Assembly: GCA_004298505.1 (NCBI GenBank)
Contig: SCRO01000023.1
Location: 73,033 to 137,032, forward strand
DNA from: Rhodanobacter sp.
GTDB taxonomy: Bacteria > Pseudomonadota > Gammaproteobacteria > Xanthomonadales > Rhodanobacteraceae
Direction: 5' to 3'
Length of the DNA: 64,000 nt
Part shown: piece after piece, positions 1 to 64,000 of the stretch
Position numbering within the stretch: position 1 is the stretch's first letter
How the letters are laid out: each line of letters starts with the position of its first letter
The notes under the pieces: generated by a model
Seen by the model: the letters and a program-made list of their open reading frames with translations, nothing else
The model's database searches: none
What the model was told of the DNA's origin: nothing
Position numbers and translations under genes: made by a program

Positions 1-744
1 GAAGGCTTCTGCGAGCACTATTCATCGGCATTCACCGTCTTGATGCGCGCGGCAGGTATCCCCGCGCGCGTGGTCACCGGCTACCAGGGCGGGTACTGGA
101 ACAAGCTGGGTGACTACCTGCTGGTACGCAACTCCGACGCGCACGCCTGGAGCGAGGTGTGGTTGGCCGGGCGTGGCTGGGTGCGGGTCGATCCCACCGC
201 CGCGGTGCGACCGGAACGGGTCAGCCTGGGAGCGGCGGCGGCCGCCGGCGACCAGCTGGGCTGGTACCACCGCGACTGGCTGCAGGATTTCAGGAATCGC
301 TGGGATGTTGTCAACCGATGGTGGGATCAGGCCGTTACCGGTTTTGATGCGCTTCGCCAGCGCAGCCTGTTGACGCCTTTCGGTATCCGCGACACCGATA
401 CGACGACTCTCGGCGTGCTGCTTGCGATCGGTACCACGCTGTTCATCGCCATCGGGTTGGCCTGGGCGCTGCTGCGGCGGCAATCACGCGATCCGCTGCG
501 CCAGGCGCTACGGGAACTGGAACGCAAGCTGGCTCGCAGGCGTCTTGCGCGCCACGTTGGAGAAGGCCCGCAGCACTACCTGAGTCGTGCGGCGCGGGCG
601 CTGCCATCGCAGCGCGAAGAACTGGCGGCATTGACGAGACGTTATCTGGATCTGCGCTACGCTCATGACGAAGCGCCGCCTGAATCGGTCCATGTATTTC
701 GGCGCGCCGTGCGGGATTTTCGGGTGAAGAACGTGGTCAAATGA
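1..744 (+). CDS. TgpA-type transglutaminase-like membrane protein (3' part)
   Basis: The reading frame is open from base 1, so only the last 247 codons are visible. The start of the visible part carries the transglutaminase core: Cys in EGFCEHY, His in SDAHAWSEVW and Asp in VRVDPTA form the papain-like triad. A single membrane segment follows (about visible residues 138-160, GVLLAIGTTLFIAIG), then a basic cytoplasmic tail as in TgpA proteins. Family members have several N-terminal membrane helices and an outward-facing catalytic domain, and probably act on envelope substrates. The stop overlaps no known gene, and the lipoprotein gene starts about 48 bases further on. Confidence 0.85.
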   Translation, partial: EGFCEHYSSAFTVLMRAAGIPARVVTGYQGGYWNKLGDYLLVRNSDAHAWSEVWLAGRGWVRVDPTAAVRPERVSLGAAAAAGDQLGWYHRDWLQDFRNRWDVVNRWWDQAVTGFDALRQRSLLTPFGIRDTDTTTLGVLLAIGTTLFIAIGLAWALLRRQSRDPLRQALRELERKLARRRLARHVGEGPQHYLSRAARALPSQREELAALTRRYLDLRYAHDEAPPESVHVFRRAVRDFRVKNVVK

Positions 745-791
745 ATATCAACGCGATGGCGAATGCCATCGATACTGACGGAGAAACCCTC

Positions 792-1349
792 ATGCCTCTG
801 TACCGCCCGCTCACTCTCGTCGCCGCCATTGCCGTGCTGGGCGGTTGCGCGACGATTCCCAAGCCGCTGCAAGGTAATTACGCCAACGTCACCACCGCCA
901 GCGCGCAACAGGGTGGCGCCGGCGGCACCCAGGTGCGTTGGGGTGGCGAGATCATCAAGACTGAGCCTGGTTTGCAGCAAACCTGCTTCTACGTGCTTTC
1001 GCGCCCGCTGGACAGCCAGGCGCGACCCAAGCCGGGCAATGCCGGTGAAAACGAGGGGCGCTTCGTCGCCTGCCGTACCGGTTTCTACGATCCTGAGGTG
1101 TTCACCCACGGACGCGAGTTGACCGTGACTGGTACGCTACACGGCACCGTGACCAAGAAGATCGGCGACTACGATTACCCCTACCCGCGAGTCGAGGCCA
1201 ACGTGGTCTACCTGTGGCCCAAACGCCAAGTCTACGCTGCCTATCCGCCAGGCTACTATGACCCATTCTGGGGTCCGGGCTTCGGCCCGTACTGGGGCAG
1301 CCCGTGGGATTATCCCTACTGGGGCGGCCCGTGGGGTTACCGCTACTAG
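792..1349 (+). CDS. Slp-family outer membrane lipoprotein
   Basis: A 185-residue lipoprotein. I chose the ATG at 792 because a GGAGA ribosome site lies just upstream and the product then opens with a normal lipoprotein signal peptide ending in the lipobox LGGC (Cys19). An upstream in-frame ATG at 741 would bury the signal peptide. The central part resembles the Slp/YeaY family (starvation-induced outer membrane lipoproteins). The last 40 residues are extremely rich in Tyr, Trp, Pro and Gly, with repeated PYWG/PWGY-like units, an unusual tail for this family. It converges on the HIT gene. Confidence 0.85.
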   Translation: MPLYRPLTLVAAIAVLGGCATIPKPLQGNYANVTTASAQQGGAGGTQVRWGGEIIKTEPGLQQTCFYVLSRPLDSQARPKPGNAGENEGRFVACRTGFYDPEVFTHGRELTVTGTLHGTVTKKIGDYDYPYPRVEANVVYLWPKRQVYAAYPPGYYDPFWGPGFGPYWGSPWDYPYWGGPWGYRY

Positions 1350-1419
1350 CAGCGTGGGCCGTAGAAATTCCTGGGTACGCAAGCCGGCGTTTTCTTAGTG
1401 CGCCTCTTGCGCATCAGGC

Positions 1420-1764
1420 TCAGCCCGGTGGCCAATGCATTTTCCGGCCGGCCAACAAGTGCACGTGAATGTGGAACACGGTCTGACCGCCATCCTCGTT
1501 GCAATTGATTACGGCGCGATAACCCCGTTCGGCAAGGCCTTCCCGTTTGGCGTAAGCTGCCGCCGCCAGCAGCAATTTGCCCAGCAACGACGCCTGCTCG
1601 GGCGTGGCGTCGTTGAGTGTGGCCAGCGCTTGCTTGGGGATGAACAGCACATGCACCGGCGCCTGCGGGTTCACGTCACGAAACCCGAGTACATCAGCGT
1701 CCTCGTAGACGATATCGGCGGGAATCTCGTGGCGGATGATCTTGCTGAAAATGGTCTCGCTCAT
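1420..1764 (-). CDS. HIT-domain purine nucleoside phosphoramidase, HinT-like
   Basis: A 114-residue histidine-triad protein. The signature HIHVH followed by LLAGR is near the C terminus, and the N-terminal SKIIRHEIPADIVYED stretch is typical of the HinT branch, which hydrolyses AMP-lysine-type phosphoramidates. The start at 1764 is supported by an AAAAGGAG ribosome site. The frame stays open further upstream, but that part overlaps recR. It is the last gene of a dnaX-ybaB-recR-HIT group and may be cotranscribed with it. Confidence 0.93.
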   Translation of the reverse strand: MSETIFSKIIRHEIPADIVYEDADVLGFRDVNPQAPVHVLFIPKQALATLNDATPEQASLLGKLLLAAAAYAKREGLAERGYRAVINCNEDGGQTVFHIHVHLLAGRKMHWPPG

Positions 1765-1804
1765 GCTTGGCTCCTTTTGATGATTCGAATCAACCATGGC
1801 CGAT

Positions 1805-2404
1805 TCAGTCCAGCAACTGTCGGCCGCCGAACGCATGCGCCAGCGTGTTGCGGTCGACGTATTCAAGTTCGCCACCCAAGGGTACGCCGTAGGCGAGCCG
1901 GGTCGGTCGTACGCCGCCTGCACGTGCCAGCTGGGCCAAGTAGTGTGCGGTCGCGTCGCCCTCTACCGTGGGATTGGTGGCTATGATCAATTCCTCGATT
2001 TCGCCCTCGCCCAGGCGCTCGGTGAGCTGCGCCAGCCCCAGTTCTTCCGGCCCCAGTCCGTCCAGCGGCGACAGGTGGCCCATCAGCACGAAATACTGGC
2101 CGCGGTAACCGGTGGCCTGCTCGATCGCCGCCAGCTCGGTCGGTGACTCCACCACGCACATCACCTGACGATCACGACTGCTGCTGGCACACAGTGTGCA
2201 CAACGGATCCTCGCTAAAGTTGCGGCAACGCTTGCAATGACCGATCCGCTCCATCGCCTGCGCCATCACGCTGGCGAGTTTCAAACCGCGCTCGCGCTCG
2301 CGCTCCAGCAAATGGAACGCCATTCGTTGCGCACTCTTGCCGCCCACGCCAGGCAGGCAGCGCAACGCTTCGATCAGTTCGGCAAGGAGGGGAGAGCCGT
2401 TCAT
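1805..2404 (-). CDS. recR: Recombination mediator RecR
   Basis: 199 residues, the usual RecR length. In order it has an N-terminal helix-hairpin-helix region ([16 protein letters not shown]), a four-cysteine zinc finger (CKRC...CTLC) and a Toprim domain ([12 protein letters not shown], then [12 protein letters not shown]). RecR works with RecO and RecF to load RecA onto SSB-coated single-stranded DNA at gaps. The start was placed at MNGSPLL because conservation begins there. The usual dnaX-ybaB-recR order is present, but the ybaB-recR gap is widened by a repeat element. Confidence 0.96.
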
Positions 2405-2408
2405 TGGC

Positions 2409-2513
2409 TTTTGTCCGGGAATAGAGAATGGAGAATGGGGAATCGGAAGATCGAGAGCATGAGCCACCGCGCTCTGCCTTTACCATTTCCGCCGCCCTAT
2501 TTCCGATTCCCGG
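2409..2513. repeat. Heptad GRGAATN repeat with inverted arm
   Basis: The ybaB-recR gap holds 7-base units of the form GRGAATN (GGGAATA, GAGAATG, GAGAATG, GGGAATC). GGGAATCGGAA at 2438-2448 has a perfect inverted partner, TTCCGATTCCC, at 2501-2511, so transcripts could form a stable hairpin between ybaB and recR. A second copy of the same architecture lies at 62261-62415. I do not recognise a mobile gene with it. Confidence 0.7.
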
Positions 2514-2515
2514 CC

Positions 2516-2842
2516 TCAAAACGGCATCTTGAAGCCGGCCGGCAGGTTCATTCCGGCAGTGACCCCGCCGAGCTTGTCCTTGCTGGCCTGGGCCACCTTA
2601 TTCACCGCGTCGTTGACGGCGGCGGCGACCAGATCCTCGGCCATTTCGGGGTCATCGGCGAAAGTCTGCCGATCGATCTGCACCCGACGCACCTCGTGGG
2701 TACCGGTCATCACCACGCTGACCAGGCCGCCGCCGGCGCTGCCGGTAACTTCGAGCTTGGCGAGTTCCTCCTGCGCACGCTTCATGTCTTCCTGCATGCG
2801 CTGGGCTTGCTGCATCAACTGACCGATCTGTCCTTTCATCAT
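2516..2842 (-). CDS. YbaB/EbfC nucleoid-associated protein
   Basis: 108 residues of the YbaB/EbfC family, small dimeric DNA-binding proteins with a tweezer-like fold. The N-terminal helix ([20 protein letters not shown]) is rich in Met and Gln, and the motif GLVSVVMTG is in the middle. The start ATG overlaps the dnaX stop (ATGA), which implies translational coupling. A second ATG directly follows and could be used instead. The family is almost always encoded between dnaX and recR, as here. Confidence 0.95.
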
Positions 2843-4533
2843 ATGGCTCCGGGTTCACTGCTCAAGGGTTTGACCGATTGCGGCACCACGCGCGCGCCAA
2901 AATCGCGTTTCAAGGTCTGCACCAGCGGATCGTCCTCGATGGCCTGTTCGGCCGCAGCCTGCGCGCTGTCGCGTGCCTGCGCGGCGCGTGCTGCCGGGGT
3001 CTGCGCTGTCGCCGCCTGGCTCTGGTTGACGAAGCGCAGGCGGATACGCTCCCCCATCGCCTCGCCGATGCGCTCTTCCATCTGGCTGACCATCGGCTCG
3101 ACGGCCATGCCCATGTGCGTGGGCTGCAACGCCAGCACCAGGGTCTGGCCATCGCGCTCGCGCAGTACGGCATTCTGCGCCAGCACGCTGAACGGGCCGC
3201 GCAGGCCGGCGCGCTCGATCAGTGCCTCCCAATCCGGCAGACCATTCGCATCCCGTGTCATCGGCGCGGGCGCAGCGCTGTTCGGCATCGGTGCAGCAGT
3301 CAGTAACGCAGACGAGGCCTGCTGGCGGGGCGCAGCAGCTGGCGCCCTGGCAGGTGGAGTCTGCCTGGAGGATGCGCGCCTCGGCGCGCTCGCCGCTGCG
3401 CGACCTGCCGGTGCCGGTCGCGCTACGCGTTCAACCGGCGCAGCATCGCCCGGTCGGAACGCCAGCATGCGCAACAGCGCCATCTCGAAGCCAGTGCGCG
3501 CATCCGGCGCCAGCAGGAGATCACGCCGACCCGCGGTGGCGATCTGGTAATACAACTGCACGTCTTCCGCAGGGATCCGCTCGGCAAGCGCCGCCAGTAC
3601 GGTATCGTCGTCGCCGTCCTGTTCCGGCCGATAGCCGGGAACCAGCTGGATCAGCTGCAGCCGGTGCAGCACGCTGGCGACATCGTCCAGCACGCCGCCG
3701 AAATCCGGCGAGTACGAGGCGATCTGGGTGCATTCGGCGAGCAATCGATCGCCATTACCGTCTGCCAGCGCATCCAGCACGCCGAGCACTTGCCCGCGCG
3801 CCACGCTGCCAAGCATGGTGCGCACGTCATCCGCATGCAGCGCACCGCCGCCGTACGCAATGGCCTGATCCAGCAATGACAAGCCGTCGCGCAGCGAGCC
3901 GTCGGCCGCACGCGCCAGCTCGCCGATTGCACTGTCCTCGTAGCTGATGTTCTCTGCGGCCAGGATGTGGCGCATCTGGCCGGAGATCTGCTCGGGCAGC
4001 AAGCGCTTGAGATTGAACTTCAGGCAGCGCGACAGCACCGTCACCGGCAGCTTCTGCGGATCGGTCGTAGCCAGCAGGAACTTCACGTGCGGTGGGGGCT
4101 CTTCCAGTGTCTTCAGCAACGCATTGAACGCGTTCTTCGACAGCATGTGCACCTCGTCGATCAGGTACACCTTGAAACGGCCTCGCGACGGCGCGTATTG
4201 TGCGTTCTCGATCACCTCACGCACATCGTCCACGCCGGTGTTGCTGGCCGCGTCGATCTCCAGCAGGTCGACAAAACGCCCTTCGTCCACGGCGGTGCAT
4301 ACCGAGCATTCGCCGCAGGGATCCGCCGACTGACCGCGCTCGCAGTTCAGCGACTTGGCGAAGATGCGCGCAATCGTGGTCTTGCCGACACCGCGGGTGC
4401 CGGTGAACAGGTAGGCGTGATGCATGCGCCCGGTATCCAGCGCATGGGTCAGTGCGCGCACCACGTGTTCCTGCCCAACCAGTTCGGCGAACTTGCGCGG
4501 GCGCCACTTGCGGGCGAGTACTTGATAGGACAT
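2839..4533 (-). CDS. dnaX: DNA polymerase III subunits gamma/tau
   Basis: 564 residues. The ATG at 4533 gives the conserved N terminus [12 protein letters not shown]. The AAA+ clamp-loader ATPase follows: Walker [10 protein letters not shown], a four-cysteine zinc module (CERG...CGEC...C), the DEVH box ([10 protein letters not shown]) and the sensor region [12 protein letters not shown] long Ala/Pro-rich linker (about residues 370-440) leads to the tau domain that contacts the polymerase core. No A-rich slippery site like the one E. coli uses to make gamma is visible, so this gene may make only tau. Confidence 0.96.
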
Positions 4534-4610
4534 GGCTACCAACGTGGGGACAAAGGTCGATTGTGCCAAGTCGGCGCGCGCAAGTCAGCAAACGGCTGGT
4601 CCGAAATGGC

Positions 4611-4720
4611 GGCAGCCCCGCCAGCCACACCCCGGCACCCGAATCATTCGCTACCGTTGCTTCCTTCCGGACCTGGCGGAGTTTGCGAACTATCGTCGCG
4701 GGGGGACCGACGGGGCCACC
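4611..4720 (-). ncRNA. ffs: Signal recognition particle 4.5S RNA
   Basis: On the minus strand the apical domain GGTCCGGAAGGAAGCA is unmistakable. It is followed by GGGTGCCGGG and GCTGGCGGGGC, which match the 3' arm of the E. coli 4.5S RNA. The ends pair (GGTGGCCCC at 4720-4712 with GGGGCTGCC at 4619-4611), giving one long hairpin of about 110 nt. It binds Ffh and targets nascent membrane proteins to SecYEG. It lies between dnaX and tRNA-Ser on the same strand. Confidence 0.95.
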
Positions 4721-4733
4721 ATGGACGTCAAGC

Positions 4734-4766
4734 GCTGGCGCTTGGTTGTTTTGTTGTTGCGCCAGC
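4734..4766 (-). other. Hairpin between tRNA-Ser and 4.5S RNA
   Basis: Perfect 8-bp arms (GCTGGCGC / GCGCCAGC) enclose a 17-base loop that is purely A/C on the transcribed minus strand. It falls between the tRNA and the SRP RNA. It could separate the two by RNase processing or act as a weak terminator; there is no U-run after it. Confidence 0.45.
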
Positions 4767-4793
4767 TTCAGGCTGTCGCATTTACTGCGAAAC

Positions 4794-4886
4794 TGGCGGA
4801 GAGGGCGGGATTCGAACCCGCGATACGGGTATAAGCCGTATACACACTTTCCAGGCGTGCTCCTTCAACCACTCGGACACCTCTCC
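4794..4886 (-). tRNA. tRNA-Ser (anticodon GGA)
   Basis: A type II tRNA of 93 bases including an encoded CCA. The acceptor stem GGAGAGG/CCTCTCC, the D arm GTCCGAGTGG, the anticodon loop CTGGAAA (GGA at 4852-4850), a long variable arm and the T arm GGTTCGAATCC are all visible. It reads UCC/UCU codons. A good sigma-70 promoter lies upstream at 4939-4967. Confidence 0.97.
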
Positions 4887-4938
4887 ACATGGATGAAACC
4901 GCCTTTGCCGCGCGAACGTCGCCCGGCAAAGAAGCGGA

Positions 4939-4967
4939 AGAATAGCTGCAAGGCCGCGGGCAGGCAA
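4939..4967 (-). promoter_or_regulatory. Promoter of tRNA-Ser
   Basis: On the minus strand TTGCCT (4967-4962) and TATTCT (4944-4939) are separated by exactly 17 bases, about 50 bases upstream of the tRNA 5' end. It probably also serves the 4.5S RNA if the two are cotranscribed. Confidence 0.6.
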
Positions 4968-4985
4968 GCGAAAAACGTGCCCACT

Positions 4986-5744
4986 TCAACCGGCGTCAAC
5001 TCGCGCTGACGAGGGCGCAGCCACGGCGATTCGCTGATCTTTGGCGGCAACGCGGTAACCGCGCGCGGCCAGCGCATCGCCGTCGGCAGCGCTGCCGTAG
5101 TGGTACAACAGCAACTGCGAGCGCAGATCATCGGAGTACTCGCGCTCGATGTCGTCGATGCCGGTGTGCGAGGGATTACCGACCAGGCTACAATCGTGCG
5201 CGATCACCATGTCGCCACCGCTGTATCGCGCAAGCACCTCGGGGATCGGGCGAGTATCGCCGGTGAAGGCGAAACTTCCCTCCAGCGCCAGACCATAAGA
5301 CGTGCCTGGCGCATGGTGTCGGGTAGCGAAGATGTCGAACCACAAGCCGTCCAACCAGAAACCGCGCGTGCACGGCACCAATCGGAACGCCTCCCAGAAG
5401 TTCACGCCGCCCTCGGCCAGCGCACCGGGATAATCGGCCACCCTCGCCTGCAGCCACGGGATCAGGGCCGCATGGGCGAACAATCGGGTGTTGCCGCGGC
5501 GATCGGGATCGAACCACAGCTTGAAGAACAGCTGCTCGAGCCCGGCCACGTGATCCATATGGGTATGCGTGATGAACAGGGCCGGCGGCAAGGCGTGGTA
5601 AGCCGCCGTATAGCGATCGAGCGTGTCGGGGCCGCAGTCGACCAGCAGCACGGGTTGGCCCGCGCGCTCCAATACCATCGCGGAGGAGCCCAGCGCCGCG
5701 GCGTGCGCCGCGCCCACTCCGAGGAAATGCAGATGCCAGTTCAT
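4986..5744 (-). CDS. MBL-fold metallo-hydrolase
   Basis: 252 residues of the metallo-beta-lactamase superfamily. The metal motif ITHTHMDHVAG is near residue 60, further ligands are ATRHHAPG and FTGDTRPIP, and the final His is in LLLYHYGS. Overall it resembles RNase Z/PhnP-like hydrolases; the substrate cannot be read from sequence. Its ATG overlaps the stop of the Kdo kinase gene (ATGA), so the two are translationally coupled, which hints at a link to LPS assembly without proving it. Confidence 0.88.
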   Translation of the reverse strand: MNWHLHFLGVGAAHAAALGSSAMVLERAGQPVLLVDCGPDTLDRYTAAYHALPPALFITHTHMDHVAGLEQLFFKLWFDPDRRGNTRLFAHAALIPWLQARVADYPGALAEGGVNFWEAFRLVPCTRGFWLDGLWFDIFATRHHAPGTSYGLALEGSFAFTGDTRPIPEVLARYSGGDMVIAHDCSLVGNPSHTGIDDIEREYSDDLRSQLLLYHYGSAADGDALAARGYRVAAKDQRIAVAAPSSARVDAG

Positions 5745-6472
5745 GACGTCAGTGTGCGCTCATGGTGATGCAACAGTGGTTGCCAGATATCCTGTTCGAA
5801 CTGCGCTTCACTTTCGCTGGCGGCACCGAGCTTGAATAGGGATCGTCGCAGGCGCCGCAGGTTGGAGCGTTGCCATGCCGCGGCCGGGATACGCTGCCGA
5901 CCGCGATCGAAGTCGATCAAGTGCAGACCGGCAGACGACACCAGGATGTTGTGTGCGTTCAGATCCGCATGCCAGATGCCGGCGCGGTGAAAGCGCCCGA
6001 TTACCGCTCCGACTTCCCCGGCCAGCGCGTGATCGAGACGCCGCGCAGCCAGGCATTCGGCAAGCGTCTGTGCCTCGGCGATGCGCTGGGTAATCAGGTC
6101 GGCGCGGTAAAACAGGCCCTGCCGTTGGTAGCGCGCCGCGACCACCAGCGGCCCGGGCAACCCCAGTCGGGCGATTTCCGCCAGCAACCGGAACTCCCTG
6201 AACGGCCGCGTCCGGTCGGCGCCAGTCCAAAGATAGCGATCGCCCAGCAGCGCCCTAACCAAGCCGCCGCGTCGATAGTGGCGCAATACGCAATCGCCAA
6301 GCGGGGTTTTGATGATCGCCACGCCGCCGCGGCCACCCGCCTGCACACGTAGGGCGTTGCGCGCACGCCAGTAATCGGGCGCAAACCAGTCATCTCCGAC
6401 TTGTGGTGGCCCCGCGGCGTCGCACAGAATCGCGCCGCGGGCGTCTTGCTGCATGCGTTCGTGCATCATCAT
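5741..6472 (-). CDS. kdkA: 3-deoxy-D-manno-octulosonic acid (Kdo) kinase
   Basis: About 243 residues of the KdkA/WaaP kinase family. It phosphorylates the single Kdo of the LPS inner core at position 4. Visible motifs are the kinase lysine region GGVAIIK, the catalytic loop WHADLNAHNILV and the metal Asp in LHLIDFDRG. Three consecutive ATGs start at 6472, 6469 and 6466; the third has the best spacing to an AGG ribosome site. The gene is divergent from the heptosyltransferase with only 35 bases between, an LPS-core pairing known in Xanthomonadales. Confidence 0.9.
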   Translation of the reverse strand: MMMHERMQQDARGAILCDAAGPPQVGDDWFAPDYWRARNALRVQAGGRGGVAIIKTPLGDCVLRHYRRGGLVRALLGDRYLWTGADRTRPFREFRLLAEIARLGLPGPLVVAARYQRQGLFYRADLITQRIAEAQTLAECLAARRLDHALAGEVGAVIGRFHRAGIWHADLNAHNILVSSAGLHLIDFDRGRQRIPAAAWQRSNLRRLRRSLFKLGAASESEAQFEQDIWQPLLHHHERTLTS

Positions 6473-6507
6473 GCCTGGTGATCGACCACGGATTCTAACC
6501 CAGCCCC

Positions 6508-7551
6508 ATGACCCATCCTGCTTCCATCTGCCTGTTGCGCACATCCGCCATCGGTGATGTCACCCATGTCGTGCCATTGCTGCGCACTCTGCAGCAGGCA
6601 TGGCCGCAGACATCACTGACCTGGATCGTCGGCAAACTCGAACGCAAGCTGGTCGGGGACCTACCCGGCGTCGAATTCATCACCTTCGACAAGGCGGCGG
6701 GTTGGGATGGCATGCGCGCGGTGCATGCCGCCCTGCGCGGGCGACGCTTCGATGCGCTGCTGCAGATGCAGGTGGCCATGCGCTCGAACCTGTTGAGCCT
6801 GCGCATCAGGGCCACTCGTCGCATCGGCTACGACCGCGCCCGAGCGAAGGATCTGCACGGCCTGGTCATCAACGAGCGCATCCCGGCACGCAGCGGCGAA
6901 CACGTGCTCGATGCCATTGGCAGTTTCTGCGAGCCGCTGGGCCTGCAGCAGACGACCGTGCGCTGGGACATTCCCATTCCCGACGAGGCGCATGCCTGGG
7001 CTGCCGACCAATTGCCGGGGGACACACCGACCTTGCTGGTCAGTCCGACCTCCAGCCATGTGCTGCGCAATTGGCGGCCCGAGCGCTATGCCGCAGTGAT
7101 GGATCACGTCGCCTCGCGCGGTTGGCGGGTGGCGTTGATCGGCGGCTCGTCGGCGACCGAGCGGGCGATGGCCGATGCGGTGCTCGCAACGTGTCGGCAC
7201 CAGCCGCTCGACCTCACCGGCAAGGACACCCTGAAGAAGCTGATGGCGCTGTTCACGCGGGCGCAACTGCTGCTGGGCCCCGACTCGGGACCGATGCACA
7301 TGGCCAACAGCGTAGGCACGCGCGTGCTTGGCCTGCATGCGGCCAGCAACCCGGATCGATCCGGCCCCTACTCCGACCGGCGCTGGTGCGTGAACAAGTA
7401 CGACGCGGCTGCCCGCAAGTACCTGGGCAAGCCAGCCAGCGAGATTCCCTGGGGCAGCAAGATTGAAAAGCCCGGGGTGATGGATCTGATCGGAGTTGAT
7501 GACGTGATCGAGCGCTACGAGACGGCCGCACGCAACCTCCAACTGCCTTAG
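6508..7551 (+). CDS. Glycosyltransferase family 9 (LPS heptosyltransferase, OpsX-like)
   Basis: 347 residues. GT9 features are the N-terminal LLRTSAIGDVTHVVPLLRTL, the donor-binding region SSHVLRNWRPERYAAV and GPDSGPMHMANSVGT. GT9 enzymes transfer ADP-heptose to the LPS inner core. The sequence looks most like OpsX of Xanthomonas, which adds the first heptose. It probably shares a short divergent promoter region with kdkA. The heptose position is inferred from family resemblance. Confidence 0.88.
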   Translation: MTHPASICLLRTSAIGDVTHVVPLLRTLQQAWPQTSLTWIVGKLERKLVGDLPGVEFITFDKAAGWDGMRAVHAALRGRRFDALLQMQVAMRSNLLSLRIRATRRIGYDRARAKDLHGLVINERIPARSGEHVLDAIGSFCEPLGLQQTTVRWDIPIPDEAHAWAADQLPGDTPTLLVSPTSSHVLRNWRPERYAAVMDHVASRGWRVALIGGSSATERAMADAVLATCRHQPLDLTGKDTLKKLMALFTRAQLLLGPDSGPMHMANSVGTRVLGLHAASNPDRSGPYSDRRWCVNKYDAAARKYLGKPASEIPWGSKIEKPGVMDLIGVDDVIERYETAARNLQLP

Positions 7552-7573
7552 CGGGCGCTCTGGCGGGTCGGCA

Positions 7574-8503
7574 TCACGCGCCCGTGCTGCGCACCCGCAG
7601 ACCCGGGCGCTGCCGTGCCAGCTCGCGCAGCAGTTCCGCAAACGCCTGCAGGTCGTCGTGCCAGGGCGAGGCGTCACGCCAGTACAAGGCGATTTCGCGG
7701 CCACTGGCCGGCCCCTTGAGCTTTGCCTGCACGATGCCGGGCATTGAGGCCAGCCGCTCGTGTGCCAGTGCGGGAACCAGCGCATAGCCGCCGCGCAGGC
7801 CGACCAGGGCCGCCAGGCTCTCCAGGCTGACGTCCTGCACATGGCCATGTTCGTCACCATCCAGTCCGTCGGCATGGCTTTCCGCCATCAAGATGGCTTC
7901 GGCTGGATCGAGTTGATCGAGCCCGATGCTGCGCTGCCCAGCCAGGGGGTGATCCGAGCGCAGCATCAGCTCCCACGGCTCGAAAAAAAGTGGACGTATG
8001 CCGATCCCGCTGACGGCAGCAGCTGGCGGCGCCAGTACGGCGTCCAGTTCGCCTTCGCGCAAACGGCGCAGCAGGCCGCGCGGCTTGCCCTCGGAGATAC
8101 TCAACCGCGCACCCGGGAAGTGCTGTGGAAACGGCGCGATCAAGTGTGGCAGCAGATACGGCCCGAGCGAGGCCGGCACGCCAAGCCGCAATGCCCCACC
8201 GAAGGCCACTTCGCCAGCGCGGGCGAGCTGCTGCAAATGCTCGGCGGCGGCCAGCACCGCATCGATCTGCAGCAGCAGGCGCTGGCCGCCGGCCGTGGCC
8301 ACCACCCGACGACCACCGCGTTCGAACAAGGGTGCGCCCAGGGCCTGCTCGACCTTCTGCACTTGGTGCGACAGGCCGGACGGACTGATGTGCATGACAC
8401 GCGCCGCACTGTTGAAGCTGCCCTGGCGATGGACAGCCTGCACCAGCGCGAGGTCGCGCAGCGAGACGGCGGCGAGGTTGGTCGAAATCATCGAACGCTG
8501 CAT
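7574..8503 (-). CDS. LysR-family regulator, OxyR-like but cysteine-free
   Basis: 309 residues. The N-terminal winged helix-turn-helix (FNSAARVMHISPSGLSHQVQ) and the effector domain GPYLLPHLIAPFPQHFPG match the OxyR branch. OxyR senses peroxide with two cysteines, but this protein has no cysteine at all. The equivalent loop reads ESHADGLDGDEHGH, rich in Asp, Glu and His. It therefore cannot use the classical disulfide switch. It is divergent from aconitase acnA, about 240 bases away, and might control it. An alternative start is Met5 (8491). Confidence 0.85.
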   Translation of the reverse strand: MQRSMISTNLAAVSLRDLALVQAVHRQGSFNSAARVMHISPSGLSHQVQKVEQALGAPLFERGGRRVVATAGGQRLLLQIDAVLAAAEHLQQLARAGEVAFGGALRLGVPASLGPYLLPHLIAPFPQHFPGARLSISEGKPRGLLRRLREGELDAVLAPPAAAVSGIGIRPLFFEPWELMLRSDHPLAGQRSIGLDQLDPAEAILMAESHADGLDGDEHGHVQDVSLESLAALVGLRGGYALVPALAHERLASMPGIVQAKLKGPASGREIALYWRDASPWHDDLQAFAELLRELARQRPGLRVRSTGA

Positions 8504-8746
8504 GTCGTCAAAGGCGTTTGTCTGGAGTCCGGATCACGGGCAAGCTGTCTGGCGCACAGCGACTTCCTGGCCAGGAAGCGAAGTCTAACCGGCGCGAGGA
8601 CCTGGCAGGCGTTCGGCCTCGCACGAAGTTTCCTCTACGCCAGGCGCACCATGTTTGAGCGATAATTGCCGTTTCGCCCGGTCAGCACCCCTCTGCAACA
8701 CGCTTGCCATTCATCCCAGCCGCAGGATTCAGCCAGGAGCAACACC

Positions 8747-11434
<2,688 letters not shown>

Positions 11435-11452
11435 CATCCCGGTTCTGCGCTG

Positions 11453-11481
11453 AAGCCGCCCCGGAACCGGGGCGGCTTTTT
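11453..11481 (+). terminator. Rho-independent terminator after acnA
   Basis: AAGCCGCCCCGG, an AA loop, CCGGGGCGGCTT and a run of T: a 12-bp stem 19 bases after the acnA stop. Confidence 0.92.
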
Positions 11482-11727
11482 GCTGCCTCAGGATCCTGCT
11501 GACGACACCACGTGCTTCCAGCTTGCCGAGTAACAGCGCCGGTGACCATCCGCCTGTCGCCATGCCGATTCGACGCGGTAGACGCCGAGCCGTCCGGGCA
11601 GGAGAGCGCGGCTTGCCACTATACGCGGGCGTATGCTCCAATGGTTTAACACGTGGCCGTCATGAAACCGCAACCATGGCGTGGCCTTCAGCGCACCCGA
11701 TCCATCCTAAAGCAGGGGGACTTGAAC
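11482..11727. other. acnA-fadD intergenic region
   Basis: No gene is apparent. It must hold the fadD promoter, but no convincing -35/-10 pair stands out. A ribosome site AGGGGGA lies at 11714-11720, just before fadD. Confidence 0.4.
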
Positions 11728-13410
11728 ATGAGCAACAAGCGTCCGTGGCTGGCCAATTATCCAGCAGGCGTGGCCGAGCAGATCGACGTCGACAAATATG
11801 CGTCGGTGCCGGCCGTGCTGGAAGAAGCATTCGGGCGTTTCCGCGACAAGCCGGCCTTCGCCAATTTCGGTCGCCGGTTCAATTATGGCCAGATCGACGA
11901 CATGAGTCGCCAGTTCGCCGGCTTCCTCACCGGGGTGCTCAAGCTCGGCAAGGGCGACCGCATCGCGATCATGATGCCGAACGTGATGCAGTACCCGATC
12001 GCCCTGTTCGGCGCACTGCGCGCCGGTCTCATCGTGGTCAATACCAACCCCTTGTACACCGCGCGCGAACTCAAGCATCAACTGGAGGATTCCGGCGCCA
12101 AGGCGATCGTGGTGCTCGATAATTTCGCCGCGATCCTGCAGAAGGTGATGGCCCAGACCTCGGTCCAGCACATCGTCACCACTGGCCTCGGCGATATGCT
12201 GGGTTTTCCCAAGGGTGCGCTGATCAACTTCGCGCTGAAGTACATCAAGAAGATGGTGCCCGCGTTCAACCTGCCGCAGGCCGTGCGCTTCCGCGATGCG
12301 CTGGCGCAGGGCGCCGCCCATCCGCTGCCGGCAATCACCTTAACCCACGATGACATCGCCTTCCTGCAATACACCGGTGGCACCACCGGCGTGGCCAAGG
12401 GCGCAATGCTCACCCATGGCAACATGGTGGCAAACATGCTGCAGGCAGATGCCTGGATCAACGCCAGCACCAAGGCTGGCGAGGAAGTCATCATCACCGC
12501 GCTGCCGCTTTATCACATCTTCTCGTTGACCGCGAACGGCCTGGTGTTCACGCGCCGGGGCGGTTTGAACTGGCTGATCACCAACCCCCGCGACATGCCC
12601 GGCTTCGTCAAGGAGCTGAAGGCATCTGGCTTCACCGCGCTGACTGGCGTCAACACCCTGTTCAATGGCCTGCTCAACACGCCTGGCTTTGCGGACCTGG
12701 ACTTCTCGCGCCTGCACATGACCCTGGGCGGCGGCATGGCCGTGCAGCGCGCCGTGGCCGAGCGCTGGAAAAAAATCACCGGCTGCACCCTGGCCGAAGC
12801 CTATGGGCTGACCGAGACCTCACCGGCCGTGTGCATCAATCCACTCGACCTGAAGGAATACAACGGTTCGATCGGGCTGCCGGTGCCCTCCACCGACGTC
12901 GCCATCTGGTCCGATGAGGGGCAACCGCTGCCGGCGGGTGCGGTCGGCGAGCTGATGGTGCACGGTCCACAGGTCATGAAGGGTTACTGGCAGCAGCCGG
13001 AGGAGACCGCCAAGGTGCTCAGTAGCGACGGCTGGCTGCATACCGGCGACATCGCGCGGATGGACGAGAACGGCTACTTCTATATCGTCGACCGCAAGAA
13101 GGACATGATCCTGGTGTCCGGTTTCAACGTCTATCCGAACGAAGTCGAAGACGTGGTGATGGAACACCCTGGCGTGCTTGAGGTAGCCGCCGTGGGCGTC
13201 CCGGATGAACATTCCGGCGAAGTGGTGAAATTGTTCGTCGTGCGCAAGGACCCCAACCTCTCCGTGGACGATCTCAAGCAGTTCTGCCACGAACGGCTGA
13301 CCGGTTACAAACGGCCGCGGCAGATCGAGTTCCGTGACGACCTGCCCAAGAGCAACGTGGGCAAGATCCTACGCCGCGAGCTGCGCGACGAAAAGAAAGC
13401 CGCGGCCTGA
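11728..13410 (+). CDS. fadD: Long-chain fatty-acid-CoA ligase
   Basis: 560 residues. The start at 11728 follows the ribosome site AGGGGGA and gives the usual N terminus MSNKRPWLANYPAGV. It is an ANL-superfamily adenylate-forming enzyme: P-loop YTGGTTGVAKGAMLTHGN (about residue 214), YGLTETSP (about 359), the hinge region DRKKDMILVSGFNVYPNEVE and the C-terminal catalytic lysine in KSNVGKILRRELR. It activates imported fatty acids to acyl-CoA at the inner membrane. It is a single gene with its own terminator. Confidence 0.95.
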   Translation: MSNKRPWLANYPAGVAEQIDVDKYASVPAVLEEAFGRFRDKPAFANFGRRFNYGQIDDMSRQFAGFLTGVLKLGKGDRIAIMMPNVMQYPIALFGALRAGLIVVNTNPLYTARELKHQLEDSGAKAIVVLDNFAAILQKVMAQTSVQHIVTTGLGDMLGFPKGALINFALKYIKKMVPAFNLPQAVRFRDALAQGAAHPLPAITLTHDDIAFLQYTGGTTGVAKGAMLTHGNMVANMLQADAWINASTKAGEEVIITALPLYHIFSLTANGLVFTRRGGLNWLITNPRDMPGFVKELKASGFTALTGVNTLFNGLLNTPGFADLDFSRLHMTLGGGMAVQRAVAERWKKITGCTLAEAYGLTETSPAVCINPLDLKEYNGSIGLPVPSTDVAIWSDEGQPLPAGAVGELMVHGPQVMKGYWQQPEETAKVLSSDGWLHTGDIARMDENGYFYIVDRKKDMILVSGFNVYPNEVEDVVMEHPGVLEVAAVGVPDEHSGEVVKLFVVRKDPNLSVDDLKQFCHERLTGYKRPRQIEFRDDLPKSNVGKILRRELRDEKKAAA

Positions 13411-13426
13411 GACTCCGACGGGAAGC

Positions 13427-13457
13427 AAAAAGGCCCGCATGAACCATGTGGGCTTTT
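13427..13457. terminator. Bidirectional terminator, fadD / PilZ gene
   Basis: AAGGCCCGCATG and CATGTGGGCTT form a stem of about 12 pairs (two G-U) around AAC. It is flanked by A-run and T-run, so it can stop both converging genes. Confidence 0.8.
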
Positions 13458-13482
13458 CTGCCATGTCGCCATGCCGCTTTGC

Positions 13483-13851
13483 TCAGCTGTCTTTCCAGTA
13501 CTCGAGGATGTCGGCGTAGCCACCCAGCAGGTTCCACAGCGGTACCTGCTTGTCTTCGGGAATGCGGCTGTAGGAAAAGCCGACGTGATGGTCGGAAATG
13601 CGCGCGACCGTCGCTTCCAGATGAATGTGCAGGTTGTGCCCGAAGATCATGTCGAGCACCCAGCTCTGCCCTGCCTCACCCGACCAGCCCAGCGGCCGCC
13701 GCAACAGCGCGCCAGTCGCCGAAATGTCCACCAGTTCGGTGGGGTGCGATTCCCCGTGACGGCTCATCAACACCGTGGTCTCGATCTGCATGCGCGCCGG
13801 TCGGAGCTTCTCCGGCACACCATCGCCATTTCCCTGTTTGTCGATCGCCAT
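13483..13851 (-). CDS. PilZ-domain protein (possible cyclic-di-GMP effector)
   Basis: About 122 residues, a single-domain PilZ-like protein with LVDISATGALLRRP matching the second half of the PilZ signature (D/N-x-S-x-x-G). The upstream RxxxR motif is only loosely visible (KLRPARMQIE), so c-di-GMP binding is not certain. The frame continues upstream to 14034, but that part has no coding character; the start at 13851 is the most likely. Confidence 0.75.
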   Translation of the reverse strand: MAIDKQGNGDGVPEKLRPARMQIETTVLMSRHGESHPTELVDISATGALLRRPLGWSGEAGQSWVLDMIFGHNLHIHLEATVARISDHHVGFSYSRIPEDKQVPLWNLLGGYADILEYWKDS

Positions 13852-14777
13852 CAGTTGTATCGCCTGTTTGCGTTTGCGCCGGCCTTGGGCAAGGACGTGA
13901 TATCCAACATTTTCACGGATCTGTTCTGCCGCATCGTTCGACAACGCCCGGGACGTTCGCCCATGCCACCGGGGAACACACAGGCGATGCCACCGACCCA
14001 ACGATTCAGTTGAAGCAATTGCTGTGCCAATCAATTAAGACTGCACGCAAGGCCACCCGCTTGCGGGCCGCGTCGCCCGCGGCAGCGCCGGCAACACCCG
14101 AAACAGCCCGATTGCGCCATTTCGGCAACCATGCCCGTAGCGTGCCGGGTTGTCGCCGACTCCGTCTTTGTCCCAGAGCGTCACATTGGGTCATACGTCG
14201 CCACACGTCTGCCAAACCCCGACTGTCCTGCAGCGCAAGTTCCTGCTGTGTCTCTCGCGATCCCCGACATGCACTCGGATCAAACTACCCGTCCGGCCGC
14301 GGCACCTCGACGTAACCAACCGCCGTGGCTGGACTTGTCGCCAGCTTGCCGTTACTCTTCAGGCTACGCGTGGTTCCGTGGATCATGGCTGCAGCCGGCA
14401 CACCCGGTACTTCACGGTCGCCCACCGAAATACGCAGACCGACCAGTACAGAGCCAGCGGCGTAAAGTTGTTCATCCACTGACTTGCCCTGTTGCCGTGG
14501 CCGACAACCCGCAGCAGGTGCAGCATGCTCGCTGATGACCCGCCTGACCGAACCACAACCCGTGGCTTCATCATGCCCGTCGTGACGATAGTGCCGAGCG
14601 CACCTCGGTTTTGAAGATGCACAGGAACGCAACACCGGGGGAGCACACCCCCCCCAACGTCGCATTCGAGCGCGGATATCCCGGGCACGGACACGCACGT
14701 TGTGCTTGCTGACGAACAGTCTTGATCCAAGTTGAACTTACTGCCAGCCGTTGAACACGGCCCCATGACAGGCATTG
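13852..14777. other. 926-bp gap with no convincing gene
   Basis: No frame gives a recognisable protein or a good start with a ribosome site. Several short frames exist on both strands. The best looking is a minus-strand stretch ending at 14285 (fragment VLVGLRISVGDREVPGVP), which may be a decayed coding remnant. The scpA promoter should be at the right end. In a genome otherwise packed tightly this long gap suggests gene loss. Confidence 0.5.
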
Positions 14778-15713
14778 ATGAGTACTGAACCCGTCGTCGA
14801 GCAGTCCAGCCAGGCCGCTGCAACGCCCGCCACGTTTGCCTCGGTACCGCAACAGCAGGAAATGCCGCTGGCCATCGTGCGCGGCGAACCGATGTTGCAG
14901 ATGCCGCAGGATCTGTACATCCCGCCGGACGCACTCGAGGTCATCCTGGAGGCATTCGAGGGGCCGCTGGACCTGTTGCTGTACCTGATTCGCCGGCAGA
15001 ACCTCGACATCCTGGATATCCCGGTTGCCGAGATCACCCGGCAATACATGACCTACATCGAGCTAATGCGGGATGTGATGCGGCTGGAACTGGCCGCCGA
15101 ATACCTGCTGATGGCCGCGATCCTGGCCGAGATCAAGTCGCGGTTGCTGCTGCCGCGACCGCCGATCGAGGAAGGGCTGGAAGAGGATCCGCGTGCCGAG
15201 CTGGTGCGGCGCCTGCAGGAGTACGAACGCTTCAAGCGCGCAGCCGAGGACATCGAGGCCCTGCCCCGCATGGAGCGTGACAGCGTGGTGGTACATGCCG
15301 AGGTCGGCGAGCGCAACGTGATCCGGTTGCCGCCGCCGCTGGAGCTGACCGAACTGCTGCTGGCACTGAAAGACGTGATGCACCGGACCGAACTGTTCGG
15401 GCATCACGCGATCAAGCGCGAAGCGCTCAGCGTGCGCCAGCGCATGGGTGAATTGTTGAGCAAGTTGGAAGACGACACGTTCCATCGCTTCGAGGATCTG
15501 TTCGACTTGGCCGAAGGCCGTCCGGGCATCGTGGTGACCTTTCTGGCAATGCTGGAGCTGGCCAAGGAAATGCTGATCGAGATCGTGCAGGAAGTGCCGC
15601 TGGCACCGATCTACGTCAAGGCCAAGACCAGCCACAACGAAGAGCTCGTCGAATTGCCGGCGGACGACGCCCAGCCGGGCGAATCGGCACTGATCGAATC
15701 GTCCGGCGAATGA
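14778..15713 (+). CDS. scpA: Segregation and condensation protein A
   Basis: 311 residues. ScpA is the kleisin of the SMC-ScpAB condensin complex that organises and segregates the chromosome. The kleisin N-terminal signature FEGPLDLLLYLIRRQNLDIL follows a 45-residue extension, and the C-terminal winged helix contains VVTFLAMLELAKEMLI. The start is the ATG at 14778; a TTG lies immediately before it. It is followed by scpB and rluB on the same strand, the standard order. Confidence 0.95.
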   Translation: MSTEPVVEQSSQAAATPATFASVPQQQEMPLAIVRGEPMLQMPQDLYIPPDALEVILEAFEGPLDLLLYLIRRQNLDILDIPVAEITRQYMTYIELMRDVMRLELAAEYLLMAAILAEIKSRLLLPRPPIEEGLEEDPRAELVRRLQEYERFKRAAEDIEALPRMERDSVVVHAEVGERNVIRLPPPLELTELLLALKDVMHRTELFGHHAIKREALSVRQRMGELLSKLEDDTFHRFEDLFDLAEGRPGIVVTFLAMLELAKEMLIEIVQEVPLAPIYVKAKTSHNEELVELPADDAQPGESALIESSGE

Positions 15714-15762
15714 ACCCTGTTTGTTGACCGCCCCACATTGAATCGGCATCCGACCCAAGGCC

Positions 15763-16614
15763 ATGCAGATCGACCAACTCAAACCCATCATCGAGGCCGC
15801 CGTGCTCGCCTCCACCCAGCCGATGACCGTGTATCAGCTCGGCGACCTGTTCAACGAGGACGAGGAAGTCGGCCCGAAACAGATCGCGCAAGCACTGGAG
15901 TCGCTGGCCGGGGACTGCGAGGGCCGCGGCATCGAATTGAAGGAGGTCGCCTCCGGTTTCCGCTACCAGGTGCGCCAGGACGTGCACCCGTGGATCTCGC
16001 GGCTGTGGACGGAACGGCCCAGTCGCTATTCGCGCGCACTGCTGGAAACCCTGGCGCTGATCGCGTACCGCCAACCGATCACCCGTCCCGAAATCGAGCA
16101 GATCCGCGGCGTGGTGGTCTCCTCCAACATCATCAAGACGATGGAAGAGCGTGAATGGATCCGCGTGGTTGGTCATCGCGATGTCCCCGGCAAGCCGGCC
16201 TTGTTCGGCACCACCCGGGCCTTTCTCGACTATTTCAACCTGAAGTCACTGGATCAGCTGCCACCGCTGTCGGAAATCCGCGACATGGAAGACCCCCAGC
16301 TGCGCTTCGAACCGGAACCCCTGCCCGCGCGCATTATGCGCGATCTGCCGATTGATCCCGACGCTGCCGATACAGCCGACGAGCCTCCTGCCGACACTGA
16401 CACCGAGGCATCTGCGAACGCCACAGGTGCCAGCGACAAGACCATCGCAGCCGATGCCGAGGCGTCCGCTGCTCCATCCAGACAAGAAGAAGCCGACGCC
16501 GATCCGGCCACGCTTTCCGTCGTCCCGACGACCACTGTCGACGAGGCGGCGACCCCCATGGCGGACGTCGAATCCGACGCTGCCGACCAAGATACCGAGG
16601 AGTACCGCGCATGA
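15763..16614 (+). CDS. scpB: Segregation and condensation protein B
   Basis: 283 residues. The first 180 are the two winged-helix domains of ScpB (LLETLALIAYRQPITRPEIEQIRG is the hallmark region), which dimerise and bind ScpA. The last 100 residues are a low-complexity Asp/Ala/Thr/Glu tail that the family does not need. The stop overlaps the rluB start (ATGA), so the genes are coupled. Confidence 0.95.
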   Translation: MQIDQLKPIIEAAVLASTQPMTVYQLGDLFNEDEEVGPKQIAQALESLAGDCEGRGIELKEVASGFRYQVRQDVHPWISRLWTERPSRYSRALLETLALIAYRQPITRPEIEQIRGVVVSSNIIKTMEEREWIRVVGHRDVPGKPALFGTTRAFLDYFNLKSLDQLPPLSEIRDMEDPQLRFEPEPLPARIMRDLPIDPDAADTADEPPADTDTEASANATGASDKTIAADAEASAAPSRQEEADADPATLSVVPTTTVDEAATPMADVESDAADQDTEEYRA

Positions 16615-17957
16615 CTGCGCCGCAAAAATCCGTTCTGACCCTGAAGCGCGAACCGCGCCCCGACACCGCTGGACCCGCACTGGAAGAGCGCCTACACAAG
16701 GTGCTGGCCAACGCCGGCCTGGGCTCGCGCCGCATGCTCGAGCAACGCATCCAGTCCGGTGAGATCGAGCTCAACGGCGCAAAGGCCGAAATCGGCATGA
16801 GCGTGAAGGCCGGCGACCGCGTGGTCATGGACGGCAAGCAGTTCGTCGTCGCCACCGACAGCCGTGACGACGCCGAAGTGCTGCTCTACCACAAGCCCGA
16901 AGGCGTGCTGACCACCCGCGACGACCCGGAAGGCCGTCCCACCGTGTTCGAGCAATTGCCGCGATTGAAGGGCGCGCGCTGGGTCGCGGTGGGCCGGCTC
17001 GACATCAACACCACCGGCCTGCTGTTGCTGACCACCGACGGCGAGCTGGCCAATGGCCTGATGCACCCCAAGAGCGGCATGGAGCGCGAATACCTGTGCC
17101 GCGTGCACGGTGAAGTGCCCGACGAGATCATCGAGCGCCTGAAAGCCGGTGTGGAACTGGATGACGGCCCGGCCCGCTTCGACGAAATTGCCGTGATCAG
17201 CCGCGGCGGCAGCCACAGCTGGTTCCGGGTGGTGATCCGCGAGGGTCGCAACCGCGAAGTGCGCCGGCTGTGGGACGCACAAGGCTTTCTGGTCAGCCGG
17301 CTCAAGCGCATCCGCTACGGCAAGATCGAGCTGCCACGCAACCTGCGCCGCGGCGAGTGCGAAGCGCTGGATGCCGAGAGCGTCAAGCAGTTGCGCCAGA
17401 CCTCCGGCCTGGGCGTGGCCCAGCCAGTGCTGACCCTGAGCCCGATCCTGCATCAGCGCCGCGCCAGCCGCAGCGTTACCGAGTACCGTCCCGAGCGTGG
17501 CGCCGGCACCGCATGGACCGGCGGGCAGGATGAGGCGCGTGAACTGCGTGCCTACGACCGCATTCGCGAGGAACCCTCGCGCGGTCGCAAGCCGCCGAGA
17601 AACGGCGGCAAGGAAGTCAACGGCAATGTCGCCCGTCCCGAGCGTGGCGCTGGCGGTGCCGGAGTCCGGCGTGGCAAGGCACGCTATGTCGCGCCCGGCC
17701 AGGAGCTGCCATCTGTGCGCACCTGGTTCGCCGGCGAGAACCGTGACGGCGGCCGCACCGGTGGCCCGCGCGGCCACGCGGGCGCCGCCACCGGCAACCG
17801 TCACGCTGCCGGCGGCAAACCGGCTGGCGCCGGCACGCCGGGTGGCAACCGTCCGCAAGGGCGTGGCGGCAATCGTGCACCCGGTGGTCCGCGTCCGAAG
17901 GGGCAAGGCGGCGGGCGTCCGCCGGGCCGCGGCGGCAACCGTTCCGGCAACCGCTGA
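16611..17957 (+). CDS. rluB: 23S rRNA pseudouridine(2605) synthase
   Basis: 448 residues. An N-terminal S4 RNA-binding domain (LHKVLANAGLGSRRMLEQ) is followed by the RsuA/RluB/E/F catalytic core with the active Asp in VGRLDINTTGLLLLT and the motif IREGRNREVRRLW. Residues from about 305 on are a long basic Gly/Arg/Pro-rich extension, with repeated GGNR/GRGG units near the end, typical of unstructured RNA-binding tails. Such tails occur in Xanthomonadales RluB, but this one is about a third of the protein. Confidence 0.95.
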   Translation: MTAPQKSVLTLKREPRPDTAGPALEERLHKVLANAGLGSRRMLEQRIQSGEIELNGAKAEIGMSVKAGDRVVMDGKQFVVATDSRDDAEVLLYHKPEGVLTTRDDPEGRPTVFEQLPRLKGARWVAVGRLDINTTGLLLLTTDGELANGLMHPKSGMEREYLCRVHGEVPDEIIERLKAGVELDDGPARFDEIAVISRGGSHSWFRVVIREGRNREVRRLWDAQGFLVSRLKRIRYGKIELPRNLRRGECEALDAESVKQLRQTSGLGVAQPVLTLSPILHQRRASRSVTEYRPERGAGTAWTGGQDEARELRAYDRIREEPSRGRKPPRNGGKEVNGNVARPERGAGGAGVRRGKARYVAPGQELPSVRTWFAGENRDGGRTGGPRGHAGAATGNRHAAGGKPAGAGTPGGNRPQGRGGNRAPGGPRPKGQGGGRPPGRGGNRSGNR

Positions 17958-18011
17958 GCGCGCGGGCCGATGATCCGTATGCTCTGATCTACATCGAGTA
18001 TCGAAGCCGAG

Positions 18012-18036
18012 GCATCGCCCGCGAGCGGGCTCCTAC
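18012..18036 (+). repeat. REP-like palindromic element (single)
   Basis: GCATCGCCCGCGAGCGGGCTCCTAC contains the imperfect palindrome GCCCGC-GA-GCGGGC followed by the GCTCCTAC tail typical of REP elements of pseudomonads and xanthomonads. It matches the twin copy at 24026-24050 in most positions. It sits between the convergent rluB and amidase genes and may also act as a terminator. Confidence 0.75.
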
Positions 18037-18050
18037 GCACAGTAAATGGC

Positions 18051-18857
18051 TCAACCAGGGTCGAGCGAAAACGCATCGGCGTCCATCCAGGCCGGGAAAT
18101 GTTCGCGATGCACGAGCAGCAGGGCCGGGTCGAGCGTCACCGTCGCCACCTGTTCCTGTGCACCCAGTTCCATCAGGGGCTCACCGACCGGGTCGATCGC
18201 CGCGCTGTCACCCGCGTAGGGGATATCGTTGCCATCCACACCAACCCGGTTCACACCAACCACATAGCAGAGATTCTCGATCGCCCGCGCACGCAGCAGG
18301 GTGCGCCAGGGCTGCCGACGCGCTGCCGGCCAGTTCGCCACGAACAGGGCCAGATCGTAGTCCATGCCACCGCAGGCTGTCGCCAGCCTGCGATTGCGCA
18401 GCCACACCGGAAAGCGCAGGTCGTAGCAAACTTGCGGCAGGATCCGCCAACCTTTCAATTCGACGATCAACCGCTCGCCGCCGCCGCCGTAACGGGTATG
18501 CTCGCCTGCCATGCGGAACAGGTGACGCTTGTCGTATTGCGCAAAACTGCCGTCGGGACGCGCCCAGAATAGCCGGTTGTATACCGTCTCCTCGTCGCGG
18601 ATGGCCAGGCTGCCGCAGACCACCGCGCCAACCTCGACCGCCAGCGTGCGCAACCACGCGACACCTACGCCGTCCATGCCCTCGGCCGCGCTACGCGTGT
18701 CGTTGCTAAAACCGGACAGGAACGTCTCGGGCAGCACGATCAGATCGCTGCCACCGGTCTGGCGCACCAGAGCGGCATAATAGTCGCGATTGGCCGGCGC
18801 ATCGTGCCAACGGGTGGCACCCTGAACCAAGGCGACCTGCAGGGACTCCATCGTCAT
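18051..18857 (-). CDS. Carbon-nitrogen hydrolase, omega-amidase (YafV/Nit2 type)
   Basis: About 268 residues of the nitrilase superfamily with the full Glu-Lys-Cys triad: Glu in VLPETFLSG, Lys in YDKRHLF and Cys in PQVCYDLRFP. It begins at an ATG overlapping the stop of the aminotransferase gene (ATGA). Omega-amidases hydrolyse alpha-ketoglutaramate or related keto-amides. Coupling to a methionine/glutamine-type transaminase suggests removal of the ketoglutaramate made when glutamine is the amino donor; this is inference from known pairs. Confidence 0.88.
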   Translation of the reverse strand: MTMESLQVALVQGATRWHDAPANRDYYAALVRQTGGSDLIVLPETFLSGFSNDTRSAAEGMDGVGVAWLRTLAVEVGAVVCGSLAIRDEETVYNRLFWARPDGSFAQYDKRHLFRMAGEHTRYGGGGERLIVELKGWRILPQVCYDLRFPVWLRNRRLATACGGMDYDLALFVANWPAARRQPWRTLLRARAIENLCYVVGVNRVGVDGNDIPYAGDSAAIDPVGEPLMELGAQEQVATVTLDPALLLVHREHFPAWMDADAFSLDPG

Positions 18858-19993
18858 AGCCGGCACAGCCGCTGTGCGGCAGCCTCCATGGTGGCGTCGT
18901 TCTTGGCAAAACACAGCCTCAACAGACGTGTACCGGGAGCTTGCGCATAGAACGGCGTCAGCGGAATCGCCGCCACGCCGCCCGCTGCGACCAGCCAGCG
19001 ACTGAACGACAAATCGTCCTCGTCGCGGATTGCCGAATAGTCGACCAGCTGGAAATAGCCGCCCGGGACATCGAGCAACTTGAAGCGCGATGGAGCGAGT
19101 AGTGCGCGGAAACGGTCGCGCTTGGCCCGGTAGAACGCCGGCAGCTCAAGATAGTGCTCGGGGTTACTCGCCATGAAGTCGGCAAACGCCGCCTGGGCCG
19201 GATGGAAAGTACAGAACGTGAGGTATTGATGCACCTTGCGGAACTCGGCCGACAACGCTGCCGGCGCTACCGCGTAACCCACCTTCCAGCCGGTGCAGTG
19301 ATAGGTCTTGCCAAACGAGGACACCACGATGCTGCGCTCAGCCAGTTCCGGATGACGCAGCACGCTCTCGTGGCTGCCTTCGTAGACGATGTGCTCGTAC
19401 ACCTCGTCGGACAACACCACGATTTCGGTGTCACGCACGATCGCCGCCAGCTCTTCCAGGTCGGCCCCCGACAGCACCGCGCCCGAGGGGTTGTGCGGGC
19501 TGTTGATCAGGATCATGCGAGTCTTCGGCGTCACCACATCACGCACGCGCTGCCAATCGATCGAGAATTCCGGCACGGTCAGCGCAATGTGCACCGCCCG
19601 CGCGCCCTGCAACTCGATCGCTGGCGCGTAGCAATCGTAGGCCGGATCGAATACGACCACTTCCTCGCCTGCGCGCACGGTCGCCGCGATCGCCGCAAAG
19701 ATCGCCTCGGTGGCACCGGAGGTGACGGTGATGCCGGCATCCACGTCCAGCTTGCGCCCGTACAGGCGCTCGGTCTTGATGGCAATCTGCTCGCGCAAAG
19801 CTGCGGTGCCGTGCATCGGGGCGTACTGGTTGCGCCCCTCGTTCATGGCCTGCACCAGCGCATCGCGCAGCCCCTGTGGCGGCTCGAAATCGGGAAAGCC
19901 CTGGCCCAGGTTGACCGCCTTGTGCTGCAGCGCCAGCTGGCTCATCACGCTGAAGATCGTGGTGGCGACCTTGGGCAGTTTGGTTTCAATCAT
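18854..19993 (-). CDS. PLP-dependent methionine/aromatic aminotransferase (YbdL type)
   Basis: 379 residues, fold type I class I/II aminotransferase. Visible are GQGFPDFEPP, NSPHNPSGAVLS, the Asp/Tyr pair in LSDEVYEHIVYEG, the PLP lysine in SSFGKTYHCTGWKVGY and the C-terminal Arg in LLRLCFAK. It closely resembles YbdL and glutamine transaminase K-like enzymes, which convert the keto acid of methionine back to methionine. Together with the coupled omega-amidase it looks like a methionine-salvage transamination step. Confidence 0.88.
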   Translation of the reverse strand: MIETKLPKVATTIFSVMSQLALQHKAVNLGQGFPDFEPPQGLRDALVQAMNEGRNQYAPMHGTAALREQIAIKTERLYGRKLDVDAGITVTSGATEAIFAAIAATVRAGEEVVVFDPAYDCYAPAIELQGARAVHIALTVPEFSIDWQRVRDVVTPKTRMILINSPHNPSGAVLSGADLEELAAIVRDTEIVVLSDEVYEHIVYEGSHESVLRHPELAERSIVVSSFGKTYHCTGWKVGYAVAPAALSAEFRKVHQYLTFCTFHPAQAAFADFMASNPEHYLELPAFYRAKRDRFRALLAPSRFKLLDVPGGYFQLVDYSAIRDEDDLSFSRWLVAAGGVAAIPLTPFYAQAPGTRLLRLCFAKNDATMEAAAQRLCRL

Positions 19994-20057
19994 TATCGTG
20001 CGGCCGTCTGCATGTCCACGAAACCCTCAGCGTAGCGCATTGGAGGCGCGTCATGCA

Positions 20058-21032
20058 TCAGCGGCGTGGCAGGGCATCCAGCGGACGCTGCCTGCATTGC
20101 TCATACTTGATCCAGGTGGTTTCGGGCAGCCGTTCCGCCAAAAAATCGACCAGTGCTCGTACCCCTGGCAACATGCCGCGCCGGCTCGGATAAACGAAGT
20201 GCATCGTGCCCTGGGGTTCGCTCCAGTCGGGCAGCACCACTTCCAGCTCGCCAGCCTGGATCGCCGCCGCACAGACGAAATCCGGTAGCAACGCAACGCC
20301 CAGACCGCGCCGCGCCGCTTCGAGCAGCACGGCGAAATCACCGGTGATCAGCCGTGCCTGCACCTCGACATGGACCTGCCTGCCCTGCGCATCGACCAGT
20401 TCCCACACCTGCGCGCCTTCGTGCTCGCGCATGGAAAGCGCGGGCAATCCGGCCAGTTCGTCCGGCGTGGTTGGACGCCCATGCGCCTGCAGCAGCGCCG
20501 GGCTGGCTATCAGGGTGGTGAAGGCGTGGCCGAAACTGCGAATCACCAGGTTGGCGTCGGTATCCAGTTTGCTGCGCACACGGATGGCCAGGTCGTAACC
20601 TTCGCCGATCACATCGACGCGGCGATCGCTGGACAGGACGCGCACCTGAATCTTCGGATACGCGGCCAGGAAGTCCGGCAACAGATAGGCGAGCACAGTT
20701 TGCGTGAGCGAGACCGGGCAGCTCAGCCGTACCACACCGCGCGGTTCGGCACGCAACTCGTCCACGGCATCCTGGGCCGCCTGGGCCTCCTCCAGCACGG
20801 CCCGGCAATGCGTATAGAACCGCTCGCCGACCTCGGTAACCACGAAGCGCCGCGTGGTCCGCTGCAGTAGGCGCACGCCCAGACGCTCCTCCAATTGGGC
20901 CACGCGTTTGCTCAAGCGCGATTTCGGTATGCCGAGCGCGCGACCCGCAGCCGAAAAGCCGCCATGTTCAACGACTGCCGCGAAGAAATACAGATCATTC
21001 AGATCCCGCAAGGGGCCGTTCATCAAGCTCAT
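20058..21032 (-). CDS. LysR-family transcriptional regulator
   Basis: About 324 residues. The N-terminal helix-turn-helix is FSAAGRALGIPKSRLSKRVAQLEE, followed by a LysR substrate domain (PRGVVRLSCPVSL, IASPALLQAHGRPTTPDEL). It belongs to the large AaeR/DsdC-like group of single regulators; the effector is unknown. I chose the ATG at 21032 because GGAAAC lies at the right distance; ATGs at 21044 and 21023 are alternatives. There is no divergent enzyme gene, since the next operon is separated by its own promoter. Confidence 0.82.
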   Translation of the reverse strand: MSLMNGPLRDLNDLYFFAAVVEHGGFSAAGRALGIPKSRLSKRVAQLEERLGVRLLQRTTRRFVVTEVGERFYTHCRAVLEEAQAAQDAVDELRAEPRGVVRLSCPVSLTQTVLAYLLPDFLAAYPKIQVRVLSSDRRVDVIGEGYDLAIRVRSKLDTDANLVIRSFGHAFTTLIASPALLQAHGRPTTPDELAGLPALSMREHEGAQVWELVDAQGRQVHVEVQARLITGDFAVLLEAARRGLGVALLPDFVCAAAIQAGELEVVLPDWSEPQGTMHFVYPSRRGMLPGVRALVDFLAERLPETTWIKYEQCRQRPLDALPRR

Positions 21033-21191
21033 TGCTGTTTCCATCACTGAACGATGAACGCGAATATACCTGTTCTGTCCACGAACTGTCCCGACAAAAG
21101 CAACCCGCACCCCTTGCTGGTTGGCGGCTAGCCGGTGCCCCGCTATCTCGCTATAGGCCATCAGTCATGTGGCGAAATGCGGCTTCGCGTA

Positions 21192-21219
21192 TTGACGACT
21201 CAAAGGTTAGTGTTATGGT
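21192..21219 (+). promoter_or_regulatory. Promoter of the ytr-like operon
   Basis: TTGACG (21192-21197) and TATGGT (21214-21219) are 16 bases apart and about 45 bases upstream of the first gene. The -10 lies inside the palindromic operator at 21208-21233. Confidence 0.6.
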
Positions 21220-21233
21220 TAACTACAACACTA
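21208..21233. promoter_or_regulatory. Operator palindrome, probable YtrA/GntR binding site
   Basis: A 26-bp inverted repeat in which 11 of 13 base pairs match. The outer arms TAGTGTT / AACACTA are perfect and the centre GGTTAACT contains GTTAAC. It covers the -10 box of the operon that encodes a GntR-family repressor, so it is well placed for autorepression. Confidence 0.75.
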
Positions 21234-21261
21234 CCATACGGACTCACTAGGGAGATGCGCC

Positions 21262-21600
21262 ATGAACGCATACAAACTGATCGCCGGCGCCGCAGCCGTC
21301 CTGTTCACCGTCGCCAGCCTCAGCGCTGTTACCTGCAACGTCAGGATCCCGCCCGCGGATGGCAGCCAACACGCCATCAAGGTCACCAACCTCGCGCCTG
21401 TCATCGTGCATCCCGGTGCGGCCGAGCGCCGCGCCGCGGCGCTGCTGAGCAACCACGGCAAGCTGGCCTCAGTCACGCTGTCCGCCGGTGCGGATACGTG
21501 CGGTAACGCCGTGCTCCAGCCCTTGGGTGCGCTCGGCTCGCAATTGGTCATGCCCTACTATTCGTTTGGCAAGAAGTTCGCCCGTATCACCAAGGAATAA
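21262..21600 (+). CDS. Small exported protein of unknown function
   Basis: 112 residues, first gene of the ytr-like operon, with ribosome site AGGGAGA. A clear signal peptide (KLIAGAAAVLFTVASLSA) is followed by a mature part of about 90 residues with two cysteines (TCNVRIP and ADTCGNAV) that could form a disulfide. I do not recognise the family. It stops 2 bases before the regulator gene. Being the promoter-proximal gene, it should be the most strongly expressed product when the regulator is relieved. Confidence 0.75.
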   Translation: MNAYKLIAGAAAVLFTVASLSAVTCNVRIPPADGSQHAIKVTNLAPVIVHPGAAERRAAALLSNHGKLASVTLSAGADTCGNAVLQPLGALGSQLVMPYYSFGKKFARITKE

Positions 21601-21602
21601 GC

Positions 21603-21977
21603 ATGACCATCACCTGGAACGACCGCGTCCCGATTTATCGCCAACTGCACCAGCGTGTGGTGGCGATGATCCTGGACGGCGCCTTGAACGAAGGCGACGC
21701 GCTGCCGTCGGTACGCCAGGTCGCCGCGGAGTACCAGATCAATCCGCTGACCGTATCGAAGGCGTATCAGGAACTGGTCGATGAACAACTGGTTGAAAAA
21801 AGGAGGGGTCTGGGCATGTTCGTCATCGAGGGTGCGCACGATGCGCTGCTGAAATCGGAACGCGAGCGTTTCCTGCGCGAGGAATGGCCGGTGCTGTATG
21901 CCCGCCTGCAACGCCTGGGGCTGGATTTGAAGACACTGATGCGCGAAGCGGCCACCCACCCGGAGAATCAGTCATGA
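21603..21977 (+). CDS. GntR-family regulator, YtrA/YhcF subfamily
   Basis: 124 residues: a winged helix-turn-helix (PIYRQLHQRVVAMILDGAL, then PSVRQVAAEYQINPLTVSKA) and a short dimerisation tail with no ligand domain, the mark of the YtrA subfamily. These repressors control linked ABC transporters, often in response to envelope-active peptides. The stop overlaps the start of the ABC ATPase gene (ATGA). The likely operator is the palindrome at 21208-21233. Confidence 0.9.
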   Translation: MTITWNDRVPIYRQLHQRVVAMILDGALNEGDALPSVRQVAAEYQINPLTVSKAYQELVDEQLVEKRRGLGMFVIEGAHDALLKSERERFLREEWPVLYARLQRLGLDLKTLMREAATHPENQS

Positions 21978-22831
21978 GCGCGGTGATTTCAGCCAGTGGC
22001 CTGAGCAAGCAATACAAGACGACGCTGGCGCTGGACCAGGTCAGCTTCCAGATCGAGCCGGGCCGCATCGTGGGTCTGATCGGCCCCAACGGCGCCGGCA
22101 AGACCACCGCGCTGAAGGCGATCCTCGGCCTCACCGATTTCAGCGGCGAGCTGAATGTGCTGGGCTTCGACCCGCGCAAGCAGCGCGACAAGCTGATGGG
22201 CGAGGTGTGCTTCATCGCCGATGTGGCCGTGCTGCCGCGCTGGATCCGGGTTTGCGAAGTAGTCGACTTCGTCGCCCACGTGCACCCGCGCTTCGATCGC
22301 GCCAAATGCGAGGCGTTCCTGGCACGCACCAAACTGCAACCGAATCAGCGCGTGCGGCAGATGTCCAAGGGCATGATCGTGCAACTGCATCTCGCCCTGG
22401 TGATGGCGATCGACGCCAAGTTGCTGATCCTGGACGAACCCACGCTGGGCCTGGACATCCTCTACCGCAAGCAGTTCTACCAGAACCTGCTGGAGGACTA
22501 CTTCGACGAGAACAAGACGATCATCGTCACCACCCACCAGGTCGAGGAAGTCGAGCACATCCTCTCTGACCTGATGTTCATCCGCGACGGCAGGATCGTG
22601 CTCGACGCGGACATGGATGCCGTCGGCGAGCGCTACATCGAGGTGATGGTGAACGCCGACCAGGCCGCCGCCGCGCGTGCACTGAAACCGCTGGACGAAC
22701 GCCAGGTCTTCGGCAAGAGCATTTTTCTGTTTGACGGCGTCGGACGTGCGCAACTGGAAGCCCTGGGCGAAATCCGCCGGCCTTCCATCAGCGACCTGTT
22801 CGTCGCCACCATGAAGGGAACCTACGCATGA
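21974..22831 (+). CDS. ABC transporter ATP-binding protein
   Basis: 285 residues. Walker A is GPNGAGKTTA, the signature region is MSKGMIVQLHLAL (a degenerate C-loop without the canonical LSGGQ), Walker B is LLILDEPTLGLD and the switch His is in VTTHQVEE. The start at 21974 overlaps the regulator stop and has GGAG upstream. It pairs with the permease that begins at its last codons (ATGA). YtrB-like exporters of this kind are linked to bacitracin- or cell-wall-antibiotic response; the actual substrate is unknown. Confidence 0.92.
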   Translation: MSAVISASGLSKQYKTTLALDQVSFQIEPGRIVGLIGPNGAGKTTALKAILGLTDFSGELNVLGFDPRKQRDKLMGEVCFIADVAVLPRWIRVCEVVDFVAHVHPRFDRAKCEAFLARTKLQPNQRVRQMSKGMIVQLHLALVMAIDAKLLILDEPTLGLDILYRKQFYQNLLEDYFDENKTIIVTTHQVEEVEHILSDLMFIRDGRIVLDADMDAVGERYIEVMVNADQAAAARALKPLDERQVFGKSIFLFDGVGRAQLEALGEIRRPSISDLFVATMKGTYA

Positions 22832-23808
22832 AAACCTCTACAGCGAACACCTTGTTCTGGCTGGTCAAGCGCGAGTTCTGGGAACACCGCGGCGGCTTCT
22901 TCTGGGCTCCGGTGGTCACCGGGGGCGTGTTCGTGCTGCTCAACATCATGGGCATCATCACCGGTGAGGTGTTTGGCGCACGGAACGGTTTCAATCTGTC
23001 GTTCGGCGGCAGCCAGAACAACATGCGCCTGCTGAGCCAGGCATTGGACAAGCAGTCGATGGACACCGTCGGCGCTGGCCTGGACATGGTGATGTATTCG
23101 TCCACCATGATCATGGGCATCATCCTCGGCTTCGTGGTCTTCTTCTACTGCCTCGGCGCACTCTACGACGACCGCCGGGATCGCAGCATCCTGTTCTGGA
23201 AATCGCTGCCGATCTCCGATACCGCTACGGTGCTTTCCAAGATTATCTCCGCCACCGTGGTCGCGCCGTTCATCACCGTGATCGCGGGCGCGCTGACCGG
23301 CATCCTGATGCTGCTGATGTTTGCCGCTGCGCTGTCCCTGCATGGGGTGAGCGTGTGGCACCTGCTGAGCCTGTCGCACCCGCTGCAGGTGATCGCCAAC
23401 ATGCTCGGTTCGATCCCGCTGTACCTGCTGTGGGCATTGCCGACTGTGGGCTGGCTGATGCTGTGCTCGGCCTGGGCCCGCAGCAAGCCGTTCCTGTGGG
23501 CGGTGGCGTTGCCGATCGCCGTGGGTATCGTGATCGGCTGGTTCGACCTGCTCGGCACCGTCAACGTGCCCAACAGCTGGTACTGGCGCGACGTCGTCGC
23601 GCGCATCCTGGGCAGCGTGTTCCCGGGTAGCTGGTTCGGCGAGGTCAGCGGGATCGGTGGCCACAACCCGGCCGAGCTCCTGTCCAGCCTGAGTGTGACT
23701 CGCGGCTACACCGCGTTGGCCTCAGCCAACCTCTGGCTCGGCGTGGCAGCCGCCATTGCCATGCTGGCCGGCGCGATCTGGTTTCGCCGCTGGCGCGACG
23801 ACAGCTGA
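22828..23808 (+). CDS. ABC transporter permease
   Basis: 326 residues with about six membrane segments: one near residue 30-50 (FFWAPVVTGGVFVLLNIMG), one near 90-115, a pair near 135-170, two near 200-240 and a last one at the C terminus. It is coupled to the ATPase gene by a 4-base overlap. It resembles ABC-2-type permeases of YtrA-controlled operons. Substrate unknown. Confidence 0.88.
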   Translation: MKTSTANTLFWLVKREFWEHRGGFFWAPVVTGGVFVLLNIMGIITGEVFGARNGFNLSFGGSQNNMRLLSQALDKQSMDTVGAGLDMVMYSSTMIMGIILGFVVFFYCLGALYDDRRDRSILFWKSLPISDTATVLSKIISATVVAPFITVIAGALTGILMLLMFAAALSLHGVSVWHLLSLSHPLQVIANMLGSIPLYLLWALPTVGWLMLCSAWARSKPFLWAVALPIAVGIVIGWFDLLGTVNVPNSWYWRDVVARILGSVFPGSWFGEVSGIGGHNPAELLSSLSVTRGYTALASANLWLGVAAAIAMLAGAIWFRRWRDDS

Positions 23809-23841
23809 CTTCCGGGCGAAGTCGAGATAAAGAGAACAGCC

Positions 23842-23874
23842 ATGAAACCCATCACTTTCAGCACACTCGCGTGA
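23842..23874 (+). pseudogene. Possible 5' stump of a lost operon gene
   Basis: Just after the permease an AAAGAGAAC ribosome-site-like sequence precedes ATG and only ten codons (MKPITFSTLA), then TGA. The peptide looks like the first part of a signal peptide. I suspect a secreted or membrane protein of the operon whose body was deleted; the REP pair that follows may mark the break. This is inference. Confidence 0.35.
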
Positions 23875-23980
23875 CTCCGACTGCTGCCACGATGGATCCA
23901 GCCAACCACGGCCCGCTTGCACGATGTAGTGCGTGGCGTAGACGCAGCCGGCGAAGCCCCGATCCCGATGCAGGAGACCG

Positions 23981-24050
23981 CTTGCGGGCGATGCGCTCGA
24001 TCTACGGACATGCACCAGCGCAACGGCATCGCCCGCAAGTGAGCTCCTAC
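23981..24050. repeat. REP-like inverted pair
   Basis: CTTGCGGGCGATGC (23981-23994) and GCATCGCCCGCAAG (24026-24039) are perfect 14-base inverted copies. The right copy continues to GAGCTCCTAC, the REP tail also seen at 18012-18036. Such pairs arise from the RAYT/REP system, but no RAYT transposase gene is in the window. It sits between convergent genes and can fold as a terminator. Confidence 0.8.
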
Positions 24051-24063
24051 GGGAAGCTTCTTG

Positions 24064-25443
24064 TCAGCCGTGGATACCACCACGGGTCAGCGTCATCGGA
24101 TCGAGCAGCTTCTTCAACTCATCCTTCGACAACCCAGTGGTTTCCAGCGCCACGTCCATGATCGGCCGATGTTCCTTGTAGGCTTGCTTCGCCGTTGCGG
24201 CGCCTTTCTCGTAACCGATCACGGGATTGAGCGCGGTCACCAGGATCGGGTTCATCGCCAGTGCCTCGGCCACGCGCTCCTTGTTGACCGTGAATCCCGC
24301 GATGGCATTGTCCGCCAGCAGCACGCTGGCGTTGCCAAGGATTTCAATTGACTGCAGCAGGTTGTGCGCGATCAGCGGCAGCATCACGTTGAGTTGGAAG
24401 TTGCCGGACTGGCCGGCAATGGTGATCGACGCATCGTTGCCGATGACTTGCGCGGCGACCATGACGACGGCCTCCGGAATCACCGGATTGACCTTGCCCG
24501 GCATGATTGACGATCCCGGCTGCAAGGCTGGCAGCGCGATCTCGCCCAGGCCGGCGAGCGGGCCGGAATTCATCCAGCGCAGGTCGTTGGCGATCTTCAT
24601 CAGCGCCACCGCCAGCGTCTTCACGGCCCCGGACAATTCCACCGCCGCGTCCTGTGCGGCCATGCCTTCGAAATAATTTTCCGCCGACTCGAACTTCGCT
24701 CCGGTCAGCTTCCTCAATTGCGCTGCCATCGCCGGACCGAACCTGGGATCGGCATTGATCCCGGTGCCCACCGCGGTACCACCCTGTGGCAACCGGCACA
24801 TCCGCTTCAGCGCATCTTCGATGCGCTCGATCGACGCGCCGATCTGTGCCGACCAGCCGGACAGCTCCTGCCCGAAGGTGATCGGCATCGCGTCCATCAG
24901 ATGCGTGCGACCGGTTTTCGGCGTGTTCTTCAATTCCCGCGCACGTTTGTCGATGGCCTTCCTTAGATGCTTCAGCGCCGGCAGCAAGTGCTCGCTGGTC
25001 GTCAGCGTGGCGCTGACGTGGATCGCGGTGGGTATCACGTCGTTCGAGCTCTGCCCGTAATTGACGTGGTCGTTCGGGTGCACCTTCGCGCCCGCCGCCA
25101 CCGCGAGGTGCGCGATCACCTCGTTCGCGTTCATGTTGGTGCTGGTGCCCGAACCGGTCTGGAAGATATCGATTGGAAACTGCGCGTCGTACTGTCCATC
25201 GGCCACGGCCATCGACGCCTTGCGGATCGCCGCCGCCTGATTCTTCTTCAGATGACCCATCGACAGGTTGACCTCGGCCGCCGCGGCCTTGATCAGGCCC
25301 AGTGCGCGGATGAACTGGCGCGGCAGGTGCAGGCCGGAGATCGGGAAGTTGTCGATCGCGCGCTGGGTCTGCGCGCCGTACAGCGCATCGCCGGGTACCT
25401 TCAATTCACCCATGCTGTCGTGCTCGATGCGATAAATAGCCAT
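24064..25443 (-). CDS. fumC: Class II fumarate hydratase
   Basis: 459 residues. Class II fumarase of the fumarase/aspartase superfamily: signature GSSIMPGKVNP, substrate residues in TGSGTSTNMNANEV, SSNDVIPTA and GRTHLMDA. Oxygen-stable, without Fe-S cluster, it hydrates fumarate to malate in the TCA cycle. The N terminus MAIYRIEHDSMGELKVP is normal. It is divergent from purB, another member of the same superfamily, with 170 bases between them. Confidence 0.96.
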   Translation of the reverse strand: MAIYRIEHDSMGELKVPGDALYGAQTQRAIDNFPISGLHLPRQFIRALGLIKAAAAEVNLSMGHLKKNQAAAIRKASMAVADGQYDAQFPIDIFQTGSGTSTNMNANEVIAHLAVAAGAKVHPNDHVNYGQSSNDVIPTAIHVSATLTTSEHLLPALKHLRKAIDKRARELKNTPKTGRTHLMDAMPITFGQELSGWSAQIGASIERIEDALKRMCRLPQGGTAVGTGINADPRFGPAMAAQLRKLTGAKFESAENYFEGMAAQDAAVELSGAVKTLAVALMKIANDLRWMNSGPLAGLGEIALPALQPGSSIMPGKVNPVIPEAVVMVAAQVIGNDASITIAGQSGNFQLNVMLPLIAHNLLQSIEILGNASVLLADNAIAGFTVNKERVAEALAMNPILVTALNPVIGYEKGAATAKQAYKEHRPIMDVALETTGLSKDELKKLLDPMTLTRGGIHG

Positions 25444-25595
25444 GCGCCGTGATCCTGTAGGTTGGGGGAAGACAAGTATGTTGGGAAAAGACAGCTTTTC
25501 AAAATAAGCCTGATCTGCGGCAATTCAAGAGCTGGCGCCGGTTTGGCACGCTCCGACGGTTGGCGACCGCCGTTGTAGAATGCGCGATTCCCTGA

Positions 25596-26981
<1,386 letters not shown>

Positions 26982-27078
26982 GTGCCTGCTGCCCACCATC
27001 ACGCAGCATGAACAAAAGCGGCCGACGTCCCTGGATGTAATCAAGAAACAGGTTATCGGGGGAAGCCGAAAGCCGCAC

Positions 27079-28020
27079 TCACTCGACCTCGTCGGAGCCT
27101 TCGTTGACCCCTTCGAACAGGAAGGTCGACAGGTAGCGTTCACCGGTATCGGGCAGCATGGCCAGCAGCACCGAGCCTTCGGGCGCATCCTTGGCCACCT
27201 CCAGCGCAGCGGCCAGCGTGCCTCCGGCCGAAATGCCGACGAAGATGCCTTCTTTCTGCGCCAGCGCACGTGAGGTGTCGCGGGCCACCACATCGTCGAC
27301 CAGCACGATCTGCTTGACGATGTCGCGGTTGAGCACGCCCGGCACGAAGTCCGGGGTCCAGCCCTGGATCTTGTGCGGCTGCCACTGCTTGCCCGAGAGC
27401 AGTGCAGCCCCTACCGGTTCGCTGGCAACCACCTGCACCTCCGGGCGCGCTACTTTCAATACTTCGCCCACGCCAGTCAGGGTGCCGCCGGTACCCCAGC
27501 CACTCACGAAGTAGTCCAGCCGGCGCCCGGCGAAATCGATCAGGATCTCTGCCGCGGTGGTATTGCGATGATAGGCAGGATTCGCCTCGTTCTCGAACTG
27601 GTCGGCGAGGAACCAGCCGTGCTTCTTTGCCAGTTCCGCCGCCTTGACCACCATCGCGGTGCCGCGACCGGCCGCGGGGGTCAACACGACCTTGCCGCCG
27701 TAGGCACGGATCAGCTTGCGCCGTTCGACGGAGAAGGATTCGGTCATCACCGCCACGAACGGATAGCCGCGCGCCGCGCACACTGCCGCCAGGGCCACGC
27801 CGGTATTGCCCGAGGTGGCTTCGACCACGGTCTGTCCGGGTTTCAGTACACCGCGCTGTTCCGCGTCCAGGATGATTGCGAGCGCGAGTCGATCCTTGAC
27901 CGAGCCTGCCGGGTTGAACGCCTCTACCTTCACGTAGACCGTTACGTGTTGCGGCGCCAGGCGGTGCAGTTTCACGACCGGCGTATTGCCGATCGTGTCG
28001 AGGATGCTGTCGTAGATCAT
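27079..28020 (-). CDS. Cysteine synthase (O-acetylserine sulfhydrylase)
   Basis: 313 residues. The PLP lysine is in NPAGSVKDRLA, the substrate loop is TSGNTG and the phosphate loop is GTGGTLTG. It makes cysteine from O-acetylserine and sulfide. The start at 28020 has a strong AGGAG site. It resembles CysK more than CysM, but the distinction is not safe by eye. It is followed upstream by cysG and a divergent cysB-like gene, so the cluster is devoted to sulfur assimilation. Confidence 0.93.
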   Translation of the reverse strand: MIYDSILDTIGNTPVVKLHRLAPQHVTVYVKVEAFNPAGSVKDRLALAIILDAEQRGVLKPGQTVVEATSGNTGVALAAVCAARGYPFVAVMTESFSVERRKLIRAYGGKVVLTPAAGRGTAMVVKAAELAKKHGWFLADQFENEANPAYHRNTTAAEILIDFAGRRLDYFVSGWGTGGTLTGVGEVLKVARPEVQVVASEPVGAALLSGKQWQPHKIQGWTPDFVPGVLNRDIVKQIVLVDDVVARDTSRALAQKEGIFVGISAGGTLAAALEVAKDAPEGSVLLAMLPDTGERYLSTFLFEGVNEGSDEVE

Positions 28021-28100
28021 AAGTATCTCCTTGCAGGAACAGAAAGTGGAAGATCGACCGGCGCACAAACGAACCGATCATGCGCCGAAGCGCGGATAAC

Positions 28101-29594
28101 TCAACACGCCAGGCGATGGATTGCCTCAAGCAGTCCCTCACGGGCGGCCACGCCGGACGCCTTCGACATGATCGGCGCGCCGGCATGCAACTCATGCACG
28201 GAGGCGCCCAGCGGTGGCGCGCCAAACCACGCCAGCGATGGCGCCAATGAAGCCACCTCGCCAAGGATCAGCAAGGCCGGCGAGTGCACCGCATGTGCCG
28301 CTGCGCGCTCGGCGAGGTTGCCCAGCGTCCCGATGACCACACGCTGGTCCGTACGGGAGCCGTTCTCGATCAGGGCGAACGGCGTCGAGGCAGCGCGGCC
28401 ATGCTCGATCAGGCGTGTCTGCAGCGTACCCAGTTCACCCACGCCCATGTAGATCGCCAGCGTCTGCCGCTCCTGTGCCAGCGCGGCCCAGTCCGGCACG
28501 TCGCGCGATGCCTGGCAATGTGCCGTGACCAGGCGCACCGATTGCGCATGATCACGATGCGTCAGAGGCACGCCGGCGTAGGCCGCGCAGGCCACGGCCG
28601 CGGTGATGCCGGGAACCACTTCATAGGGAATCCCGTTGGCACGCAGGAACTGCAGTTCCTCGCCGCCACGACCAAACACGAACGGGTCGCCGCCTTTCAG
28701 CCGCACCACGCGCCTGCCCGCCCGCGCGTGCTCCAGCAGCAATGCGTGGATATCGTCCTGGGTCGTGCGCTGACATCCGGCTTGCTTGCCGACTTCGACC
28801 CGCGCGGCATCGCGCCGCGCCAGCGCAAGCACACCAGCGCCGACTAGTCGGTCATGCAGGATCACGTCGGCCTCGTTCAACGCGCGCAGCGCGCGCAACG
28901 TCAGCAACCCCGGGTCGCCGGGCCCCGCGCCGACCAGCACTACCGAGCCGGCAGCCGGTAGCGGAGAAGTGGACAAGGCATGCTCGGCGACGGCCAACGC
29001 CTCGTCGGGGCGACCTTGCCGCAGCAATGCAGCGACCGGGCCGGCCAGCAGGCTCTCGTAAAAGCCGCGCCGCGCCGCCAGGTCGGGCAGGTGCATCCGG
29101 ATGCGTTTGCGCAACCGCGCCATCAACGTGGCCAGCGCTCCCAACGAGTGATCGAGCAGGCTTTCCAACCGCTCGCGCAGCAGCCGCGTCAGCATCGGTG
29201 CCTCGCCGCCACTGGAGATAGCGATGGTCAACGGCGCGCGGTCGATCAGCGCCGGCACGTGGAAACTCGACAGCGCCGCATCGTCGACCACATTGACGAA
29301 GATCCGCCGTAGCTCCGCGAGGGTGGCGACCAGCGTGTTCATGTCGCGATCGGAGGTGGCCGCCACCACCAGCCATACCCGCTCCAGCCAACTCTCCTGA
29401 AACGGGTCGGAACGGTGCGCGATGCGCCCCTGCCGGGCCCACTGCTGCAACCGCGGGGTCAAGGTGCCCGCGTTCACGGTTACCTGCGCCTGCGCCTCCA
29501 GCAAGGCGGCGACCTTGCGTTCGGCCACGGCACCTCCGCCAACCACCAGCACGGCGCGCTGCGACAACGAGGCAAAGATCGGATAGAGCTTCAT
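28101..29594 (-). CDS. cysG: Siroheme synthase CysG (trifunctional)
   Basis: 497 residues. The N-terminal third is the precorrin-2 dehydrogenase/ferrochelatase domain ([18 protein letters not shown]). The rest is uroporphyrinogen-III C-methyltransferase with [20 protein letters not shown] and [15 protein letters not shown]. It makes siroheme for sulfite reductase. The start at 29594 gives [15 protein letters not shown]; the frame extends upstream without conservation. It lies beside cysteine synthase and cysB, in line with a role in sulfate reduction. Confidence 0.95.
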
Positions 29595-29894
29595 GCGACG
29601 AACCTGGGCTTGAACGGAATGGCTGCCTCGACACGCTACGAAGGCCATGATATTCACGCAAATGATTTCACGCAGCACGTATATGCCAACACGGCATTAG
29701 TCAGGAAACATTTGACATATTTACCGAATAGACGTATAGACGTCCACATATGATAGCTTTCGGAAACCTCGATTCAGCCGGCAAGATCGGTCTATCGACG
29801 CCCCACCACGCCAGGCGAGCGCGTCTCATGCGATGTATGCGCAACAGTTCCGCACATCCATGCCCCGACCACGAATGCCCACGGACCGCCCACC
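29595..29894. other. cysG-cysB divergent control region
   Basis: 300 bases without a gene and locally AT-rich (29670-29760), unlike the rest of the window. It contains the cysB promoter and should also hold the cysG promoter and CysB sites. A tandem ATAGACGT-ATAGACGT lies at 29728-29743. Confidence 0.5.
29712..29740 (+). promoter_or_regulatory. Strong sigma-70 promoter for the cysB-like gene
   Basis: TTGACA (29712-29717), a 17-base spacer and TATAGA (29735-29740), almost consensus. It leaves a leader of about 150 bases before the ATG at 29895. The -10 lies in a direct repeat of ATAGACGT, a possible regulator site. Confidence 0.75.
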
Positions 29895-30890
29895 ATGACG
29901 CTCGCTCAATTGCGCTACCTCATTGCCATCGCCGACTCCGGCCTCAACATCACGCTGGCCGCCGGGCGCGTGCATGCCACCCAACCGGGCCTGAGCAAGC
30001 AGCTCAGGCAGCTTGAGGACGAGCTGGGCTTCCAGCTGTTCGTGCGCAAGGGCAAAAGCCTGGATGCGATAACGCACGCCGGCGAACAGGTGATCGAACG
30101 CGCACGCGTCATCCTGGCCGAGGCCACCAACATCCGTTCCATCGCCGCGAACCTGCGCAACGAGTCCCGCGGCGAGCTGCGCATCGCCACCACGCATACC
30201 CAGGCACGATTTGCCCTGCCCGCGGCCATTGCCGCGCTCAATGCAAGCCATCCGCAAGTCAGCGTGCATCTGGAACCCACCCGCGATGCCGATGTACTGG
30301 CCCGACTGGAGGCGGGCCAGGTCGATCTGGCCATCATCAGCAGCACCGGCGCCGCACCCACCTCGGGTATCGCGTTGCCCGCCTATTATTGGCAACGGGT
30401 GATTGTCACGCCGAGTGGGCATGCGCTGGCCGGGCGCGCGAGGCCGCCGAGCCTGACCGAATTGGCGGCCTTGCCGCTGATCAGCTACGACTCGTCGCTA
30501 CGGCCCGAGTCATCCCTGCGCCAGGCCTTCGAAGCAGTCGGCCTGACCCCGCAGATCGCAATGACCGCTGGCGACGCCGACCTGATCAAGACCTACGTGC
30601 GTGCCGGCATGGGGGTAGGCATTCTGGCCGAGATGGCGGTGCGCGACGACGACGCCGACCTGGATGCGCTGCCCGCCGATCACCTGTTCGCGCCATGCAC
30701 CACCTGGATCGTGCTGCGCCGGGACAGCGTGCTGCGCGAATATACGCTGGCGTTCATCGAGTTTTTCGCACCGCATCTCGGTCGGCGCGAGGTGGCCAGG
30801 CTGATGGCCGGGGATCAAACCAATGCAGCGTGGGCCAACGTACCGCATTGGCACGGCCGGCACGCGCCGTCAAGGATACAAGTCGCCTGA
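29895..30890 (+). CDS. cysB: LysR-family regulator CysB
   Basis: 331 residues. The N terminus MTLAQLRYLIAIADSGLNIT and the helix-turn-helix VHATQPGLSKQLRQLEDELG match the CysB/Cbl group, and the effector domain begins with RGELRIATTHTQARFALP. CysB activates sulfate assimilation with O-acetylserine or N-acetylserine as inducer. It is divergent from cysG and cysteine synthase, its expected targets. Cbl is an alternative name, but the location favours CysB. Confidence 0.92.
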   Translation: MTLAQLRYLIAIADSGLNITLAAGRVHATQPGLSKQLRQLEDELGFQLFVRKGKSLDAITHAGEQVIERARVILAEATNIRSIAANLRNESRGELRIATTHTQARFALPAAIAALNASHPQVSVHLEPTRDADVLARLEAGQVDLAIISSTGAAPTSGIALPAYYWQRVIVTPSGHALAGRARPPSLTELAALPLISYDSSLRPESSLRQAFEAVGLTPQIAMTAGDADLIKTYVRAGMGVGILAEMAVRDDDADLDALPADHLFAPCTTWIVLRRDSVLREYTLAFIEFFAPHLGRREVARLMAGDQTNAAWANVPHWHGRHAPSRIQVA

Positions 30891-30962
30891 CAAGTTGCCA
30901 CCAAACGAAAGTGAGATCCGCGAAGCGGGTCAGGGACACTCAAGCAATCCGAGGGTTCGCAA

Positions 30963-31595
30963 TCACTGCTCTCCACGATGCCTTTCCACCAACACCGCCA
31001 CCATATTCCTCAGCGACAGGCCGCGCGCGCGCAACGCCACGGTGAGATGGAACACCAGATCCGCCGCCTCGCCCAGCAATTCCTCATCCCCTTGCACCAC
31101 GGCCGCCAATGCCGTCTCCACGCCCTCTTCGCCCACCTTTTGTGCGATACGGCGTATGCCGCCTGCAAACAGTTTGGTGGTGTAGCTGCCTTCGGGCCGC
31201 TCGGCGTGGCGTTGTGCGACCAGCGCATCGAGCTCAGCCAGAAACCCCAGCGGGGGGCGTACCTCGGCACTGTCGCCGAAGCAGCTGGTGGTACCGGTGT
31301 GGCAGGTGGGGCCGTGCGGGTCGGCCTGGATCAGCAAGGTGTCGGCGTCGCAATCGACGCGGATCGACTTCAGGGCCAGCACGTGACCGGAGACCTCACC
31401 CTTGGTCCACAGACGCTGCTTGCTGCGGCTGTAGAAAGTGACGTGACCGCTGGCACGGGTCTGTGCCAGCGCGTCGGGATTCATGTAGCCGAGCATCAGC
31501 ACTTCGCCACTAAGCCAGTGCTGCACGATCGCCGGCAGCAGACCGTCGCCCTTGGCCCAGTCGAGGCGACTTGTATCGGTGTTGGAATCAGTCAT
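30963..31595 (-). CDS. hisI: Phosphoribosyl-AMP cyclohydrolase / phosphoribosyl-ATP pyrophosphatase
   Basis: 210 residues, bifunctional HisIE. The N-terminal cyclohydrolase has [17 protein letters not shown] and the metal site [20 protein letters not shown]; the C-terminal pyrophosphatase has [13 protein letters not shown] and [14 protein letters not shown]. It performs steps 2 and 3 of histidine synthesis. The start at 31595 has AAGGAAA upstream and follows hisF by 19 bases. It is the last gene of the his operon. Confidence 0.95.
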
Positions 31596-31614
31596 GTCCG
31601 TATTTCCTTGAGAC

Positions 31615-32385
31615 TTACAAGCGCACCGGAACACCCTGCCCGCTCAAATACCGCTTGAGTGCGGGGATCGCGATGATGCCAGCGTGGAACACGCTGGCGG
31701 CCAGCGCACCGTCCACATCGGCCTCCACGAAGACGTTGCGGAAATGTTCCGGTGCACCGGCACCGCCAGAGGCAACCAGCGGCACATGGCAGATAGCGCG
31801 GGCGATCGACAACTGATCCAGATCGTAGCCGCGGCGAACACCGTCGCTGCCCATGCAGTTGAGCACAATCTCGCCAGCGCCGCGTTGCTGCGCCTCAACC
31901 ATCCAGTCCAGGGTTCCGCGCGGCAGGACCCTGGTCTTCGAGGGATCGCCGGTGTATTGGCGCACGCGCCACTCGCCGTCAGCGTCGTGCAACGAATCGA
32001 TGCCCACCACGACGCATTGCACGCCGAACGCGGCGGCCAGTTCATCGATCAGTTCCGGCCGCTCCAGCGCGGGCGAGTTCACCGAGATCTTGTCGGCGCC
32101 GGCATGCAGCACGGCGCGCGCCTCGTCGACCGAGCGGATACCGCCGGCGACGCAGAACGGGATATCGATCACGCGGGCAACCTTCTCCACCCATGTGCGA
32201 TCCACGCTGCGCCCTTCCGGACTAGCCGTGATGTCATAGAACACCAGCTCGTCGGCGCCCTCGTCGCGATAACGCCATGCCAGATCGACGATCTCGCCCA
32301 TGACCACGTGGTCGCGGAAGCGCACGCCCTTGACCACCTGGCCGTCGCGCACATCGAGGCAGGGAATGATGCGCCGGCTCAACAT
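31615..32385 (-). CDS. hisF: Imidazole glycerol phosphate synthase cyclase subunit
   Basis: 256 residues, a TIM barrel with the catalytic Asp in [13 protein letters not shown] and in VVVGIDSL. It closes the imidazole ring with ammonia channelled from HisH. Its ATG lies inside the last codons of hisA (7-base overlap). Confidence 0.97.
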
Positions 32386-33107
32386 GCCAGTGCGTCTCCC
32401 AGCGTGAAGTGCCCCTCGAGCAGCGCGCGCCCGAGAATCACCGCCTTCGCGCCGGCTTCGCGCGCCGCGCGGATGTCAGCCAGCGAGCGCACGCCCCCCG
32501 AGGCCTGCACGGCAAGCTCGGGTACGCGGTCGGTGAGGTGCCGATACAACTCAAGGTTGAAACCGGCAAGCATACCGTCACGCTCGATGTCGGTGCACAA
32601 CAGGTGGCGCGCGCCGCGTTCGGCATACCAGGGCGCCAGCTCGTCCAGCGTGGACGCTTCCACTTCCGTCCAGCCGGCACTGGGCAACAGCCAGTCGTTG
32701 CCGATGCGACGGGTATCCAGCGCGATGGTGATGCGCTCGCTGCCGAACAACTGTAGCCATTCGACGACCCGCTGCGGGTCGCGGATGGCTACGCTGCCCA
32801 GCACCACACGGCACACACCCATATCGAACAGTCGCCGCAGGTCGGCCTCCTCGCGCACGCCGCCTCCGGCCTGCACGTCGATGCCATGGTCGGCAATCGC
32901 CTTGATCACGGCGAGGTTTTCAAGGTTGCCCGAACGCGCGCCGTCGAGATCGACGACATGCAGCCAGTGTGCACCGGCGCGCAGATAACCCAAGGCAACT
33001 TCGCGCGGATCAGGCTTATAGGTAGTTTGTTGCGCGTAGTCGCCCTGGCGCAGGCGCACCACGCGCCCTTCGCGCAGATCGATGGCGGGAATGACGTGGA
33101 AGCTCAT
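32379..33107 (-). CDS. hisA: ProFAR isomerase (HisA)
   Basis: 242 residues, a TIM-barrel relative of HisF. Catalytic Asp residues are in [15 protein letters not shown] and [12 protein letters not shown]. It isomerises ProFAR to PRFAR, the HisF substrate. It overlaps both hisH (ATGA) and hisF. Confidence 0.97.
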
Positions 33108-33694
33108 AGGCTGAGGAAGTTCTTGAGCAAGCGTGCGCCGACGGCGCCCGAGCGCTCGGGATGGAACTGCATGCCGTGGAAATTCGCACGGGCCACGACC
33201 GCTGAAAACGCACCGGCATGATCGGTGCTAGCGAGGGTAAAATCGCAAACCGGCACAGCATAGCTGTGCACAAAATACGCCTGATCGTCGTCACCCAGCC
33301 CGGCCAGCAGTGGATGGACCCGTTCCGCGCGCAACTGGTTCCAGCCCATGTGCGGCACGCGTACGCCTGGTGCTTCGGCGAAACGACGGACCGTCGCGGG
33401 AATCACGCCGAGGCACTCGGTATCGCCCTCCTCCGAATGTGCGCACAACAGTTGCATGCCCAGGCAGACGCCAAGCACGGGTTGCCGCAACAAGCGCAGC
33501 AGCTCGACCAGACCAAGCTCGCGCAGTCGCGCCATGCCTGGGCCGGCGGCGCCGACGCCCGGCAGGATCACCTTGTCGGCGCCACGGATGGTTGCCGCAT
33601 CCGAGGTCAGCGCCGCGTCCACGCCGAGGCGTTGCAAGGCATAGCGTACCGACCCGATATTGGTGCCGCCAGCGTCGACCAGAACCACACTCAC
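33104..33694 (-). CDS. hisH: Imidazole glycerol phosphate synthase amidotransferase subunit
   Basis: 196 residues from the GTG at 33694. This start fits the family N terminus (VSVVLVDAGGTNIGSVRYAL) and has a GGGGGG ribosome site; an ATG at 33721 is possible but poorly placed. It is a class I glutaminase with the nucleophile in LGVCLGMQLL and the His-Glu pair in GMQFHPERS. It supplies ammonia to HisF. Unlike its neighbours it is separated from the gene before it (hisB) by a 64-base gap. Confidence 0.94.
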   Translation of the reverse strand: MSVVLVDAGGTNIGSVRYALQRLGVDAALTSDAATIRGADKVILPGVGAAGPGMARLRELGLVELLRLLRQPVLGVCLGMQLLCAHSEEGDTECLGVIPATVRRFAEAPGVRVPHMGWNQLRAERVHPLLAGLGDDDQAYFVHSYAVPVCDFTLASTDHAGAFSAVVARANFHGMQFHPERSGAVGARLLKNFLSL

Positions 33695-33758
33695 GCGCAC
33701 ACCCCCCGATCGAAAATCCATGCCAGGCAGGCTTCGCTCCACCGTCGTAGGGGTAGCA

Positions 33759-34823
33759 TCACAGCGAGCCCTTGGTGCTGGGGAGCTCGCTGCCTTCGCG
33801 GCGGATGGCCTGGCGCAGGGTACGGGCGACGACCTTGAAGCAGGCTTCGACCATGTGGTGGGCATTGTCGCCGCGCACGGACAGGTGCAGGTTGGCGCCC
33901 AATGTTTCACACAACGAGCGGAAGAAATGCGGCACCAGTTCGGTCGGTACCTCGCCCACGCGCTCACGCGGGAAGCTGCCTTCGAATACGAAGTACGGGC
34001 GACCGGACAGATCCAGTACCGCGCTGGCCTGCGCTTCGTCCATCGGTAGCGTGAAGCCGTAGCGGCCGATGCCGCGCTTGTCGCCCAACGCCTGCTTCAG
34101 CGCCTGGCCCAGTGCCAGCGCGCAGTCCTCGATCGTGTGGTGTTCGTCGATGTGGATGTCGCCGTCGCAGTTCAGCTCCAGCGCGAAGCCGCCGTGCTTG
34201 CCGATCTGCTCCAGCATGTGGTCGAAGAAGCCCAGGCCGGTGTGTGCCTTCGGCTCGGCCACACGGTCGAGATCCACGCTGACCGTAATCCGGGTTTCCC
34301 TGGTGTTGCGCACCACGCTGGCGGTACGCGGCGCATCCAGCAGTGCGTGCGCCAGCGCTTCCCAGCTCACGCCGTGCGGCCCGAGGCGATAGCCGCGCAC
34401 ACCGAGGTTGGCGGCAAACTGCAGGTCGGTCTCGCGATCGCCGACCATCGCCGAGGCGGCCCGACTCCAGCTGTCGTCGGCCAGGTAGTGACGCGCCAGG
34501 CCGACGCCAGGCTTGCGCGTATCGAGCCCTTCGTGCGGGAAGCTGCGGTCGATCAGCACTTCGCGAAAACGAATGCCTTGCGAGGCGAGGATGCCAAGCA
34601 GCAGTTCGTGCGGGCCAGTGAAATCCGCTTGCGGAAAGCTGTCGGTACCCAGGCCATCCTGGTTGGTCACCATCACCAGTTCGTAACCAGCCGCCACGAA
34701 GCGTTGCAACGCGGCAATCACGCCGGGCAACAGGGCCAGCTTTTCAAAGCGGTCGATCTGTTGGTCGGCGGGCTCCTCGATCAGGCAGCCATCACGATCG
34801 ATAAAGAGAAGCTTGTGGTTCAT
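33759..34823 (-). CDS. hisB: Histidinol-phosphatase / imidazoleglycerol-phosphate dehydratase
   Basis: 354 residues, bifunctional HisB as in enteric bacteria. The N-terminal HAD phosphatase has the nucleophile motif [12 protein letters not shown] and a HAD motif near [12 protein letters not shown]. The C-terminal dehydratase has the metal sites [22 protein letters not shown] and [10 protein letters not shown]. It does steps 6 and 8 of histidine synthesis. Its ATG overlaps the hisC stop. Confidence 0.97.
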
Positions 34824-35881
34824 GGGGTCGATTCCTGCAGAACGGCCAGCATCGCGTCGTTCTCCGCAGGCGTGCCGATCGTGATGCGCAACGCATCGCC
34901 CAGCTTAGGATAACGCCGGATGTCGCGCACCACGATGCCGGCGGCGAGCAGGTGCTGATAGATCGCGCCGGCGTCATGGAAGCGCACGGCGAGAAAATTC
35001 GCCTGGGATGGCAACACGGCTTGCACGCAGGCAAGCGTCGCCAGCGCGCCACGCACGCGTTCGTGCTCATTGCGCAGGACGGCCAGGCGTTCGCGCGCCT
35101 GCATCTGCCCTGCTTCGGAAAGCGCGGCCATTGCCGCCGCCACACACGGCAGCGGCACCGGATAAGGCGCCATGATCCGGCGCAGCAGCGCGATCACTGC
35201 GGGATTGCCCAGCACACAGCCGATGCGGGCGCCGGCCAACGCCCACGCCTTGGACAAGGTGCGTAGCACCGCCAGGTATTCGTAGCGGTCGATCAGGTCG
35301 GCCACGCTGCGCTCGTAGGCGAATTCGACATACGCCTCGTCGACCACCAGCAAGGCCCGGCCATCGAGTGCCTGCAGCACACGCTCGATATTCTCGCGCG
35401 GCACATATTGGCCGCTGGGGTTGTTCGGCGTGCAGACGAAGATCAACTTGACCGCCGGGGTGACCGCGGCAAGCAGCTCATCCACGTCGAGCGTGAAATC
35501 GTCCGCCAGCGGCACCTCGATCACCGCCGCGTTCTGGACGTGTGCGCAGACGCTGTACATGCCGAAGGTTGGCGGCTGGATCAGGATGGCATCCTCGCCG
35601 GCACGGCAGAACGCGCGCACCAGCAGATCGATCGCCTCGTCGCTACCGCGACCGACCAGCAACTGCTCGTGACGTAGGCCGTACAGCGCCGCCAGAGTCG
35701 AGACCAGCGCCGCCGGCTGCGGTTCGGGATAGCGGTTGCAGCCAAGCTCATCGTCGCCTGCCGGCGCCCACGCCGACTCATTCGCATTGAGGAAGATCTG
35801 CCCGCCGCCGGCCTCCATGCGAGCGGACGAATACGGCTGCAGCGCGCGGATCTCCGGCCGCGCCAGATCGAGCACGCTCAC
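34820..35881 (-). CDS. hisC: Histidinol-phosphate aminotransferase
   Basis: 353 residues from the GTG at 35881, which overlaps the hisD stop and has GGAGG 7 bases upstream. PLP fold type I: the substrate loop is [11 protein letters not shown], the DEAY motif is [10 protein letters not shown] and the PLP lysine is in [15 protein letters not shown]. It transaminates imidazole-acetol phosphate. The frame is open further upstream inside hisD, but the conserved sequence begins here. Confidence 0.95.
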
Positions 35882-37185
35882 GCTGTTGCCTCCAGCGCGG
35901 CCAGGCGCAAGGTCACCGCACGGCGGTGTGCCTCCAGTTGTTCGGCCGCAGCCAGCGTGGCCGTGCAGGGACCGATGTTGCGCAGGCCTTCGGCGGAGAC
36001 TTCCTGCACGCTGATCTGCTTCTGGTAGCTGGCCACCGACACGCCACTGTAGCTGCGCGCGTAGCCATAGGTCGGCAACACGTGGTTGCTGCCACTGCAG
36101 TAGTCGCCGACCGATTCGGGCGCCCACTGGCCGAGAAAGATCGAGCCGGCACTGTCGATGCCGGCGAGCAGTTCACGCGGCGCGGCGACCTGCAGGATCA
36201 GGTGCTCGGGCGCGTAGCGGTTGCTGACCTCGACCGCCTGCGCCAGCGATTCGACCAGAATCAGCCGGCTATGCGCCAGCGCCAGGCTGGCGATGTCATG
36301 GCGCGGCAACGCGGCACACTGCCGCGTGACCTCCGCCGCCGCCCGGTCCAGCAGCTTCGCTGACGGGCTCAGCAGGATCACCTGCGAATCCGGGCCGTGC
36401 TCAGCCTGCGACAGCAGGTCGGCGGCGACAAACACCGGGTTCGCCTCGGCATCTGCTATCACCAGCACTTCGGAGGGGCCGGCCGGCATGTCGATCGCGG
36501 CGCCGTCGGGGTCGGATGACGCCTGCAGCTTGGCTTCGGTGACCCAGGAGTTTCCCGGGCCAAACAACTTGTCGCACTTCGGCACGCTGCGGGTGCCGTA
36601 AGCCATCGCCGCAATCGCTTGTGCACCGCCGAGCTTGAATACCCTGTGCACACCAGTCAGCCGTGCGGCATACAACACCGCCTCGTCGCAGCAACCATCG
36701 GCACGCGCCGGCGAGCACAACACCACCTCGCGACAGCCCGCTATCTGTGCCGGCACGCCCAGCATCAAGGCAGTCGACGGCAACGGCGCGCTACCGGCCG
36801 GTACATACAGGCCGACCCGGCTGATCGGACGCAGCATCCGCTCCACCCGTACGCCGGGTGCGGTTTCGACCGCCACCGGCTGCAGTGCGGCGGCACGATG
36901 GAACAGCTCGATGCGCACGGCGGCTTCGTGGATCGCTGCCTTCAGCGCCGGATCGAGGGCGGCGTCGGCCGCAACGAACTCGGTCTCCTCCACGGCAATC
37001 GCGCCCAGCGTGCAGTGGTCGTACCTGGCGCTGAGTTCGCGCAGTGCGACATCGCCACGTTCGCGCACGCCGGCAATGATCTGCTCGACGCCACGGCGCA
37101 GTGAGTCGGCGCGCGATTGTGCCGGCCGTGCCAGCGCTTCGCGCCGGCCGGCTTGATCCAGCGAATTCCAGTCGAGACGCTTCAT
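35878..37185 (-). CDS. hisD: Histidinol dehydrogenase
   Basis: 435 residues. Zinc enzyme that oxidises histidinol to histidine with two NAD. Visible are [37 protein letters not shown] and the zinc/catalytic stretch [10 protein letters not shown], and SNHVLPT near the C terminus. Its ATG overlaps the hisG stop. Confidence 0.97.
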
Positions 37186-38075
37186 GCCAGTATCTTCTCC
37201 ACCGGCAACACGAACATCTCGCGTGCGCCGGCTTTCTTGATTTCTTCCAACTGCCGCCAGCTCACCTCGCCGGCACACAATGCCTGCAGCATCAGTTGAT
37301 CCGGCTGGCCCGCCACTGCCAGCAGGGTCGGCTGCGGTCCACCCGGCAACAGGCGGGTGACCGCCTCCAGCGTCTGCCGCGAGGTCTGCAATAGCAACAG
37401 CCGCGACTCACGCACCTGGATCACGCCGTCCAGCCGCTTCAGCAGCAGTTCCAGCATGTCGCCACGCTCGTCTACCGGCAAAGTCAACGGACCGGCGAGC
37501 ACCGCTTCGCTTTCCAGCAGCACGTCGGCTTCACGCAACTGGTTCGCGACCAGGGTGCCCCCACTTTGCACCAGATCGCAGATCGCATCGGCAGTACCCA
37601 GCTTCGGTGCAATCTCGACCGAACCGGCCAACGTCACCACGCCGGCATCGATGTTGCGGCATCGCAGCCATTCGCCCAGCAGCCCGGGATACGAGGTGGC
37701 AATGCGTCGACCTGCAAGGTCGCCGGGCTCGGTGTAGTCGAGTTCCTGCGGCACCGCGATCGACAGCCGGCAGCGGCCGAAGCCGAGCGAGCGCAATTCG
37801 TTGAGCGGTTCGCCCTCACGCCCGGCGGTGAGCTGGAACTCGCCCAATACGTTGCGCCCGACGATGCCAAGGTCGCATACGCCTTGCGCGATCAGGCCGG
37901 GGATGTCGTCATCGCGAACCAGCAACAGGTCGACCGGCTCGCCTTCGCCGAAGCAGAACAGCTTGTCGCGACTTTGCCGGAAGCTGAGCCCGCAACGGCC
38001 CAGCAGATCCAGCGCGGGCTCCGTGAGCCTGCCGGATTTCTGCATCGCGATACGCAAACGATCGCGTGGTTTCAT
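37182..38075 (-). CDS. hisG: ATP phosphoribosyltransferase (long form)
   Basis: 297 residues, the long HisG form with a C-terminal ACT-like regulatory domain for histidine feedback. Typical are [20 protein letters not shown], the PRPP loop region [12 protein letters not shown] and [16 protein letters not shown]. It commits ATP and PRPP to histidine synthesis. The start at 38075 overlaps the stop of the TrpR-like gene (ATGA). Confidence 0.97.
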
Positions 38076-38407
38076 GCGTTCTTCCTTGCTGTTTGCCCTT
38101 GCCGCCGCGCCGCCCGTGCCGCCGCAGCCAGATAACCACCGCTGCCCTGGTTCAGGTAACGCGCTACCCGCCCGATCGTGGTGATACTGACCGCGGTGCG
38201 CTCGTGGGTTTCGCGATACGACACGCCTTCGAGCAGGTACGGCACCACCCGCCAGCGATCCACGAGCACCTCCAGTTCGGCTGGCGTGCACAGGTCGCGC
38301 AGGAAGGCGGCCATCTCGGCGCTGTTCTTCAGCGACAGCAACGCCTGGTAAAGGCTCAGTTCGGCGGATTCGGCAGGTGTCTCCGGATCGAGTGATCGAC
38401 GCTTCAT
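38072..38407 (-). CDS. TrpR-like YerC/YecD family regulator, probable his-operon repressor
   Basis: 111 residues. The TrpR-family helix-turn-helix is visible: LCTPAELEVLVDRWRVVPYLLEG, then SYRETHERTAVSITTIGRVARYL. Related proteins next to his genes have been proposed as histidine-responsive repressors (HisR). It is the first gene of the his operon and is coupled to hisG. No ribosome site precedes the ATG, and a palindrome TAATGCATTA lies eight bases upstream. Confidence 0.85.
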   Translation of the reverse strand: MKRRSLDPETPAESAELSLYQALLSLKNSAEMAAFLRDLCTPAELEVLVDRWRVVPYLLEGVSYRETHERTAVSITTIGRVARYLNQGSGGYLAAAARAARRQGQTARKNA

Positions 38408-38414
38408 AATGTAC

Positions 38415-38424
38415 TAATGCATTA
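38415..38424. promoter_or_regulatory. Candidate operator of the his operon
   Basis: TAATGCATTA is a perfect 10-base palindrome directly upstream of the regulator gene, flanked by GTAC in the manner of trp operators (GTACTA...). It lies in the position of the promoter start or leader. Confidence 0.45.
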
Positions 38425-38541
38425 ACGCACGGTCGTGCAGTTTACACGACGCGCGGCACGGCAGCAACGCCTTCCTGGTGCCAGCACGCACACGTTCGGG
38501 CTGAGAGGCTGTGAAAAAATCACTCACCCTTCCGCCAAAAG

Positions 38542-38563
38542 AAACCCCGCCGCAGCGGGGTTT
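38542..38563 (-). terminator. Terminator of the THX gene
   Basis: AAACCCCGC and GCGGGGTTT pair perfectly around a 4-base loop. On the minus strand a T-rich tract follows. It sits 27 bases after the stop of the THX gene. Confidence 0.85.
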
Positions 38564-38589
38564 CAGAATACCCGGAAGGCGCAGCCGGC

Positions 38590-38748
38590 TCAGGCCGACT
38601 TTTTCTTCGGCGCGGCCTTTTTCGCGGCCGGCTTGGTGACCGTCGCCTTGGCGCCGACCACGGCCGGTACCGCGGCATGCGCGCGCACATTGCCGTAGCT
38701 GCTGCGATTGATCTTGCCGCGCCGGGTCTTGCGATCGCCCTTGCCCAT
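38590..38748 (-). CDS. 30S ribosomal protein THX family
   Basis: 52 residues. The N terminus MGKGDRKTRRGKINRSSYGN is the THX signature (a small basic protein in the head of the 30S subunit). The C terminus is an Ala/Lys-rich tail (KPAAKKAAPKKKSA). The start at 38748 has AGGTG upstream. The longer frame to 38886 is not conserved. Confidence 0.92.
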   Translation of the reverse strand: MGKGDRKTRRGKINRSSYGNVRAHAAVPAVVGAKATVTKPAAKKAAPKKKSA

Positions 38749-38812
38749 GGAAACACCTGATTGATTGGATGAACGGCCGTCGAGCATAGCAGCGCCGGGC
38801 CAAACGCCATAG

Positions 38813-39754
38813 TCAGCCGCACCCATGCCCCGCACAGCGCCGGGTCGCATCGGGGCATGCGCCGGCGTCGATCTGCACGGTGACATGCTCGATCTGGTAA
38901 CGCTCGCGCAAGATCTGCCGGATCGCCTGCAGGACCCTGGCGTTGTCGGCAGACGCGTTCAGTTCGGCATGCAAGGTCGCCATTCGCGAGCCCGAGGCCA
39001 GCTGCCATACGTGCAGGTGATGGATGCTGCAGATGCCTGGGTCGGCGCTGCGCAGCGACTGTTCGACCGCGGCGGTATCCACTCCTTCAGGCACCCCCTC
39101 CAGCAGGATATGCGCCGAACGCCGCAGCAACGCCCAAGCATTGCCGAGAATCAGCAGTGACACCAGCAGCGACAGTGCCGGATCGGCCCACAGCCAGCCA
39201 AACCAGCGGATGGCCAGCGCAGCGAGTACCGCGGCCAGCGAGCCCAGCAGGTCGCCCAGCACATGCAGGCGGGCACCGGCCATGTTGACGTCGTCGTGTG
39301 CATGCCCATGCAGCGTGCGCAGCACCAGCACATTGACCAGCAGGCCGGCGAGCGCCACCACCAGCATCACGCCAGACAGGATCGGGCCCGGATGCAGCAG
39401 GCGGCCGACCGCCTCGTAGATGATCCAGCCGACCAGTACAAACTGGCTCAAGGCGTTGACGAAGCCGACCAGCACCTCCATTCGCCCGTAGCCGTAGCTG
39501 CGCCGCGCATCGGCCGGCCGGGCCGCCATCGTGGCACCGACCACCGCCAGCAACAGCGCCAGCGCATCGACCAGCATGTGCCCGGCGTCGGCCAGCAGCG
39601 CCAGCGAGCCTGACCAGACACCGCCAACCACCTCGACCACCATGACCAGCACGGTCAGCACGAAGGCTAGCAGCAGCTTGCGGCGACGGCTTGCCGGATC
39701 ACGTGCGTGCGCGCGATCATGATAGTGCTGGTGGTGGACGTACGCCGAACTCAT
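38813..39754 (-). CDS. Cation diffusion facilitator, Zn(II)/metal exporter
   Basis: 313 residues. A His-rich N terminus (HHQHYHDRAH) is followed by six membrane segments with the CDF metal site DAGHMLVD in helix 2 and its partner HVLGDLLGS in helix 5, then a cytoplasmic domain (HHLHVWQLASGSRMATLHAEL). It exports zinc or related divalent metals in exchange for protons. The start is the ATG at 39754; a GTG at 39760 is possible. It lies beside zur and a MerC-like gene, so zinc is the likely substrate. Confidence 0.92.
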   Translation of the reverse strand: MSSAYVHHQHYHDRAHARDPASRRRKLLLAFVLTVLVMVVEVVGGVWSGSLALLADAGHMLVDALALLLAVVGATMAARPADARRSYGYGRMEVLVGFVNALSQFVLVGWIIYEAVGRLLHPGPILSGVMLVVALAGLLVNVLVLRTLHGHAHDDVNMAGARLHVLGDLLGSLAAVLAALAIRWFGWLWADPALSLLVSLLILGNAWALLRRSAHILLEGVPEGVDTAAVEQSLRSADPGICSIHHLHVWQLASGSRMATLHAELNASADNARVLQAIRQILRERYQIEHVTVQIDAGACPDATRRCAGHGCG

Positions 39755-39840
39755 CCGCACATGCTAAGAACGGATACTGCCGTTACACAATCACCATGCT
39801 CGCTGCACGGAAGCGACCTGTCGGCCAGCGGCAGCCACTT

Positions 39841-40275
39841 TCAGAGGGCGCACTGCGCCCCGTGCACATGGCTTGCGCCTGCCTGGCGGTCGCGATGCAG
39901 GTTGACGAAGTGCGCACTGGCCAGCAGCAGGCCCCCGCAGGTCACCAGCACGCTGTGCAAAACGATCGAATAGTTCTCGGCGAAGGTGACACCAAGCAGC
40001 AACAGGGCGAGCCCCGGAACCGCCAGCAACAACGGCAGCGGTTGCTGATGGCGTCGAAAGCCCCGGATCAGCGCGATCACGGCCAGCACGCTGGCAAACA
40101 TCACGAAGTCGCGCTCGAAGCGGTGATCGGCCAGGAACTCCAGCCCCACCAACGGCAGCGCCGCCAGCACGAACGGCAGCAAGGCGCAGTGGATCGCGCA
40201 CAGGAACGAGGCGGTCGCACCAATGCGATCAGCCACGTGCCACCGGCGGGATTTGTCGAACTGCCCGGATTCCAT
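39841..40275 (-). CDS. MerC-domain membrane protein
   Basis: 144 residues with four membrane segments. The first contains the paired-cysteine motif FLCAIHCALLP typical of MerC-type metal-binding membrane proteins. C-terminal residues include HFVNLHRDRQAGASHVHG. It lies between zur and the CDF exporter, and a Zur-type palindrome sits 50 bases upstream. It is thus a good candidate for zinc handling rather than mercury; there are no other mer genes. Confidence 0.82.
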   Translation of the reverse strand: MESGQFDKSRRWHVADRIGATASFLCAIHCALLPFVLAALPLVGLEFLADHRFERDFVMFASVLAVIALIRGFRRHQQPLPLLLAVPGLALLLLGVTFAENYSIVLHSVLVTCGGLLLASAHFVNLHRDRQAGASHVHGAQCAL

Positions 40276-40324
40276 CTATCTGCCTGGCCTCGCCGCAATG
40301 GCGCACCTGATGTCTGGGCATGCA

Positions 40325-40360
40325 TGTTACTTTATAACAGTTGTCACCGCCACCACCCAA
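40325..40360 (-). promoter_or_regulatory. Zur-type box and promoter of the MerC-like gene
   Basis: TGTTA-CTTTA-TAACA (40325-40339) has perfect 5-base arms and matches the core of the gammaproteobacterial Zur box. On the minus strand it covers the -10 TATAAA (40336-40331), with TTGGGT as -35 (40360-40355), spacing 18. Placement suits repression by Zur in the presence of zinc. Confidence 0.65.
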
Positions 40361-40368
40361 GCAGCCTC

Positions 40369-40881
40369 TCAGCTCTTGCGACAGTTCTTGCAAGTGCCAT
40401 GGACTTCCAGCGTCTGCGCCTGCGCACGAAAGCCCAGCGCGCGGGCCTGCGCCTCGATCAGCTCGGCCACCCGCTCATCGCAGACCTCTTGCGCACTGGA
40501 GCAGGTGTCGCAGATCAGGAACGGCACCTGATGCGCCTCGGTCGGGTGATAACAGGAGACGAACGCGTTGATCGATTCCAGCTTGTGGATGAAGCCGTTT
40601 TCCAGCAGGAAATCGAGCGCCCGGTACACCGTCGGCGGCGCGGCATTGCCGTGCTGTTCGCGCAACTGGTCGAGCAGGTCGTAGGCCTTGACCGGCTTGC
40701 GCGCCACCGCCACCAGCTCCAGCACTTCCTTGCGCAGCGGCGTCAGACGCAGGCCACGGTCCCTGCTGGCATGCTCGACCGCACGCACAAAACCCTTCGC
40801 GTCATGATGATGGTGCGAATGATGCGCGTGCAGGTTGTCGGCGCCATCGTGGCTCAAAGCATTCACCTCGGAGTCGATCAT
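40369..40881 (-). CDS. zur: Zinc uptake regulator, Fur family
   Basis: 170 residues. A His-rich leader (HAHHSHHHHD) precedes the Fur-type winged helix (LTPLRKEVLELVAV, then PPTVYRALDFLLENGFIHKLES). The structural zinc site is formed by two CxxC pairs (ICDTCSS and GTCKNCRKS), and AHQVPFLIC is typical of Zur rather than Fur. It represses zinc-uptake and sparing genes. The neighbours are a MerC-like protein with a Zur-type box and a zinc CDF exporter. Confidence 0.92.
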   Translation of the reverse strand: MIDSEVNALSHDGADNLHAHHSHHHHDAKGFVRAVEHASRDRGLRLTPLRKEVLELVAVARKPVKAYDLLDQLREQHGNAAPPTVYRALDFLLENGFIHKLESINAFVSCYHPTEAHQVPFLICDTCSSAQEVCDERVAELIEAQARALGFRAQAQTLEVHGTCKNCRKS

Positions 40882-40900
40882 ACATCCGCCTCAACGGCCT

Positions 40901-41167
40901 TCAGCGTGGAAGCGGCGGCGGCTTGCGCCCGGGTTTGCGCAGGATCACGATCCATCCGATCGGCCCCAACAGCCAGGCCCACAAGGCGCCTTCGAGCACC
41001 CGTCCACGCCACCAGCCGAGCACCAAGCCGATGGCGACGAAGAACGCGCTCCACCAGAACATAGCTGTCCACGGCACCATATTCAACAGGTTGAAGAAGA
41101 CGTGCCAATACGCGCCCGGGGCATCGGGATCGACGCCCCGGGTTGCCCTGGCCAGCAAATCATCCAT
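40901..41167 (-). CDS. Small membrane protein of unknown function
   Basis: 88 residues, two membrane segments (WTAMFWWSAFFVAIGLVLGW and GALWAWLLGPIGWIVIL), then a basic proline-rich end (RKPGRKPPPLPR). It lies between gltX and zur with short gaps on both sides. I do not recognise a function. No strong ribosome site is visible. Confidence 0.65.
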   Translation of the reverse strand: MDDLLARATRGVDPDAPGAYWHVFFNLLNMVPWTAMFWWSAFFVAIGLVLGWWRGRVLEGALWAWLLGPIGWIVILRKPGRKPPPLPR

Positions 41168-41205
41168 GGCGCGATCGGTGCGTCATCGCCACGCCGTGCA
41201 GCAGG

Positions 41206-42606
41206 TCAGCCCTGCGCCAGCATGATGGCTGCGTCGATGCGGCGGAGCGCCTCGTCACGACCGGTGAGGTAGATCGTGTCCTCGATCGAGGGCGAGACCT
41301 GGGTACCGGTGATCGCCACGCGCAGTGGCTGGGCGACCTTGCCCATGCCCAGCTCCAGCTTCGCCGCCAGCTGCTCGATGACCTGATGGATCGGCGCCGG
41401 CTGCCACTCACACGCGACCAGCAGCGATTTCGCTGCCTGCAGCACGCTCGGCGCGCTGGCATTCTTCAGGTGCCTGGCGACGGCCTTGTCGTCCCACTCG
41501 AGGATCGGGCCATACCAGATCTTTGCGCGCTCGGCCATTTCCTTCAGCGTATGCACGCGCTCGCGCAGCGCCACGATGACGTCCACCGGCGCCGGCCCCT
41601 GCCCCACGTCGATACCGGCGCGCTGCAGGTGCCATTCGAATTCGGCGGCGAGCGAAGCGGGATCGTCGGTCTTCAGGTAGTGCTGGTTGAGCCAGGCCAG
41701 TTTCTCGGTATCGAAACGCGAGGGGGCCTGGTTGACGTCGGCGATGTCAAACAGGGAAATCATTTCCGCCCGCGAGAATATCTCCTGGTCGCCGTGCGAC
41801 CAGCCCAGGCGCACCAGGTAATTCAGGATCGCGTATGGCAGGAAACCCTCGACGCGGTACTCCATCACGCTGACCGAGTTGGTACGCTTGGAGAGCTTCT
41901 TGCCCTCCTTGTCCAGGATCATCGGCAGATGGGCGAACTCGGGAACCTTTGCGCCCATGGCGAGGTAGATGTTGATCTGCCGCGGCGTGTTGTTGACATG
42001 GTCGTCGCCACGGATCACCTCGGTGATGCCCATGTCGATGTCGTCGACCACCACCGCAAAGTTGTAGGTCGGCCAGCCGTCGGAGCGGAAGATCACCAGA
42101 TCATCCAGCTCGCTGTTGGCGATCTCGATGCGGCCCTTAACCTTGTCCTCGAACACCACCGAGCCTTCGCTCGGGTTGCGGAAGCGGATTACGCGGTTCG
42201 GATCGTCACGGCAGGCCTCGTTGCGATCGCGGTAGTAGCCGTTGTAGCGTGGCTTCTCGCCCGCCGCCATCGCGGCCTTGCGCATCGCCTCGATCTCCTG
42301 CTTGCTCTCGTAGGCGTAGTACGCCTTGCCGGCGGCAACCAGGTCATCGGCGGCCTGCCTGTAGCGAGCAAGCCGCTGGGTCTGGTAGAACGGGCCCTCG
42401 TCGGCATCGAGGTCGAGCCAGTGCATCGCGTCCAGGATCGCCTGCACGGCGGCAGCGGTGGAACGCTCGCGATCGGTGTCCTCGATGCGCAAGATGAACG
42501 CGCCGCCACGGCGGCGCGACTCCAGCCAGCAATACAGTGCAGTGCGCGCGCCGCCGATGTGCAGGAAACCGGTGGGGCTGGGGGCGAAGCGGGTACGTAC
42601 GGTCAT
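41206..42606 (-). CDS. gltX: Glutamyl-tRNA synthetase
   Basis: 466 residues, class I synthetase. The HIGH motif is in [16 protein letters not shown] and the KMSKS-like motif is KKLSKRTN; the catalytic domain continues with [11 protein letters not shown], and the C-terminal anticodon domain is all-helical. It charges tRNA-Glu. It is single, with a 340-base upstream gap to accD. Confidence 0.97.
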
Positions 42607-42948
42607 GGGATATTTTCAGGCAATGCGAGGTGAAAAGATGGATTTTAGCCGATACCGGGGCGGCGACCCGAAGCGGCTGCAATGCAGGCCACGCAGCGGG
42701 CTGCTCGCAGTGCTCGCCTGGCTGGGTAAAAACTGCCATCTCGACCGCCCGCAGCTGCCTCGCCACGCACCTTCGCACCGGTGCGCAATACCTGACCGGC
42801 GCGTAGCAAGTGATTGATCGACAAGTGCACACTCGTGCTTGTCCACAGGCTTTGCCGCCCTGTTTCCACCGCGGCTGTGGAAAACTCCGGCGCGGACATG
42901 GCCAGGCCGAACAAAGGCGACATCGCAGCGGCAAACGACCGGCTGAAC
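42607..42948. other. gltX-accD gap with one hairpin
   Basis: 342 bases with no convincing gene. An imperfect hairpin lies at 42820-42843 (GACAAG...CTTGTC with two G-U pairs and a 6-base loop). Close to accD the region is G/C-rich and featureless. It must hold the gltX promoter, which I cannot place. Confidence 0.4.
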
Positions 42949-43818
<870 letters not shown>

Positions 43819-43846
43819 CGCAACACCTCAAACGTTCCCTGACCTC

Positions 43847-43868
43847 GAAACGGTCAGGCGACCGTTTC
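43847..43868 (-). other. Hairpin at the trpA stop
   Basis: GAAACGGT and ACCGTTTC form a perfect 8-bp stem with a 6-base loop, overlapping the last bases of trpA. No U-run follows, so it may be an mRNA stabiliser or partial terminator before accD. Confidence 0.4.
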
Positions 43869-44663
43869 AGTGTGCATCCAGCGCCACACGAATCGGTCGC
43901 AGGAAATCCCGCGCACGACCGGCGATCTCCGCCTCGTCCGTGGCACCCGACAACCTTTCGACCAGCGCACTGCCGATCACCACCGCGTCGGCAAACCCGC
44001 CGATCGCCACCGCGCTTGCCGCATCGCGGATACCAAAACCAACCGCCACCGGCGCATTGGCGCGGGCACGAACCGCGGCAACCCGGGTGGCAATGTCGCT
44101 GGTGCTCAGTTGCGCCGCGCCGGTGATGCCGGCGAACGACACATAATACAGGAAGCCCGCGGCGGACTCGCACAACTGTGCCATACGTACGGGTGCGGTA
44201 GTGGGTGCGGCGAGCAGGATCTGCTGCAGCCCGGCGTCCCGCAACGGCTGCAGCACCGCCGATTCTTCCAGCGGGCAATCGACCAGCAGCACGCCATCGA
44301 CGCCTGCCATCACCGCCTCGTCGGCGAAGCGCGCATAGCCATGGATTTCGACCGGATTGAGATAACCCATCAGCACGATCGGGGTGTCTGCATCCCGCCG
44401 CCGAAATGCGGCGACCCAGCCCAGCACTTCGTTGAGGCCGACCCCTTTCGCGATCGCCCGCTCGCTGGCGTGCTGGATCACCGGGCCGTCAGCCATCGGC
44501 TCGGAGAACGGCACGCCCAGCTCGATCAGATCGGCCCCGGCGTCGACCAGGGCATGCATCAACGCGACCATATGTGCGGGCGATGGATCGCCGGCGGTAA
44601 CGAACGGGATCAGCCCGGTGCGACCCGTGCCCTTGAGCGTGGCGAAGCGGCGGTCGATGCGAC

Positions 44664-44667
<4 letters not shown>
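43867..44667 (-). CDS. trpA: Tryptophan synthase alpha chain
   Basis: 266 residues, a TIM barrel. The catalytic Glu is in [19 protein letters not shown] and the Asp in [14 protein letters not shown]. It cleaves indole-3-glycerol phosphate; indole passes to TrpB. The start at 44667 overlaps the trpB stop. Confidence 0.97.
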
Positions 44668-45887
<1,220 letters not shown>

Positions 45888-45919
45888 GTCAGATCATCAG
45901 AAGTGGGGTGTGGATGTCA

Positions 45920-45984
45920 CACGTTAACGTGAATCGATGGCATGCAAAAGCGAAATAATTGCTGGCATACTTGAGTTAAACTCA
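45920..45984. promoter_or_regulatory. Two palindromes in the trpB / LysR divergent region
   Basis: CACGTTAACGTG (45920-45931) is a perfect 12-base palindrome. TGAGTT-A-AACTCA (45972-45984) is a perfect 6+6 inverted repeat, just 4 bases before the LysR start codon. Both have LysR-site character; the second would allow autorepression. Confidence 0.6.
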
Positions 45985-45988
45985 CATC

Positions 45989-46882
45989 ATGCCTGTTCGT
46001 GAACTGCCTTCCCTGAATGCCCTGCGCGCCTTTGAGGCCGCCTCACGACTGGGCAGCATGAGTCTTGCCGCCGGCGAGCTGCATGTGACCCACGGTGCCA
46101 TCAGCCGCCAGGTACGCGCACTGGAGGAGGCGCTGGGTCAGCCGCTGTTCGTGCGCCAAGGGCGCGGCGTCGCCCTCACCGAGGCCGGACGGACGCTGAA
46201 CGAAAGTTGCACCGGTGCATTCGAGCAGTTGCGAAACGCCTGGACGAGACTGCAACAATCCCATGCCAATTCGGCCTTCGTGCTCGGCTGTTCCGGCAGC
46301 GTGCTGGCGCGCTGGGTGATTCCGCGACTGGAGCGGCTGCGCCGCGACCTGCCGGCACTGACCCTGCACCTGTCGGTACTGGCTGAGCCTGCCATCGAAA
46401 GCATGAATGGCGTGGATGCCGTATTGCTGCTGGCTGCACCACCCTGGCCAGGTGGCTGGCAAGTACATGAATTGGCAGCAGAATATATTGGCCCAGTGCT
46501 GAGCCCACGTTATCCAGACGCCGAACGCCTGCGCGAACTGCCCGCCGACGCCTTGTACGAAGAGCCATTGCTGCACACCGCTTCACGCCCGCAGGCGTGG
46601 CCGGACTGGGCTCGTGCGATGGGCTTGCCAGCGCAATCCCTGCAGCAGGCGCAAGCGTTGCCGCACCTGTACTTCCTGCTGGAGGCTGCCGCCGCCGGGC
46701 TGGGCGTGGCGATCGCACCGCGACCCCTGGTGGCCGACGATCTGGCGGCCGGTCGGCTGATCGCGCCCTGGGGTTTTCGAGCGACACCGGCGAGTTGGGC
46801 CCTGTGTGCACCGAGACAGGCCAGCGATCCACGTCTGGTCGAGCTGGCAGACTGGCTGCGACGGGAATTGAGGGAGAAGTAG
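45989..46882 (+). CDS. LysR-family regulator, TrpI/GcvA-like
   Basis: 297 residues. The helix-turn-helix is MSLAAGELHVTHGAISRQVRALEE, followed by an effector domain typical of the GcvA/TrpI group. In pseudomonads TrpI activates trpBA when indole-glycerol phosphate builds up; the same divergent position here makes that the likely role. It ends just before a short coupled ORF on the other strand. Confidence 0.85.
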   Translation: MPVRELPSLNALRAFEAASRLGSMSLAAGELHVTHGAISRQVRALEEALGQPLFVRQGRGVALTEAGRTLNESCTGAFEQLRNAWTRLQQSHANSAFVLGCSGSVLARWVIPRLERLRRDLPALTLHLSVLAEPAIESMNGVDAVLLLAAPPWPGGWQVHELAAEYIGPVLSPRYPDAERLRELPADALYEEPLLHTASRPQAWPDWARAMGLPAQSLQQAQALPHLYFLLEAAAAGLGVAIAPRPLVADDLAAGRLIAPWGFRATPASWALCAPRQASDPRLVELADWLRRELREK

Positions 46883-46890
46883 CCGGCCCG

Positions 46891-47031
46891 TCAGCGGTGC
46901 TGGCGCGCGCCCTGCTTCAACGGCTGCGCCGTCTGTGCCGTCAGCGGAGCGCGCACGCCACGACGGTCCGCGCTGACGCGATATGCTTCGATCGAGGCAG
47001 GTGCGAGGATCGTGACGGAGAATTCGCTCAT
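46891..47031 (-). CDS. Possible 46-residue protein coupled to trpF
   Basis: ATG overlaps the trpF stop (ATGA), the arrangement used by real gene pairs in this window. The product, starting [20 protein letters not shown] and ending KQGARQHR, is basic with no cysteine or membrane segment. I do not recognise it. It could be a real small protein or a chance frame; the only evidence is the overlap and clean start/stop. Confidence 0.3.
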   Translation of the reverse strand: MSEFSVTILAPASIEAYRVSADRRGVRAPLTAQTAQPLKQGARQHR

Positions 47032-47660
47032 GTCTGCGTACCCCTCGCATCTTCGGCGCGCACCGCCGCCACGAAGTCGCTCAGCATGGCTGCATCCTTG
47101 ATGCCTGGCGCCGACTCCACACCACTGGCCACATCCACTGCCCACGGTCGCGCGAGGCGGATCGCCACCGCTACGTTGTCTGTGCGCAGGCCCCCGGCCA
47201 GGATCAATGGTTGGGTCAGACCGCGCGGCGTGCGTGTCCAGTCGAAACTCGTGCCGCTGCCACCGGCCTCGCCCGATCCATGCCCGTCGAGCAACAATGC
47301 CGACGCGCCGGGATAATCGCGCAACCGCGACGCCGCATCGCCGTCTCCCATCGCGATGGCCTTGAGATAGGGGCGTCCGAAGTGGGCACACTCGGCGTTG
47401 CTTTCCTGGCCGTGGAACTGCAGCAGATCCGGGTTCACCGAGGCGATGACTTCCGCAATCAGCGCCGGCGTGTCGTCCATGAACAAGGCCACGGAGGCAA
47501 CGAAGGGCGGCAGCGCACGACGGATCGCCTGTGCCTGAGCGAGGCTCACCTGCCGCCGGCTGCGCGCCGTGAACACCAGGCCGATCGCATCCGCGCCCAG
47601 TCGTGCCGCCAGCAGCGCATCCTCGACCCGGGTCATGCCACAACACTTGATGCGCGTCAT
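47028..47660 (-). CDS. trpF: Phosphoribosylanthranilate isomerase
   Basis: 210 residues, a TIM barrel. The general base Cys is in [16 protein letters not shown] and the acid Asp in [16 protein letters not shown]; the phosphate site is [11 protein letters not shown]. It isomerises PRA in tryptophan synthesis. The start at 47660 overlaps the truA stop. trpF sits away from trpBA, on the other side of the LysR gene. Confidence 0.96.
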
Positions 47661-48439
47661 GCGGAAACCTCCGGCATGCTGACCGCTTCCGGCAGACCCC
47701 AATGCCGCGCGTAGCGAGGCCCGACAAAGGTCAGGCCGGAAGCCGGTGCGGTGGGGCCGGCCACCTGCCGGTCACGACCGGCCAGCAGCTGCGCCAGCCA
47801 CGCGACGGGCTGCTCGCCGCGACCGATCAGCAGCAACGAACCGACGATGTTGCGCACCATGTGATGCAGGAACGCATTCGCCTCGATCTCGATCAACACG
47901 TACTCGCCCTCGCAGCGTACGCTCACCGCCAGGGCGGAGCGACGCGGATGCGCCGCCTGGCATGACAAGGCCCGGAACGCGCTGAAGTCGTGCTCGCCCA
48001 ACAGTGCCTGCACGGCGGCATGCATGCGGTCGGCATCCAGTGGCAGACGTTCCCATGTGACATAACGCGCGTCCAGCGCCGCGCGTACTGGCCGGTTGAG
48101 TATGCGATAGCGGTAGCGGCGACTGCGTGCCGCATAACGGGCGTGGAAACTGTCGAGCACCGGCTGCGCCCACAGCACCGCCACGCTTGCCGGCAGGTTG
48201 CAGCAGGCGCCCAACACCCAGCCACGCATCTCGCGGCGTGCCTCGGTGTCGAAATGTACCACTTGGCAGATCGCGTGCACGCCGGCATCGGTGCGACCCG
48301 CACAACTGACCTGCACCGGATGCGCGGCGACCTTCGACAGCGCCTGCTCAACCGCTGCCTGGACACTCGGCCCTTCAGTCAGCCGTTGCCAGCCGAAATA
48401 ATCCGTACCGTCGTATTCGATGCCGAGAGCGATGCGCAT
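47657..48439 (-). CDS. truA: tRNA pseudouridine(38-40) synthase
   Basis: 260 residues. The catalytic Asp is in [19 protein letters not shown], preceded by the N-terminal [13 protein letters not shown]; the C-terminal half includes [14 protein letters not shown]. It modifies uridines of the tRNA anticodon arm. Order fimV-truA-trpF is conserved in gammaproteobacteria. Confidence 0.97.
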
Positions 48440-48493
48440 GAGCCTGCTGGAAATCGTTGAAGCGACTGCGAAGATTAGCAGGGCCGCAACGAG

Positions 48494-48518
48494 GGCGGGC
48501 CGGTACGACCGGCCCGCC
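48494..48518 (-). other. GC hairpin between fimV and truA
   Basis: GGCGGGCCGGT and ACCGGCCCGCC form a perfect 11-bp stem with a 3-base loop. No U-run follows in either direction. It may attenuate read-through from fimV into truA. Confidence 0.6.
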
Positions 48519-48543
48519 GGGTTGCCAAGCGGGATCTGCCGGG

Positions 48544-50760
48544 TCAGCCCAGGCCGTCGAGCAGACGCCGGGCGGTCTCGCGCTGCATCTGGCTGCCTTC
48601 CTTGAGCACTTCGCCCAGCATCGCGCGGGCACCCTCGGCATCGCCCATGTCCACGTAGGCACGAGCCAGGTCGAGCTTGGTGTCCACTGGATCGTCGCTG
48701 AACTCGAAGGGCTCGTGCTCCTGAGCCGCGCCGTACGCAGGTACGGTATCCGGCGCGTCATACGCGGCGGGTGCAGCGGGCGGCTTGACCACCGGGACAT
48801 CATCGGCGGGTGCCGCCGCTGGCGGTACGGCCGACTCGGTAGCCGCAGGATGCGTCAGGTCGAAGTTGAAATTGTATTCGCCAACTTTCTTCGGTTCTGT
48901 CGGCAATGATGGCGACAACGGCGCCACGCCAGTGGGCGCATCGTCGTCGTTGTAGTCGTCGATATCGAATCCGTGCTCCGATGCCACGTGCCCGGGTGCC
49001 GCCGATTCTTCATGGTGATCGAACAACGGGTGCTCCGGGGCCAGATCCTCGCCCATGTGCAGCACGTCCTGCCATTCATCCTGTTCCGGATCGGTGATGT
49101 GTACATGCATCGCTTCGGCAGCAGCCTCGAAGCGCTCGACGTCGCGCCGCGAGTAATACAGCGTGACCAGCTCCAGGTGCAGGTAAATGTCGTCCGGATG
49201 CTCGGCCAGCTGATCAAGCAACTGCTCCTGGTCGGCATCCTCATCGAGCAGGTGGTCGTCGCCTGCGGCTATGGGTGCTTCGAAGCGGTCGGCCAGCGCT
49301 GAGGCAAACTTCGACTCAGCGGCTTGCGGCTTGCGACGACGGCCGAGCATGGCCAGCACGATCAGCAACACGATGACTGCCCCACCTGCAGCCCATGCCC
49401 AGGTCTGCCTGTACCAAGGCTCTTCGGTCACTGCTGCAGGAACAGGCGGGCGCGTGCTTGCCGCTTTGGCGGCAGCGGGCCTGGCCACCGACGCCGCCGC
49501 TGCGGCCACAGCCATTTGCATCGCCGCTGACGCGCTGGCAGCGGTGGTCGGTGCCGGGCTGGTGGTCGCCATTGAGGCACTGCCGGTCGTGGCAACGGAT
49601 GCCGACCCGGCGGCCGCAGCCTCGCGCGCAGCAGCGAGCTTGGCCTGAAGTTCGGCGATCTCGCTGTCCTTCAATGACAGCAGGTGTTCATTCTTGCTGT
49701 TGATGTCGGCCAGATCCTGCAACTGCGTCTTCAGGTCGCCGCTTTGCTGTTGCAGGCTGGCCACGTTCTCCTTGGCGCGCAGGAGGTCCTCGCGCAGGGC
49801 GACCGAAGACTTCTCGTCCTTGCCCGCTCCCTGGCTGGTGGTGCCGCCACCATCGACCTTCGGCGGAACCAGCGCGAGCCGATCCCCGTTGCCTGCAGGC
49901 GTGGCGCTGGGCGAACCGGGCGAGGTGGCGCGGGTTCCGGCGTCGGCCACGATGGCCGGCTTGCCCGGCACGCCCGCACGCCAATCGCTGTTCTGTCGAC
50001 GCACTTCCGCGGCCGCAGCCGCCAGCGTCGTGGCCTGGGCCTCGGCCGAAGTCGGCACGCGCAGCACGGCGCCGCTCTTCAGCGCGTTGATGTTGTCTTT
50101 GAAGAATGCATCGGGATTGGCCTGTTGCAAGGCCAACATCATCTGCCGCACGTCGACGCCAGATGGCGCCACACTGCGAGCAACGCTGAAAAGCGTCTGA
50201 CCGCTTTGCACCGGGCCATAGCGACCGTTGCTGACACCCGTCGGGGTTGTGGCTGGCGCTGGTGCCGCCGCCACGTGACGGGGTGCGGGAGGCGCTGCAG
50301 CCTGCGCCGGTCTGGCCTGCGCCGGTTCCACCGACCTGGCTGTCCCCATCGACGTCGGTGCCGACGCGCCGGGCGGATCGAGCAGGATCGCGTACTCACG
50401 CACGCTCTTGCCGGCATGACTGTCCACTTCGATCAGCAGGTCGAGATAGGGGTTGCCCACCGGCTCGCTGCTGGTGATGCGGATCACCGGTTGCGTGCCG
50501 CCAGCATTGGCCACGCTGAAGTGCAGCGGGATGCTGGTGCGGCCACCGACAATGCCGGCATGGGCAAACTGCTCGCTTGAGGCCAGCTTTACCGTAAGCC
50601 CCTGCAGTTCTGCCGAATTTGCCGGATGCAGCGGAATCTCCGCCAGCAATGGTTGCCCCAATGCCGACTTGACCTGAACCTGGCCGAGATCCAGCGCCAG
50701 GAGCTGACTGCTGCCCAGTGCCAGTGCCACCAGCATCGACAATTTCAACGAACGATTCAT
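48544..50760 (-). CDS. fimV: FimV/HubP-like polar membrane protein
   Basis: 738 residues. Signal peptide ([17 protein letters not shown]), a periplasmic N-terminal domain ([20 protein letters not shown]), a LysM peptidoglycan-binding domain (about residues 180-245), a coiled coil (about 320-375), one membrane segment (about 450-470, [17 protein letters not shown]) and an acidic cytoplasmic part ending in the conserved FimV C-terminal domain ([20 protein letters not shown]). FimV organises the cell pole for type IV pili. It is placed by asd upstream and truA downstream. Confidence 0.93.
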
Positions 50761-51080
50761 GCATGCTCCCCCGAACGATCCTTGGCGCAACGTCTTGTTG
50801 AAAGGTGCCCCACCATGGCGGTGGCTGCGTCAGCGTGTCGCCACTTTAGTTATATGCAGACCAATCAACAATAGCTATGGCGAATACTTGCGACACATTG
50901 CTGCCGCCCGTTCTTGCTGAGGGCGTACTCGTCGCGGCTTGCCCTGCTGGGTCTTCGGCAGCGCTTGTGCCGCGGCGGACGCGCCGCGATCCGAAGTGGC
51001 GGGCGTCGCCAGCTCGGTCGCACACGCTGGTACAGACAGGGAAACACCAAGTGCAGCAACCAGTTGCACTCGGCATATGA
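50761..51080. other. fimV-asd gap
   Basis: 320 bases. An AT-rich stretch at 50845-50875 probably holds the fimV promoter. A minus-strand frame from a GTG at 51069 to 50875 (64 residues) begins like a lipoprotein (VAALGVSLSVPAC) but has no ribosome site and may be chance or the stump of a lost gene. Confidence 0.4.
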
Positions 51081-52112
51081 CTAGAGAAAATCCTCGATCA
51101 ACAATTCGGCGATCTGCACCGCATTCAGGGCCGCACCCTTGCGGATGTTGTCCGAGACGATCCACAGGTCGAGACCGCGCTCGTGCGAAATATCCTCGCG
51201 GATGCGCCCAACGAACACCCCGTCGGCGCCGGCAGCCTCGCCCACCGGCGTGGGATAACCGCCCAGTTTGCGCTCGTCTACCAGCACCACCCCCGGTGCC
51301 TGGCGGAGCAGTTCACGGGCCTCCTCGACGCTGATTTTCTCACTGGTCTCGATATGCACTGCCTCGGAATGGCCATAGAACACCGGCACGCGCACCGCGG
51401 TCGGATTCACCTGGATCGACTCGTCCTCCAGGATCTTGCGCGTCTCCCACACCAGCTTCATCTCTTCCTTGGTGTAGCCGTTGGGCTGGAAGTCGTCGAT
51501 CTGCGGAATCACATTGAACGCGATCTGGGCCGGGAATTTCTTGCCCGGCTCCACGCTTTGGAAGTTCAGCAAGGCTGCGGTCTGCCGACCCAGCTCCTCC
51601 ATTCCGCTGCGGCCGGCGCCGGAGACCGACTGGTAGGTGGCCACGTTGATCCGCTCGATCTGCACCGCGCGGTGGATCGGCGCGAGCGCCACCAGCATCT
51701 GCATGGTCGAGCAATTTGGGTTCGCGATGATGCCGTGGTTGGTGTACTGGGCGATCGCGTGCGGATTGACCTCGCTGATCACCAGCGGGATGTCGTCCTG
51801 GTAGCGGAACTCCGAGGTGTTGTCGATCACCACCGCGCCAGCCGCGGCGGCCCGCGCCGCGTGTTCGTGGCTGACCGAACCACCAGCCGAGAAGAATGCG
51901 ATATCGACGCCGGCAAAGTCATAGGTATCCAGCAGTTGCACGGCGATGTCCTTGCCGGCAAATTTCACCTTGCCGCCGGCAGAACGCTTGCTGGCCAGCG
52001 GCACCAGCTCGCTGACCGGGAAATTGCGCTCGGCGAGAATCGCCAGCACGGTCTCGCCGACGGCGCCGGTAGCGCCGACCATGGCGACCTTGTAACTGCT
52101 CTTTTGACTCAT
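51081..52112 (-). CDS. asd: Aspartate-semialdehyde dehydrogenase
   Basis: 343 residues. NADP site VGATGAVGETVLAIL, the catalytic Cys in IIANPNCSTMQMLVAL and the His in VRVPVFYGHSEAVHIE. It makes aspartate semialdehyde, the branch point for lysine, diaminopimelate, methionine and threonine. This is the Asd type of most bacteria, not the fungal-type form. Confidence 0.97.
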   Translation of the reverse strand: MSQKSSYKVAMVGATGAVGETVLAILAERNFPVSELVPLASKRSAGGKVKFAGKDIAVQLLDTYDFAGVDIAFFSAGGSVSHEHAARAAAAGAVVIDNTSEFRYQDDIPLVISEVNPHAIAQYTNHGIIANPNCSTMQMLVALAPIHRAVQIERINVATYQSVSGAGRSGMEELGRQTAALLNFQSVEPGKKFPAQIAFNVIPQIDDFQPNGYTKEEMKLVWETRKILEDESIQVNPTAVRVPVFYGHSEAVHIETSEKISVEEARELLRQAPGVVLVDERKLGGYPTPVGEAAGADGVFVGRIREDISHERGLDLWIVSDNIRKGAALNAVQIAELLIEDFL

Positions 52113-52148
52113 GGGATGGTTTTCTCTGAAGGAAAAAGACCGTGCCGT

Positions 52149-52433
52149 TCACAGCACGTTCGGGTTGAGGATATCGGGTGGGCGTCCGGCATGCAGGCCG
52201 TGGCCGAACATTGCCAGCACATTGTCGACCGCCACCGAGGTCATCGCGCGGCGGGTGTCGGTCGTGGCGCTGGCAATATGCGGGCTGAGCACCGCGTTAT
52301 CCAGCGCGAACAGTTCCGCAGGGACCTTCGACTTGCCCTCGAACACGACGCTCACCTCGAAACACGGCTCCAGCCGGGCGATGACGCCAGGGAAGGTGGG
52401 GCGGGAAACCCAGACGCGCGGCTTGTCGGTCAT
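52149..52433 (-). pseudogene. D-glycerate dehydrogenase with large in-frame internal deletion
   Basis: 94 residues. The first 28 (MTDKPRVWVSRPTFPGVIAR and on to FEV) are the N terminus of a D-2-hydroxyacid/D-glycerate dehydrogenase; the rest (FALDNAVLSPHIASATTDTR and on to ILNPNVL) is its C terminus with the catalytic His. The NAD-binding domain and the catalytic Arg/Glu are missing. Family members have about 320 residues, so roughly 220 codons were lost without breaking the frame. It cannot have dehydrogenase activity as it stands. Confidence 0.8.
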
Positions 52434-52463
52434 CGAGCTGGTTCCGGTTGCAGCGGTTGAAGC

Positions 52464-53552
52464 TCAGGCGATGCGTGGTGCAACCGGCCCCACATCGCCG
52501 CACTGCGCCCGATGGCGCAACGCGTGGTCCATCAGCACCAGCGCCATCATCGCCTCGGCGATGGGAGTGGCACGGATGCCGACGCAGGGATCGTGTCGCC
52601 CCTTGGTGACCACGTCCACCGGTTCCCCAGCCAGGTTCACGCTGTGGCCGGGAATGAGGATGCTCGACGTGGGTTTCAGCGCGATCGATGCCGTCACCGG
52701 CTGACCGCTGCTGATACCACCGAGGATACCGCCGGCATGATTGGACGTAAAGCCGTCCAAAGACATTTCGTCCCGGTGTTCACTGCCGTGCTGGGTGACG
52801 GCCGAGAATCCATCGCCGATCTCGACACCCTTCACCGCATTGATCGACATCAACGCGCCAGCCAGGTCACCATCGAGCTTGCCGTAGATCGGCTCGCCCC
52901 AGCCCGGCGGCACGCCGTCGGCCACCACGTTGACGCGCGCACCGACCGAGTCGCCGGACTTGCGCAACTTCTTGATGTAATCCTCCAGCGCGGGCACCTG
53001 CGCTGCGTGCGGCCAGAAGAACGGGTTCTGCTCCACCGCGGACCAGTCGAACGCGTCTGGCGCGATGACCCCCATCTGCGCCAGGTAGCCACGCACCTGC
53101 ACGCCGTAATGCACCGCCAACCACTTCTTCGCCACTACGCCCGCGGCCACGCGCACAGTGGTCTCGCGGGCAGACGAGCGGCCACCACCGCGCGGGTCGC
53201 GGATGCCGTACTTCTGCCAATAGGTGTAATCGGCGTGCCCCGGCCGGAAGGTCTGCATGATCTCACCGTAATCCTTGCTGCGCGGGTCGGTGTTGCGGAT
53301 CAGCAGCGTGATCGGCGTACCCGTGGTCTTGCCCTCATACACCCCGGAGAGGATTTCCACTTCATCCGCCTCGTGCCGCTGCGAGGTATAGCGGCTGCGG
53401 CCGGTGGCACGACGCTCCAGGTCATGGCGGAATTCCTCGGTGGTGATCACCAATCCAGGCGGGCAGCCATCAATCACGCAGCCGATCGCCGGCCCGTGGC
53501 TTTCGCCGAAAGTGGTGACGGTGAGGAGCTTGCCGAAGGAGTTGCTGGCCAC
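52464..53552 (-). CDS. aroC: Chorismate synthase
   Basis: 362 residues from the GTG at 53552, where the family N terminus ([20 protein letters not shown]) begins; an ATG at 53597 would add 15 unconserved residues. Signatures are [35 protein letters not shown] and [14 protein letters not shown]. It forms chorismate with reduced FMN, the last shikimate step, feeding tryptophan and aromatic synthesis. Confidence 0.95.
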
Positions 53553-53646
53553 GATGTTCGAAGTCCCACAGATAGAGTCCCTACAGCTTAACTGCATTGA
53601 CCCGGCGATTCGGTACTGCAAGTACCTGCAAATTGCCGACCGAACT

Positions 53647-54258
53647 TCAGCCCAGGCCCGGATAGCCGGTGATCTTCTGGATCTCCTGGTAGAGCGGCTG
53701 CAGGTGGGCATACATCTTTTGATACACGCGGCGGTACAGCTCGTTGTAGATTGCCTGCGCCTGCGGTTGCGGCTGGAACTCGCGCCCTTCGCGGGTCATC
53801 GCCCTGACGGCGGATGGAAAATCCGGGTACAGCCGTACCCCCACCGCCGCGTCGATGGCGGCGCCGAGCGCTGAGGTTTCGTAAACATGCGGCCGGATCG
53901 CCGACAAGCCGAAAATGTCCGCGGTCAACTGCATCGCGGCCTCGCTCTGTGAGCCGCCACCGGAGACACGCAAGGACGTTACCGGCACACCGCTGCGCTT
54001 TTCGATGCGCTCCTTGCCCTCGCGCAGCGCATAGGCCAGCCCTTCCAGGATCGCACGGTACAGATGGGTTCGCGTGTGTACATCGCCAAAGCCGATCACC
54101 GCACCCTTGGCCTCCGGCCCCGGCGCCTTGATGCCTGGCGTCCAGTACGGCTGCAGCAGGCCGAGCAGCTTGCGGTGGCCGGCCAGGGTCAGGCTGGTCA
54201 GGGTTTCCGTGGCGTTGGAAAGACGCAACATCGAGAGCGACAGCTTGCCCTGCACCAT
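53647..54258 (-). pseudogene. FGGY carbohydrate kinase, C-terminal fragment
   Basis: About 203 residues match the C-terminal half of an FGGY kinase (PYWTPGIKAPGPEAKG, LYRAILEGLAYALREGKERI, LRVSGGGSQSEAAMQLTADI, ETSALGAAIDAAVG). The N-terminal ATPase half is missing. The reading frame runs without a stop into the upstream fragment of another gene, so it is the product of a deletion joining two genes. It lacks the sugar- and part of the ATP-binding domain. Confidence 0.8.
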
Positions 54259-54775
54259 CGCGCGCGCCGCGACCCAGCCGCCCAGCGTGGAGTATTCGAA
54301 CGACTGCGGAAAATGCCCCAGGGTGTAACCGTGTGCGCCCGGCCAGATGCGTCAGATTGATCGCCAGCACCGGCTTGTCTGCTTGCACGACGCGCAGATG
54401 CCCGACCACGCTGGTGCAACCGCCACACGGAATCACGCTGATCTCGTGCTGCCGCGTATAGGTCAGCCACTCGCGCACTTCGTCACGGCTTTCGGGAAAC
54501 GCCACACCGTCAGGCAGCAGCCCCGGCTGACCGTAACGCAACCTGAGCCAGTCTGGCAGGCTCTGCCCCAGTCCGTGGCGCAAGCGCGTTTCGGCCTCGG
54601 TGCGCAGCAGGCGGTGTGCCGGCAGGCGACTTTCGGGAACCAACGCGCATGCCTGCGCCAAGCTCGCATCGGCGGGCTCGATTCCCGCCCCCAACCGCTC
54701 GCGCAGGAAACTCAGTGCCGCACCATCGAGCGCGACCTCGATCGCCTCGTCACCCCATCCATTCCAACGCCTCAC
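54259..54775 (-). pseudogene. FAD-linked alkylglycerone-phosphate synthase-like oxidoreductase, N-terminal fragment
   Basis: From the ATG at 54775 about 145 codons encode the N terminus of this family (RRWNGWGDEAIEVALDG, ETRLRHGLGQSLPDWLRLR, INLTHLAG). Then a frameshifting deletion near 54345 skips to HGYTLGHFPQSFEYSTLGGW, which belongs to the same protein about 25 residues further on. About 30 codons later the sequence becomes the FGGY kinase fragment. Two deletions are therefore needed. No functional FAD domain remains. Confidence 0.78.
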
Positions 54776-54878
54776 GGGCTACTCCCTGGCGGACCGCGGT
54801 CCGACTCATGCGAGTTTATGCGGCTGAACCCGTGATCGCGTACCTCAATCAGGTCTGCTCGATGAACCGGGATCGGGA

Positions 54879-55421
54879 TCAGCAACCCGCCAACAGCACC
54901 CACCACTCGTGATCCAGCAGGGCAAAGATCACGTCGTCGACCCATTCGCCACGCAGCCACAGGCTCTCGCGGTGATGGGCCTCCTGGCGCATGCCGAGCG
55001 CACGCAGCATCGCCATGCTGGCGAGATTGCGTGGATCCACCGAGGCATGGATGCGATGGCGGCCAAGCTGGCCGAATACGAACACGAACATCGCGCGCAA
55101 CGCCTCGCTGGCGTAACCGTGCCCCTGATAGGCCGGCGCGATGCTGACCCCGAACTCGACCGAATCTTGCGGATCCCGCGGCAGGCACACGCCAAGGTCA
55201 CCGATCAAAGCCCCGCTCTCGCGCAGCCGGATGGCGCGCTGAAACCAGCCGCTTGATGGCTGCTGCAGCTGCGCGTCGATGAACTCGCGGGCAGCCGCAA
55301 CATCGGCCGGACACCAGCCTTGATAGCGTGCCACCGCGGGATCCGCACGGCAGGTGAACAACCCTTCCGCATCGGCCGGTCGCAGCGCGTCGATCTGCAG
55401 TCGCGCGGTGGCCAGCTTCAT
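54879..55421 (-). CDS. GNAT-family N-acetyltransferase
   Basis: 180 residues. RimJ/RimL-type [24 protein letters not shown] at the N terminus, the acetyl-CoA loop [17 protein letters not shown] and [20 protein letters not shown]. It starts three bases after prmB ends. The substrate is unknown; a ribosomal-protein or small-molecule acetyltransferase role is possible. Confidence 0.88.
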
Positions 55422-55424
55422 CGC

Positions 55425-56351
55425 TCAGCTCGGCCTGCGTGCGGCCGCTACGGCGTGAATCGCTGCGGCATGCTCGACCAGATCGCGCCGTTCCAGCGCG
55501 AATACACCCATCTGGCCAACCTTGAACTCGATCCAGACGAACGGAACTTCCGGCAGCAGCGCCGCCAGGGCGTGCTCGCTCTCGCCGACCTCGACGATCA
55601 GCAGGCCATCCTCGGCGAGGTGGTCGGCGGCCTCGTCGAGCAGGCGCAGGCACAGGTCCAGGCCGTCCGCGCCGGAGGTCAGACCCAGCTTCGGCTCATA
55701 CGCGTATTCGCTGGGAAGCGCCGCGTATTCGTCCTCGGTGACGTAAGGCGGATTGGACACGATCAAGTCGTAGCGGCGACCCTTCACACCGGCAAACAGG
55801 TCGGACTGGATCGCTTCGACCCGAGCCTCGACGTGCTGGAACGCAATGTTCTCGCGCGCCAAGGACAGCGCTTTTGCGCTGATATCGACGAGGTCGACCT
55901 GCCAGTCCGGGTTGTATTCGGCGATCGCGATGCCGATGCAGCCCGAACCGGTGCACAGGTCCAGCACACGCTCTACCTGCCGATCGTCCAGCCAGGGCGC
56001 GAAACCCGACTCGATCAGCTCGGCGATCGGCGAGCGCGGCACCAGCGCACGGCGATCGCTCTTGAATTTCAGGCCGGCGAACCAGGTATCGCCAACCAGA
56101 TAGGCCACCGGCAAGCGCTCGCCGACGCGGCGCTCGATCAGGGCCAGCACATTCTCTCGTTCGGCCGTCGTGAGCCGGCCCGCGCCATACGCCGGCGGAA
56201 TGTCCGGCGGCAGGTGCAGGCTGGCCAGCACCAGGTGCGTGGCTTCGTCGATCGGATTGTCGTGGCTGTGGCCGAAGGTCAGGCCGGCCGCCGAAAAGCG
56301 GCTGGCGCCATAGCGAATGAAGTCGATGATGGTGGCGAGCTCGGCGGTCAC
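55425..56351 (-). CDS. prmB: Ribosomal protein uL3 glutamine N5-methyltransferase
   Basis: 308 residues from the GTG at 56351; conservation begins with [21 protein letters not shown] site [20 protein letters not shown], catalytic NPPY in [18 protein letters not shown]. It methylates a Gln of ribosomal protein L3. The open frame continues far upstream across psd on the other strand, which is an artefact of high GC. Confidence 0.93.
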
Positions 56352-56423
56352 GGCGATCCAGCGGCAAACGGAATGGCCGCACATTATAGGGCTGGCCGAC
56401 ATGGCCACCCCTATACTTCGCGG

Positions 56424-57284
56424 ATGAATTTCAAGGTATTCCTGCAATACATGCTGCCGCACCGCGCGCTGTCGCGAGTGGTCTACCGGGCCACCCGCTG
56501 GACCTACGCCCCCTGGAAGAACTGGCTGATCGGCACCGTCGTGCGTAACTACCAGGTGAACATGGCCGAGGCAGCCCAGCCCGACGCGCTGGCCTACCAG
56601 CACTTCAATGCGTTCTTCACGCGCAAGCTGCGCGCCGATGCGCGTCGCCCGGACCCTGATCCGGCCAGCCTGTTGAGCCCCGCTGACGGACGCATCAGCC
56701 AAGCTGGCCCCATCGTTGATGGCCGCATCTTCCAGGCCAAGGGGCAGGATTACACGGCCGCCGAACTGCTCGGCGGCGACGAAACGGCCGCGGCGCCATA
56801 TCGCAACGGCTCGTACGTCACCGTGTACCTGTCGCCGCGTGATTACCACCGCGTCCACATGCCATTGAAAGGCACCCTGCGCGAGAGCGTGCACGTGCCC
56901 GGGCGCATCTTCAGCGTGGCACCATTCGCCGTAGCGGCGATCCCGCGGTTGTTCGCCCGCAACGAGCGACTGGTCTGTTACTTCGACGGCGAGCACGGCC
57001 CCTTCGTGGTGGTGATGGTCGGCGCGATCCTGGTCTCCTCGGTGGCCACCGTCTGGGACGGCCTGGTGATACCGCCATATGCCTCCTCGATCCGGCGCAA
57101 ATCCTTCGCTGGCCAAGGCGTCGCGCTGGAACGTTTCGCGGAAATGGCACGCTTCAACATGGGTTCCACGGTGATCGTGCTGTTGCCCGCGGGAAGCGCC
57201 ACCCTTGACAACCTGCAACCGCAGCAGATGGTGCAGGTTGGCCAGCGGATCGGCGTGGAGCACAGCGCGCGTCTCGAAAACTGA
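56424..57284 (+). CDS. psd: Phosphatidylserine decarboxylase proenzyme
   Basis: 286 residues. The autocatalytic cleavage motif is GST in [12 protein letters not shown] (Ser becomes the pyruvoyl group). Other conserved regions are [26 protein letters not shown] and [16 protein letters not shown]. It makes phosphatidylethanolamine at the inner membrane. The start at 56424 gives a normal N terminus; an upstream extension of the frame is antisense to prmB. Confidence 0.95.
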
Positions 57285-57447
57285 CACCGCGCGTCATGCT
57301 GTCACGTTTTACGCACAATTTCCGGGCTGCTTTGCCAAGCTCGGCGCCGCAGCGCGACAATCGGTACCGCCCAATCCAGCGTGGACAGCTGGATGCAGGA
57401 AAGCGCGATCGCCTGATCGCCCCCGCAAGCGGCAACCAGCACCTCAC

Positions 57448-58926
57448 TCAGCGGCAGACCGGCACTTTCAGTTGCTGGCCCACGCGAATACGATGGCGCT
57501 TGAGCTTGTTCATTTCGGAAACTTCCTGCACGCTCGAACAAGGCAGCTTGCGCACGATGCTGATCAGCGTGTCACCATGGCCCACGCGATAGTTTTTCGT
57601 TGCCGGCGCCACTGCCTTGGCCGGCGCCGGGTCCGGCACCACCGGCACCGTCGCGTTGTGCAGATCGGCGGCGAGAATCGGCCACGGGCCATCGACACAA
57701 CGTGACGCATAGGCGCGTTCCAGCCGCCTGGGCACTTGCAACCGGGTTCCGACCGGCTGGCTGACGTCGGGATCAAGTCGGGGATTGAGATTGCGCAAGG
57801 TGCGAAACCAGCCGTTGGCCATCCCGTCGGCCGAGCCCAGGCAGACGGTGAGCTCGTCCAGCGAGGCGGCCCGCTTCAAGCTGATCGTGCCGGCAACACC
57901 GTCGATTTTCGGAAACCGCAGGTTATAGCTGTCTGGATGCAGGAACAGCCAGGCCGCTGCCAGGACGGTCGGCACGTAGTCGCGCGTCTCCGGCGACATC
58001 TGGTCGTAGATGCGCGGGTCGTAGAAGCTCACCGCAGTGTCGTCCCCCACGGCACGTCGCATTTTGCCTTCGCCGCCGTTGTAGGCACCGATGACGAGCT
58101 CCAGATTGTTGTTGAAGATGCGCAGTTGCTCATTCAGGTATTCGGCGTTTGCGCGCGCCGCCGCGGCCGGATCGAAGCGCGTGTCGAAACCATTCTCGAC
58201 ACCCAACCCGAAGCGCATGCCGGTGGCGTACATGAACTGCAGCGGGCCAGCGGCGCCGGAACGCGACACCGCATGCACCTTGCCGCCCGACTCCTGCGCG
58301 ACCATGCCGAACAGCAGCGCTTCGGGAAGGTCCGCCTTCTCGTATGCCGGCCACATCTCATGGCGCAGGTAGCGGTAGTTGACCCAGGCATTCATCAATT
58401 GCGGGCGGCGCTGGGTCAGCCACATCTCCAGCGCGGCCTTGACCGGCCCGTTCATCGCAATCAGTTGTGACAGCTTCTGCCCGTGCAACAAGGTCACGCT
58501 GCGCTGCGCCTGCGGCAGACTGGCCACGCCGGCGCGACCTATGGCGAGCGATGCCTGCGACGAGTCGACGTCAGCCGCCAGATCCTGAGCGCCGTTGAAA
58601 TCGCCGTCCTTCAGCCGCAGCAGTCGGTCGAACACCGAAAAGAACCGCTGTGGATCGCAGCCAGGCGCGCTGAGGCACTGTGCCGAAGCCTGCTTCAGCT
58701 GGTCGAGCGACTGGCGCAGGGTCAGCTGTGAGGCCTCGAGATTTCCTGCGCGCGACTGCTGCAAGGCTGTCTCGTAGGCCCTGCTGGCCTGATCCAACTG
58801 GCTGTAAAGCGTACTGGCCTGTGCCGATGGCTTGCCACCACCGCTGCTGGCGCAACCGCCGAGCAACACGCCGGCCAGCACAAACGGCGCGAAACGCCCG
58901 GGACGGAACCTGAAACACGATGCCAT
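57448..58926 (-). CDS. Membrane-bound lytic murein transglycosylase, MltD-like lipoprotein
   Basis: 492 residues. Lipoprotein signal (FVLAGVLLGGC), an N-terminal helical region of about 150 residues with six or more Gln/Ala-rich repeats, the SLT domain with the catalytic Glu in GMVAQESGGKVHAVSRSGAAG and the typical AYNGGEGKMRRAV, and a C-terminal LysM domain (YRVGHGDTLISIVRKL). MltD usually has two or more LysM domains; here one is clear. It cleaves the glycan strand. The start at 58926 precedes the signal. Confidence 0.93.
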   Translation of the reverse strand: MASCFRFRPGRFAPFVLAGVLLGGCASSGGGKPSAQASTLYSQLDQASRAYETALQQSRAGNLEASQLTLRQSLDQLKQASAQCLSAPGCDPQRFFSVFDRLLRLKDGDFNGAQDLAADVDSSQASLAIGRAGVASLPQAQRSVTLLHGQKLSQLIAMNGPVKAALEMWLTQRRPQLMNAWVNYRYLRHEMWPAYEKADLPEALLFGMVAQESGGKVHAVSRSGAAGPLQFMYATGMRFGLGVENGFDTRFDPAAAARANAEYLNEQLRIFNNNLELVIGAYNGGEGKMRRAVGDDTAVSFYDPRIYDQMSPETRDYVPTVLAAAWLFLHPDSYNLRFPKIDGVAGTISLKRAASLDELTVCLGSADGMANGWFRTLRNLNPRLDPDVSQPVGTRLQVPRRLERAYASRCVDGPWPILAADLHNATVPVVPDPAPAKAVAPATKNYRVGHGDTLISIVRKLPCSSVQEVSEMNKLKRHRIRVGQQLKVPVCR

Positions 58927-59069
58927 GGACAACTTCACCTGCAAAAGATACTCACCATAGCGGGCCGCGTGCGCGGACTCAACGCGCTGGTCGCGACGCG
59001 CGCTGGTCGCCGCCATGACAACGGCGCCGGGTTGGCTACAATCGAACGATCCGTAACGGTAGGAACGCC

Positions 59070-59372
59070 ATGACCGAGCTCCTGATCGGCCGCAACGACA
59101 GCACCAGCATCAGCCTGGATCCCCCCGATCTGGTGGTCCGCCTGGATATGGCTCGGATCACCGCAAAATTGTGTCGCGGTTGCTTGCAACCCTGGCCCGG
59201 GGAAGCGCAGGCACCCCATTATGAGCTGCTTGCTTCGCATGTACTCGCCGAGCACGCCGACGAGCATGCCGAGGCCGTGCGACGGCTCGACCACCTCGCT
59301 GCCGCGTGGCCTGAACACCCCCTGCGCGCCGAGATCGAACTGCAGCGACAACGTCTGGCCGGGCTCGCATGA
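59070..59372 (+). CDS. Conserved-looking 100-residue protein coupled to greB
   Basis: 100 residues. Two cysteines in [11 protein letters not shown] near the middle and a His-rich helix ([20 protein letters not shown]). I do not recognise the family. Start ATG follows AGGAACGCC. Its stop overlaps the greB start (ATGA), so it is probably a real gene translated with greB. Confidence 0.7.
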
Positions 59373-59869
59373 GCCGCTGGCGCCCGCCCTCGCCCAGCTC
59401 GACCGCGATCATCACGCGCGAAGGCTTTGAGCGGCTCAAGACCGAGCTTGATCATCTGTGGCACACCGTGCGTCCGGAAGTGGTCAAGGCGATTACCGCA
59501 GCGGCTGCCGAGGGTGATCGATCGGAAAATGCCGAATACATCTATCGGAAGAAGCAGCTCGCCGAGATCGATCGCCGCGTGCGCTACCTAAGCAAGCGGA
59601 TTCCCTCGTTGAAGGTGGCCGAGGGTATGCCCGGCAACCGTGAACAGGCATTCTTTGGCGCCAGCATCGAACTCGAGAACCTCGACACTGGTGAAACCCT
59701 GCTCTATCGCATCGTCGGCCCCGACGAGACCGACGCGAAACAGAGCTGGATCAGCATCGATTCGCCGATCGCACGCGCCGTGCTGAAAAAGTGCGTCGAC
59801 GACGAATTCGTTGCCGAACTGCCGGCAGGCGCTGCAAGGTTTGCATTGATCGCAGTGGACTATCGCTGA
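59369..59869 (+). CDS. greB: Transcription elongation factor GreB
   Basis: 166 residues. Coiled-coil N-terminal domain ([20 protein letters not shown]) with the acidic tip in [21 protein letters not shown], then the FKBP-like C-terminal domain ([35 protein letters not shown]). It rescues backtracked RNA polymerase by stimulating cleavage. GreB rather than GreA by the YIYRKKQL stretch. The frame from 59369 has ten extra N-terminal residues that may be real. Confidence 0.93.
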
Positions 59870-60075
59870 ATCAGCATCCGTGTGTCCCGCAAATGGTCGC
59901 GCTCCCCGATCAGGGCAAGTTCGCGCGGTCGGATCCTGGCCTGCCGCGCCATGCCGGCACCTGTACGTAGCAGATCCACAGCCGTGCGGACCCCTCGAAT
60001 CCCCGCGCCATTTCATGCCGAGTCATCAATGTCTGCGATAATCCGCGTTTGGATCCGCTATCAAGGGAGACACAC

Positions 60076-60708
60076 TTGGAAGATTTGAATGCAGCCACGT
60101 CTTTGGCGGCGGGAGCTGCTCCAGGTACGACAGCACCAAGTTCACGCCTGACTTTCTTCCAGCAATGGCTGCGTCACCCATTGCGCATGTCGTCGGTCAC
60201 GCCGTCGGGCCGTCAACTGTCCGGCATGATGGCAGCGGCTGTCCCGACCGCTGCCGGGGGAGTGATCGAGCTGGGCGCCGGCACCGGCGTGATTACCCAT
60301 GCCTTGATCAAGCACGGAGTCAAGCCTGAACAGTTGCTGCTCGTGGAGATGAACGAGGTACTGCACGACTTGCTGCGGCATACCTTCCCGCACGCGCACG
60401 TGGTCTGTGGCGATGCCCGCACCCTGCAACCGCTGATCGCCGGAGCGGGCGCCTTCGGGAATCAGCCGATCGGTGCGGTAGTCAGCAGCCTGGGCCTGCT
60501 GACCATGCCCGTCGACGTGCAGCACGATATTCTTGCCGCTGCATTTGGTGTATTGCGCCCGGGTGGCGTTTTCGTCCAGTACACCTACGGACCGTCCAGG
60601 CCGGTGGCTCCCGACGTTTGCACGGCACTGGGCCTGCACTGGCGTCGCCATGGCTTGGCCTGGCGCAACCTTCCACCAGCGGGCGTCTACATCTACTCGC
60701 GCGCTTGA
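60076..60708 (+). CDS. Methyltransferase, PmtA-like phospholipid N-methyltransferase
   Basis: About 210 residues from a TTG at 60076 with an AAGGGAGA ribosome site. SAM-binding motif GVIELGAGTGVITHAL; TPSGRQLSGMM and QPIGAVVSSLGLLTMP are close to PmtA-type methyltransferases that convert phosphatidylethanolamine to phosphatidylcholine. Some relatives act on rRNA (KsgA-like) or other lipids, so the substrate is not certain. psd lies 2.8 kb upstream. Confidence 0.78.
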   Translation: MEDLNAATSLAAGAAPGTTAPSSRLTFFQQWLRHPLRMSSVTPSGRQLSGMMAAAVPTAAGGVIELGAGTGVITHALIKHGVKPEQLLLVEMNEVLHDLLRHTFPHAHVVCGDARTLQPLIAGAGAFGNQPIGAVVSSLGLLTMPVDVQHDILAAAFGVLRPGGVFVQYTYGPSRPVAPDVCTALGLHWRRHGLAWRNLPPAGVYIYSRA

Positions 60709-60881
60709 AGCGGCAACACGTGACTCGGTTTTTGGAGCATGGCTGCGTGGCAACTCCGCGCGCAGTTCATATGATGCCGGGTACAGGATATTGCCGGCCT
60801 GCGCGCTTCGCCACGGGATCGCGCAGCCACAGTGTTGGGTAGCGCAGCCAGATCAAGGCATTCAGCAGAGCGCACAGCCTC

Positions 60882-62219
60882 TCAGACCAGCGCAAGCGTC
60901 GGATGAGCCAGCCGCGCGTGCAGATCGTGTTCGCTGGCGCTGGCGACCACCACGTCGACGAACTGGCCCGGTTTCAGCTTCTGGCCATCGGCGATCAACA
61001 CCGTGCCATCGATTTCCGGCGCATCCGCCGCGGAACGGGCCAGCGCACCATCGGCACCCGCCTCGTCGACCAGCACTTTGATGATGTGGCCGATCTTGCC
61101 CTGCAGTTTGGCGGCGGAAATTTCCGCCTGCACCGCCATGAATTGTTCGAGGCGGTCCTCCCGCAATTCCTCGGGGACCGGATCCGGCAGCTCGTTGGCT
61201 TTCGCGCCAGCGACCGGCGAGTACGCAAACGCACCTACGCGATCGAGCTGCGCCTCGCGCAGGAAATCGAGCAGCTCCTCGAATTCCGCGTCGGTCTCGC
61301 CGGGGAAGCCGACGATGAAGGTGCTGCGGATGGTGATATCCGGCACAACCTTGCGCCAGTTGTTGATGCGCTCCAGCGTCTTGTCGATGTTGCCGGGGCG
61401 CTTCATCAGCTTGAGGATGCGCGGGCTGGCGTGCTGGAACGGAATGTCCAGGTACGGCAGCAGCTTGTCGGTCGCCATCAACGGCATCAGCTCGTCCACG
61501 TGCGGGTACGGGTAGACATAGTGCAGTCGCGTCCACACGCCCAGCTCGGACAGGCCATCGCACAACTCGGTCATGCGCGTGCGATACGACTTGTTGCGCC
61601 AGGTGCGCTCCGCGTACTTGAGATCCACACCATACGCACTGGTGTCCTGCGAGATCACCAGCAGTTCCTTGACCCCTCCCTTGACCAGCCGCTCGGCCTC
61701 CAGCAACACCTCGTCGACCCGACGCGAAACCAGGTTTCCACGCATCGAGGGAATGATGCAGAAGCTGCAACGGTGATTGCAACCTTCGGAAATCTTCAGG
61801 TAGGCATAATGCTTCGGGGTGAGCTTGACGCCGGTGTCCGGCACGATATCGACGAACTTGTTGCGCTTCGGCGGCAGTGCGGAATGCACCGCGCGCATCA
61901 CGCTGGCGTAATCCTGCGGGCCGCTGATCGACAGCACATCGGGATAGGCCTCGCGGATCAGCCCCTCACGCTTGCCCAGGCAGCCGGTGACAATCACCTT
62001 GCCATTCTCGTTGAGCGCGGTCCCGATCGCGTCGAGCGACTCCTGCACCGCCGCATCGATGAACCCGCAGGTATTGACCACCACCGCGTCTGCCGTGTCG
62101 TAGCTGGGCACGATCTCGTAGCCCTCGACCTTCAGCTGCGTGAGGATACGTTCGGAGTCGACCAGTGCCTTGGGGCAACCGAGACTGACGAAGCCGATCT
62201 TGGGGGCGGAGGTTGGCAT
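60882..62219 (-). CDS. rimO: Ribosomal protein uS12 methylthiotransferase
   Basis: 445 residues. Radical-SAM enzyme with two Fe-S clusters: the N-terminal UPF0004 domain ([29 protein letters not shown]), the radical motif [18 protein letters not shown] and a C-terminal TRAM domain ([18 protein letters not shown]). It adds a methylthio group to Asp89 of S12. Start at 62219; a longer frame to 62363 has no conservation. PDIPFQHAS-type conservation is complete. Confidence 0.96.
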
Positions 62220-62260
62220 GCGGCGGATTATCGAGTGAAAGGACGCAAATGATTGATTAT

Positions 62261-62415
62261 AGGGGAACGAGGAACGGGAAGTTGGGTTGAGACTTGCCGT
62301 GACCGACCTGAACTGGACGCAGTACAAAAAGCCGAGCCCAAGCGCGTTGCTCACGATTGCCATACGCCCGGCGTTCCCCGTTCCCCGTTCCCCGTTCCAG
62401 CTCCCTGTTCCCCGC
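62261..62415. repeat. Heptad GGGAACG repeat with inverted arm
   Basis: GGGGAACGAGGAACGGGAA at 62262-62280 and, 90 bases later, tandem CCCCGTT units (62371-62396, three to four copies) with a further CCTGTTCCCC. The two sides are inverted complements of the same 7-base unit (GGGAACG). The pattern is the same as at 2409-2513 (GGGAATN). It lies in the divergent region of rimO and the dienelactone hydrolase. Confidence 0.7.
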
Positions 62416-62463
62416 TGCCCTCAGTACCTAGAATGAACCCTTCCCCGCATTCGGAGTCCCGCC

Positions 62464-63132
62464 ATGGGCCAGCAGATCAATATCCCCACCAGCGGCACCC
62501 AGTGCATCGGTGCCTACATGGCCCAGGCCAGCGGCAAGCCGAAGGGCGGCCTGCTGGTGATCCAGGAAATCTACGGGGTCAACGCGCACATGCGCAGCGT
62601 CGTCGATCGCTTCGCCCGGCTCGGCTACACCGCCATCGCGCCGGCGTTCTTCGATCATCTGGAGACCGGCGTGGAGCTGGACTACGACCGCGCGGGCACC
62701 CACAAGGGCAAGCAGCTGGTCACCGAGCTGGGACTGGAGCGCGCGCTCGAGGACGTGGCCAGCGCCGCCGAGGCGATCGCGTCGGCGGGCAGGATCGGCA
62801 CGGTCGGCTATTGCTGGGGTGGCACGGTCGCGCTGCTGGCCGCGTTGCGGCTGGGCCTGCCGTCGGTCAGTTATTACGGCGCGCGCAACCTGCCCTTCCT
62901 GCATGAAGTGCCCAAGGCGCCGGTGCTGTTCCACTTCGGCGAGAAGGATCAGCACATCACGCCAGAGATGGTGCAAAAACATCGTGACGCGTTGCCGCAG
63001 ATGGACGTCTATACCTATCCAGCCGACCACGCGTTCAACCGCGACGGCAGCTCGCCCTACCACGAGGCCAGCGCGAAGCTGGCGTTGCAACGGACGCTGG
63101 CCTTCTTCGAGCAGCACCTGGACGGCGCATGA
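62464..63132 (+). CDS. Dienelactone hydrolase family protein
   Basis: 222 residues, alpha/beta-hydrolase with a Cys-Asp-His triad: nucleophile in VGYCWGGTVALL, Asp in FGEKDQHITPE and His in PADHAFNRDGS. The family hydrolyses dienelactones or, in many bacteria, unidentified carboxyl esters. No catechol pathway genes are near, so a housekeeping esterase role is more likely. The stop overlaps the HIT gene start (ATGA). Confidence 0.9.
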   Translation: MGQQINIPTSGTQCIGAYMAQASGKPKGGLLVIQEIYGVNAHMRSVVDRFARLGYTAIAPAFFDHLETGVELDYDRAGTHKGKQLVTELGLERALEDVASAAEAIASAGRIGTVGYCWGGTVALLAALRLGLPSVSYYGARNLPFLHEVPKAPVLFHFGEKDQHITPEMVQKHRDALPQMDVYTYPADHAFNRDGSSPYHEASAKLALQRTLAFFEQHLDGA

Positions 63133-63551
63133 GTTGCGGCGCATTCGCACTCGATTGCCGGCTGGCCGCGGACACCCGCCTGGTTGCCTCGCTGCCGCTG
63201 TGCGACGTGCAGCTGATGAACGACAGCCGCTATGCCTGGCTGGTGCTGGTACCGCGCCGCGGGGGCCTGACCGAGATCGCCGAGCTGACCGACGACGACC
63301 AGGCAGAACTTTGGCGTGAGGTGAATCTCGCCGGACGCGCGCTGCGCGCAGTTGCCCCGTGCGACAAGCTCAACCTGGGTGCGCTGGGCAATATCGTGCG
63401 CCAGCTTCACGTGCATGTCGTGGCGCGCTGCGAAGGTGACGTCGCATGGCCGGGCCCGGTCTGGGGCCACGGCACGCCCCTGCCTTATGCCGAGTTCGTG
63501 CTGCTCGCGCGGCTGGCGGCGCTGCGCGATGCACTCGAGGCAGCACGCTAG
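63129..63551 (+). CDS. HIT-domain protein
   Basis: 140 residues. Histidine-triad motif QLHVHVVARCEGD; the first part (LCDVQLMNDSRYAWLVLVPR) is typical of a diadenosine-polyphosphate-hydrolase-like HIT branch. It is different from the HinT-type gene at 1420-1764. Coupled to the dienelactone hydrolase. Confidence 0.88.
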   Translation: MSCGAFALDCRLAADTRLVASLPLCDVQLMNDSRYAWLVLVPRRGGLTEIAELTDDDQAELWREVNLAGRALRAVAPCDKLNLGALGNIVRQLHVHVVARCEGDVAWPGPVWGHGTPLPYAEFVLLARLAALRDALEAAR

Positions 63552-63552
63552 C

Positions 63553-64000
63553 ATGCAGACCGACTCGATCCAGTTCGAGCCATTGGCCGAAGACGCGCTG
63601 CTGCTGCGCCTTGGCGAGCGCGTGGATGCCGCAACCAACGCACGAGTGCATGCCGCGGTAGCCATCCTGCGGCACCAGTTGCCATCACTGGAATGTGTCC
63701 CGGCCTATGCCAGCGTGCTGCTGCGCTTCGACCCGCTCACATGGTGCAATGCAAACAACGCCGACCCTCACCGCGCACTGGAACGCGCGGCCCGCGTTGC
63801 CCTCGATGCAGGCGAAACCGTGCACCAGACTTCCCGCGCACAGGAAATTCCGGTGTGCTACGGCGGCGCTTACGGGCCGGATCTGGTCGAGGTTGCACGA
63901 CACCTGGATTTGTCCATCGACGCGGTGATTAACCAGCACGCAGCCGCCGACTATCACGTCGCGATGCTTGGATTCGCTCCGGGCTTTCCCTATCTGCTCG
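63553..64000 (+). CDS. pxpB: 5-oxoprolinase subunit PxpB (KipI family), 5' part
   Basis: 149 codons are visible; the gene continues past the window. FEPLAEDALLLRLGERVD, VPAYASVLLRFDPL, EIPVCYGGAYGPDLVEVARH and FAPGFPYLL are the KipI/PxpB signature. PxpB is the allophanate-hydrolase-like subunit of the ATP-dependent 5-oxoprolinase PxpABC. pxpA and pxpC should follow outside the window. Confidence 0.9.
   Translation, partial: MQTDSIQFEPLAEDALLLRLGERVDAATNARVHAAVAILRHQLPSLECVPAYASVLLRFDPLTWCNANNADPHRALERAARVALDAGETVHQTSRAQEIPVCYGGAYGPDLVEVARHLDLSIDAVINQHAAADYHVAMLGFAPGFPYLL

Follow-up and report, generated by a model that had tools for sequence, protein, structure and literature searches.

A YtrA-type operon of Rhodanobacter sp. 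that opens with a recurrent small exported protein, a candidate part of an envelope-stress system

The window, a stretch of 64,000 nucleotides from a Rhodanobacter sp. contig (SCRO01000023.1), contains a YtrA-like operon that begins with a gene for a small exported protein, which raises the question of whether this protein belongs to the operon as a working part and what it might do there. The gene order proposed in a sequence-only reading, exported protein (112 aa), GntR/YtrA regulator, ABC ATPase and permease, agrees with the open reading frames and protein families (Table 1). The gene overlaps described there are present between gntR and the ATPase gene and between the ATPase and permease genes (4 nt each), but not between the exported protein gene and gntR, which are separated by a 2-nt gap. 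The program-made list of open reading frames places the ATPase start at 21884 rather than at the ATG at 21974. Gene order, the 4-nt overlaps and the families suggest that the regulator is co-transcribed with an envelope-type ABC transporter. AAG GAA, the final codon pair of the first gene, is the same in 30/30 congeneric first genes and, judging by its position, would act as the Shine-Dalgarno sequence of gntR.

Table 1. Features of the operon and its surroundings, in positions of the window
Feature	Position	Strand	Description
Promoter	21192-21219	+	sigma-70-like, TTGACG-N16-TATGGT; -35 at 21192-21197, -10 at 21214-21219
Operator palindrome, 26 bp (putative)	21208-21233	.	core AGTG-N16-CACT at 21209-21232
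First gene	21262-21600	+	112 aa; hydrophobic helix at the N-terminus, then a disordered chain; C-terminal tail conserved
VxVxPS motif, residues 44-55	21391-21426	+	V49 invariant in 47 aligned proteins
C-terminal motif MPYYSFG, residues 97-103	21550-21570	+	M97, P98, Y99 and F102 invariant in 47 proteins
Last two codons of first gene, AAG GAA	21592-21597	+	read as Shine-Dalgarno of gntR
GntR regulator, YtrA type	21603-21977	+	124 aa; Pfam GntR
ABC ATPase	21974-22831	+	285 aa from ATG 21974; Pfam ABC_tran
ABC-2 type permease	22828-23808	+	326 aa
DUF2884 lipoprotein gene-start remnant (putative)	23842-23889	+	9/16 residues identical, internal stop, expected distance

The regulator carries the GntR winged helix (PF00392, E 2.3e-15, 56.4 bits against a cut-off of 27) followed by about 50 aa, and its total of 124 aa fits the YtrA subfamily, whose members have a short C-terminal part and, according to passages of PMC6746942, a typical length of 120-130 aa. 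The solved chain nearest to it by sequence is 3tqn; the YtrA-like chains 2du9/2ek5 of C. glutamicum are further off. The subfamily is also marked by a two-helix effector/oligomerisation domain, on which these sequence matches bear indirectly. The permease scores slightly under the ABC2_membrane_5 cut-off in the window and over it in two relatives. A sequence search of solved structures with the permease returned nothing at E up to 1, and the nearest folds to its model (pLDDT 90.8) are NosY and PmtCD. Among NCBIfam models, PmtA of the staphylococcal Pmt/PmtR system matches the ATPase best and PmtR comes second for the regulator, both under the curated cut-offs (140 of 350 bits and 53 of 200, respectively). 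The fold of the window permease is near that of PmtCD in the Pmt exporter, and the operon has one ATPase/permease pair.

The palindrome consists of two 13-nt arms without a spacer, with 11 of 13 pairs complementary. As had been noted from the sequence, it covers the -10 box, which is preceded by TG. The operator criterion was a GTG...CAC 24-mer with at least 14/24 symmetric positions within 700 nt upstream of gntR. Such a site was present in 92/92 genomes, compared with 1/92 downstream controls of equal length, mostly coding, and 73/1840 mononucleotide shuffles; at the stricter threshold of at least 16/24 the counts were 89/92, 0/92 and 25/1840. The expectation that the same palindrome stands upstream of homologous operons was thus borne out. 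The operators of the relatives also contain the -10 box (92/92 genomes), and a -35 box with at least 4/6 matches was found in 73/92, 70 of these at the 16-nt spacing. The operators of loci L072 and L074 sit further upstream, and their small ORFs are present; locus L161 has the operator and gntR without the small ORF.

Operators of the YtrA subfamily are long, about 24 bp, and their half-sites lie far apart; the putative site in the window has this form. The motif reported for Xanthomonas citri YtrA is GGTG-N16-CACC (Zhou et al. 2017, as cited in PMC6746942). As far as that citation goes, the window shares with X. citri a YtrA-type GntR regulator and the outer half-sites and spacing of the operator; it differs in its core, AGTG-N16-CACT, and in having one operator in its genome, where the 24-mer was found once at up to 3 mismatches (reversed control, 0).

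The first gene, regulator, ATPase and permease are found together across the order, and the regulator is near-universal and single-copy there (153/160). At loci picked by gntR alone, 45/45 carried a small ORF whose N-terminus is hydrophobic, against 12/1840 shuffles, while 853/1840 shuffles yielded some ORF fitting the length and position rules. A small ORF alone therefore proves little, and it is the hydrophobic N-terminus alone that tells real loci from shuffles. Judged from these sequences, the 112-aa protein is not a local novelty and recurs order-wide as the first gene of this operon. Its C-terminal motif is missing from 15 loci, which belong to families f5 and f7-f11, and L075 and L078 have it in altered form.

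The sequence-only reading had called the exported protein new and unfamiliar. It is without a named family, with 0 Pfam matches; it does recur, and it resembles XAC0231-type proteins. Its single NCBIfam match is NF052303, the XAC0231 family (15.1 bits, E 0.02, cut-off 140). Among seven small first-gene proteins of several families none exceeded an NCBIfam cut-off, and two gave weak XAC0231 matches. A sequence search of solved structures with the 112-aa protein returned nothing at E up to 5. No published description of the first gene was found in the literature searched, mostly judged from search results. Structure prediction, suggested earlier as a check, gave a helix plus disorder (AlphaFold2 with 47 sequences, pLDDT 63.8, pTM 0.23) and did not decide the role of the protein. 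The family is thus an N-terminal membrane helix with a disordered chain. A cleaved signal or lipoprotein was considered and rejected: a lipobox-like pattern occurred in 2/48 rows, and 20/48 had an AxA close to where the hydrophobic stretch ends (rows L006 and L035 being the same protein).

Along the 112-aa protein dN/dS was, in order, 0.53, 1.16, 0.43, 1.04 and 0.22, with 0.43 for residues 40-62 (the VxVxPS region) and 0.22 for residues 91-112 (the C-terminal tail). Purifying selection is confined to the N-terminal helix, the VxVxPS motif and the tail. Conservation of the MPYYSFG codons within the genus was initially striking (CCC, TAC and GGC each 30/30). However, synonymous change is even lower in 18/210 seven-codon windows across the first gene and gntR, and the 36 instances of the motif outside the 30-gene congeneric set differ in their codons; the conservation is therefore read as protein-level.

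XAC0231-type proteins share with the window protein a small exported form, the VxVxPS motif and a putative operator of the same kind upstream, but they lack the C-terminal tail. The window protein combines VxVxPS and MPYYSFG, while first genes of family f2 carry the tail and XAC0231-type proteins carry VxVxPS repeats. The score of the window protein lies far below the curated cut-off for membership, as do those of the relatives of the operon's first gene. Profile comparison by hhalign gave a probability of 93 and E 3e-7 over 55 columns, which take in the hydrophobic N-terminus and were aligned against only 4 sequences. The NF052303 search returned 16 matches in 15/100 genomes at E up to 0.01, two of them above the cut-off. 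Five were f2 genomes, six were first genes of this operon (G046, G052, G024, G058, G037 and G039), and the other five (G020, G015 twice, G103 and G104) were taken as chance. At the XAC0231-type loci of f2 the operator is upstream in 5/5, and the gene that follows is TrmL-like, not gntR. The X. citri YtrA study reportedly treats trmL and XAC0231 as one target. In the literature searched there was no mention of XAC0231, and none of YtrA together with Xanthomonas and trmL. The comparison suggests a weak resemblance of the 112-aa protein to XAC0231-type proteins, which are encoded at loci of their own behind an operator of this kind. No membership of the 112-aa protein in an unrelated conserved family emerged.

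The surroundings of the operon likewise point to the envelope. The DUF2884 remnant after the permease had E 0.020 in a 500-base search and 3.6 across the whole window; in relatives a DUF2884 lipoprotein gene lies downstream of the permease at 20/20 congeneric loci, and f2 loci carry a Toastrack protein. We examined 8 of 9 clear extra operators in the order, all but that of G107, and set aside two weak G096 sites. HlyD-type adaptors, which are RND-pump genes, adjoin 6/8, and the site in G105 had no clear target. By their families, the operon neighbours and putative extra operator targets are envelope genes (DUF2884, HlyD-type adaptors and Toastrack). Passages of PMC11237479 describe a GntR/ABC/DUF2884/Toastrack set as PSP-like envelope stress. 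Those operons have the GntR regulator, ABC ATPase and permease in common with the window and its relatives, with DUF2884 and the f2 Toastrack found in relatives; the passages contain neither the small first gene nor the operator. At this locus the window has no intact DUF2884 gene and shows no Toastrack gene after the permease.

In the ytrGABCDEF operon of Bacillus subtilis, as described in part of PMC12772383, a small membrane protein gene comes first, together with a GntR/YtrA regulator and an ABC transporter. The window shares this arrangement in one operon; YtrG and the 112-aa protein are compared by gene position and small membrane nature. In contrast to the single ATPase and permease of this operon, YtrBCDEF contains a pair of ATPases and a larger number of membrane subunits.

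We lean slightly towards reading the locus as an autoregulated envelope-maintenance operon, in which an autorepressed transporter is joined by a membrane-tethered periplasmic accessory peptide from the first gene. The operon probably represses itself. In the mechanism we infer, the regulator would bind the palindrome as a dimer and, because the -10 box lies inside the site, would exclude RNA polymerase and thereby repress every gene of the operon, gntR among them. An envelope signal would relieve binding, and the cell would then make the ABC-2 transporter and its small partner. The N-terminal helix of the partner would direct export and would most likely stay in the inner membrane as a single-pass anchor, with the disordered chain held in the periplasm. 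Contacts would be made through VxVxPS and the MPYYSFG tail, the likeliest partners being the transporter, the DUF2884 lipoprotein of the relatives or an envelope substrate. Repression need not be the sole mode, since the YtrA-subfamily regulator HpaR1 of X. campestris is reported, in passages of PMC4730234, to activate gumB via a different kind of site; it is also said there to repress its own gene. The loci in which the C-terminal motif is missing or altered, and L161 with its operator and gntR but no small ORF, likewise weigh against the reading.

Alternatively, the small protein could be devoted to sensing an envelope-active compound or to conferring immunity to it. Its tail would then bind and shield either that compound or a lipid-linked target in the periplasm, and the transporter would remove whatever is bound. 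The induction of B. subtilis YtrA-type operons by lipid II cycle inhibitors (PMC12772383, in the part consulted) and the RND-pump adaptor genes beside the relatives' extra operators fit such a role, to which we give a small chance, as the near-universal single-copy regulator suggests housekeeping rather than one-compound defence and structure prediction gave the protein no globular binding domain. Release of the protein, whole or in part, as a peptide signal or as cargo handled by the ABC transporter is improbable: no processing peptidase or modifying enzyme is among the operon genes inspected, the second selected motif sits mid-protein, and the motif is broadly shared, not strain-specific. 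The exported N-terminus, fast-changing linkers, constant C-terminal end and neighbouring ABC-2 permease, with the PmtCD exporter among its nearest folds, would nevertheless suit release.

The first gene also has an anatomy that we take to resemble that of SecM-type secretion-monitor arrest leaders: an export helix, a near-neutral linker, a conserved C-terminal motif, a stop 2 nt before the gntR start and a likely gntR Shine-Dalgarno within its last two codons. The tail of such a leader would stall the ribosome if the helix were uninserted, setting gntR translation, and transporter expression would then be coupled to the state of membrane export across much of the order. We regard this as highly improbable. 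No conserved RNA hairpin was found among 9 folded stretches (3 from the window, 6 from relatives; z-scores -0.83 to 1.16). A 9-bp stem hiding the gntR start was predicted in the window and rejected as it is not kept in relatives: rows whose residue 96 is encoded by GCC lack one of its pairs (alignment A4, row L154 left out). The mid-protein motif is likewise under selection, and the XAC0231-type relatives precede a TrmL-like gene without having the C-terminal motif.

Within the envelope-maintenance reading, the small first protein looks like a real part of an envelope-stress system, as far as a candidate can be judged by sequence. A regulon-wide link is suggested to XAC0231-type proteins, known so far just by a family number. 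YtrA-type operons serve as cell-wall-stress markers, and their natural function is unsettled; a recurring first-gene protein with few constrained parts offers a concrete handle on them. Binding of its tail to the transporter or to an envelope intermediate, if real, would open a way to find the cargo of such transporters.

The four genes lie on one strand in the order 112-aa ORF, gntR, ABC ATPase and permease, in a host genome of 3.78 Mb (139 contigs). The sequence-only reading described a YtrA-like operon with gene overlaps; 4-nt overlaps were found at the gntR/ATPase and ATPase/permease junctions, while the first two genes are separated by 2 nt. Its placing of the palindrome over the -10 box was borne out. 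The HTH domain of the divergent LysR-type gene begins about 50 residues into its mechanical ORF. This gene may therefore start closer to 21046, clear of the operator.

Features of the operon and its surroundings in the window
Feature	Position	Strand	Remark
LysR-type gene (mechanical ORF)	20058-21161	-	divergent from the operon
sigma-70-like promoter	21192-21219	+	precedes ATG 21262
palindrome (operator)	21208-21233		11/13 pairs complementary; encloses -10 hexamer TATGGT
small first gene	21262-21600		112 aa
gntR	21603-21977
ABC ATPase	21974-22831
permease	22828-23808
DUF2884 lipoprotein start-like remnant	23842-23889		at the expected place 3' of permease; weak E-value
inverted repeat	23972-24048		past the lipoprotein remnant; 23-nt arms, 87% complementary, 31 nt apart

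The gntR product (124 aa) carries a GntR domain. A sequence search of solved structures gave 3tqn as the closest chain (E 3.4e-38), and the C. glutamicum YtrA-like 2du9/2ek5 matched at E 3.6e-10. Of the 160 genomes sampled from the order Xanthomonadales, own included, 153 gave a match to the regulator (E <= 1e-25), as a single copy in each except for two in G208. A class-wide sample gave matches in 8 of 143 genomes (E <= 1e-20), two of them from the order itself. Among the six outside the order, two loci (L159 and L160) have both the operator and a small ORF upstream, in a third (L161) the operator immediately precedes gntR and there is no small ORF, and three have neither upstream of gntR.

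The operator was analysed in 92 genomes, of which 47 were chosen for encoding a protein related to the small one or for a match to NF052303, the XAC0231 family (L001, L003-L031, L066-L078, L154-L157), and 45 by gntR alone (L109-L153); only the latter are unbiased as to the small ORF. The best GTG...CAC 24-mer within 700 nt upstream of gntR was scored by its symmetric positions. The sequence-only reading had proposed looking for the palindrome upstream of homologous operons, and all 92 genomes had a 24-mer symmetric at 14 or more of its 24 positions (16 or more in 89/92), against 1/92 (0/92 at >=16) for equally long downstream stretches of mostly coding DNA and 73/1840 (25/1840 at >=16) for mononucleotide shuffles. 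Invariance at positions 2-4 and 21-23 is built into the search, whereas agreement at positions 5, 6, 8, 9, 11, 16, 17 and 20 reaches 89-92 of the 92, although the search makes no demand there. TATAGT lies within the operator in 75/92, and a -35 element with at least 4/6 matches to TTGACA stands 15-18 nt ahead of the -10 in 73/92, the spacing being 16 nt in 70 of these. At <=3 mismatches the site is unique in its own genome; of 36 genomes of the genus scanned, 34 had one site, G018 two and G011 none. The reported YtrA motif of X. citri is GGTG-N16-CACC (PMC6746942).

Matches to the window protein (E <= 1e-3) came from 72 of the 149 genomes searched, its own included; the 72 take in all 44 other same-genus genomes of the search. 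An ORF between operator and gntR was found by script in 90/92 loci, and by protein match in the remaining two. Its N-terminus was hydrophobic in 90/92 overall and in 45/45 of the gntR-chosen loci; in shuffles, such an ORF occurred in 12/1840 and an ORF of any kind in 853/1840. First genes in L109-L153 vary greatly from family to family, with script-called lengths of 67 to 164 aa and tails from MPYFSFA to LFLF, and the operator and regulator stay constant despite this. The C-terminal motif P[YF][YFIV][SADR][FMV] was present in 75/92 loci, missing in 15, all from families f5 and f7-f11 and with other short, mostly hydrophobic tails, and altered in L078 and in the same-genus locus L075 (G023:C24:1-7500), where it is degenerate with the last residues ISKE kept. 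V49, M97, P98, Y99 and F102 are invariant in 47 aligned proteins, L075 being left out. Among 30 congeneric first genes, dN/dS was 0.53 (residues 1-25), 1.16 (26-39), 0.43 (40-62), 1.04 (63-90) and 0.22 (91-112).

The window protein scored 15.1 bits against NF052303 (cut-off 140), which weakly matched six first genes of relatives' operons. A profile comparison with XAC0231 gave probability 93 and E 3e-7 over 55 columns, these lying partly in the hydrophobic N-terminus and one side holding only four sequences. What the two have in common is the VxVxPS motif together with the N-terminal helix, the C-terminal tail not being shared; the window protein is kept outside the XAC0231 family. In five f2 genomes, read from the family match as probable Xanthomonadaceae, the XAC0231-type genes (L061-L065) have an operator that differs in core sequence, GGTGTA[CT]TACCTTACTACCACACC, upstream in 5/5. 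A TrmL-like gene, its product judged by eye, follows in all four loci inspected of the five; what Zhou et al. 2017 reportedly described is consistent with this arrangement.

In 20/20 sampled congeneric loci a DUF2884-type lipoprotein gene follows the permease, co-oriented with it and no more than 1,500 nt downstream, the Pfam assignment covering three scanned lipoproteins. It appears to have been lost from the window operon; the genome has one DUF2884 gene elsewhere, with no operator match there. One congener carries two operators of this kind, the second ahead of a DUF2884-PDZ lipoprotein gene (L172, G018:C3:96300-102300). HlyD-type adaptor genes, all six supported by Pfam, adjoin 6/8 extra operators examined (L165-L170; f4, f5 and f11); in two of these loci Pfam also confirms the RND pump gene, which makes a link of YtrA to RND efflux a candidate. 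In f2 loci the permease is followed by a Toastrack protein (two of three scanned above cut-off). GntR, ABC ATPase, permease, DUF2884 and Toastrack have been described as a PSP-like context (PMC11237479).

The operon type, regulator, operator motif and DUF2884/Toastrack context are already in print, with further related literature in PMC12772383 and PMC13104710. No description of the small first-gene family or its order-wide tie to operator and regulator was found in the literature searched, a scope outside which the key X. citri paper lies.

The low-confidence model of the small protein has an N-terminal helix (3-25) and a short helix (53-62), the rest being without structure. Net charge is positive ahead of the hydrophobic stretch in 44/48 proteins and zero or negative past it in 37/48. 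A single-pass, N-in membrane anchor is the preferred reading; alternatively, the N-terminus may be cleaved. Rival explanations make the protein a compound-binding sensor or immunity factor, or else released cargo or a signal. The confident permease model (pLDDT 90.8) gave no Foldseek match at E <= 0.001 (best NosY, 0.063). In a second comparison NosY (Z 11.4, rmsd 5.2, 233 aligned) and PmtCD (Z 11.2, rmsd 5.5, 232) ranked highest among matches that were nearly all ABC transporters, although helical proteins can reach such Z values by common arrangement alone. The model fits an ABC-2 type fold, which is uninformative as to cargo. The first gene could also be an export-monitoring leader acting on gntR, but a search gave no conserved RNA structure.

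Judging by the geometry, a dimer of YtrA bound at the operator would mask the -10 and prevent initiation, and the regulator would limit its own production because gntR comes second in the presumed transcript. In X. campestris a member of the YtrA subfamily, HpaR1, reportedly activates gumB in addition to repressing its own gene (PMC4730234), which matters against a simple repressor picture. The exported protein would be co-produced with the transporter, and the two stretches under selection beyond its helix suggest a flexible tether with two points of contact.
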